From positions 182,564 to 238,419 of the forward strand of contig KQ965751.1 of assembly GCA_001574975.1 (NCBI GenBank): a stretch of DNA of 55,856 bases. Reading direction: 5' to 3'. The notes beneath the pieces were generated by a model. That model saw only the letters and a program-made list of their open reading frames with translations, searched no databases and was not told the origin of the DNA. This DNA is from Gonapodya prolifera JEL478. Lineage: Eukaryota; Monoblepharomycota; Monoblepharidomycetes; Monoblepharidales; Gonapodyaceae. Positions 1 through 55,856 of this stretch are shown piece by piece. The translations under genes and the position numbers were made by a program. Every line of letters starts with the position of its first letter. Within the stretch, counting starts at the first letter, position 1.

Positions 1-841
1 CCCCCCCCGTCCCCCCCACCAGCCCCCCGCCTCATCATGGGGGCCATCTACCGGCAACTCGCGCAAGAAATGAAACTCCTCTGGACGGCCTCGCTCAAGA
101 TCAATACCGTGCACGTCTCCGACGTTGTGCGCGCGTTGTGGTGGGTCGCGGCGACGGGGGATGAGAAGGGTGGACGGAAGGGCGCTGTTGTGGGAGGTGG
201 GGAGGTGTATAATTTGGCGGATGGGGGAGATTCGAGTGAGTGTCGGTGGGGAGGGGATTGAGGTTGGGATGGTACTGATTGTGGGGGTTTGTGTGTGGGT
301 GCGAACACGGACAGACCAGGAGACGATCAACACCCACATCCGAAGTATTTTTGGGATCACGACGGGGTACCAAGGAACGATTATCAGCAGTTTTGCAAAG
401 GTGTGTGCCACTCCCTCTCCTCATTCCCTCGCCCCATCCATTTCCTCCATCATCTCTTCTCACCACCATCACCCCACCACGCAGCTCAACCTTGACTCCG
501 TTACGGAAGACGTCAACGACATGCATCTCCAGCCCTGGGCGGACTTGTGCAAGGCCGGCGGGGTCGCCAACACCCCGCTGTCGCCTTACTTGGACAGGGA
601 GTTACTCAAGGATAACGAGTTGTACGTGGACGGTGGCAAGGTGGGTGTCTTCGAAACGCGGGGAGAGGAGGTAGGGGGTGTGGTGGATGCGGACGTCGCT
701 AACACTCCGTCCGCGGAATGACGCCAGATCGAGTCCACGGGATTCAAATACACCCACCCGACCGTCACGGAGGCGTCGCTACGGGAGGTGATTGACGGGT
801 TCGTGGAGGTCGGAGTGTGGCCTAAGGGCACAACGAAGTGA
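1..841 (+). CDS. NAD-dependent epimerase/dehydratase (extended SDR), 3' part
   Basis: C-terminal portion of an extended short-chain dehydrogenase of the epimerase type. The gene runs off the left edge. Exons read as 1(or ~23)-235, 315-400, 485-640 and 728-841, all with GT-AG introns and one continuous frame. Visible blocks are PRLIMGAIY, the substrate-side segment LKINTVHVSDVVRALW, the V-Y-N-L-A-D-G-G motif typical of epimerases after the last core strand, and a long C-terminal tail ending VWPKGTTK. The N-terminal GxxGxxG NAD site and the Y-x3-K catalytic pair would lie upstream and cannot be seen. The bases CCACCAG at about 16-22 could be an acceptor for the first visible exon. The substrate is unknown. 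The family assignment is firm, the function is not. Confidence 0.8.
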
Positions 842-1558
842 ATGGTGTTACGCCGTAATGTAAAAAGAACGCGTTCATGAAAAGCAACAATCAGACTTTT
901 GAGGCGTCAACAGCCGGGGGTGGGAGGAGGCCCGGAAGACGGGGGACGGTTTCTACGTGTGGAAGACGCAATTAATACTTTTTTTCTCGGGGCATGAAAC
1001 AGGGGACAGGTCGCCTGTATGGACTCGGGTGGATCCGGAAGGCTGCCTCGGGTGGTTCCGGAAGGTCACAGAGGCCAGGGCGAAGGTCTCGGAAGCCATC
1101 ACGTTGAACCACCTTTGTCAGACAAACAGCTGCGGGAGACAGATGGGTTTGTTAGGTTTGTAGGGGAGATCGACCAAAGGTATGGGAGTGAAATGAAGAG
1201 TGGGTGACATCCGAGTGTGGGGAAATGAGCCGGAGTTCAAGCGTTCGATACACGTAAAGTATACTTCTGAAATATCCAGATACACACACTGGTCTGCTGC
1301 CACTCCCCAACTAAGAGTGAGTCACTCTCTTGTGGGATTTTCATAATGGCTGTAATTCGCCGGCGCCCACAATCTCGGGCGCATCTCTGACACGGTAAAC
1401 CCCGACCATTAGGACCAAGGGAGACAACGCCCTCTGTCCTAATGCCTCCGCCCCTCCATCCGCTATTTAAAAACTCACCGAAACTCGTTCCGCCGCGACA
1501 CCGATTCGCTGCTTCAAAAAGGACTTCCACCTAACCTAGAAGCGAATCGGACACAGTA
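842..1558. other. Intergenic region with candidate promoter of the permease gene
   Basis: About 0.7 kb between two same-strand genes. Short open frames here show no recognisable domain. A TATTTAAA element at 1464-1471 lies about 90 bp upstream of the permease ATG and is a plausible TATA-like element. Nothing else stands out. Confidence 0.4.
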
Positions 1559-3947
1559 ATGGCAACAGAGGAGAAACAAGAGGCTGCGTGAGTGACGGCG
1601 CCAAGCGTGACCCTGGATATACACTTGACTGCAAGAGTCTCATCCCATTCGTCTGCTCCCACATACCACGACCTTGCCACCTCCAGAAAGCTCGCAATCT
1701 CCGTCGATGGAGCGGGTGACGACTGGAGCGTGGAGGAGGAGGCTGCCGTCGTGAAGAAACTGGACAAGTACATCATGTGAGTATATCCAAAGGCGACACC
1801 GAGGATACATTGCGTGTTTTGTTGTGCTTGCACGCGTTGGGGAGACCGGTGGAATTCCTCTCGAAAATCGCACACGAGGTCTCCGTCGGTATCCTAAAGT
1901 TCATACTTGGACCCGCCCTGACCATTTTTGCACTCGCCCTCACAGGCCCGCTGTCTGTCTCCTGTACCTGGCCAACTATCTGGACCGTGGAAACATCGGA
2001 AATGCCAAAGTCGCCAACACCGATGTCGAGCACGCCGGGATGTTATATGAGTGAGTTGTTGCGTCCCTTCTACGTTTCGAGGCATGTGCGGTTGACATGC
2101 TTTCCCGGTCGCAGCTTGAACATGACCTCTCTGGATTACAACTTTGCACTCGGGATTTTCTTCCTGGGGTACTGTCTTGGAGAGATCCCCTGCAACTTCT
2201 TCCTGTGAGCTATCTTCCCGCACTTTCTCACATTGCAGTGCTCCTTTCCTCACATTTGTCGTTTTAGTAAAGCGTGGGGCGCCCGCCGCTGGTTCGCTCG
2301 CATTCTCATCACCTGGGGTATCTTCGCCATGTGTCTTGGAGCTGTGCAGAACTTTGTCGGCCTCATGGTCGTCCGGTTCTTGTTCGGCGTTGCCGAGGCC
2401 GGTTTCTTCCCCGTGAGTAACAGCAAACGCAATTTTCACCACACTACAGATATAGATATAAATCAACGCGTTTCGTCGATGGTCAGGGTATGACTTTCTA
2501 CTTTATCCTCTTCTACCGGCCCTACGAGCGTGCCCGTCGCGTGTCGTGGCTGTACACCATGTCGCCTGGTGCTTCTGCCTTGCGAGTGTCTCGTAGGAAT
2601 ACCATGTTGTGCAAATCGCTGACATTTCCGGCCCATCAGCTCCGGCCTCCTCGCCACAGCAATCAGCTACATGAACGGCCTCGCCGGCGTTGCCGGCTGG
2701 CGGTGGATCTTCATCATCGAGGGAGTGAGTTTCCCGTCTCCATCACTGCTGCACGTTCCACATCCTAACTTCTTCATTCCCAGGCGCCCTCCATTATCCT
2801 CGGCGTCGCCACTCTGTTCTACCTCCCCGACTATCCCAGCACATGCTGGTTCCTCAACGAGCGTGAAAAGTACATCGCCATCAACCGCCTGCCTAAGGAT
2901 GACGTTAAGCAGAGCCACAAGACGTTTGTGCTGAGCGAGTACCTCCAGATGTTCAAGGATATGCGTGTTTGGTGCTTCACCTTTAGTGCGTATAATGTTT
3001 TTGGGTACTCCGAGTGGCGCATTTTTCTGACCTCTTCTTGTTTGTCGTGTCGGCAGTGTACCTCATCTGGAACAACTCCAGCTACGCAAACTCGGCCTAC
3101 CTCCCCACTGTGATCAAGGCGATGGGCTACACGTCCACTACGGCTCAGCTCCTCACCGTTCCGATCTACGTGAGTGATCCATGTTGTCTAGCCGTTCATG
3201 CCACAATCTGAACCAACTCTCATACAAATGGCGCACCTTCAGCTCTCCGGCCTGATCGCCATTCCCTTCCTTGGAGAATTCGCTGACCGCACCAAGAAAA
3301 ACTGGATGGCGATGTCGATTTCTATCATTACTTCGCTTACTGGTTTCATCAGTGAGTTCATGGAGGTCCCAAGAGTAATGTTTGAGTCCCCTTATTGACG
3401 TATGTTGAACAGTCAACGCCACAGCAACGAACAGCGCCCAGGCTCGATACTTTGGGCTGTTCTTGAACGTCATCGGAATCGTCACACAGTGAGTCCTCAT
3501 AAACTCACCGACGCGCCACTATCCTTGAGCTTACCAAATATTCATACAGACTCGGCCCCCTGATGGCATGGATCGCACAATTGTTCCACGGCGAAGGTGC
3601 AACAAAGGTCGCCGGAGCCATCGGGTTCATCTCCGGATTGGGTCATCTGGGCGGCATTGTCGGCCCGCAGATCTTCCAGGATGACGACAAGCCAAAGTAT
3701 ACCAGGGCGTGGACGATCCTCGCGGTGTCTTACGCTGTGCACTTATCGTTTGTGTGGTTGATTCAGTACATTTACGGGTACTCCAAGGCTGCGAAGGAGG
3801 ATGTAAGTCTACAGAATATTGAGTCATTGATTTCTCGAGCGGTTGCTGACTCTGGGGACCCACCTTCAGGAACAATACCACTCTGTGCACGACAAGATCC
3901 ACGATGGTCAACACCAGCACAAAACACAGGAGGCGCAAGAAGTGTAA
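1559..3947 (+). CDS. MFS permease, anion:cation symporter family (allantoate/nicotinate type)
   Basis: Plasma-membrane major facilitator of the ACS/Dal5-Tna1 type, which imports small organic anions such as nicotinate, allantoate or related vitamins. The substrate cannot be set from sequence. About 13 exons join in frame from ATG at 1559 to TAA at 3945-3947. Hallmarks in order: TM1 with YLANYLDRGNIGNA; TM2 with ALGIFFLGYCLGEIPCN; the loop after it SKAWGARRW; TM4 with GLMVVRFLFGVAEAGFFPG; RYxxxER-like FYRPYERARR; SGLLATAISYMNGLAGVAGWRWIFIIEG around TM5-TM6; the central cytosolic loop; then six more helices. The tail ends in a hydrophilic stretch rich in His and Gln. One donor, near 2590, is uncertain (best fit is GTCTCG). 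The other junctions are canonical. Confidence 0.88.
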
Positions 3948-4110
3948 TGTCTTTGTCGACACCCAGCTTGGCATAGCACGAATGTTTTGTTTTCAACTGT
4001 TGCTGTTGCCGAGTCTTCATTTCATTTTTTATTGTAGTGACAATTTGTTGCATAAAATTTGGCTTTGGACCGAACTGAGTCGACCACACCAAAACGGCGA
4101 GTGTTCTTCC

Positions 4111-6534
4111 ATGAACACGCGGTCACAGAATCCGTACAATTGCACGTACAAGTTTGTCATTGAGCTCTTTCTGCCTCCGAATTCCTTGCCGCGAAACGGA
4201 AACGCTTCTGGGGAAAGCACAATACAACCTGTGGACCCACAAGATCCAAATCACGCAGGTGAGTTGAGCAGCTGTACCGCTCTCGCTCGATCGATTCTTT
4301 TTTAACGCGGCCTCTCTGGCAGCTCTTTCGGGTTCAAACGGACCTTCTGAAGTACTACAACCGTTTCCAAACGACATCTTCTCCTCTCCCCTCCTTGCTT
4401 CTTATAAGCTCGCATTTCCACGCGACCGGAATCTGAAGAAGGCGTCCAGGAAGGCCGAAGCCGCATCGGACGGACATAAGCAACCACCCTTACCTGCGAG
4501 CAGGGTCGATAACTCGACGGGAGCGGACGACGGCAAGGGTTTTAAAGACCGAAAAGGAGTCGCTGCTAGGGCAAACGTTGTTGCAAAGGCAAGGAAGCCA
4601 ACAGATAACCCTGCGCAAGACTATCGGTTCGGTCCCATAAGCGTTGACTGGATGGATTTCATCGACGGCCAAGACAATGCGGACGCCAAGGTGCGTTTTT
4701 GTTAATTTTGCGAAATGAAGATCCTTACATCGGAACGTTGGCTTGCCGCTTGCCCTGTTAGGGAGCCCCCGAAGAAGTTGATCTTTCCTCTTCGGCGGTT
4801 TTCGTCCCACATTCATCAGGCCAATCCTTGTTCAACTCTGGCGTCATCCACTTGTATCGAGATCCTACGTTGCTTGATGCTATCCGGGCGAAGGCAGATG
4901 CAAACGTTGCGACTCCGCCCGACGGGGTGGATCCACGAGCAAATCCGCCGTCCGATCATACAATTCTTGCTGTGCTCGCCGTTCCTCCATTTATGACAAC
5001 CTCCGACTTCTTGGCGTTTCTCACCCCCTCGCATCTCCGTCGCATCGCACATCTCCGATTTTTGCGAGACTCTCTTCCTAACCGATACATGGTTCTCCTC
5101 AAGTTTCGGGAGCCCAAGTACGCGGAAGCGTTTCGGTCTGAGTTTACCGGTCGGAAGTTTAGCTCGCTCGGGAAAGAAATATGTCAAGTTGTGACCGTTT
5201 CCGGTGTTCTCTTTGTTGGGCGAGAACTGGACATTAGCGGCACAGGAGCTGGCACCAACGGCGGCCAATCTATTGATATGGAGCGCCTGTTCGCACTTTC
5301 ACCACACAATCCATCAAAATCACTATCGACGACGAGGGGAGATGGCCACGCATCTTCTACGGTTGAATTGCCTACTTGTCCGGTCTGTCTCGACAGAATG
5401 GACCCTCCCACAACAGGGCTGCTAACAACCCTATGTCTCCACACCTTCCACTCATCGTGCCTCACGAAGTGGGAGCCTTTATCCTGCCCGATTTGTCGTT
5501 CCACAACCACGCCAGATCCACTCGCGCCTCCCACCTCTTCGTGCTCTGCTTGCGGTTCGACAAAGTCTTCGGATCTCTGGATTTGCCTTGTTTGTGGTAA
5601 CATTGGTTGCGGTCGCTATGTCGGAGGACACGCTACCGAACATTGGAAACGAACTGGACATGTTTACGCAATGGAGTTGCTAAGTCAACGGGTTTGGGAT
5701 TACGCCGGGGACGGCTATGTACACAGAGTGGCGGTTGATGGTAGTGGGAAGCTCGTGGAGGTGGGACCAGTGTTGGATGAAGCTGGGATGTCGCTTGTCG
5801 GGCGGGACGAAGCTCCATCAGCGGAGGCGGAAGTGGGGCCAGGTTCTCCTGCGCGGAGGAACGGCGGCAACGAAGTTCGAGCACCTGCGCAACGGGATCA
5901 AAGTGACTCTTCGGTGGATCGCGGGAAGGGCTTTGATATGTCGTCAGGCCGGGACCAGTCATCTCCCGGGAGAGGGGGTGGCAGACCGGCGTCACCTTTT
6001 GTTCACCGATCAAAACTTGACGACATTGGTTTGGAGTACACAGCACTCCTTGCTTCCCAACTCGATGCCCAGCGGATGTTCTACGAGTCTCGCATCAGTG
6101 ATGTCGAAACCCGCCTGAGTGAGAAACTCTCGGAACTCACTTCGGAAGTTTCGGAGCTTCAAACGGGCAGAACCCATGCCGAGCGGGAGCTGCATGAGCT
6201 CAAAGAGAGAACCTTACCAGCACTGACCAAGGAGAAGCAAGCGTTGGAAAGAAACCTCGCCAAGGCAACTGCCCAAGTATCGCAGCTGCAGTCCTCACTG
6301 TCGCTTGAGAAGTCTCTCAATGCGAACTTGATCGCGCGCATGGAGACTGCAACAAAGACTCTGGCCGAACGGGACAAGGAAGTGACTGAGTTGCGAGAGC
6401 AAGTCAGAGACTTGATGTTCTTCTTGGAGGCGGGGAAGGTTGTTCAAGAGAAAGGAGAGCTGCAAGGCGGTAGTGTTGTGGGAGTTGAAAGCGGTACTGA
6501 TAAGGGAAAGAAGAAGAGCCGCGGTAAAAAGTGA
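4111..6534 (+). CDS. ETP1: BRAP2/ETP1-type RING E3 ligase with UBP zinc finger
   Basis: Cytosolic RING ubiquitin ligase of the BRCA1-associated-protein 2 family (yeast Etp1). Three exons, 4111-4258, 4323-4690 and 4762-6534, give 762 residues with phases 1 and 0. The N terminus carries the family start YKFVIELF. An RNA-recognition-like BRAP2 domain follows in exon 3 (ILAVLAVPPFMTTSDFLAFL through RYMVLLKFREPKYAEAF). Next is a RING-H2 finger (CPVCLDRM, then C-H-x2-H spacing CLHTFHSSC, then CPIC). Next is a ZnF-UBP domain (CSACGS, CLVCGNIGCGRY, GGHATEHWKRTGH). A long coiled coil rich in Leu, Glu and Lys, and a basic C terminus, close the protein. The gap to the upstream permease is only about 160 bp. 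The arrestin gene downstream is convergent. Confidence 0.93.
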
Positions 6535-6728
6535 CTGCAGTTCGCTGGTACGAAGCCTGTATTTGCAATAGTTATTCTCTAAGGTGTCTCAATTCATGCA
6601 AAGATCACACAGAAGCATCGCATATCCTCGTGCGTCTATTCTTACAAGATTAAGTATTGATTAGAAGAAAATACTGCGGGTAGAATAGCAATGTAGGGGT
6701 CCCGAAGGAAAAACTTGACACGTTTTCA

Positions 6729-9361
6729 TTAGATCTTGAGAAGTTCCAATTCTTTGAACAGTTCGTCGAACTGGTTTTCAACTTCCTTCTTTTTCATTCG
6801 ATGCTGATGCGAGGTCTTGTCCTGATGTTCTCTCTCCCATTCGTCCCCACTTGTTCCACTCTCATCACTCCCAACCTCAATCTCCGCTTGCTGGCTCCTT
6901 GCAGTTCCAGTCCTCTCCAAGGATTCTACCTTCGACAAAGTAATCAGGTTCGCTCTCTTTGTTGGTGAAACAGGTTCGGAGATAATGTAGTTCGGGGCCC
7001 TGACGGATGTTGACCGGCCACGATTAGGAAATACGAGGCTGGACGTCATGGGCGTCTCGATTCCCGTGGAAATGCGGGTGTCAACGGTGAGAGATGGTCC
7101 GCGTACATCCGCGCGTTCAACTTGGTTTTTAAGAGGTACCTGCTGGTGACGAATATTGTGCATGCTTGGAGACTGAGTGATGTCGGGTGTGTGGTTCAAG
7201 AGAGTTGCGGTGGATGTCATTTGTCCTGGCGCTGGCATTATCAATTGAGAAATTCAATTGGGTGTCTATTGGCATCGACTTCAAACCTACTTTCAATTTT
7301 CTCCATCCGAACCACTGGTAAGTCCGCAAAGTCAGCGCTGCGGTTCAGTCTGATAGGGCTTCGAGCAGCAACATCGAGCTGGAATGGTGGAAGAGACACA
7401 AGTGTTGAAGTCGGATGGACAACCGCGACGGGGATCTCGAAAGAAAGATCATCACTAAACGAATCGCATTATGTTAATGGGTGCTTTCGGATTATATTGC
7501 GTTTGAGCCAAAGGAACACATACTCTCCGGCACTGATGCCAACTTGAATGCAGAAACTGACATCGATGAATATTGTTCCCGTCACTGTGCGGCAGGTGAT
7601 CTGTGAGGGGAGCATGTCAAGATTCCATCACTGAGCGCTAACTTCAGGAGCTCCTTTACTCACAGGCACATCCAATCCCACACCAACTCTCCTCTCCTCC
7701 CCTGGCTCCACTCCACACCAGCTGCTCCACTTCGCTGCTCGGACATTCGCCTCCGCCTTCCCAGTGTCGTCGTCCTCATTCTCCTCGCACCACGGAAGAT
7801 CCGATCCGTTTCGAAAAGTGGGGGCATGCGCTTCATCAACGCGGGCGGCAGTGTACGTCTTTTGAGCAGCGAGCTTCCTTTGAAAAGCGGAAGGGTAGAC
7901 CGGGGTGATACCGGGTGAAGGGGGTAGGTCCGGACGGGATTTTGACGACTTCGGAGGAGTGCGAGTGAATGTCTTCACCCGTCGAATGAGGGATAAGCGC
8001 AGGTTGGTAATCTGAACGCAAAGGGTGAATGAATGTCAAAGTCTTGTACACACAAGGCGAGACCTAGACTGACCTTTTTGGCACTTTGGTTCCTGATCTC
8101 CACTCCTACAGTTCCAACGGCTCCTGCAATCCACACTCCCGTATCGCAATCTTGGTCCTCCATTCCTCCGAGAGCATTCACCCAGGCTCTCAGATACACA
8201 CTTCCCTTAGTGAGCCAGCCACCGAACTCGCCCTTCACTCCGTTTAGAAGCTGTGAGTCTGTAAAGAGGCGAGCTGGGAAACGGGGGAGATGAAGCGGGT
8301 GACTGCCAAGAAGGAACACGTCACGGTGAAGGGCAAGAGGTGGAGGCGCAGGCGACGTCACGGCAGCCGAATTGGGTTTTGTGTGGACATATCTGAATAC
8401 GGTTTGAAAACCAGCTTATTCCTCGACACCATCATAAATGGAACACTTCATTCAGACTCACGCTGACACAACATATCGGATACCACCAAACTTCTTTGAC
8501 CAGAAAGAGCTTGGAAGAGGTTGCGGACCATGCTCAGCCAAGGACCTGTCCTCGACATTTGTTTTGGAGGGGACCGGAATCTTAAACGAGAAAACTGTCA
8601 TGCCCTTCTTTGCGAGGAAGAAGCCGGCGTTATCTGGGCGGCTCGGAACCACCGCATCCTTAATGGTGCAGAGGTCATTGTTTAGTATCTATGCAAGGAA
8701 AATCATGTCGTACTTGTTCTCACCGAAGGAGCGGTGTCACTGCCTTGAAGCACCAATGCAGATTCCAAAAACATCCTTCGCGTGACCTTCACCTTGACAG
8801 TCTTATCCGCAACCTCTGGAAGTGATACGCTATATTATCCACATTCAACACAGTAACGTGTCGAATGCACGCACCTTCGTAACCAGTGATCTCCAAAACG
8901 ATATCTCCAATTCGCATTTTCTTTCCAGTTCTACATTCGATTTCGAGCCTTCCTTCGATTGGCTGTCCAGCAAGGTACACGTCTCTGTCGAGCCACATCG
9001 CCATCTTGACAAAGGAGTTCTTTGATTGTGGCTTTGGGAGCTCTGGTTTCGCGTCAATGTTCAAACTTCGTCCCGACACGTATGTTCCATAGGCATCTGT
9101 ATCGGGCTCCAGCGACGTGACGGGAATTGCTCCAAGTGACACTGCGCGACTTGGAGTGGAATGCGCACTTCTGTGTGACATGCTTGCGCTTGAACTCTGC
9201 TCCTCCATCAAGCGACGCGATGGGCCAGCGGACGCGCTTCTCTTGACTGAGGCGACGCGGATGGACAGCGACGACTCGGCGAACGGGTCGGCGTAGATAC
9301 GGGATGGGCTCCAGCTCTGATGGGTGGAACTCATCGTGGATTTGGTGTTTGCTGTGGACAT
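6729..9361 (-). CDS. Arrestin-domain protein (ART-like trafficking adaptor)
   Basis: Eight exons on the minus strand from ATG at 9361 to TAA at 6729-6731. After a Ser-rich N-terminal region comes the arrestin N domain (MWLDRDVYLAGQPIEG, then IGDIVLEITGYEG), its middle strands (GFFLAKKGMTVFSFKIPVPS, then GGIRYVVSAYVH), and the arrestin C domain (FLLGSHPLHLP; later TFIDVSF-like IFIDVSFCIQV). The C-terminal ~180 residues are polar, Ser/Thr-rich and end in a charged helix. Proteins of this class recruit Rsp5/Nedd4 ligases to plasma-membrane cargo. A P-V-Y motif occurs in ITPVYPSAF, but no perfect PPxY was seen. The start lies only 49 bp from the stop of the upstream deubiquitinase gene on the same strand. 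One acceptor, at about 8670, has two in-frame choices. Confidence 0.85.
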
Positions 9362-9410
9362 TCAAGTTCAGTTGGGTAAAGTAGCCAAACTCTTTTGTAC
9401 AGCGAATTTA

Positions 9411-12400
9411 TTACAGTGCAGATGCAAACGCCTGCTGACGAACATAAAACAAAATATAGGCTGCTTTCGTCTGGCGTTCACAAAGCATTGATCAGTAGCC
9501 GAGCTCGAACGGTGAGACTGACGAGCAACTTACCTTCACATCCCTCTCCGATATGGTTGTTACACGCGAGTCATCAAAGTTATACCACTCCCCTCTGTAT
9601 CCATTCCGCACAAATGCGGTGTAATGCCCACCATTCAGGCCCCCGAAGTGGTTCTACATGATTCCGGCCACACGCCCGAAGAAGCAATTAATGGGACGAT
9701 ACCCACATTAAAATGCATCGGAGACTCACCGAGACGGCATAGAGGTCATACGTGTACTGCTCCGCCAAGCTCTCATCTCTTGCCATACCAGGAACATCGC
9801 CAAGGTATCGCGACAGGTCCCAGCCGCCAATGGGGAAGTCCACATACTGGTCCAACTTGTTCTTGAAGGGCCCCTCGTGATAGAACCGCTTCAATTGAAC
9901 AATCAGGAGATTGGGCAGCCGACTTAACCATATTTGCTTTGTCGATTTTCGAGGAGTCCGTTCCCGGGGGCATTGCCAGGCGTCCTCACCATCGAGAACT
10001 TCCAACTTGAGGAACTCGTCAAGGCATTCCGTGATCGTAATCGAACCGGAAGCAGCTCGACGTGGAGGTCGTGCCGGTATGGGAAGTTGGAGGTACATGA
10101 ATGTGTTGAAGGTGTAGGATTTCTAGAGTAAACAGTGAACAATTGAAACAACTTTGATAAACCCATCAATGGGACACAAATTTGCTCACATGTCGGCAAG
10201 TCAAACATTCCAGAACGCTCCCATACTGCCCCTGGAAGTCTCTGACAATGATACTGTCGTTAGACCTCATGTAGCGGTCCCACGCTCGCACAGCCTGCTG
10301 CCCAACAGGTAGCCTTGCCTCCGCCTCCTCTTCACTCTTGGTCATGGGTGGAATCCGAACATTCCCAATCCGACCACGATTGAGGTCCTCGTGCAGAGCA
10401 TCCATAAGGAAAGCAAGGAACTCCTGGGAATCCTGCTGTTCGGTTCCTCGGAACTGAGGGGCGTGTTGACACACCGCATCACGGAGGTCGTCAGGTACGA
10501 GGTAGGTGAGATCGCCACGCCAGAGTTGCTGAACGAGACCAGCGAAGCGCTCCGCGACAATGCCGCCAGTTCCTAGGGAATTTGACCGGTTTAGATCACG
10601 TTTATAGCGACCGTCTAAGGGATGAATGGCGAGTGGTGGCATTATCTCACAGATTTGAAAGTTCAGCAGGTACACTCACTCCTGAAGTATGCTGCCAGCG
10701 GCACCGTCCCACTCAAGCACTGCACGGTCGAATTCATGTAGCACGTGTTCCCCATATTCTTCAACCCCGTCGTGCCCACATTAGCACTCGTGGGGTTCAA
10801 GTCCCAGTTTTCTGGTCCCGGACCCCCGAACCCGCCACCAGGTCGTGCAGGAACAGCAGGAGCCGGCGCCGAGCCGCCAGTCCCACGAACACTGGGTGGC
10901 GACAACGGGCTGAAAAATCGTTGCTGGTGCCCGCCAGCACCAGGAGACGACGCCCTCGGAGCGCGGAACGAGTCGGCGTAGGGGCGCTCAAATGGCTTGG
11001 GTGGGATCAAAGGAGGTGGTTGGTTTTCTCTGGAGCCGCCCCGTTGCAGCGATCCAAACGCCCCCGCAGCGGCGACAACGGGTGGAGAAGGGGGACGGGA
11101 AGGCGCCTGGAAGACAAGTCCGGCGGGGCCGGAAGATTGTGCCCGTTGGGGCACGCGTGGCATGTTCGATTTGGGACGGGGAAGGTCGGAGGGTTGAGGT
11201 GGAAGAGCGGTTGGGAAGGACGAATTAACCTGACCGCTCGGTGGGCGAGACAGAGGAAGTGCTGGGGCGGGGCCCGTGTCAAAGCCGTAGGCGGCGGACG
11301 CGCGGAGCGATGCGGTGCGTGGGGACGGGTTATTGATGGAAGGATCTGCGGACCAATTGCTTCGGACTCTTTTCGGCACATCCCCATTGGCGACCCTACT
11401 CACAATTGAACTCAAAACCAGCATAGGGATCATCGAAATCTCGGGTCCTCCCCCGTTCTTGCCCGTACTGTTTCTCCGATCCTCTCCGAGAAGTGTTTGG
11501 TCGAGCCAGAGCAGCTGCCGGAGCTTGGATATTCAAAGGAAGCGGCCGCAGGGGTTGATTCGCCTGGGGTGGAGATTCGTATGCTTGAGGGTTGTAAATT
11601 TCTGTGAGTGAATTGCCACCTCCGGGGCGTGACGAGCGGTCGCTAGGATGTTTCGAAAGCTGCGTACAGTGAGGTTCGTTGATGAGGAAAAGAATCGTCC
11701 ACCCGAAACAACACAACATACATAGTCGGCGACACCTCTCACGATTCCATCTTGCGCCCCTGCTGTCAAACCCCAGCTACCCGTGACGCCAATCCCTCCC
11801 CACCCTTCGACGCCTCGTTCAATGAAATCCAGTTCCTTCCCAGCAACCTGTTTCCGCCACCCCTCCCACCCTCCGGTGAGCATGACAGTCGCTGGGCGAT
11901 TCTTGGTCTCGAGCGGAGGTGCACCGAGCCAGATGCCTGACGCGAGGTAAGTAAGGGACAGATTGTTGGAGGGGTCGGTGGAGTTGGAATCGAGGTATAC
12001 GATGAGGCTGTAGTGGGGTAGTGTGGAGAAGGCGAGAAGGGATGGGTGGTTCGACCCAAGAGTGGCGTTGAAGAGTGCGAGGAGTGAGGGGTAGGTGAGC
12101 CTGGCGGGAGAAAAGATAATAGTGTTGTTAGTGTTGATCAGAGTTGACTGCAGGAAGAGCGGTCTCGCAATCTTCACACATCCGCCCTCCCAAAAACTTG
12201 TGTCCCTCGCCTATAGTACTTTTTACTTACCCTCGCCCAACCCATCCAGGTTCTACCCGAACCGTTGCGCCTTTCTTCCATTCCTCTCCAACATCGGACT
12301 CCTTTTCATTCTTTGAGTCCCGTCCTGCACCCACAACAACATTCCTCTTCCATCCAATATGACCCACATCGTACTCCCCCGCAGGCCGCACGTCAAGAAC

Positions 12401-13477
12401 AAGTATCCGAGGCGCGTTGGGACGAGAAAGGTACCCGTGTAAGCGAGATGGATCGATGGTCGGAGGAGCAGTGGGAGGAGGGGGAGGAGAGACCGCGGAT
12501 GTGGGGGTGGAGTACAAGGAAGGGGAGTATGGGGTTGAAGTTGAAGGTACAGGGGGAGAGAACAGTGGGGGAGTAGCTAGCCCTGCCTTGGGTCCTGGTT
12601 TAAGAGATATTGTGATGAGAGATAGGAGAAAGCCGTGGAGCGCTTGCAGAGCAGGCTTACTCACCGTTCATGTACTGTCCCTCAGCTTCGAACCCGGCAT
12701 TTGAGCTCCTCCCCAATCCTCCCAGCGCTCTGTCGATATCCGCACCGGTGATTTCCTTTCTCTGGTCTCGCTGTGGTTGTGGCACAGCACCACCGAGGCG
12801 CGGGGAAGGCGACGAGCCGTTCAGTTTTGAGGCGGATGGGGCTGGAGACACGGCAGGCGACTTGAAAGCTGCTTCCCGAACAATATCGAGCGTTGACCGC
12901 TGAGCTTCCATCGAAGCAATGACGTGGTCCACAGCGTACTATGTGACGTAGGTGGAATTGTGAGTGGCCAGGCAATCGAGCATGTTCCGCCAGCCACGGC
13001 TTAAATACCTTCTTCACAGCTTCCAGGTTCTTCATGTCTTGTGAGGAGCTTTTCAGCTTTCGCATGACTTCCGTTATGATGCTAAGTACGTTTGGTACCA
13101 AAAGTATGCCAGGAGTTACCCAATGGGGAAACAGAAAGGGTTCGTTGGTGTTTCAAAACGAATTCAATCTGACAGCACGTGGAACACCCACTACATCCCG
13201 CTCAGATTTGCCACGTAAGCACCTTCAGTGTCGCCAACTTTCTCCTTTCTGCGGGCCTGATTCCGCGGGGTTGCGATTCGGAGGGCGAATCGTGCACTCG
13301 TCAGGATGCTCATGTTGCCATCAACCCAGAGAAGCCACCTACGTCCTCAAAAAACTTGGCTGCCTTATTCGCCCAGGCGGTGACAGAGAACTGCTTCGGG
13401 TCGATATGGCGGAATTGGTCTTCAGCTCGCGACACGAGTTCCGCGTTGGAGGGGACCGGTGAGGTAGAGGGCGGCAT
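9411..13477 (-). CDS. Ubiquitin-specific protease with rhodanese domain (Doa4/Ubp5/USP8 type)
   Basis: Cysteine deubiquitinase of the C19 family. Eleven exons join from ATG at 13477 to TAA at 9411-9413. The N terminus (FRHIDPKQFSVTAW, then a helical KSSSQDMKNLEAVKKV) resembles the helical N-terminal region of USP8-type enzymes. An inactive-looking rhodanese domain follows (ILVLDVRPAGEYDVGHI, then HYSLIVYLDSNS and TVMLTGGWEGW); no catalytic Cys loop is evident. A Pro-rich linker leads to the catalytic domain: Cys box TTGLKNMGNTCYMNSTVQCL, then the QDSQEFLAFLMDALHEDLN box, and the His box HFGGLNGGHYTAFVRN with WYNFDDSRV. The C terminus is AAYILFYVRQQ. Domain order matches yeast Doa4, which recovers ubiquitin from cargo at late endosomes. 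The rhodanese exons are joined by the least certain intron, ending CCCGCCAG near 12105. Confidence 0.92.
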
Positions 13478-13770
13478 AGCAGAAGCCACCGAGAGAACCC
13501 GGCGAAGTGGATGGCTGTCTGCGAATCCGGGCCGAAGCTCCCGAGCTGTGAAGTTCTGAAGATTGCGTTGTGTGTTTTGCCGAGAAATTCTGGCGGGGTC
13601 AGCACCCAAGCATCCATCACTGCACCGGGAGCACACGAGCTCGTCGAAGAGCATGTACTTGCTAGCGCCGTGACCCCGATTCGATCCATTTTGTCTCGCG
13701 CAACTCCTTGTACCATGAGAATACATACATTCACTATCCCGAATTACATGTTCTAACCTTTCCATCAACG

Positions 13771-17273
<3,503 letters not shown>

Positions 17274-18359
17274 CACAGAAATGTGACTCGATGGTCTAAG
17301 CGCACGTTGTCCGAGGCGCAGTCTGTGCAGAGAAGCCGCCTCGCAACACGGGGCTTCGGTCAAGCGTTTGAGAGTACAAGAAAGAACTGAAATGTGTAAT
17401 TAATGGCTATCGGATCTATATATACATAGGACTGCTTCGTGTGGTGTTAAACTCAAGGTGACCTTCCGACAGAAACCGCGCTGAAAAAATGAACGTAGTG
17501 GCTGGCATTTGTCTCCACACAGGGACCGAAGTGGTCACGAAGTCTGCGGAACGCAAATCACATTTCAGAGGATGTCAATGGGACAGACAGTGGCCGTCGT
17601 GGAATATCAGGCAAACTCACCCGCCATACGGGAAAGCCTCCACCCAATGAACTCTCCACCAAGACGACTGGCTCCTGCTTCAACTCCATTACGCGTACCC
17701 GAGTTCCTGATCTTCTGTGAGCTCGGTGTATCTTGCGCGAAATGTCGCGCTTGCAACGGAACTCGTAGCCATGACTGTTGCAGTCACAGATTCACATGTT
17801 CGCAGAAGGTAAGCAAGCTGTCGGACAGCAGCACGGTATAATACGACAAGATCATCTATATTGTCCTTCTCGGATGTGTCGTCTTCGCTGGAGTACAATA
17901 CGACAACCTCACGGAGGCAGGGAGGGCACCCTTGCATGATTGCAGAGACAAGGTCGGGCAAGGCACGTCGCTAAAAGCTATCAAGAAATCCCAGTTCGAG
18001 CTTTTCAATGTTGCTGTGGCGCTTAGCCGTCCCATCTGGGGTGCAGAACTGTGACTCGTTGAGGTGCACCGGTTCTCGACATGGAACCGGCAATGAGAAA
18101 ATCGTTATGTCTGACTGCGGGCGGCGTGAACATTGTCGCTGCAAGTATAGACCATTCGGAATTGACGAGTCAATCTCGTGAAATCGTCGGCAGACCGGAG
18201 GGACATGGGTATAGAATGCCCTCCTACCCGCAAGGAGAACCAGAGTGTGAACTCGCTCGGCCATTGCTATCTTCCCTCAAATTCTTCTCTTCTTCTCCCT
18301 CCTCCGCTCGCTTTCCGAGTCGCGACCTGTCCGTGTTGGGTGCATCTGAACTTTTGGCG
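17274..18359. other. Intergenic, no supported gene
   Basis: About 1.1 kb between GFA1 (minus) and a MYND relic (plus). It contains the TATATATA element at 17417-17424 assigned to GFA1. Two minus-strand open frames (17689-17961 and 17971-18264) are adjacent but in unlinked frames, with no domain I recognise. I leave them unannotated. Confidence 0.4.
17417..17424 (-). promoter_or_regulatory. TATA-box candidate for GFA1
   Basis: TATATATA about 145 bp upstream of the GFA1 start codon on the minus strand. Motif match only. Confidence 0.4.
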
Positions 18360-19631
18360 ATGATGGAATCCCGCGACCCCGAACTCACGAAACCCTGGAT
18401 AGCCGCTAGGGATGTCCCTCGAAACCATCCTTTGTATGCGAAGTTGGTGAAGAATGGCTTGCCCGTTTCTTCTCCTCCAGCGTACAACCCGGACCCGGAG
18501 CCCGACGGCCCTGCAGCAGGATCTCTCCCTGTTCCAAAAGAATATGGCCACACACCGAAAAGTCATGTCGGTCCTCCTGGTCAGCACCGTTGGCAGGGGT
18601 CTCGCGAAACACTGTTTGCCTGAAGACGCAAGGGAGTTTGACCCGTGCGACGTCCCATTCTTATCTCATCGTGCGTTTCGGTCGCGTGCCTTCCGCAGGA
18701 TCTTAGTGGAGCCGTCGCTTGGGCTACTTCCCCTTCTTGCTGAGGCGGCAGCACATGACATTCAAAGCCACGTTGATGAGGGATTTACAATTTCGGACCA
18801 GTCCAAACCACATGATTTCATACTTCCAAACGTTTTCGGATGGCTCATCATCTTTCACGTGCTCATGATGGATATGGACAGATACGCAGCTGCGTGGTAC
18901 TGTGACGTCACAGTCACCAACGACCGGTCAAGTAATGAATTGGTTTCGCGCCGTCAAACCTCGCCGTGGTTGCGTCGACGGGTAACCTGCGGGAGTCAAA
19001 CACTCCACTATCCAGAATTGCATGAAGCTCTTCGAGGCCTGGAATAGTCGTGCCGTCCAAGGGGCACGGGAATCGCCACACAAAGTCTCCAGGGAAGTCC
19101 GACTTGTCCAAGCGCTCGACGCAGATGAAGGTCTCGATCTGCCAAGACAGCGTTGCTTTGACGTGGGCGTCGAGGTCGGTGAGGCCAAAGTACTGGATCG
19201 CGGCTCTTTGCAGGGTCGAGTCGATTGGCACCGTTCCGATACCCAAGGTGAAGAATATTTTGCTCCTTTGGCAGCAATTCAAGGCGTCCGTGGCGTCGCT
19301 GGAATTTGCATACGAAATCAAGTTTTCTCACGTCGGTGTTGAGGGAGGTGTCACAGAACGAGCTCGGGAAGAGCCCAAGGATGCCCAGGCATTTGTTCGC
19401 AATCGGCGGGACGAAATTAAAGAACAGTGCTTCGAGATGGTCTGTGCAGCAGTGGGGTGTCGCAACCTCGCTCCAAAGAAGAAGCGCGGGCGGTGCATGA
19501 TGGCCATGTACTGCGACGCTGCGTGCCAGAGAAAACATTGGGCGAGGCATAAAGCGGTGTGTAGGAAGGACTTTTGGAACGTGGATGGCATACTGCCGAC
19601 GGGGGACGGGCATTCAGAGCTGGTGTGGTAA
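18360..19631 (+). pseudogene. MYND zinc-finger protein, frameshifted (family copy A)
   Basis: Member of a local three-copy family. The N-terminal frame reads MMESRDPELTKPW ... HPLYAKLVKNGLP. Homology then continues in another frame with MATHRKVMSVLL and FRSRAFRRILVEPSLGLLP. A third frame holds FAYEIKFS and the MYND finger at the C terminus (VCAAVGCRNL, CMMAMYCDAACQRKHW, RHKAVC, RKDFW). The C-x2-C, C-x3-C and H/C ligands of the finger are all present, so the finger itself is intact. The first frame change, near 18490, could be removed only by a 34-nt intron. That intron would delete the KLVKNG segment, which the other two copies conserve, so I read it as a real frameshift. The TAG at about 19047 needs a second change. 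The central part, 18914-19321, also holds a long minus-strand open frame, which I do not support as a gene. Confidence 0.6.
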
Positions 19632-20031
19632 CTAATGAAATTCCGTGGAGCTCGAGTTCACGCCAGTTGATGTGGATTAGACAAGACGTCCAAGAGCAAA
19701 TCATACGGAGTACACTTAGCAGTTAAGTCTTTAGGTTCAATCATTGATGCTGATACTGTGATTACAAATCCATTTCACAATATTACATAAACCTTGAAAT
19801 GCGCCTCCCATTTTTCAACGACATCAAATATTGAGGCTCATGAGATATATAGATCCAAAGTGTCTCGGCACTGCAAGTACATAAATCCCTGGAGGAGTTG
19901 GTAAATTAAGATCACCGACATCACTGTTTTGAAACAAGCCACTCAACTATGTGCAGCACCCACTCTTCAATCAACCTCGGCAAACCCTTCAGACGCCGCT
20001 TCCTTCGCAATTAGGTAGTGGACTACTTCCG
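19632..20031. other. Intergenic, AT-rich
   Basis: About 400 bp between two decayed genes. It is relatively AT-rich and has no open frame with recognisable content. Confidence 0.4.
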
Positions 20032-20868
20032 TCATCCCATGTTACGAGCCAAGGCAAGTAGGGTCCATCCTTCATGGTCACTATGATTCACATCTGCTCC
20101 TGCTTCAACAAGGCTCTGAATGATGGGAAAACGATTGCTGCGCGGTGTCTTTGAGTGGCTGACACATGCAGTGTGCAAAGCGTCGCAAATGTTCTCGATG
20201 GTTGGACTGGGAACGTTTTCGAAAAGTCGTTCAACAATTCCAACATGACCCTCCCATACAGTAACACCAAGCGCTGAGGTGAAGGAGTCCGTGCCATTTT
20301 GTTTGGACGAGCCCCTTCATTGAGCAGAAGGCAGACAACGTCCTCTACGTTAAGCTTCACAGCCTCACACTGACTCCAACTGTCTTTGGTTGCTCCTCTG
20401 TCGAGAAAGTATTCAACGTGATGAGCTTTCTCTGAAGAAAGCTTCCATCACATCACATACTTCCTCCAAGGGTGTGCGACTGTGTAGCGTACGCCGTCCA
20501 AATCCGCACAAAAACCAACCAAGTAGTCGGCTACATCCAAATGATCTCCCACAAGTGCTGCCATGAGAGGAGTGGACTGGACACATTTCGATTATATGTG
20601 TCACCGAGCGCGGGTCAAAAACGTTCGTTCACAGTGACCTCCCAGATTCGATCAAATGCTTCACTTCGTCAAATTCGCCTTTGTGGCATGCTAGAAGTAA
20701 CTCCAAGGGCAATGTTTGATCTTCAGCAAGGCCATGAAATCCGCAGGTCTCTGCCAAGAACGCAACGCAAGGCATCTCGGCCCCTCAAAGAGCATTGATA
20801 TATGCTGTGTGACCGTCGCTGTCCATCAAACACCCGTCCGCACCCCGCGCCAGAAGACATTTTCATGG
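20032..20868 (-). pseudogene. Ankyrin-repeat gene relic
   Basis: At least five ankyrin-like repeats can be read on the minus strand, in changing frames. From upstream to downstream: GADGCLMDSDGHTAYINA; PLELLLACHKGEFDEVKHLIESG; TPLMAALVGDHLDVADYLV; KAHHVEYFLDRGATKD with VEDVVCLLLNEGARPN; SALGVTVWEGHVGIVERLFENV; and last SLVEAGADVNHSDHEGWTLL. The final frame ends at TGA 20032-20034. Frame breaks occur after INAL, after the LIESG repeat, after the repeat ending HPWRKY, and at GARPN, where one base is missing. Ankyrin repeats mediate protein binding, so no specific role can be given. The upstream end abuts a truncated MYND finger at about 20870, as if the two were joined by rearrangement. Confidence 0.6.
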
Positions 20869-21725
20869 TGAGGTTTGTGCATCCCACCGCCACGCACACT
20901 GATTCGAAGGAGACCCGTTTGAGTTTTTCCCTTCTTAAGTGCAAAGTTTCCAGCATGGAATCGCGATACTTTTACGTAAGCTTCTCATTCCGATGCGAGT
21001 TTATCTCAAAAGCCAATTCCACTGAAAATTGGTCGCAAAAACTCCTCCCAAACTTTATTCACTGCAGGGAGATCGAGGTGGCAGACCCGCTCCAATTCGC
21101 TCAAGGCGAGTTTCAAGCGTTGGTGATTCCTTTTCATGCCAGCGAATCGGATTGCGGTGTCCTCGTCCATATCCATCACAAGTGTCTGACGAATAGTGAT
21201 CAAACTGGAACTGCTGAGAGCATTGGCACGACCTCGCCTTTCCAGTGTAAATTCCCCACCACGAGTCGCGATGTCCCCGAAGATTTTGAAGGCAAATGTC
21301 TCAATTAGACGAGGGAACAGTCCAATTGATGGCTCAAGGATTATCCTGCGAAATGCACGGGAATGCATCGTGCCGTGGAGGAGGAGCGCAGTACCGGTTG
21401 AAACAAACTTGGACGCATCTTCCGAAAGGCAACGGAACGCCAGCTCCTTCCCAAGAGAGCTGCCAAACAGGGCGCTCATAACTTTGCGGCGCGTTGCCAC
21501 ATCCTCTGTACAGGACGGGTTTGACTGTTTCTCTTCCGAAGCGATTCGGTGAAGGATGTCGAGTTTGCCAGGATTCACAAGCTCTTCGTAACGCTGGGTA
21601 TTACCCGGACGGATTGGGCGGCGACCCAGTACTTGGAGAATTCTCCGACGGCCCGCCTGTATCCGTCCTCCTCTGTTTCCGTAGGAGTCTTTTCAGAACG
21701 TGGAAATGGAATATGGTGCGGGTTT
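20868..21725 (-). pseudogene. MYND-family protein relic, truncated finger (family copy B)
   Basis: Minus-strand relative of copies A and C. The N-terminal motif GYRRAVGEFSKYWVAAQSVR is followed, after a one-base loss, by NTQRYEELVNPGKLDIL. In copy C the same place reads CGGGGG where this copy has CGGG. A long intact stretch follows: EDVATRRKVMSALFGSSLGK, FRRIILEPSIGLFPRLIE, and a C-terminal helix ending at a stop near 21006. In another frame SFESVCVAVGCTNLTMK starts the MYND finger but stops after the first two cysteines. The remaining ligands are missing, and the sequence continues into ankyrin-like repeats. A dead gene is the simplest reading. Confidence 0.6.
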
Positions 21726-21878
21726 GGGAGACCACGATGCACTTCCAGGACCGATTGATTTTGACCTCAGCTGGTTGAACTGACCACCCCGACCCCTTCT
21801 TGTTTCATTGCAGCCAGTCCTCAGTGGTCCATGTCCCCCCGCTGAAGTCTCACTCGACAAACGCTACACCAATCGCCG

Positions 21879-24306
21879 ATGGTTTCAGCCAAGGATGGCG
21901 TGGGGAAGCAACGTCCCACGCACAAACCAAACATCCCCTCCACCTTACACACCGCACGAGTCCCAATCACATACCAGGTACGCTCCCTCGTATCTCTCTC
22001 ACCATTTTCCGAGCTTACATACCTCTACACCCCATCACGTCCTCAAATCAACTCACACCAGTCCGAGGACCAAATCCCCATCCTCTTCGTCAACCGCTCG
22101 CGCACGCACGAGCTGGGCCGCAAGCTGCGGAAAGTGTACAAGGCCTCGCCATCGTCTCGCTCACCTGGTGGGCGGAGAGGGAGAGTCGGGGAGGGGCTCG
22201 TGGAGGCAGCCGACGATGAAGAGGGCACGGCCGCGGGCGGCAAGGAGGAGGGGGATGATGTGGACCTTTTGAGTGCGTCACCGAGCTCTAGGCGTAACGA
22301 CGAGCGGTGGAAAAGGACGGGCAGTGGGGGTGCTCTACCACTGGACGGCGACAATGGGCTCTTAGGCGACCCGTCATATTACGACTCACCGACCCGCGCA
22401 CCCCTCCTTGGCCGGTTCCTACACACATTTGCCGACTCGAAACGCAAGACCCCTTCTACCCCGGGTGCGTCTCAATCCCCCGAGTCTGTCAAGCGGGTTC
22501 GGTTCTCGCCGGTTGTCGACGACGCAGCAACGGCGCCCGAGACTCCGACGAAAAAGACGCCGACGAGGGGCAAACACGGTCCAGGTTCCTCGCCGCTATC
22601 GCGGTCTGTGCGCACGCCGCCCGACATTTCCGCCCGCCCGGCATCCGAGGACATGACACCCACGAAACCCACGCGGCGCACCTCATCCCGTCTATCGGGG
22701 GCTGACTCCGGAACTCCCGTCGACGATAATGGAAACGACAATGCGCTGAGCAGGTCCGAACTGTCACGCGAGCGACGCAGGTTACGCAACGAGCGCGTGA
22801 TGACGAGAGCCGGGGTGGGGGGTTCGGATGCTGTCGATGAGGGGAGTGACGAGGAGGAGGACGCAGGGGAGGACAAGGAAAGCGACGAAGACAGCGGAAG
22901 TGACGAGGTGGAGAGCGACGCGGGGTCGGCCGCTGACGAGGAGGAGGAGCGCCGGGCAACCGACGAGGACGAAGACGCCGACTTTATATCGGCCCAACCC
23001 GCACACGAGCAGTACTTCCACCTGTCCGGCCCCTCCTCGACACCCACCAAGAACCGCACATCCAACGCGACCCTCGCGTCCCTCCCCTCGGTCTCCCACG
23101 CCGACTACACCCGCGTCCTCCCCCTCATTCCACCCAAGCATGCACGGGAGCGCACCCGCCTCGTGAATCGGCACACGAGGCAGTTCCCGCATTGGCACCA
23201 TGAGATGCTTCACGGGTTTTCGGTTGCGCTGTATGGGTTCGGATCGAAGCGGGGGCTGCTGAACGAGTTTGCGGAGTATATGGGGAAGGCGTCGGTCAGC
23301 CCCGTGGCCATTTTTAACGCGTTCGAGCGCTGCGTATCCGTTAAGACCCTGGTGGAGGATTTGGTGGACGGGATCTGCCGGGCCCACCTAACGAGCTCTG
23401 GGAAGAAGCTCCCACGAACCCTCCCTGCCCAACTCGCGCTGCTTCGATCCTGGTTCGGGGACAAGCCGGACCCCTCCCTCCCCTACACGCACCTCTATAT
23501 CATCGTGCACAACATCGACGCCCCCGGACTTCGCTCCGACCGCGCGCAGGACGTTCTGTCCCATCTCGCGGCCCTCCCTCGCATACACCTTGCCTGCTCG
23601 GTGGACCACGTGGACGCCGGGCTGCTGTGGGACGGACGGAAACACGCGCGGTTCAGGTTCGCGTGGCATGATTGCGCGACGTTCGAGCCGTACGATGTTG
23701 AGGCGAGGGATGTGGTCGGGTCGTTGGGCGTGGTGGCGCCAGAGGTCGGCGCCGGTGGCAAAGGGTTGAAAGGGTTGGTGTGGGTGATGAGGAGTTTGCA
23801 GGCGAATGTGAGGAGGATTTTTGGAGTCGCGGTGAAGGCGATGATGGAAAGGATGGACGGTGGAGATGGGAGTGGTGGTGGAGAAAAGCGCGACGGGGAT
23901 GAGGTGAGCGGGGCTTTTTGTGTGGGTGTTTGGGTGTGGAGCTGACGTGCCCTCACCTCGCAAGGATCACGAAGCACCCGATGATGACTCGGACGACTCG
24001 GACGACCAACAGTCCAAAAAGCGCCCCAACTCGCGCCGCCCCGGGCGTCCCGGAGCATCTTCCTCCTCCTCCGCCTTGACGCACCAACCCCCGTCATTCG
24101 CGATTCCCTTCTCGGACCTGTTCAGTCTGTGCCGTGACCAGTTCCTCGCCTCGTCCGAACAGACTTTTCGCACGCAGCTCAGGGAGTTTCTGGACCACGG
24201 GCTGCTCAGAGTCGGGCGGGGTGTCGGTGGGGCAGAGGTTGTGTGGGTCCCAGCGGGGAGGAAGGAGTTGGAGAAAGTGGAGGGCGTCGTGAAAGAGATG
24301 GGGTGA
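21879..24306 (+). CDS. ORC2: Origin recognition complex subunit 2
   Basis: Nuclear replication-initiation subunit. Exons 21879-21977, 22062-23903 and 23965-24306. The N-terminal half is disordered, with basic Ser/Pro-rich stretches and two acidic runs (for example EEDAGEDKESDEDSG). The conserved ORC2 core includes HEMLHGFSVALYGFGSKRGLL, THLYIIVHNIDAPGLRSDRA, and FRFAWHDCATFEPYD. After the second intron an acidic/basic linker is followed by the C-terminal winged-helix part (SFAIPFSDLFSLCRDQF ... LREFLDHGLLRV). The first intron (84 nt, donor GTACGC) is stop-free and a multiple of three, so retention would keep the frame. The acceptor of intron 2 is CGCAAG. The start is the first ATG in the frame; an upstream start is not excluded. 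Confidence 0.93.
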
Positions 24307-24409
24307 GGAGTGGAAGTGGGGTTTGTTATTTATTAAAAGTGTCAACTTGTCGTGTTGTTACTACGATTGATTACAGTCGGCAAGTTTAGTGTTGTTTGTT
24401 CGCACAAAC

Positions 24410-25834
24410 ATGTCGATCACGCAGCTTCCCCCAGAGGTCCTACTGAACATCTTCCTCAATCTTCCGCCACTCGAGTTCTTCGGCTCGGTCGCCCCCGTCT
24501 GTCGTCACTGGAGCGAAATCACACGAACTGCGCTCAGTGAAGACGGCAAAATCCCCGTGGAAGTCGGTCTCATCGTGTCGGCCTTTGTACACTACAGCGA
24601 ACCGGTCACGGCGAAAGTTTCGAGACTTTTTGGCCGGTTCAAAGTTGTCAGGGGCGTCGTTGGCGGCGTCGTTACAGGCGAAAGTCCCCCACTGAACACT
24701 ATCTTACCTGCCCTTACCACCACGAAGCTGGTGATCGCCAATGTATCACTCAGAATACCCTCACGTCTAGTGCGCACAACTCCCGTATTCACCAACCTCG
24801 CTCTTGTTGTCGACAATGCCGCCACTTGTTCCAATTGGAAATACCGGCTCATAAGGCGCGGTTTGGAACCGGTTCTGACAGCGGTAGACGTCGCTTCGGC
24901 TACTAAGCTCGTCGCAAACAATGCGGGTGGATTGATTGTGGGGTTTACGTGGGAGTTAACAGCGAGGTTTGCCTTAAGGACAGTGAAGCTTCGCCTCGAC
25001 CTCATAACAACCTGGATACGGGACGGCTTGCTTCCAGTCCATTCCGTAATAGACGCCACCGTATACTGGATAACCGCAACTCGGTCCGCGGAGCCTGTTT
25101 TCATTGACCTGTTTGTAGCATTCCCCAATTTACAAAAGCTCCACTTGGGGAGTAACTACGACGACACTGACAACACGAAGCTACTCCAGGCTGTAGCAGA
25201 CTACGGGAACTTCTCAGCTCCAGAGTCACTTGTTCAGCTTCAAACCCGCGGATTCAACCACCACCTGCCCGCCCCATCGTGGCTCATGGTACTGGCGCAA
25301 CTACTGACTAGATTCCCAAATTTGACTACCCTTGGGGACTTGGTCCTCTTCGACGATACCAACGAGCACTGGAATGGTCTTGCTGTAACAATTCCCCAGC
25401 ATGTTTTCCCTTCCTTTGCGTTTCCACCCGGTACTTCAAACGGTTGGGCACACCCCCGCATTCGTAACCTCGGTGTTGCGATCTTCCCTCGGTGGTCTGG
25501 TAACGACATGTGTGATACTGTCGTACTATCGTCGTTCGCTTCTGTGGTGGCGCGATACTTCCCAGCGGTGGAATCTCTGTCCTTCACGTTTATGCTTCCA
25601 GTACCCTTCAAACCTCTCTCGAACGTTCCGGGCGTCTTAAAAGCGTGGGAAGAGGTAGTTACCGTGCTCCCTGCGAACAGGATCAACTTTGTTGGCGAAA
25701 ACGTAGGACTTTTGTTGCGGAATGGGGAGGGAGTCGACGTGCAAGTTGCGGATACTTGGCGACTTTTTTTCGAAGGCATACGGAGGATTGGGGATCGAAT
25801 AGGCAAGAAGGTGGAGGCTGATGGAGAGTTTTGA
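24410..25834 (+). CDS. F-box protein, single exon
   Basis: An N-terminal F-box (ITQLPPEVLLNIFLNLPPLE, then FFGSVAPVCRHWSEITR) would dock to Skp1 in an SCF ubiquitin ligase. The rest, about 420 residues, is a Leu-rich repeat-like substrate region with hydrophobic periodicity but no clear repeat consensus, ending KVEADGEF. The start is taken at 24410, directly before the F-box; an in-frame ATG at 24389 would add seven residues. It is intronless, unlike most neighbours. The next 1.4 kb holds a broken tandem copy. The target is unknown. Confidence 0.82.
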   Translation: MSITQLPPEVLLNIFLNLPPLEFFGSVAPVCRHWSEITRTALSEDGKIPVEVGLIVSAFVHYSEPVTAKVSRLFGRFKVVRGVVGGVVTGESPPLNTILPALTTTKLVIANVSLRIPSRLVRTTPVFTNLALVVDNAATCSNWKYRLIRRGLEPVLTAVDVASATKLVANNAGGLIVGFTWELTARFALRTVKLRLDLITTWIRDGLLPVHSVIDATVYWITATRSAEPVFIDLFVAFPNLQKLHLGSNYDDTDNTKLLQAVADYGNFSAPESLVQLQTRGFNHHLPAPSWLMVLAQLLTRFPNLTTLGDLVLFDDTNEHWNGLAVTIPQHVFPSFAFPPGTSNGWAHPRIRNLGVAIFPRWSGNDMCDTVVLSSFASVVARYFPAVESLSFTFMLPVPFKPLSNVPGVLKAWEEVVTVLPANRINFVGENVGLLLRNGEGVDVQVADTWRLFFEGIRRIGDRIGKKVEADGEF

Positions 25835-25871
25835 TTGGTCTATGATAAATATACTGCTCCAACGCATAAAC

Positions 25872-27257
25872 ATGTCGATCGCGCAGCTTCCCCCGGAGCT
25901 CCTCCTCCAATCTTTTTCCACCTCTCTCCTCTTGAATTTTTCGGCTCTGTCGCGCCCGTCTGCCGCCACTGGGACGAAGTCACGCGATAGGTGCTCCCGA
26001 GGATTTCCGTTGAAGTCGCTCTCACCGTGTCTGACCTCATGCACGACAAGCTACCCGTAACAGCGGTCGTGACGAGGCCCTTCAAACGATTCAAGCTCGT
26101 GAGGGGCGTCGTTGGCGGCGAATACGACCCACACCGTCGGCATGACCCGCAACGAAGCTCGCGATCGCCAAAATATCGCAATTCGTTCCCTCCCACCTCC
26201 TCCACACAACCCCCATTTCTACGAACCTCGCTCGCGTGGTGGAGGACGCCACGATCCGCACCGCGCCTCGCGTCCGACTCATTCGGCGAGGTTTGGACCC
26301 AGTCCCCACCGCGGTGGACGTCATGGCGGTCAATAACCCCGTCGTGAGCAATGCCGGTGGCTCCCTTGTGGGGTTTGCCAGGCAGTTTTCGGCGAGGTTT
26401 TCGTTGAGGACGGTCATGTTCAGTTTGGACCTGATTACAACTTGGATTCGGGATGGTTTACCGCCAGTCCATTCCGTAGTGGACGCGACCATATACTGGA
26501 TAATCGCATCTCGTTCCTCGGAGCTTGTTTTCGTGGACCCATTCGTTGTGCTCCCAAACCTCCGGAATCTCCGCTTAGGCACCTACCAAGATAGCCACAA
26601 CACAAAGCTGCTCCTAGGCTGTGGCAGACTACGAGCACTTTTCGGCTCCAGAATCCCTCGTGCGGCTGCAAACACATGGGTTCAACTGCCACCTGCCTAC
26701 CCCATCCTGGCCTATCGTCCTGGCGCAGCTACTTTCACGGTTCCCAAACGTCACTGGACTTGTGAGTTGGTTATCTTCGATGATAGCAGTGATCATAGGG
26801 GTGTCCTTGCGGCAGTAGCACCCGAGCTTCTCGTCCCTGATTTACGATTGCACCCACTGCAAAAGGTTGGGTTCACGAACACATCCGGGACCGCAGCGTT
26901 GCCATCTGCCCGCGATGGTACCGCAACGACATGGGTTCCACTTCTCGTCTGGCTTTGTTTTCCCATACTGTGGCGCGATACTTCCGAGCGGTGGAATCGG
27001 TTTCGTTCAGACTTTCCCTTCAGTCTCTATTCAAACCGCTATTCGACGTTCAGGGCGCAATCGCAGCGTGGGACGAGGTCCTCAGTGTCCTCCCTGCCAA
27101 ACGGATCACCTTCGTGGGGGACCACGTCGAGCTCTTGTAGTGAAAAAACGGGAAGGGCGTCGCGAGGCAAGTTTGGATACTTGGCACTATTTTTCTACGC
27201 TATTGAGGGGATTGGATTTAGACTGGCAAGAAGGTGGAGGTTGGCAAAGAGTTTTGA
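25872..27257 (+). pseudogene. Broken tandem duplicate of the adjacent F-box gene
   Basis: It aligns with 24410-25834 over its full length, starting MSIAQLPPELLL. One base is lost right after that, so FFHLSPLEFFGSVAPVCRHW falls in a second frame. An in-frame TAG follows VTR, where TALSEDGK of the intact copy is deleted. Later blocks FKRFKLVRGVVGG, RLIRRGLDPVPTAVDVMAVN, LDLITTWIRDGLPPVHSV and FVDPFVVLPNLRNLRLG match the parent, but in shifting frames. The tail FFYAIEGIGFRLARRWRLA matches the parent's C terminus. There are multiple independent disablements, so this is a pseudogene. Confidence 0.88.
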
Positions 27258-28160
27258 CGGGTCGGTACCTTCGTGGGACAAAGGGCTCTAGCGAAAGATT
27301 ACGTTGCACCGCTGTGGGATGAAGCAAAAATTTTATTGCCGCAGCAAGGGAATTTTTGTTCCGCCGTTCAGCACTTTGTGTTAAGAAGAGATACCTTATA
27401 TTTTCTCCCATTGCTTACGAAAGTGTGTAAAACGATTATCGGTATAATTCGTCAGCCTCATCATAGAGCTTGCACCCCTTGATTAGCAGAAAGTGTACCT
27501 TCTTATTTTATATCGACATTAGGGCTCCGGGAAAAATTCGCGCCTCCTTGCCCCCAAACCCAAAAACTAATCGGGTTTAGAGTTACGGGCGCCAACCCCC
27601 CACGGAGAGCGCTCGCAGTCGCTTCAAATCCAGTCCTATCGACGTCTTTACTCGATAACTCGGTCCTACCAGTCTTCACTGGGTCGCCTGTGTGTCCCTT
27701 GCGACCCTGCACTCCTTCCATCGCCTTCTTCGCAGCCTTCGAACGGCCAGGTCACGGAACCAGAACGCATCAACGTTGGAGTGACGTTTGGTGGTGAGTC
27801 TTTCGAGCTGTGTGCTGGTGTTTTATCGGTGCGGCCGGCGCCCAGCATGGTCTCGGAGCAACAGGATGGGCGCACTCCACTTGGCGGCGGAAGTCCCAAA
27901 ACACATCTTCGACTGCTGTTCTTGAGCGATAGTCGTCTGGGCGATGTCTTTTCTTTCCTGGCGGCCACGTTCCCAGGATGTTGGGAATGGTGTCCTTCGG
28001 TATTTGCGAAGGGGATCTCATCCTTGACTGCTGCCTTCACTCATCTAGAGCCGGAAGCGCGCGCCAAGGTACCGCATCACAAATTTGAGAAACCCAACTG
28101 TCCATCGCTCGCGGCCCGACGAGCCCATCCATCCATCCATCCATCCTCACCTCATCAGCG
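27258..28160. other. Intergenic / probable 5' leader of the WOPR gene
   Basis: About 0.9 kb with no gene I can support. It probably contains the promoter and a leader of the WOPR gene starting at 28161. Candidate open frames (27503-27721 minus, 27781-28164 plus) have no recognisable domain. Confidence 0.4.
28125..28146. repeat. CCAT tetranucleotide microsatellite
   Basis: Five and a half tandem CCAT units just upstream of the WOPR start codon. Confidence 0.85.
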
Positions 28161-30442
28161 ATGATGCACACTTTTGTTGGATATGTCCAGGTGAGCTCGA
28201 TCATCGTCCGATAGGACTCATCTCCATGGAATCGGGAACGCACGGACGAGATGATGAAGACAAGGGATTCCCCCGAGGGATTCTACTCAAGGAATTACGA
28301 TGGCCCAAAACGAACAAGCATCGTATCGGGGATCATCTAACTCGATGCCGATTTCTTGGGGAGCATAGAGTTTGCAAGGTCATCTACATATCACAAATAG
28401 TGATTGAACTCTAACCCACCTTCTCTCGCGCTGACTGTGATCAATCGTGTTGGTGTTAAACTAATCTACGACTCCATCTTCAACCAGACCACCAACGACG
28501 CGCTTCTCCTCTTCGAAGCCTGTCGCCTCAACATGCTCAAACGCGTTCAGCGACGGCTTTCAGAGTCGGAGCGCCACCACTGCATTCGCTCGGGTGCGGT
28601 CTTCGTGTGGGACGAGGAGGAATCAGGAATTCGCCGTTGGACAGACGGGAAGGCGTGGAGCGCGAGCCGAATCCATGGTAGCTTTTTGCTCTACAAGGAG
28701 GTCTACTCGAAGCCCCGGGGTCGAGGCAGAGACTCGGGTGCCTTCGACGCACAGCTCATCGAAGGTGGCCTGGTCAAGAAGGCCCTCTCCATTTGCACGG
28801 GCGATAACAAGAGACAGCATCTTGTTTCCTACTACACAGTCGACGACCTCCGCGAGGGAAGGATCAAGACACCCAGCGAGATGCCGTCCCTGTCTGGGCT
28901 GACGATTCCGACGGAGATGTATCCGGAGTTCGTCGCCGACGCCACATCCGGCATCAATTCGATCTCCAATATGCAAAGCTCGCTCTCTTTACACGACGGA
29001 TCGGCCCAGGGTGGGCTGGCCACGTCGCAGGCTCGATCTACTGGAGATCTCTATGCCGGTGTACGAGACGGATTGTACAACGGTAAGCACTACACTTCTC
29101 GGCCTTTGAAGTATGACTCACGTGACCCAATGTAGACCAAAATCCCCATCACTTGTCCACCACCTCGACGTATTCCGGAAACGCTAACATCCGAGGAGGA
29201 TCAATGCCGCCAGTTAGCCCCGGGGGTGCTCCGCACGAAAGGACCATCAGCCCTCACCCAAGTGGACCCTACAACTACGGTAGACCAACGGAGTATGTTC
29301 CTCATCCTTCGCACGAGTATGGAAATCCTCCGTACAGCGAGCCGGTTGCCGAAGATCGCAGTCGCTATGACGCTCCTTACGGTTACGACAACCAGAGGAC
29401 GCCGTCTTACGCCAACATGCCCGAGCAGTCATCGGCCTACCAAGGTATGCCGCCCCACGGTGGCTACCCTCCGAATTCAGGCGCCTACCACTCCGACTAT
29501 TATCGCAACACCTCTTCCTACTCAACCGCTCCCTCCCCTGGGAAGGCATACTCCCCTGTGATGCCGTATCCACCTGCTCGCACTCCGTCTTCATCCCTGG
29601 ACTACCCGTCCGTTCCCCCGTACGGCAACAATGCCCAGCACTCGTACCCTACCACATCTGGTCCATATGCTGGCGATTCGGGAGACCTTCCTTCCCGCAA
29701 GTATTCCGAAGACAGTCAGCAGTATGTGGGAAAGGCGCACATCGAAGATATTGCTCGTCGGAGCTCTTACCCGGATGTCTACGGAGGAGCGCAGGAAGGC
29801 CGCCCCATGGCACCTCCTCCTCTTAATCAACCGCTTTCTTCGTCTTCGTCCATGTCGACGTATGACTCGCCGCACCAGCGCCTTCCGCCTCCATTGGCGC
29901 CTGGAAACAGCTCCAGTTTCTCGCTTCCATCCTTGTCCACCGCACTTGCCGGTGCTGTTCCTCCCCCGAGGCCTCCCCTCGGTCACTACAGGGAAAGCTC
30001 CAGCGGAAGCGGCATTGGAATCTCCACCGCTCCTCCATCAAGTGGAATGGCCGGAACAATGAGTGACTCCCACAGCCGTTCCTCGTCAGCATACCATAGC
30101 TACCCGCGGTACGATCCCCGAGAGAGAGGCTACAACGATGCTCCCAATGCTGCGCCATCACCGCATTCCCAACACCAAAGACACGACAGCCCCGTGGTCG
30201 GCGGAGGCGGCTTTGTTTTGCCACCACTGTCAAAGATTCAGACCGGACCCGTGTCCCAGTCATACCCAAGCCCCACTTCGTCCACGAGTGTGAATCCACC
30301 CGTTATTCCGGACATTGGAAACCGGTGGGATGGGCCTGTACGTCCCGGTTACAACAGACCAGTTGATGGCCAGCCGAGCCAGAAGTCAGATCTTCCGCAA
30401 TACGTTCCGGAGCGTCGCGAGCTCAGCTGGAGCAGTGCTTGA
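28161..30442 (+). CDS. WOPR-domain transcription regulator (Gti1/Pac2, Wor1/Ryp1/Sge1 family)
   Basis: Fungus-specific DNA-binding regulator. Family members control morphological switching, sporulation or effector expression. Exons 28161-28190, 28488-29082 and 29136-30442 give 643 residues. The tiny first exon encodes MMHTFVGYVQ, the start of WOPRa. It is spliced to TTNDALLLFEACRLNML, SGAVFVWDEEESGIRRWTDG, and WSASRIHGSFLLYKE. WOPRb follows after a short Arg/Gly-rich linker: KALSICTGDNKRQHLVSYYT and LTIPTEMYPEF. The remaining ~430 residues are low-complexity and rich in Pro, Ser, Tyr and Gly, typical of activation or condensate-forming tails. Because exon 1 is only 30 nt and the first intron is 297 nt, automated predictions may miss the true start. 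Confidence 0.93.
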
Positions 30443-30808
30443 AGAACTCCCAAATTACCCTAGTCCTGGCTAAGAACGTGTCACGTCTCGGACAGAAGAT
30501 CCAAATTAACCTTCGCAAAGAATCAAAAACCCTTTGTTTTCCTTTCATCTGTACAATTTTGTAACATGATTTTCGTATCACCTTTGAAAATATTACACGA
30601 AGTTCACACGAATTCCGGTGATGATTCCAAATTGCGTTGCCAGTAATTAATATATATATCGACTACGGGTATGGGTATCATGTCCAATAGTGACCGACGA
30701 TAGGTCATCGATTCTGTTAGCAAAGGACGGTCCGTGTTGTACTACAAATCATGAAGTACGTCAGTGGGCCAAGTGGTGAAACAAAGGTGTCCAAAACATA
30801 CCTTTGCT
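30443..30808. other. Convergent intergenic region
   Basis: Between the WOPR gene and SNF8. It is AT-rich, with an AATTAATATATATATC tract near 30645-30660 and AAAATATTA stretches consistent with 3' ends of both genes. No gene seen. Confidence 0.45.
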
Positions 30809-31994
30809 TCACTCCACTCCATCATCCGAGAGACCATTCCACAACGCCACGACGTAGAAGACTGTGATTCCGTCGGGGTTCTGGTCGTCCACCCAGACAG
30901 TTCCGCTCCTTACAAGTGTTTCGGTAGCAGCCTGCGCTCTCGCTGGGTGGAAAGAGAGTGGCGGTTGTGTGAGTTGCGGTATTGTGAAAGCACCGGCATT
31001 GTTCTGGTTGGTCCGAGTTTACGATGTGCAGTCGAGTGTTCGTTGAAATGGCGTCAAAATGGATTACCTGTTGTCCAACTTTATGAATCTTGAATTAACA
31101 CTCACCTGAGCCGTTCCAACGACTGCTCCAGAATCACTGCTCAGCTCCGCCGGCACTGATTGTACTAAGCGACGATTCCCAACCCGAAGCACCTGAAAGC
31201 CTCCTCCGAGAGGTGCAAGCGATTTGATAGCTCTCTCCAAGTCGTCACTGGACGCACGAATCCAAGCGGAATTTGAGTCACCCCGATCAAAAATTCAATT
31301 TTGTGCGACTTACAAGGATACTGCATTGTCGGGTCCTCTGAGTCGGTTAACCCGACGTTGCAATTCCTCGAGATCCATAAGGCCGCCGTTTTGAGCCCGA
31401 GTTGCGACACACACATCGACACATTGAACCGCGAGTTGGAAGTAGAAGTCCCCAACTCCAAGTGAAGACCAGGCAGACTTTCGTGCTGTTCAGCGCGTGC
31501 AAGTTCGCAATTAATTGGGTTAGTGGTATTGAACGCAGTCTCCCCGGTAACGGCCGCTCTCCACCAGGCCAAAAGGTACGAGTGATTGCTTACAGGCAAG
31601 CGGGTCAATGCCGATCTCGTCGCACATCTTTTGGAACTTCGTTCTGAACTCCGAGTTGGACAGAATCTCGTCCCTATGCTGTTCGGCGAACTTGCGCAGG
31701 TTCACTTGGAGGTCTTGCAGCATTTGTTTCATCTGGATTTGACGTGAACGTGGTGATGTTTCGACTCGGTCTTGCTGTGACTTTCTGTTCAAAGTTTGCC
31801 AAACCTTCTCGAGCTCATCCCTCGCGAGTTTCTTTCCCAGCTCCCGCGCACGCTCCTTGAGACAGAGCAAACAATCGTCAGTGGGCAAGATGAGCTCTCT
31901 CACGGCCTCCGTGTAAGAACTTCAGCAGCTGCAGTCCACTCACCCTGTGCCTTCGCTCCGCGATGATGTCTCCGATACCAGCGAAATCACTCAT
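30809..31994 (-). CDS. SNF8: ESCRT-II subunit SNF8/VPS22
   Basis: Endosomal ESCRT-II subunit made of two winged-helix domains. Five exons from ATG at 31994 to TGA at 30809-30811. Exon 1 encodes MSDFAGIGDIIAERRHR. Exon 2 has the helical part ELGKKLARDELEKV and HRDEILSNSEFRTKFQKMC, then IGIDPLA. Exon 3 has WSSLGVGDFYFQLAVQCVDV and ATRAQNGGLMDLEEL. Exon 4 has FDDLERAIKSLAPLGGGFQV and RLVQSVPAEL. Exon 5 ends with the second winged helix ARAQAATETLVRSGTVWVDD. All positions conserved in the family that I can recall are present, and the length (about 250 residues) is normal. It works with the arrestin and deubiquitinase classes found 18 kb away in cargo sorting. Confidence 0.93.
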
Positions 31995-32132
31995 GACGAT
32001 AGAGAGGAAGATGAAGCGGAAGTGCCAAATGTGGAAACTGCCTCGATCGAAGGTGGTGAACTCTTTCGAATGCAAGATTAGTCTTGTGAAGAACGTCAAC
32101 ACTTCAATTATAATTACACAATGAATTATACA

Positions 32133-33069
32133 CTACTTGGCCCGCTGGAATCCACTATTAAAATAATCGATATAAGGAATGTCCGGCTCCCACGAAATTC
32201 TCTTCCCAGAGTCTACAAGCACTCTGTGGAGGTAAGTCTCCCACAAGTGATCCAAATGACCGATAAGACGGACGTGTCGCACAGGCGAGAGCTGCACAGA
32301 CTGCCGTACGAAACTATGGTCACAGTTGGGACCCCATTTGTAGAAAGAAAGGGTCATCTCCTGAAGAAAGGGGAACGCATTTGCTATCGCAGAAATTGTC
32401 GCGGAGAGCTGGGAAAGGTCCGGAGGAACAGCGTACGACGCCAGACGGAAGTGGATTGTGCGAATTGAACGGAACCTTTCTGTTAAGCTCCCCTCCAAGC
32501 CATAGCGAAGCTCGCGGAAAGAATCGCTTGATATCTCGACGAACCCAATCTCCGCAAGCTTTGGAAAGTAGACCATGAGATCAGGGAAGACGTCCAGACC
32601 ACAATTGTGACTGGGGCCAAAGTGTGATAGGAGCGTTTTGAGCCGATATCGCTCTGATTGCAAGGGGCCAGAGGTTTCGTAGGGGGTTGGGTGAAAGGGC
32701 CCTTCTTCTACCACTGTTTCGGATGCTACAAGGACTGCCTCTATCGCAAACGTATTGCCGAGATCGTCACTGTCCATCTGAAGTGTGTGTACGGAGGGCA
32801 AGATTTCTAACAGAGTCCTGGTGGTTGTGAAGTTTGTTTGTTAGTGCCGCAGAGTCCAATAGCCTTGACTGTGTGAAAGACACAGTCTTTCAAGCTTCCC
32901 AGAAGATCAAGGTCCGTGAAGCTTATATTCAGAGCCACCGGGTGGAAAGACGTCGTGAGCGAGGTCGCCACTGATTTTAGCCATTTCTGGTGCCCGATGG
33001 TGTACTGGTGGCACGAAGACACCGAAATAGACCATATTCCTCAAGGATCTCGGAAGGAATCGAGTCCAT
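32133..33069 (-). pseudogene. F-box/LRR-like protein, two frame breaks
   Basis: An F-box start, MDSIPSEILEE, begins at 33069. Homology-like continuation GIWSISVSSCHQYTIGHQKW then lies one frame over; one additional A in GAGGAATATGG would join them. The second frame runs through VALNISFTDLDLLGSLKDC to a TAG near 32807. The remainder continues in a third frame from ILPSVHTLQMDSDD to the stop at 32133, with periodic Leu-rich segments such as FPFLQEMTLSFYKW. No GT-AG intron with the right phase bridges the second break. It is either a decayed F-box gene or a gene with unusual small introns; the first is likelier. Confidence 0.5.
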
Positions 33070-33189
33070 TTTGCGCTCGCGGTCAGAATCGTCTTTACTT
33101 CGTTTCAATTGAATTCCAGTCGTTATTTACAGCAACCAACTATCCACTTTCCAGGGCGTTGGCAAGGAACTCCTTAACCTGTCATCACT

Positions 33190-34334
33190 TCAGCCAGCTC
33201 GAGCTGACCCTTTCGACCTCCCCCGCCCCTTGGGCTTGCCCGGCGGACTCTCCCCCTCACCCTTACCCGAACTACTACTGTTTCCTTTCCCCGTGTGTCG
33301 GCCCCGCACACTCCCACTTTCCAACCCGATCCTCCTCCTGAGACTGCCCCACCTGACGACGCAGCCTTGCGCTTTTCGTTGAGGTCCGATAGCCTGTGCG
33401 ATATTGCCCCAGTGGCCTTTGAGGTGCGTCTCGATGGCGTCTAGGTGCACGGGGGAAAAGTGTAAGCGCTCATTCAATGATTTGTTTTGATCGACGTCAA
33501 GTCCTTGCAGTGATGACTCACCGAGCATGCAAACTTCATCAGCCTTTGTCCACGCTGACATTCTGGCCTTCTTCACTCTATCGCTCTCGTCCGCCTCGCC
33601 CTCTTCCTCCCCTGTCCCCATTACAGCCTTGGGGTCAATCGATGGCTCTTCTTGATCTCCGCGTCCCGTCACAGGAGGGAAACTTCCCGCGCTCGCTCTC
33701 CGCCCTCCGGTAGGCATCGGCAACGAAGCAGGAGCAAGATAGTGGAATGTCGATGAGCGCTTGCGTTTGCCTCCGTTTCTTGGGTGCTGATCCTCGAAGT
33801 TAGAACCGGCGACTTGGCTTTGTGGATGAGACTTTTTCGGCGGCAATACAATACTTCCAAGCACGTTGTTGACATGATCTAGAGACAGTGCAGCATCGCT
33901 CTTGTTTGGTGGCACTGAACCATGCTGTCCAGGGTCGCAACTGTCCGCCGGGGTGAATGAAGCATGAGTACACTCGAACCGACGCTCGGCTGTGATGGTG
34001 AACTCACTTCGACTGAGCCGGGAACTGACCTCCATCAACCGAAGGGTACTGCCTCCCCATAGTGAAATCTCCTGTCTGGTCCGGCACTGCTGACGGTGCG
34101 TCTCGCACGCTTTGGGTCGTGGAGGCCAAGCCATGACCAGGCGGAAAGTCTGGCGCGAAGAGTGATATGACGCCTGGTGGGGGAGTCACGATCAGGGATG
34201 GTAACAGAGTCGGGTCCTGGGAGGATTGCGCGTGGCGCTGCCAAGGAAGTGTCAGAAGTGACCGGTGCAGACGGTGCACCTGGAGGCGGTGTGCTGACCG
34301 GTTCTACCTTGGCTCCACGTGTGAGCTCGTTCAT
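33190..34334 (-). CDS. SANT/Myb-like nuclear protein, uncharacterised
   Basis: No family recognised by name. Four or more exons join to a protein of about 300 residues ending GRGRSKGSARAG. The C-terminal part has a tryptophan-spaced SANT/Myb-like module: SAWTKADEVCMLDAIETHLK, then GHWGNIAQAIGPQRKAQGCV and VVRW. A very basic Gly/Ser/Lys/Arg tail follows. Upstream is a disordered region with a KKARM nuclear-localisation-like cluster, GGKRKRSS and acidic GEEEGEADESD. The 81-nt intron that interrupts the SANT module is stop-free and in frame, so retained and spliced forms are both readable. The 5' end is not fixed: the frame opens upstream of the ATG at 34334 (LNSIASLA), so the true start may be an exon up to about 34425. 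Confidence 0.6.
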
Positions 34335-34630
34335 GGCTAAAGAGGCGATGCTGTTGAGTGATTGTGATTCGGTTTGGGTGGATCCTTGAGGTCATCGTTG
34401 GAACTTCGTTACTCCGCGCCATACCTGATGTGTCAGCTGTTCAATTTCTCCAAGACAAATTTACGCCTTAGAGAAGCGGCCCTTTGCACGCGTTACGAAG
34501 CGCAAGTTCTCAAGCACAATGAGGTGTAATAGGTGTAATCGACACTTTAACAGTGTCATTATGTCAGACACAGGACTTGACTTTTCTACGGTCTAGCCAT
34601 ATTGCGGCTATCCTACCATCGCACCGAACA

Positions 34631-35418
34631 CTACTCAGACTGTGCTGCAAGCTTCGCCCTCGCTGCCGCCGCGATAGACGCCCTCTTCTTCACATCCTCC
34701 ACCCTCTCGAACGCCTTTGGTCGGTCCCGCAAGTAATACAGCTTGGCCCTGCGGTACCCGGTCCCCTTCTCCAGCACGGTAATCTTGGTCACCAACGGGG
34801 AAAATGCCGGGAACGTCATCTCCACCCCAGTCTTGAGCACCGTGTTGCGCACCGTGAAGTTGGTCGCGAGGCCATTGCGGTTGATCGCAATGACCACACC
34901 CGCGAACGTCGTTCGGGCCGGTCGTGTTACCGACTGCGCTTGCTCGACGAGCACGATGGAGCCGGGCGTTATTCGGTCCGGGTGGGAGCGGGAGAAGAGG
35001 TCCATGCGCGAGGGGAGGTTGGGTAGGTCTCCCGGTCCCGGCGTGATGGGGGGATCGTACCGTTTCCGGAAGTCAAGGTCAACAGTACGGCGGATGGATT
35101 TGTTGAGGAGGCGGATGGGTTCCGGGGATGGAGGAAGAGGGAGAACGGGGATAGGTGCCGCGTTTGCAGACTTGTCCGACGACGAGACAGACTTCACTTT
35201 GGCGGCTCCTGATTTATACAAAATCCATGTCATGCCACTTTTCTTCTTTGGGGGGAAGCCATGCCTCGCGAGAGCGACGACTCGCCTTTTTTCGAACTTT
35301 TTGATTGAGCACGAGTCAGAGGAGGAGCAACGAACGACGGCACGTTGGTTGCGAGCGACGACGGAAAGAGCGGTCGTGCCGTCAGTGGCGTTATTGTCCG
35401 TGCGATGCTTCCCCGCAT
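34631..35418 (-). CDS. MRPL19: Mitochondrial large-subunit ribosomal protein bL19m
   Basis: The C-terminal ~110 residues match bacterial-type L19: PGSIVLVEQ, FAGVVIAINRNGLATNFTVR, GVEMTFPAFSPLVTKITVLE and RRAKLYYLRDRP. It ends at TAG 34631-34633. An N-terminal extension rich in Arg, Ser and Thr (MRGSIARTITPLTARPLF) looks like a mitochondrial targeting peptide. The two parts are in different frames. An 86-nt intron with donor GTTGCT and acceptor CAAAG joins PSF to KKSGMTW. The alternative is a missing C in the C6 run near 35265. The start is taken at 35418; an ATG at 35457 in the same frame is also possible. Function is firm, the N-terminal structure is not. Confidence 0.8.
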
Positions 35419-35993
35419 CGTGTCCGTGATTCGAGGAATGAAGTCGGTCTGGATCAATTCGAATCGTGAAGTTCTGCCGGAAGTACGCTCGAATACAACA
35501 AATTACAGTTTACAAATCCAGTGCTGTCTAAATACAGAAAGAATGTCACTATCCTTTGGTGATGGCCGATACCAACCTTGTGTGGCATGAACGGAGCGAA
35601 CGGTGGAGAGATTGGTCAAGCAGTCGACATGAAAGAGAAGTGGGGAAGAACAATGGAGAGAGAAAGAAAGACGTTTATTGTCAATTTATGTTGGGGAGGG
35701 ATCTCGAACGAGCGGGGAGGAGATGAGGGGCAGGGCGGGGGACCTCCACATCTTGCACTTCCAATCTGCGTCCGGCCAGCGCGCAGTGACCTTCGCGGGG
35801 CCTCACTGGTCTCAGATTTCGGTCCAGTGCACGAGTGAACTGTTGCTCGTGGTCCCATCTGTCCTCGCCTGACCATCATTCCGACGGTTTGATTGTGGTT
35901 CCGCTTCCCTCCTCCGCGAGATCCACGAGGGAACCCAACGTCCAGGTCCCCCCGAGCCCCTTTCCGCCATAATACATTTGTACCGCACAACAC
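35419..35993. other. Intergenic region between bL19m and ARL1
   Basis: About 0.57 kb upstream of bL19m and downstream of the ARL1 stop. If the GTGAGT at the ARL1 stop is a donor, a small ARL1 terminal exon may lie within 35880-35960. No other gene is supported. Confidence 0.35.
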
Positions 35994-37073
<1,080 letters not shown>

Positions 37074-37751
37074 CAGGAAGGGGTGTCAGACTCAGCGGTG
37101 ATGGCGAGGTGGGGACCACTCGAGGCGAGAGTGAGAGGTGCGAGTGTCGGTCGAGGAAAGAGAGGGAGAGCGGGTGGGCTTTCGGTGGGCAGGGGAATAT
37201 GGCGGCACAATATACGTGGCAAAATTTACCATTGATGGAATTGATTGAATTGCACCTCCCAATCTTCAAAAATGATGTATTTGGAGAGCTGAAAGATTTC
37301 ATTAGGTGTCTCGGCACCGCAACTAATCGCTGGTTTGGAAAGAGGTGAGACCACATTTGCATCACCGGTTCAACGAAAATGCCATGTAACTGTGTCGACG
37401 CACTGTTCCATCGTCCTCAATTTCCGCAGTAGTTGCTCCCTTTGCAATCAGATATTCGACGGGAGGATTGCAGGCAACCGCAAGATCGTGTTTCGAGTTT
37501 TGCACACCAACCGAATGACTGTAGAATATCTCTTGCAGTAGAATATACTTATGTCCGCTGGTAAATTGTTTCGGCTCTCTTTGATTCAAAATCATGTAGG
37601 ACACATTTACAAGAATGTTTTAGCCGGATTTAACCGACGCTACAGAGCTCTGGCGTTTGGCGTCTCAGTCACGCTCCATCTTCCTTGTCCCCGCGTGAGG
37701 AGAATTCCGCTCACTCTCTCATCTGCTGTACCGAGTCTTCCCTCCCACCAA
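37074..37751. other. Intergenic, no supported gene
   Basis: About 0.68 kb between divergent ARL1 and the MYND relic. It presumably holds the ARL1 promoter. The small open frames have no recognisable content. Confidence 0.4.
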
Positions 37752-38744
37752 ATGTCGATGTTGCGAACTCGAGATGTTCTGGTGATGGAAGCGAAGGACG
37801 ACCGATACAGACGCGCCATCGGAGAACTCTCGAAGCACTGGATTACCGCCAAGTCAGACCGGGGGAATGCGAAGCGGTACCAGAAGCTTGTGAACCAAGG
37901 CATGGATGTTCTCGGATGAATCCTCCCCGACGACGACCCTCAGTTCACGTCGACCTCTGTGGATGATATCGCATCACATCGCAAGGTCATGAATCTTCAA
38001 CTGGCGAGCTCATTTGGGAAAGAACTTGCCTCGCTCTGCCTCCCAGACGTACCAAAGTTTGTTCACGGGACATCACGTTCCTTGGAGAGGATGTAAACAG
38101 GTCCCGCGCGTTTCGAAGAATTATTTTTGAGCCGTCGCTACAGCTTTGTCCACGGTTTATCGAGCTGTTCGCGACGGGAATCCTCGCGGAAATAGCACGT
38201 TTGAAAGGGGAACTCACTCTTGATGAAGAGATTCCGACCATCCCAAATTGGCTAACCTTCCTGCGGTGCCTCATGGTAGAAATGGATAGGGCTACTGCTG
38301 TCTGGTACAGGGAACTGAGAACGAATGATGAACTTTTTGGTCGGTCTTTCGCAAGGCGAAACGAAAGTTTGGCCTCAGCATTCCTGGAATGTTTGAAGTT
38401 TCGAAAGCATTGTATGCGTAGTCGCGCTGGACCTTTCATTTAACTTGGATCTCGAACTTAAAAGTCATGGAGTTTGTCGAGATAGATTGGGGAAAGCTCC
38501 TGGAACATGGCGTGAAACAAAGGAAAAGATTAAGGAGTTCTCCTTTGAATCAGTGTGCGCCGCTGTGGGCTGCACAAACCTTAACCCAAAGAAGAAGTGC
38601 GTGCGCTGTCTGCAGGCCATGTACTGCGACAGCACGTGCCAAAGGGCACATTGGTCGCGACAGAAGACAGTTTGTCGGGCGGATTTCTGGAACGTGGAGG
38701 GTATATATCCTGATGGCGAATCTTGGAATGGAACAGCTTTGTGA
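37752..38744 (+). pseudogene. MYND zinc-finger protein relic (family copy C)
   Basis: The N-terminal frame has DRYRRAIGELSKHWITAKSD and AKRYQKLVNQGMDVLG, then an in-frame TGA at 37917-37919. The same frame resumes with DDIASHRKVMNLQLASSFGK and ELASLCLPDVPKFV. One base is then lost near GGGACATCACG, and RSRAFRRIIFEPSLQLCPRF follows in the next frame. After a further break, KEFSFESVCAAVGCTNLNPK and the full MYND finger (CVRCLQAMYCDSTCQ, HWSRQKTVC, RADFWNVEG) end the reading at 38744. The finger ligands are complete. The disablements differ from those in copies A and B, so each copy decayed separately. Confidence 0.65.
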
Positions 38745-39906
38745 TTTACCGAAATTATTCGTTGGCAGAACGGTGAGCCCCAATATCGGACATAGAAAGC
38801 CTTTTCTCAAGCAAACCTTTCATCGACACCGTCCCCTCACAGTTCTTTAGCCGTGAACGACTTGGAACAATATTCGCTGTGTTCGGGTCGAATTTATTTG
38901 CAGATTGCATCTACATGTATATTCCCGGTTAGTATGTATAATTCTATGTTCATCAAGATCCAAGATATTTCTTGAGGCTCCACGTCGGTAATCAAGCAAC
39001 TGCGATTGCTGGGCGGTGGTAAGCACAAGACTCAGAAGCGAAACCGCTGCCACTCGCTACATTACCTTGCGCCAAAGATGTGCGTGGCACAGTTCCGGCG
39101 GTGCTTAGGGCTGAAGAGGTAGAAGCGCGTGTTGAGAGCAAATATTAGTCTATCGAAAAGGGAGTACTTGTGTTGTATGAGGTGAATCGCTTGTGATGCA
39201 AGCGCACTGGAGATTCAGCGAGAGTGCTAGAGGAGTCGACGGACCTACCTCGCCCGGTCAACGGGACTCACCCGTCTCAGAGGAGCTACCGGGGCGTCAA
39301 AATGGATTCCTTGTTGCTCAAAGAGTATTGTGAAGATTGTTTGGAGGCTCCAAATGTAGTTTCCTGGCACTCACAGTAAGTATGGACGGCACATCAGCAG
39401 CTACTCTGCACCCAGCGCCCTGTTACCACAACGGAGTATCAATTGTCGCCCGTCTCCATTGACACGATTTTCCGTGGCAGTGGCGAATTCAATTAATCTC
39501 ATTTCGTGAAACAAGGAACAGTCCGCACCGGCATGAGCAGCGGCGGACCTTCGGTGCGCCACTACATGTATTCATTAAAAATTAAAATTTGATTGGAGTG
39601 AGCACCGCTCGCTTTCTTCCCAGCAAAAAAGTCCGGAATGAACCTGTCAGGTAATAAGAGCTCTGAGGTGGATCCGATTCATCTCTTTCCAGCAGGTTAT
39701 CACAAACGATACAGCACCGACGCTATTATTTTTGCCAAGTCTGTGAAAAAAGGTAGTTGATTCGCTTGACTTAGCCGAGCTCCCTGGAACTGTTCGTTTT
39801 TTGTCAGGGCAGTTAAAAATCGATCGTCGCCTCCTCCCGGCAATTCAAAAGGGCCCCACCGTCATCCATTCGAAACAGCCACACCTCCGAACAATCAACA
39901 TCAATC
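38745..39906. other. Intergenic, upstream of the secreted-protein pair
   Basis: About 1.16 kb without a supported gene or RNA. I looked for tRNA-like cloverleaf elements and found none. It includes the promoter side of the first secreted-protein gene. Confidence 0.4.
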
Positions 39907-40840
39907 ATGAAGTACACTCGCACACTCCTCGCTCTCGCTCTGGCCGCCTTTAGCGCCGCCGCCGTCGCTGCTCAGCAGGTCGCACTCACCTGGGATGCTG
40001 CCGCGGTGGATGCACAATGCAGAGCCGCCGTGACTGGCTCTGGCAATACGTACGATGTATGGATCCGAATGCACGTTGTTCTACGCTTCGTTTGCCGCTC
40101 ACGCTTTGTCTCGTCCGAACCAAACTTTTAGGGAAAATTCGACATCACGTATTCCGCTGGTCTGTCGGGGGCGTTATCGGGTACTATAGGATCTGGCATA
40201 ACAATCACTGCTGGAACGTACTCTGCGATGGTCAACTACACCCTTGCTCCCACCTGGTCCTTCGGCGCTTGCTGCATGTGATTCGCTGTCGCTGGAGACT
40301 TCCATACCTGCTTTCTCTAAAAGCCACCACCCTCTTCCCCCGCAGCTCTCCAACCGCTACGGGTGGCCCCAAGTTCCGATGCTGCTGCGGTGCTTCAAAC
40401 ATCGCCATTACTCCTAACGTGTCGACCGCCCCCGCCAATGTGTACGCCGCTTGCCCCGCAGGCACCGACCTTACAACTCCCATTGCCACCCTTGGAGATG
40501 GAACAAGGGTGTTCCAAAATGGTCCCATCTCGTACTGCTCTGCAGGCTCCACCGGAGGTAAGTACTGCGTAGCTACCTTTGGTTGAAAGCTACGCCTGAA
40601 GATTTCGCCCTTATCTCAGCATCTCCAGCTCCGGCACCCGCTGCCAGTGGCTCAGGCTCCTCGACAGCTGCTGGGGCAACCGGAAGTCCTTCTGCTGCCG
40701 CGACTCCTGCAGCCGCTTCCGCATCGAGCCCCAGCTCAACAGCCTCCGCAACACCTAAGGGCAATGGAGTGGGTACCAACGCTGCACTCTCGGCGCTTGG
40801 CCTTGTCGTATCGGCGGTCGTTGCAATTGTAGTGGCATAA
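39907..40840 (+). CDS. Secreted Cys-bearing protein with Ser/Ala-rich stalk and GPI-type tail (family member 1)
   Basis: Not a family I recognise. Exons 39907-40056, 40132-40277, 40346-40557 and 40620-40840 give 242 residues. A classical signal peptide (MKYTRTLLALALAAFSAAAV, cut near VAA|Q) is followed by VALTWDAAAVDAQCRAAVTG and GNTYD. Next come GKFDITYS, a Gly/Ser/Thr-rich beta-like stretch, NYTLAPTW (N-glycosylation sequon) and GACC. The third exon has GGPKFRCCCGA, YAACPAGT and ISYCSA. A stalk of about 50 residues rich in Ala, Ser, Thr and Pro leads to GNGVGTNAALS and the hydrophobic end LGLVVSAVVAIVVA, which fits a GPI-attachment signal or a membrane anchor. It is likely displayed on the cell surface or wall. 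It lacks about 22 residues of the third exon present in member 2. Confidence 0.82.
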
Positions 40841-41137
40841 TACATATGTAGGCCGAAGAGCGGAATCAATATGTATGTAAGAACGGCGAATATGTATTTC
40901 TGTTGTTCGAGAAAAATTGTCATACAATACAACCAGCATGTGAAGCATTTTGAACGCTCAAAGAAAAATGGATGGTTCTCCCTACCTGTCGGCGGTGGTT
41001 GGGATTTTTCTCCGGCTTGCAAAAATGATCGCTCCCTCACCTCCGCCACAATACCGCCTCTTATTTCAACTCATAAAGAAAGAGCCACCGATTTAGCCAC
41101 GCGCTTTTCAACACTTCACCATCGTCTCATCGCCGCG
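40841..41137. other. Spacer between the two secreted-protein paralogues
   Basis: 297 bp holding the 3' region of member 1 and the promoter of member 2. No TATA box is obvious. Confidence 0.4.
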
Positions 41138-42220
41138 ATGATACGCAGTCTTCTCCTCTCCGCCACCCTCCTCGGCTGCTCTCTCATCAGCTCCGTCGCC
41201 GCCCAGGCAGTCACCCTCACCTGGGACGCTGCAGCTGTCGACGCTCAGTGTAAAGCAGCCGTAACCGGCTCCGGCAACACTTACGAGGTATGTCGCCGCC
41301 TTCTGCCTCTTTTGCCGTCTTCTTTGCTCACGGTCAGTATGGCGTCGGAACAACTCGATACATCAGGGGAAATTCGATATCACTTATTCGTTCGGTTCGT
41401 CTGGTGCCCAATCGGGTACCATTGGGACTGGCGTCACGATCGCCGACGGGACGTTCACCGCAAACGTGAACTACACGCTCGGACCTACCTGGTCCTTCAG
41501 CGCCTGCTGCATGTGAGAGGTGGACCAGTCCTTCCTGAAACCTATATTAGTCGCTCATATGCTTCCTCCAGCTCGCCCACTGCCATGGGCGGCGCAAAAT
41601 TCCGGTGCTGTTGCGGTGCTGGCACGTTCCCCCTCAACCCCGCCACTTCCACCGCACCCACCGACGTGTACCCTATCTGCCCATCTGACACCATGCTGGT
41701 CGGACCTGTCGCCACCCTCGGAGATGGCGCTCTTGTGTATCAGTACGGACCAGTCAACTTCTGCTCCGGGTGCGACAGGGAGGCCCAGGGTGTGACCAAA
41801 TGGGACATAGCGAAAAACCAATGTGTGACGCAAAACGGTGGTACCGGTGGTAAGTCCTCAATGAGTTCTTTGTGGAGGAGAATGTTTGCTCAACCCCTTA
41901 CCGGTGACCTTGTCGAACTCACAGCTTCACCCGCACCCGCTCCTGCCACGTCCGCTGCCGCTCCCGACGCTACACCAGCAGCCGTTCCCACCCCTATTGC
42001 TTCAGCTCCCACCTCACTCTCAGCCTCAGCCTCAGCCGCCAGCCGCAGCACCACATCCAAAGCATCCACAACCACACGCGCCTCCACCTCTGCAGCCACA
42101 AGCATTGCTTCAACTTCGCCAGGTACATCGTCAGCGCAAGGAAATGGAGCTTCTGGCACCGCCGCGGTCTCGCTTGTGGGCCTTTTGCTTGCCGCAGTTG
42201 CTGCCGTCGCAGTTGTTTAA
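41138..42220 (+). CDS. Secreted Cys-bearing protein with Ser/Thr-rich stalk and GPI-type tail (family member 2)
   Basis: Tandem paralogue of the preceding gene. Exons 41138-41287, 41367-41512, 41572-41849 and 41925-42220 give 289 residues. The first two exons have exactly the same lengths (150 and 146 nt) and phases as in member 1. Signal peptide MIRSLLLSATLLGCSLISSV; then VTLTWDAAAVDAQCKAAVTG, GKFDITYSFG, NYTLGPTWSFSACC, GGAKFRCCCGAGTF and YPICPSDT. The fuller third exon adds NFCSGCDREAQGVTKWDIAK and NQC, giving three more cysteines. The stalk is about 70 residues of Ala, Ser and Thr, ending GNGASGTAAV and the hydrophobic LVGLLLAAVAAVAVV. The same cysteine spacings in both copies suggest shared disulfides. 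Function unknown. Confidence 0.82.
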   Translation: MIRSLLLSATLLGCSLISSVAAQAVTLTWDAAAVDAQCKAAVTGSGNTYEVCRRLLPLLPSSLLTVSMASEQLDTSGEIRYHLFVRFVWCPIGYHWDWRHDRRRDVHRKRELHARTYLVLQRLLHVRGGPVLPETYISRSYASSSSPTAMGGAKFRCCCGAGTFPLNPATSTAPTDVYPICPSDTMLVGPVATLGDGALVYQYGPVNFCSGCDREAQGVTKWDIAKNQCVTQNGGTGGKSSMSSLWRRMFAQPLTGDLVELTASPAPAPATSAAAPDATPAAVPTPIASAPTSLSASASAASRSTTSKASTTTRASTSAATSIASTSPGTSSAQGNGASGTAAVSLVGLLLAAVAAVAVV

Positions 42221-42609
42221 TCACAGCCATGACGCCTCAAGAACGAAGTGCTTGCATCTTGATGAACGTACAATTATATACTACCCGGGAATATGTATAT
42301 AGAAACTACAAATCAACACCCAGATACAGCGAGTATTGTTCTACGCCTTTCGCGGTGAGGTTATGGGCTGATCTCTACTTTGTGAGTCTGTCGGTCGGAG
42401 ATGAATGTTCCCCCACCGACGTGTCGCGCAGCTGTTCATTTTCCAGAATTAACATGATGTACCGAGGGGAGGCCGGAATCGAAATAATGCGATGGTGCTT
42501 GGCAACGCGGAAAGGGAAGTTGGCCGCGAACGATGCTTGGAAGACCGCTCCAAAAAATTTCGGGGCAAAATGGGGCAAAATGCTGTCCTCGCTCACCTCA
42601 CTCTTGAAA
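42221..42609. other. Intergenic, no supported gene
   Basis: 389 bp between the secreted-protein pair and the F-box gene. An open frame continues upstream of the F-box start, but shows no conserved content. Confidence 0.4.
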
Positions 42610-44012
42610 ATGCCCGATTCTCCCTCCGCCCACCTCCCGAGCGAGATTCTCTCCGCTATTTTCCTCCTTCTCCCTCCATCGCACGTATTTACTGCCGCCA
42701 CCCGAGTATGCAAAGCGTGGCACGACTCCGCGCGGTTCCTCCTCGACGAATCGGGCAAAATAGCCTTCGACGTCACCCTGATCTCCATCCAGGCGTCTCC
42801 CGCGTCCTCGATCCAGATCCCGCGGCTGCAAGGGCGCACCCACTCGGTCCACCGACGGTTTCAGCGCCTGAGCTATCGAATGGCGCGAGGAACGGTCCTA
42901 AAGGGAGTTACGGCGGGATCTGTCGACGTCTGGATGTCGCTGTCTTTTTTTGATGTTGCTGTGGGTGAGCCCGAGCGGTTAGGAGAGGAGATTGCGACAC
43001 AGTGTGGACATGGGTTGGAGCACTTGGGCGTGAAAGTCATCGTTATCGCGGCAAACGACTTCGCTTACAACTGGAAGTCCTCTCAACAAGCGTCAATGGC
43101 GGCTCTCTCGACATTCATCCGACATGCGGAGCCGGTGTCCATGTTCGTGCAACATGCGTTTGCCAAAGACTGGGCGGAGAGTGGTCTGGGGACAATCACG
43201 TCTGTCCAACATGTCAAGTGCTGCGAATTCTATCCCGAAACGTCGTGCAGGGCTCTATTTGATGTGTTTCCGAATCTCGAGTCGCTTTCAATAGGTGAGT
43301 AAATGTGGGCTGCCGCTGCGCATATGCTGATGCATATCACCCAACGAACACAGACCCAATACCCCGCGACTTTTCCAACGTGTTGAAAACAATACCTTTG
43401 ACATTGCGTTCTGTCGTAACGTCTCTCCGTGCATTCAACCGCATCCCAAAAACCCTCCCGTTTCTCTTCCGGATTTTCTGCTCCGGCGAGATCCCCTTAC
43501 TGAACGCAGTCACGCAGCTTCCCAACGTAAGACGTCTTGGTAATATGATCCTAGACTCTCAAATCTGGCGAAATCACCTGAGAAATCGGGTTTGTGAAAA
43601 CTGCCTGCATAGAATCACAGACCTCACAGTTCACGTCATGCCGAATGTGATTGCGCAGTGCACAGAGGCAAATATCGAGACTATCGCAATGCTGTTTGCC
43701 CAATTCTGTCCGGCGTTGGAAATGCTGGATGTTGTGATCGTTTTAAATCCTCATGACGAGGCGCGACCGATGGATCGGGCCCAACTGGACAACTTTCTAA
43801 AATCGTGGGAGATATTCTGTCGCACGGTACATGTGCGTCAATTCCGTGTCGATACCACCAGAGTGTGGCCAGTCGAGGTACCGGCGCCTTTGTCTGTGGA
43901 CGTGGACAATGTCTCGCAGTTGGGTGTGATTGTGGTGAACGAAGTCAAGAAGTGTGTGACCGGGCTGGGGAAACATGTCGTCGAGGAGTCTCGACCCGAG
44001 TGGGAATTTTGA
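42610..44012 (+). CDS. F-box protein
   Basis: Two exons, 42610-43294 and 43354-44012, joined in phase 1, give 447 residues. The F-box is HLPSEILSAIFLLLPPSHVF, then TAATRVCKAWHDSARFLLDE, and should bind Skp1. The remainder has Leu-rich periodicity (FPNLESLSI at the junction; LPNVRRLGNMILD; FCPALEMLDVVIVL) consistent with an LRR-like substrate receptor. It differs clearly from the 24.4 kb F-box gene outside the F-box. The start is placed at the ATG nearest the F-box; an in-frame ATG about ten codons upstream (MLSSLTSLLK) is possible. Confidence 0.8.
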
Positions 44013-44073
44013 GAGGACAAACAGGTCGCGATTTTCGTTGGTGGGTGGCATCACACTGACTTGACTGTGAAGT

Positions 44074-44100
44074 CACGTGGCCCCGAGTACTTTGTATAAG
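44074..44100 (+). promoter_or_regulatory. Candidate E-box and TATA element
   Basis: CACGTG at 44074-44079 and TATAAG at 44095-44100 lie about 160-185 bp upstream of the ankyrin-like ORF at 44258. Motif match only. Confidence 0.35.
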
Positions 44101-44257
44101 GGCATTGGAGAGTCATACACAACTTTTAGATCGGAAACGTGGCGTGAAGTTAATCTTCGGTCAGTGTGGGACGAGTGGATCGTAATCAAGCTGTCTCCAT
44201 CAACGTTGGAGACGTGCGATTGGTTCTAGGCACATATTCCCGAAACCGAAAGACAGA

Positions 44258-44683
44258 ATGACTTCGCCGTTTCCGCTCCAAGCACCTCGCGAGACTATCC
44301 TTCGCATCGCGCAAGATATGACAGACCATCGCCTCGGCCTTCCATCTTCGGCTCTCAACGAAAACGTCTTTCATCTCTTCACCGAATCGAATTCCATCGC
44401 AACGAGAACCACCAAGAAGTTCGGCAGCGCGAATAAGGCGCTCTTGGAAGAGACGAGGCGAATTCCAACGGAAACCACCTTGGAAGTGGTGAAAGTTCTT
44501 CTCAATCTGGGAGCCTCGCCGAATGCCATTGCAAAATTCCAACCAGAACTGAACACAACAACTCTTTGCGATGATTGTCGCCACGGAAAATTTGTTTTTG
44601 TGACAGTCTTGCTGGAAAGAGGCGGGGATCCCAACGTGGACCTTACGACGACATCGACTCCGATTTGGCATCGGCACGAATGA
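44258..44683 (+). CDS. Short ankyrin-repeat protein
   Basis: 141 residues with no intron needed. Two ankyrin-like repeats are visible: TLEVVKVLLNLGASPNA, then LCDDCRHGKFVFVTVLLERG with GDPNVD. The N-terminal ~75 residues are unassigned. The frame ends soon after the second repeat, whereas ankyrin proteins normally carry more repeats, so this may be the 5' piece of a truncated gene. Downstream sequence in other frames shows no clear further repeat. Confidence 0.45.
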   Translation: MTSPFPLQAPRETILRIAQDMTDHRLGLPSSALNENVFHLFTESNSIATRTTKKFGSANKALLEETRRIPTETTLEVVKVLLNLGASPNAIAKFQPELNTTTLCDDCRHGKFVFVTVLLERGGDPNVDLTTTSTPIWHRHE

Positions 44684-44985
44684 TTGACGAAAGACAAATC
44701 TTCACACATTGCTCCGACCGGTCATATATAACGTACCTCATATCACTCCGTCAAGAGTGGTAGGCTTGCAATGAAATGGCTATTACATCTGTTTGAGAAA
44801 AAGTTGGGCCCAAAAGACTCTCGCCCTTCCGCTTTTGCCTCTTACTGTAAACCCTTTTCTATTTTCGTTTTATTTTTGTGTTGGTTCCGTCATCCACCTA
44901 ACATGAGCAAGAGAGGTTGCACCTTTTTGAATATGATTCTTCAAGTGCCTTAAAAAATCTTTGAAGGCTGAATACAAAAATACCA
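44684..44985. other. Convergent spacer
   Basis: About 300 bp between the ankyrin ORF and the hydrolase gene. T-rich tracts are present; no gene seen. Confidence 0.4.
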
Positions 44986-45931
44986 TCACGCGCCAATTTT
45001 CCGCAAAAACTCATCTACATCCTTCCTCACAGCCCCACCACTTCCATCATGGGCGGCAAAGAGTGTGTCCCACTCGCCATCACTTGCAATTTTCACCATG
45101 GACCTTCGTGCCTCGGCGTCGTTGGGAGTAAAGAGAATGGGAGGACCTGATAAGGAGTAAGTTGCACTCCCGGTGAGCGAGAAATGCACGAGAGCGTCCC
45201 CGACAAGAACTGATTTGGATGGGAGATGGAGGAACGCAAGATGACCTTGTGTGTACAAAGACATCATCGAATCATGAAAGCGACACACAATGATTGCACA
45301 ACAGTGCCGTACCTGGTGTATGCCCCGGAGTGGATATGACACGGAAGGCGCCGTCCAAAATAACATCACCGTTGCTCACCACGTCCACCATTCCACGATC
45401 TAGAGAAGTTATCGGAGTCCTACATCGGACATATCCCATTGTTTTAAGAAGTACGTTCCGACACTCCCCGAAAATATTGATGACTCACGACAGAAGCGGT
45501 CTTGCAAACCAGAAGGTCCAGTTATCGGCTGGCTGTGTCGAGTAAGGAGTCTGGTCGCAAAGAAACGGGAGTTCCTCTTCATGAGCAACGACTCTGAGCT
45601 CCGGATAAGCCTCCAGAATTGCATGAAGGCCTCCGATGTGATCCCTGTGCGCATGGGTGCAGAGGAAATGTGTGAGCGTCCCGGGCGGAGAAGTCTTCGC
45701 AAGCTGTGAGCGGACAGCAGAGACCAGGAGGGTAGCGTTGGAATTGTGACTGGCATCGACGAGGGCGTACTTCTGCTCGGAGTAGCGAGCGAGGAAGACA
45801 CAGCAGGGGATGGAGATCAGTGAAGCCATGACCGTGTAAACTTGGGTGCAACGGAATAAGTCCTTTCGGATCTCAACAAAGACTCCGAGATCCGACGTGA
45901 TGGTGAACTGTTTCTCCTTGAGTTGCGCCAT
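44986..45931 (-). CDS. Metallo-beta-lactamase-fold hydrolase
   Basis: Three exons from ATG at 45931 to TGA at 44986-44988. The zinc-binding motif is THAHRDHIGG (H-x-H-x-D-H). A second metal-ligand block is VISTPGHTPGHLAFLHLP (His), followed by SVLVGDALVHF (Asp). The last helix ends AAHDGSG, where the final His ligand is expected. Exons join as RPLLS to TPITSLDRGMVDVV, and HTPG to HLAF. This fold covers glyoxalase II, lactonases and related hydrolases; the substrate is not apparent. No targeting signal is obvious. An in-frame ATG at 45982 would add 17 residues. Confidence 0.85.
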
Positions 45932-46582
45932 TGAGTGGTTCAGGAAAATGAATCGGCGTCGATTAACTCCCTCCGTTCTCACGACTCCGGTATACGTATT
46001 TTATGGAAGAGGTCAAATATCTGAAATAATCCTACCGGCCGCAAGCCACCGTTTTAATTCATATAAGCGCGTGCATATGTCCACCGTACTACCTTTTTAT
46101 TACATTTAAGCAGGCACGTTTCGTAGTTGGGATAATTTTTATTGATCCGGTCGCCGCGACCTCCCTTTCCATGGAGGCAGGAGAGGTTCAGAGCTCACAC
46201 TTCATGAAACACATTTGCATTCCAAATTCTACTGTTACAGTGCACAGTGCAGACAAAAAAAAAACAAAGAAACCCCAAATTAAAGTGCATTCATTATGCT
46301 CGGCAGAGTCGGGAGTCCGGTGTACGACACTTTTTCAAATCGAAAATCACGGGCGAAAGCCCCCAAAACAAGAGTGGGAGACTAAAATGTCACGAGAAAT
46401 CAAACCACAAAATGAAAAGATGCCGCCCAACGTGTGTGTCCCGTAACGAGTGACGAGTCCCCACACATGTACTGCTGTTGTTGTACTGTCCATTACCCAT
46501 TCAACAATTTTTCACGACCTCATGCCCGTCGACATGTCCTACCAACCATCCCTCCCCGGGACATCCAGGCTCCCCACGTCGA
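45932..46582. other. Intergenic, no supported gene
   Basis: About 0.65 kb between two minus-strand genes. It contains an A-rich run near 46255-46270. Open frames on the plus strand here lack recognisable content. Confidence 0.4.
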
Positions 46583-49520
46583 TTACTCCATCCCAAACTC
46601 TCCCTCTAGAAAGAAATCCGTCACTGGAACCGCATCTCCATCCAACACCGCCGCAAAGCTGCCACTGCCACTGTCTGAGAAGACACCTTCCACGCTCGTC
46701 TTACCCAAACTCGCACTTCCACCACCGCCGCCGCCGCCCATATCCCCAAACCCAAGCACGACGTCGCTCATGTTGGCCGCGCTTGTCAGGAAGGGTACGG
46801 GCCCCGAGCGGGGGCGGATCATGGGTAAGTGTGGGTATGATTGGTAGTCGGTCGAAGAGAGCGTCGGGTGGGGGTAAGGTGTGGTGGTAGGGTGGTGGTG
46901 TTCGGCGGGAAGAGCGAGTGATGGGGATGGTCTGGTGTCGATGCCAACACCCGCACCAAGAAGTCCCAGTTCCACAGCCGCCGACAACGTGAACAACGCG
47001 CTGGGCGCAACCGTTCCAGGCGCCGAGGGCGGTTGCGGGGACACGAGAGTAGGCGTGTCCTGCTCCTGCAAACCCGGTGATTGGACCGGCGCACTGAATA
47101 CAGGCCGCGGCCGGTAGTGAGGCGCAAGTTGTCCCAACGTCTGAGGCACTACACTCCCCGCTAGCGCACCGCCCACGAATGCGCCCGTCATGCCCATGAC
47201 GGGGTACCCAGACGCGACAGACGTCACGGTCGGGCGGGGCGAGAGTCCAGGTGTTGTAATGGCGCCCGAGGGTGGAGGTGCGTACTGCCATCCGTGAGGC
47301 GACACGACGCCCTGTGCGTGCGTAATGTTGGACCATGCGGACGGGGACGTGAGGAAGGAAGGTCCGGGTGATGTTGGGAAGAAGACAAACTGCCCCGACG
47401 CCGAATATCCTGCCGTGGTGCCGAAGACAGGCGCGTGGCCCTGAGCCTGAGCCAATCCGCCCAGTGGAGGAACTTGCGATGATGGGAATGGCGAGACGGG
47501 AGTCGTGGGCGAGAGCGGTGAGACCGGAGCGCCGGCGCCGGCAAGCTGAAGTGGGAGCCCAGACGAGGAGTAGGTAACTGCTGGAGCGGGACCCGCGATC
47601 ATCCCCGCCGCGTACGTCGGCACCATACCGCCCACGCCCGTGCTTGGGTTCTCCATCTTGAAGCCTTGGGCGACTCCAGCTCCTACTCCAGCTCCAACCC
47701 CAAACGCCTCAGCTGAGGTTGAGTTTGGCTCGAGCTTGACACCGAAATTGCCGCTCCCCACTCCGGACTCGAGACCCCGCACAAGTTGGGTCGCCGCGAC
47801 ACCCGCCTCAGGCCACGTCGCCGCCATCACGTGCAACGCCTTTACCACCACCGCAGTCGCCGCCTTCGTGTGCTCCCACACACCCGCGTCCGGCACATCT
47901 TGCCCCGACAGGAGGACGTACCCGGCGTGGGCGAGGAGTGCGGGAGTGTGTGGCGGGAAGTGAACGAGGGATGTGGGTGAGAGGCGGAGGATGGTGGCGA
48001 GGATTGATGAGAGGAAGGCGCAGGAGTGCAGGGCGGTGAAGAGGGATGGGTGGGCTTGTGGTGGTGGAGGGGAAGGGGGGGAGGAGGAGCGGGGAGTGGG
48101 AGGGAAGTGGAGGAATGCAGTTGTGGCGTGGTGGATGATGGCGAGGTACGCGGCGCCAACGGTCGGAACGTTCATCCCGGGAGCATGAGCAGGAGGTGGG
48201 TGGAGAGACCATCCCGGCGCCAAGCCCGTGAGCGAGCCCCACGGTGTGGAAAGGACGGTGGGAGGGAGGTGTGTGGATAGGACGGCGAGGTTATGACGGA
48301 GGATTGTCTTGTTGCGGGTGTTGGTGAGTGAGTCTGGGGTTTGGGTAAGAGCGACAACGCTGATATATACGTACCATCTTCGCAACCACACCCTCCCACA
48401 TCCTCCTCTCCTCGCCTCCCTCCGTCGCCGGCCTCTCAAACACACCCATCCTTCCCACCTCCTCCCACACACCCGCCCCCCCTGCCCGGACGGCCGCGTA
48501 CATGGTGTCCCACCCGGCCACGTCCGTCGCGGCAAGCTGGGTGAGGAGGTAGCGGTGCACGTGCACGTGCAGGGGTTTGAGTACTGAGTCGATGAGTTCG
48601 GAGGAGAGGAAGGGTTGGTGCTGGTGGTGGTGTGGTGGGAGGAGCGGGTGCGAGTGCGAGGGGTGCAGGGAGGGGGACTGGAAGGCGGCGGATGGTTGGA
48701 AGGATTGGGATTGGGATTGGGCGCACGTGGTGGGGTGAGGTGAGGCAGCACCGAGTGGGGGTGATGGCGTGGGGTGGTACGTCGTGAGTGAGTCCACGGC
48801 CGTGCTTACGGGGGATCCAGTGGCAGGCTGGATCATGTCGCGGGTGTCGGTGTCAGTGTCGGCCAGCTCCGCACCGGCACTCGTGGTAGGGGGAGGGGGA
48901 GACGAGACTTCGGTGCCCTCGCTTTCCTCAATCTCTTCACTCTCCTCGCTCTCCTCCTCTTCGCCACTCTCCTCCCACGCAGGACGTCGCCGTCGAGTCC
49001 TCCTGGCATCACGCCGTGTCGAGGAAGAGTTGGAGTTCTTGCTCGCGTGGGTGAACGAGTATCCCTTGGGTGGGCCTCGTTTGCGGACGCGCCGGTTGTA
49101 GGTGCAGTCGGCCCCGACGGTGCTGAGTGGAAGCGTGATGTCATGGTGGTTGTCAGTCAGAGGTCGAGGGGGCGGGAGACGGGAGACGGGAGAAAGAGAC
49201 TTACAGGCATTGGGTGCACACGGGCACGGCGTTGTCGCAGCGGCGTTTGCGGACGCTGCAGGAGTCGCAGGCCTTTTGAAGTGTGATGGGTGATGGGCGG
49301 GATGGAAGAAGAAAAGACGGGGTGGGTTCTGTGCAGAGCTAAACGGTGCAGGAGACTCTTCTCCTTCAAGACCCACCCGCGACACTCTCTTCTGCCCACC
49401 GCGCGAGACCTGTCCTGGCGACGTCTCCGCTCCGTCTCGGCTTCCCCCAGATCCACTCAGCGGCGCGTGCGTGTGCGTGTGCGTGTGCCGGTTTCCCATG
49501 TGTGCTCCCATCCCGCTCAT
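46583..49520 (-). CDS. Zn(II)2Cys6 transcription factor
   Basis: Fungal-type binuclear zinc-cluster factor. Four exons. Exon 1 runs from MSGMGAHMG through an H-T repeat to QKRVSR. Exon 2 carries ACDSCSVRKRRCDNAVPVC and TQC. Exon 3 begins with TVGADCTYNRRVRKRGPPKG, which supplies the sixth cysteine and the linker, then a low-complexity region and a helical block (SSELIDSVLKPLHVHVHRYL). Exon 4 runs from TILRHNLAVLS through helical segments to a long Pro/Gly/Ser-rich tail ending EGEFGME. Exon 1 joins exon 2 through donor GTGGGT and acceptor CAAAAG. No canonical fungal-specific TF (MHR) domain was clearly seen, but exons 3-4 have helices in the right place. A TATATATAG-type element on the minus strand near 49683-49691 is about 165 bp upstream of the ATG. 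Confidence 0.87.
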
Positions 49521-50690
49521 TCTCTGCCTCTGGTTCCGCTGAGTCTGGCGCCCGGTGCTCTTAACCTTCTTTCTCCTTCCTATCTCTTCGGCATCGGGAA
49601 CATGTCAAGACCACCCTGCCGCGTGGAGCCTCCAAGCAAAACGCGGTCCGGACTCACTGTCAAGGACCCTGAGCTGGGTGGCGCTATATATCTCCCAATA
49701 TATTAGGGAATCACCGAACTCTATTCTCATATCATATTTGCTCCCTCTACACTCTCCTCAACTCTCCCTTTCATTCTCTTCCCCCTGCTCTCTCTATCCC
49801 GCGCCTTCCCCGTCCCGTTCTTGGCCCAGGTCGTGCGGCAGACAAAACCCTTGGGCAACCCCTTTCGGAGAAACTCAGTCGCAGCTTCTCGAAGACCGCC
49901 CGAACCAAGCAAACAAGAGAAAACAGCTGAGGTACCTGCAGTGCTCGGGATATCAAGCCAAGACAGATTGTGACGTATAATATTCTTAGTCACCCATATA
50001 TAAGCCCAATCTGTTCCAGAAAAGGATTGCGATTGGATGCAAGGGTTATGACTCAGCTGTTCGGAAAGTTTTATTCAAGAAGAGTTCGTTTGGCACGGGT
50101 TGGCCTCGTAGATATCTATACCTTCACCAAACATTCCATTTCCATTGACGGCTTGTGCTTTGACCTGCTATCGGCGCAAAGAAACAATGAACTGCACTGT
50201 TCGCTAAACTACACTTACAGAAATAGTTTTATCTGTTCTATCCAATCAGATCGACTATTGCAACTTGGAAACGTCACGAACCATTCAAGGGCAACGTCGT
50301 TCAATTCTATTAATTTTCCCCCTTTTCCTCTCACCCGATCCGATATCCTGCAACGGAACATCGTTCTTCCACTTACCTAACGTTGCATCATCACACCCCG
50401 ACTCCCCGCCCCCTTCCAAACGGATAACTACTAACGAACTACGAATGGGATTAAGGGAAATAATCATTCGTGTAAGTCATTGGGTCTGTTGAGGGAATGG
50501 TTTTCGTCTTGTTTTCTGTTCACCGTGGTCAAGCCCAAACGTGTGGGCTCAACGATTTCTTTTTTGTTTCCTTCTCTCTTCTGCGCCCACGCAAGCTGCT
50601 GTATCTTTTCCTCCTTTTGCAATGTTTTTTATCCCATGGCCACGCACAAAACAGTACCGTTTGTGAACGCGCCATGCCAGGTTACCCACT
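49521..50690. other. Intergenic, no supported gene
   Basis: About 1.2 kb. The left end contains the candidate TATA element of the Zn2Cys6 gene. The rest is T-rich with no gene or RNA I can support. The last ~100 bp show similarity to the left flank of later repeat units (for example TTATGCCCTC before the GTTTGCTTCTCT anchor). Confidence 0.4.
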
Positions 50691-53600
50691 TGTTATGCCC
50701 TCATAGTTTGCTTCTCTAACAAGTTTGTACTTTTTGCCGCGTCTTGCTCTTGACTCCGCATTCTACAAGTCACGCTAACACAGGCAATCGCCAATCATTG
50801 AGGTGTTCTGACAAGGGGATAGTGTTGTTTAGTCACATGGGCAGTGCTTTGCTAATGGATTGTGCCACGCTTGCACATGGCGCACTTGTTCAACCATATT
50901 TTCTGCCGCGGCTGAACATTTCACAGATTTGTGCATGCTCATTGAGTCAAAGGCGACTGGGCATTCTGAGCAACAAACTGAGAACGTGGTGCCTGGAGTG
51001 TGGAGGGTGGAGATGACGCCAACTTCTTAGGCAACCCTTGTTGACAACCACTTCACCAGCCACCTCGTTCCATAAAATTGTGGTTGCCATAGAGTAGAGA
51101 CGTCTGTCAAGGCACCCTTGGCAGAGACTTGTGTGAGGTGGGGTCAAGCACAGAAAATTTTGGGGGGAACAGGTGCAGTGGCCAGGAACATTGCAAATGC
51201 CACCACCAGCTTTAACCTCCCGAATGTAATGGGATCTTCATCGCAGCGTCAGTACCCACTACGTACAAGGTTGGTTTCCCTTTCCCACCTCCCAGGTGGT
51301 TATTCTGGTCACCTGTTTGTTGCAGGCTCGCAGTGATAACAGTTTTGTGCTCAAAGAGACACCCAAACTGATTCTCATGGTTTTTCAATGTCAGTCAACA
51401 AATTGCTTTTTTGGGTAGAGATGATCTACTTGTGTATTTGTGTTCTTGTGCTATTATGCCCTCCTAGGTTGCGTCTCCAATAATTATGACCTTTTTGTCA
51501 CACCTTATGCTTCACTCTCCATTCTGTATGTGATGCTGATGCAGGCAATTTTGTATGTTAGATGCTGTTCACCAAGAGGTAGTATTGTCTCATATGAGCA
51601 GAGCACTGGTTTCTACAGTTGACACTGTTCTTAGTCCTTTCCCTCAGGAATGGGACCCACAGCACACCGCATCACCCATGCATCACCCCACTCATCCCAC
51701 CATATTCTCCACTGCGGCACAAGTCCACGCATGGATTTGTGCATGCACATTTGAGACTGCAGGCAAACTCTGTGTTTTTTTGGGAATTTAAGTTAAGATG
51801 GCATGTGCTGGAGGTGGGGTGATAATATTCTCTGCAACCTTGATTCCACCCTCCTGGTTGATCACTTCATCTGGATCAACAACACCCACTTTAAAGTCAT
51901 TGTTAATGTCTCCCAAAACTTTTTCCACAGAGACAGGCTTGAGATGCAAACACCCACTCACAGGTTTTTGGGGGACATGGGTTCATGGAAACATTGTCAC
52001 CAGTCACAAATGAGCTTCAACCTCCCAATCTGTGTTCCAGCCATCTGAAAGGGCACAGGAACATATCTTCCCAGTACACAAGACATTGCCATCACTTTCG
52101 CAACTGTGTGAGGAACACTCTGACGTCACCTGTTGGCAGCAGCCATTTCATTTTTGCCAGATGGAAACACCCACAATGATTCTCATGGTTTGTCACTTTC
52201 AGGCAATGAAGATCACACTACCATAAGACAATTTTTTTTTGTGTACATATGCTGGAGTCTGGTGCAATGCTGCGCATAGCTTGTTTCTGTGATAATGTAT
52301 TTTATTTTTGCCATGTCTCCTGCCATACTCTATGGTAAATTGCTGCTGATGCATGCAATTACTGACTCCATTGCACCAGTGACTAGGAAGGCAGTGTTGT
52401 TTTGCTCATGGTACCTTCCATTCCCTCTGTAACCCACTCTCATCTAGACAACATATGAGTTCAGACTGAATATGCCCATGACCCATCTACAACTCCACAC
52501 ATCAAAGTTCCCCTGAGCACAACTCAAACCACTCTACACAGAGGCAGGTATTATGTCCCAAACTTGCATGATATGTACTAAGGGTGGGTGGATCTGGTGT
52601 GGAACATTGTCACTGGCCACCACCAATGTTTTTGTGGTCATGACAACATTGCTTATACCTGCACAGACTATTCTTCCTCACCTTTCCACATCCTTTGTGG
52701 TAACACTATGACATCAGCCAAGTGCCAAAGCCATTTTATTTTGCCGCACATTGACAAAGAACCATGGTGCTGTTTTTGTGATTTGTCACTTTCTGGCAAG
52801 CATCCTCCACTGGTCCACTTGTTGGTTGGGTGACCTTTTATGTACATGTGCCTCTGTGTCACTGTAGCCTCAGAGTTTGCTTCTCTGACAGTATTTTACT
52901 TTTTTGGCCATGTCTTGTGTGTTACTCTACGTTCTGTTAGTCAAGCTGGTGCAGGCAAGATTTGTTCTCACGGCCTTGCTGACCAGGGAACAGTGTTGTT
53001 CTGCAACACAGTGCTGTATGTACTCACATTCCCCTTCCATTCCCTCTGTGGTCTGTACTCTCTTTTATGAATGTAACACAAAGTGTGCTGCATCACTCAC
53101 TCATCCCACCACACTTTCCACCCCAGCATGAGCCAGGCACAACTCAACACATCCCGCAGGTAAACAAAAATGGTGCCTGAGATCAGACTGCATGCGCAGC
53201 ACCAGAAGACTGGGAAGACTGGAGAGCAGTGCATGTCAATTTTTCTGCAATGGTCATACGCTTTGATCCATTACTCCACAAAACGCAGTCACAAGAAATG
53301 TCTGTAAACATCATTTACAGAGACTGGTACAAGATTGGGGTCTCCCACAGAAATATTGTGGGGTCATGGAACGTTAATGCACCAGCAGCTACAATTGCCG
53401 CAGTTCACAGCAGCGTCTGCTTGACGGCACTTATGCCTGCTGCATATGTGATTAGTTCACTTTCCCATATCTATGTGGTATTTGGTAATAATGTGACGTC
53501 ACTAGAGGCTGTTTCATTTCTGCCATAGAAATTTTATTCTTGCCATTAAGTAACTTCATTGCATACATGCATTCTTGCACTATAACCTAGTTTGCTTCTC

Positions 53601-54570
53601 TGACAATAACTTTTTACCACGTCTTGCGCTGCACAGATGCATAAGCCAGTCTGATGCAGGCAAACACGGTTCTAAGGGGTCCAGGTGGTAATGTTACTTC
53701 ACATTGTCACTCTTCTGCTCCCTGATCTGTGCCTTTGAGAATGTGACACCCTGCATGACGCACATATTGTCACCCATTCTTCCTACCATATTTTCCGCTA
53801 TGGCATGAGCTATGCACTACTGTGGGCACATGGATTTGTCTCTCAGAAAATTCAAAGAAAATTGTAGCCTCCAGGCTTTCAAATCCCTCCCAGACTCCAC
53901 ACATTACAGTTGTCCTAAGCGCGGCTCCAAAACTTGTCCTAAGAGACTAGCACAGTGTCTTGGCACTTTCACAATATAATTTTTGGGGGGGCAGATCTGG
54001 TGTTGATCATTGTCACCACGTCCAGGCGCCTCCACCTCATCCAACCTAGTTGACATTGAGTTCTGTAGCGCCACAAGAACATCTCTACCTACCACGGAGA
54101 CCATCTTCATCAAACTTACATGAATTCATCTCCCATGCAAGTAACACTTTGACACAAGTCGTCACCCACTGGCTGCATTCTAATACTTTGGCCCACGAAG
54201 ACATCCATGCTGGATACACGGTTTGTCTCTTTCAGGCAACTTGGTTTCTGAGAGCAAAGAGTGACTTCCTTGTGTAAAAGTGTACTCATAATGCCCTCGC
54301 CGTTTGCTTCTCTGACTTGATCAATTTTTTGCCGTGTTGTGCACTTCAGTATATATACGGTAAGTCAAGCTGATGCAGGGAACCCCTCTCCTCTTCAGTG
54401 CTGACCAAGGGGCAGTTTTTTTCTCACATCAGCAGTGCACTGCTCACGTCACCCTTCTGCTCCTTTCTGCGCCTTGCATGAATGCTACTTGCAGCACTCA
54501 TTGTCACCAATTCATCCCACCATACTTTCTGCCGTGGCATGAGCCACGCATGACTTTGCGCACGTGCATC
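50690..54570. repeat. Array of about six diverged 0.6-0.8 kb repeat units
   Basis: Anchor 1 (consensus GTTTGCTTCTCTGAC, then TTTTTGCC, GTCTTG, and GCTGATGCAGGCAA about 70 bp on) recurs at about 50706, 51467, 52279, 52875, 53590 and 54302, spaced 761, 812, 596, 715 and 712 bp. Anchor 2 (CCACCATATTTTC, then a GGCATGAGCC-like stretch) follows 185-230 bp later in five of the six. Anchor 3 (GGAACATTGTCAC, then CCACCACC) follows at 51183, 51986, 52600, 53365 and 54005. Order and orientation are constant. Identity between units is low, so this is an old direct-repeat array. The last unit is cut after anchor 2. No conserved reading frame runs through the units. Confidence 0.8.
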
Positions 54571-54589
54571 AACTAGTCGGGTGGCTCTG

Positions 54590-54925
54590 CGCAAATCTCG
54601 ATTTGATCCAAAGCTTCTGGCGCTCCACGAGCTCATCACAATCTCCACCGGCATACTCTCACTCCACCTTGCCACCATCATCACGGGCGCAATACCGTGC
54701 GTGATTCTGAAGTACCTCTCGGCGCCGAGATGGGACCCAGGCGCCACCAGAACGCTTGTACGCCTCCGCACCACGTTACAAAATTCTTCGTTCGTGAGCT
54801 GGATCCTCTTGAACCGCACAAACCCCAACGCCGTCGTGTCCGGCGCTGTCATTTCCAAAACGTCACTGTGCTCCAATACGATTGGTTCAGGTCGCTTGCA
54901 TCCCTCCTGCACTGACTTACGGTTC
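54590..54925 (-). pseudogene. Class I/II aminotransferase C-terminal relic
   Basis: Minus-strand frame with the C-terminal small-domain pattern of PLP-dependent class I/II aminotransferases: LEMTAPDTTALGFVRFKRIQ, LTNEEFCNVVRRRTSVLVAP, then GSHLGAERYFRIT, where the family has the substrate-carboxylate Arg. After this the expected last helix appears only in another frame (APEALDQIEICAEPPD). No PLP-lysine region or N-terminal domain is present upstream. It lies immediately beyond the end of the repeat array. I infer a truncated, dead fragment. Confidence 0.55.
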
Positions 54926-54930
54926 CGGGC

Positions 54931-55490
54931 GAGCGGGCGCGCTCAGGTGGCTGGACGGAGGGTGATGGTGGAAGACGCACTCGGGCAACTGAGCAGGGTG
55001 GTGCGTACAGAAAGAGTGCCCCATGTAAGAACCAAAACCATAATTTTTGGAGGTGTTCAACTGGCACGGTCCTGTGCGAGCCCGCGGGGAGCTCAAGCTG
55101 CAAGGTAGTTTGTTCAAGCCTCACCGGCCCGCTAGCCAAATGATTCAATTCCTATTTCAACAAAGCCCCCACGCTGATAATTCTTGGCAGGGGCACCCAC
55201 TCCCCTGAATTTTGTGGCGTGTCAGTCATCAAACAAAGAGTACGCGAAAGCTCAAACAGTTCTATGCGATGCGAGGGTTGAATGAACCGTGGTATGTATG
55301 AGCACAATTTGGCGGGTCGCATTCGTAATTTTGGTACATTGAGCATGCCTAGCGGGTCATCGCTAGCCTCTGAATGATTGGTTTCGTCATTTGTACTCGT
55401 GGACAACTAACCTGGTCCCCCCCTCCCTAAGGACGCACAAAAGCCTCCTCGCTCCTTCTCAAGCCGACACACTTTCCCCGCTCCCCACTC
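54931..55490. other. Intergenic, no supported gene
   Basis: About 0.56 kb. A minus-strand open frame at 55152-55406 has no recognisable domain and is not supported. Confidence 0.35.
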
Positions 55491-55494
55491 TCTC

Positions 55495-55856
55495 ACACTC
55501 CAGACCAAGCGCACTCTCCTCGCCCTCGCCATCACAGCCTTCGGCGCCGCAGCCGTCGCAGCCGACCAAGTCACGCTCACGTGGGACCCGGGACGGTCGA
55601 CGCCCAATGTAGGGCTGCCGTCGTCCAGTCGGGCAACACGTACGATGTATGATTGCTCGAGCATCTCTCCTCGCGCGTCTGCCTTTGTCGCCTAAGGCGC
55701 TTGTTACACTACAAGGGCACATTCGATATCACATACTTGTTCGGCGTGTCCGGCGCCGCGTCGGGTACTATCGGTAGCGGGGTCGCCATCAGCGCAGGGT
55801 CCTACGACGCTGCTGTGAACTACACGCTAGGACCTGTGTGGACCTTCAACGCTTGC
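55495..55856 (+). pseudogene. Third member of the secreted Cys-bearing family, broken and cut by window edge
   Basis: The signal-peptide part (TLLALAITAFGAAAVAADQ, then VTLTWDPG) matches member 1, but no ATG occupies the start position. One base is missing directly after the TWD codons, so TVDAQCRAAVVQSGNTYD falls in another frame. The exon ends at 55646 with the same TACGAT|GTATG donor as member 1. Exon 2 starts at 55716 (GTFDITYLFGVSGAASGTIG, then NYTLGPVWTFNAC) and is intact to the edge. The exon boundaries therefore match the family. The rest of the gene is outside the window. Confidence 0.7.

Follow-up and report, generated by a model that had tools for sequence, protein, structure and literature searches.

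Two adjacent genes encode members of a protein family in which a conserved N-terminal head is joined to different C-terminal tails. They lie in tandem in the window, a stretch of 55,856 nt (C21:182564-238419) from a 47.56-Mb fungal genome in 207 contigs. We hold with moderate confidence that both are secreted surface proteins of a zoosporic fungus, in which interchangeable tethers place a non-enzymatic head at the cell wall. The evidence comprises the gene models, the family as recovered across the genome, the types of tail, a fusion of the head to chitin-binding CBM18 modules, and purifying selection on the head. The assignment to the fungi is supported by 72 genomic matches to Fungal_trans, against none in 14 control genomes, and by a Gti1/Pac2 gene in the window. 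The fungus is probably zoosporic, as indicated by matches to IFT57, a flagellar transport protein, which gives three matches over the Pfam cut-off, all on contig C16.

Structure of the tandem gene pair

Gene 1 (39907-40840) and gene 2 (41138-42220) have four exons each (Table 1), and their predicted proteins are 242 and 289 aa long. Splicing was predicted from the DNA: each of the six introns runs from GT to AG, the frames of the two genes close in phase, and the stop codons end at 40840 and 42220. The four-exon structure proposed in the initial annotation is upheld by these predictions. The features that had been listed as common to the two genes are all present, namely a signal peptide, the TWDAAAVDAQC motif, an NYT sequon, a Cys pair, a CCC triplet, a stalk and a hydrophobic end. 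Exons 1 and 2 are indeed of equal length in both genes (150 and 146 nt), and exon 3 (212 versus 278 nt) and the stalk-bearing exon 4 (221 versus 296 nt) differ, as had been described. The two heads are 69% identical, and the proposed tandem duplication is supported.

The mature protein of gene 1 contains eight Cys (Cys38, Cys97-98, Cys111-113, Cys135 and Cys163) and that of gene 2 contains ten. The additional pair of gene 2 sits in a 22-residue stretch before the stalk, and this stretch is absent from gene 1.

Substitution patterns speak for the coding reading. In exons 1 and 2 beyond residue 20, 44 of the 63 nucleotide differences between the genes fall at third codon positions, a bias which argues that the reading is real. 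Between the two heads dN/dS is 0.09, at a dS of 2.3 that is near saturation. The third-position bias, the head dN/dS and the recurrence of relatives elsewhere in the genome together argue that the pair is not a product of chance. Gene 2 is also covered by an unspliced open frame of 459 aa (window 40841-42220) that holds exon 2 in the wrong frame, so that gene prediction blind to introns would yield a false protein at this position.

Table 1. Exons of the two tandem genes and of the decayed third copy, in window positions
Feature	Position	Strand	Basis
Gene 1 exon 1, 150 nt: predicted signal peptide (~residues 1-22, AVAA/QQ cleavage) and start of head	39907..40056	+	Open frame; GT donor (GTATGG); junction shared by all six gene models
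Gene 1 exon 2, 146 nt: mid-head, NYT sequon N85, Cys97-Cys98	40132..40277	+	Splice model; 152-nt stretch around exon 2 is 74% identical to the gene 2 copy
Gene 1 exon 3, 212 nt: CCC triplet (111-113), second half of head up to Cys163	40346..40557	+	Splice model
Gene 1 exon 4, 221 nt: stalk (Ser/Ala/Thr/Pro) with a GPI-type signal at the C-terminus	40620..40840	+	Splice model; GPI-type pattern matched
Gene 2 exon 1, 150 nt: predicted signal peptide (SSVAA/QA cleavage) and start of head	41138..41287	+	Splice model
Gene 2 exon 2, 146 nt: mid-head	41367..41512	+	Splice model
Gene 2 exon 3, 278 nt: CCC triplet and latter half of head, plus a Cys loop (Cys166, Cys183) without counterpart in gene 1	41572..41849	+	Splice model
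Gene 2 exon 4, 296 nt: stalk (Ser/Thr/Ala), longer than in gene 1, with a GPI-type signal at the C-terminus	41925..42220	+	Splice model; GPI-type pattern matched
C21 g3, third family copy, decayed	55553..55856	+	No ATG at the site of the C27 start codon; exon 1 spread over two reading frames by a frameshift

A shared head with several types of tail

A genome search with the gene 1 head gave 24 exon matches at eight loci: genes 1 and 2 themselves (C21 g1 and g2), a third copy at the window end (C21 g3), three copies on C27 (g1, g2 and g3), and single copies on C90 and C91. The head of the C90 copy returned 23 matches, 22 of which lie at the same eight loci and one, a weak match (E 0.08), at a ninth on C6. 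The initial annotation had described two adjacent genes; the pair is present, and it belongs to a wider family with nine loci found in the genome. The C6 query had three weak matches outside C6 and C90. Those on C105 and C2 showed no head features by eye and no match to the head profile, and were rejected; the third, at C21:37370, had an E value of 3.6. On the minus strand of L002 the head profile scored 12.0 bits (E 0.021).

Six gene models were compared (gene 1, gene 2, C27 g2, C27 g3, C90 and C6). The introns of the head occupy the same place and phase in all six, one just before a GK/GT motif (phase 0) and the other inside the codon after CC (phase 2). The tails are of four types. Gene 1, gene 2 and C27 g2 have a stalk and a GPI-type end, C27 g3 has a short acidic end, C90 and C91 have a long tail rich in Gly/Val and GSGTGT, and C6 has two CBM18 modules. 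Read to the first stop, C90 encodes 388 aa with a tail that is 40% Gly and an Arg-rich end, the frame at the far end being uncertain. In genes 1 and 2 the stalk and the GPI signal together form one separate exon, which fits an exchange of tails.

Signal peptides and GPI signals were called with simple pattern and hydropathy rules. By these rules, which are not a trained predictor, all six models have a hydrophobic N-terminus with small residues at -3/-1. The putative cleavage site is VAA at residue 22 in five models and GAA or ANA at 22 or 24 in C6. A GPI-type pattern (omega site, spacer and hydrophobic tail) is found in gene 1, gene 2 and C27 g2, and the last 18 residues of gene 1 have a mean hydropathy of 2.67 and no charge. 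The pattern is absent from C27 g3, C6, and C90 read to the first stop. The earlier label of a GPI-tailed family therefore applies to three of the six models; it does not fit the remaining three, whose tails are acidic (C27 g3), Gly/Val-rich and ending in an Arg-rich stretch (C90), or made of two CBM18 modules (C6).

The C6 gene and a possible link to chitin binding

The C6 model encodes 260 aa in eight exons. The head is followed by two hevein-type modules (PF00187, in two stretches; E 2.9e-13; whole-protein score 50.2 bits, cut-off 27.8), and no other significant Pfam domain was found. Against a profile built from the other five heads, the C6 head scored 91.6 bits, compared with 9.2 bits for the best shuffle (1961 of 2000 scored). 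This difference and the conservation of both head introns identify the C6 head as a true relative. C6 is missing the domain's second half, with its VYPxC and TLGDG parts; the unit common to all heads may thus be no longer than about 100 residues. C90 and C6 both have a Cys at the position of Tyr49 and a single Cys in place of the CCC found in gene 1, gene 2, C27 g2 and C27 g3, a coupled change that suggests rewiring of disulfides. The numbers of Cys are odd in C27 g3 (9) and C6 (21), and hence not every Cys can pair within the chain.

Elsewhere in the genome there are at least 20 further CBM18 matches, at 12 loci; the scan that gave this number did not list the C6 modules, and 20 is thus a lower bound. 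No head was found at these 12 loci, where the best profile score over six-frame pieces of at least 15 residues was 6.8 bits (E 0.85); for reference, the exons of C6 score 20 to 48 bits with the head profile. The genes of the window contain no CBM18 (PF00187) over the Pfam cut-off, with no match for gene 1 and a weak, unrelated one for gene 2. As the fusion of head and CBM18 occurs at the C6 locus only, the putative link to chitin comes from one gene model.

CBM18 proteins have been discussed in other chytrids. Those of Batrachochytrium have been proposed, in the text available of one study, to recognise or adhere to outside chitin (PMC3569864). The hypothesis put forward in a chytrid genome paper is that they help the fungus adhere to host skin or dampen the host's recognition of chitin, and protection from chitinase is judged unlikely there (PMC5364385). 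The available passages of both papers define a 'lectin-like' class in Batrachochytrium dendrobatidis by the lack of a secondary domain (PMC3569864, PMC5364385). C6 resembles this class, as there described, in having two PF00187 modules and no other significant Pfam domain; the window genes differ from it in having no CBM18. We suggest tentatively, and with low confidence, that the head founds a modular surface-protein system of zoosporic fungi and could be an unrecognised N-terminal part of some 'lectin-like' CBM18 proteins. The head profile can be used to check the N-termini of chytrid chitin-binding proteins.

Separate genes with a single CBM18 were observed on C166, C154 and C84, with a similar module start (GRCGADRGG...CPNYGQCCSIYGWCG). 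Four of these gene copies lie on one small contig, C166, and looser variants occur on C39 and C72.

Copy history, decay and selection

Window positions 21690-50400 align with C27:236226-210277 (reversed) in stretches that keep the same order, at 74-91% nucleotide identity; the comparison ended at 50.4 kb of the window. Near g3 the arrangement has changed, with C27 g3 at 244 kb on the plus strand. A SIS-domain gene at 14-17 kb of the window has no C27 partner at E 1e-30. The heads of gene 2 and C27 g2 are 96% identical, against 69% for genes 1 and 2, and on these identities the tandem duplication is older than the block copy.

Several members have decayed. In the window this concerns g3 (Table 1). 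The window stops near the end of g3 exon 2, and the very next base opens a run of 6967 N (C21:238420-245386); a deletion relative to the C27 copy is seen on C21 beyond this gap (L005, C21:237400-247000). C27 g1 has lost the acceptor of intron 1 and Cys163 and has a frameshift in exon 3, and C91 has a frameshift at the start of exon 3. Decay thus differs between the two copies, affecting g3 on C21 and g1 on C27, and g2 is kept on both. The decay of different genes and the identity of 74-91% disfavour C27 as a mere allele of C21. C27 looks more like a diverged segmental copy of the region, a highly diverged second haplotype being the less favoured alternative.

The contig pairs C90/C91, C24/C147 and C72/C110 also resemble diverged copies, as seen from paired family genes and from paired Fungal_trans matches with near-equal scores. 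Such pairs hint that many segments are duplicated, or that a diverged second haplotype was left uncollapsed.

Between gene 2 and C27 g2, dN/dS is 0.064 in the head (143 codons), 0.105 in the loop and stalk (98 codons) and 0.29 in the last 24 codons. The head is thus kept and the anchor signal is looser, and by this comparison the gene 2 head is under strong purifying selection. Five other pairs of heads gave dN/dS values of 0.07-0.27 at a dS of 1.2 to 3.6, which is too saturated for them to carry weight. Introns 1, 2 and 3 of the same two genes are 91%, 79% and 77% identical, and the exons 82-94%. Since intron 1 is as similar as the exons, the contrast between introns and exons backs the gene model for introns 2 and 3 only.

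Proposed role of the head

From the predicted proteins we infer the following course of events. A signal peptide would export the proteins of genes 1 and 2 from the cell. The head, of roughly 140 residues, would fold with disulfides and would be raised by the Ser/Thr/Ala/Pro stalk, which is probably O-mannosylated. The GPI signal would fix the protein to the plasma membrane, and perhaps later to wall glucan. The head would serve as a reusable module, which sister genes join to two CBM18 modules, a Gly/Val-rich tail or a short acidic end, and the tail would decide where it is located: at the membrane or glucan, at chitin, in the matrix, or free. What the head does in all these places is most likely to bind or to pack, without catalysis, either at the cell wall or on a substrate that bears chitin or polysaccharide. 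Selection keeps the head while GPI, chitin-binding and matrix-like tails come and go, which argues for a module that is delivered to different places in the cell wall. A conserved head whose tethers are exchangeable and include a chitin-binding one would be a concrete candidate, suited to expression, for a protein with which a zoosporic fungus makes wall or surface contact.

A structural function is possible, if doubtful. The head would then pack or cross-link inside the wall of the fungus's own sporangia or cysts, with the layer of the wall set by the tails. Chitin-binding modules, GPI-type ends and Gly/Val-rich repeats among the tails are consistent with this, as are the many Cys. The strong purifying selection between the two copies of gene 2 points the same way, and is not the diversification expected at a host interface.

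There is also a limited chance that the genes belong to an ordinary fungal family which already has a name in other resources, such as InterPro, PANTHER or fungal genome papers. The collections searched were Pfam, NCBIfam, PHROGs, PDB, and viral and prokaryotic sequences, which leaves room for such a family. Pfam is broad, yet within its limit of E 10 (filters drop most matches above about 0.1) no match was listed for gene 1, and gene 2 had only a weak one in the stalk (E 6.1), which we took as chance. Nothing significant was found in NCBIfam for the two members searched (best E 0.053), in PHROGs for six members (best E 0.073), or in PDB by sequence or profile (best E 0.33). Individual matches were rejected as chance: the SurE model of NCBIfam against C6 (E 0.053), DUF4148 of Pfam against the C90 signal peptide (E 0.17), and MspA, HydC and others in PDB (E at least 0.33). 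Scans of viral contigs and prokaryotic genomes returned 10 and 88 pattern stretches, respectively, and detected no relatives. A description of the head was not found in the available text of the literature searched by topic words. The initial view that the head belongs to no named family, to be given up on a strong match to a known domain family, survives the searches of Pfam, NCBIfam and PDB; 'unrecognised' is to be read relative to Pfam, NCBIfam, PHROGs, PDB, the prokaryotic genomes and the viral contigs.

An adhesin role of genes 1 and 2, suggested in the initial annotation, is plausible from their layout. Signal peptide, Cys-bearing N-terminal head, Ser/Thr-rich stalk and GPI-type end make up the general layout of fungal adhesins and GPI-anchored wall mannoproteins, as outlined in the available text of PMC6023273. 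The adhesion hypothesis for CBM18 proteins (PMC5364385, in the part available), together with the fusion of the head to CBM18 in C6, also speaks for it. That they are adhesins proper, with the head on its GPI stalk binding host or substrate surfaces during zoospore encystment, is nevertheless rather unlikely in our judgement. The stalks are short, at about 51 residues in gene 1 and 84 in gene 2, and show no internal repeats beyond composition, the best self-match being reached by 200 of 200 and 62 of 200 shuffled stalks. In the available text of PMC3502224, putative adhesins of Batrachochytrium are defined by signal peptide, GPI, repeats and glycosylation, the repeats amounting to two or more regions, each of at least 9 residues; by the shuffle test, which is not RADAR, the stalks of genes 1 and 2 lack such repeats. 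The GPI-type end is absent from three of the six models, its place in these sister proteins being wholly taken by other tails, and the head has no sequence relatives in Pfam or PDB, which further separates the family from GPI-anchored fungal adhesins.

Other identities were rejected. Hydrophobins have eight Cys spaced C-CC-C-C-CC-C. The mature gene 1 protein also has eight, including a CC pair, but in the order C-CC-CCC-C-C, and none of the six proteins matches the hydrophobin spacing. For CFEM, no Pfam match was listed at a limit of E 10 for gene 1, gene 2, C6, C27 g3 or the C90 head.

Across the six heads 31 columns are invariant, among them four Cys (38, 97, 98 and 111 of gene 1). Three invariant columns are charged (D32, K86 and R88 of the head, residues 54, 108 and 110 of gene 1), a single one is acidic, and neither His nor Glu is invariant; this pattern speaks against a hydrolase or a metalloenzyme with His ligands. 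The layout of the genes recalls X325-like proteins, which also combine a stalk with GPI, and after cleavage behind VAA the C90 protein alone would start with His. A secreted enzyme on a GPI stalk, such as an LPMO- or X325-type polysaccharide oxidase that depends on copper, is still very improbable. Copper proteins of this type have a His at the mature N-terminus plus a second His; the predicted mature N-terminus is Gln in genes 1 and 2 and Asp in C27 g3, the heads of genes 1 and 2 contain no His, and no Pfam enzyme family matches.

AlphaFold2 models of contiguous readings of the window had a mean pLDDT of 43.2 and 58.7, too low for use, and the model at 43.2 had been read through intron 1 of gene 1, so that it includes 25 intron-encoded residues and does not represent the real protein.

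Genomic setting

Genes with a MYND finger and an F-box-like domain flank the pair, at 38397-38741 and 42607-43299, and more genes with MYND and F-box lie at 19026-19628 and 24371-25831 of the window. The F-box gene region adjoining gene 2 recurs on C77 and C41. Upstream of gene 1, window positions 39232-39323 belong to a dispersed repeat of ~90 nt that occurs on many contigs at 82-89% identity.
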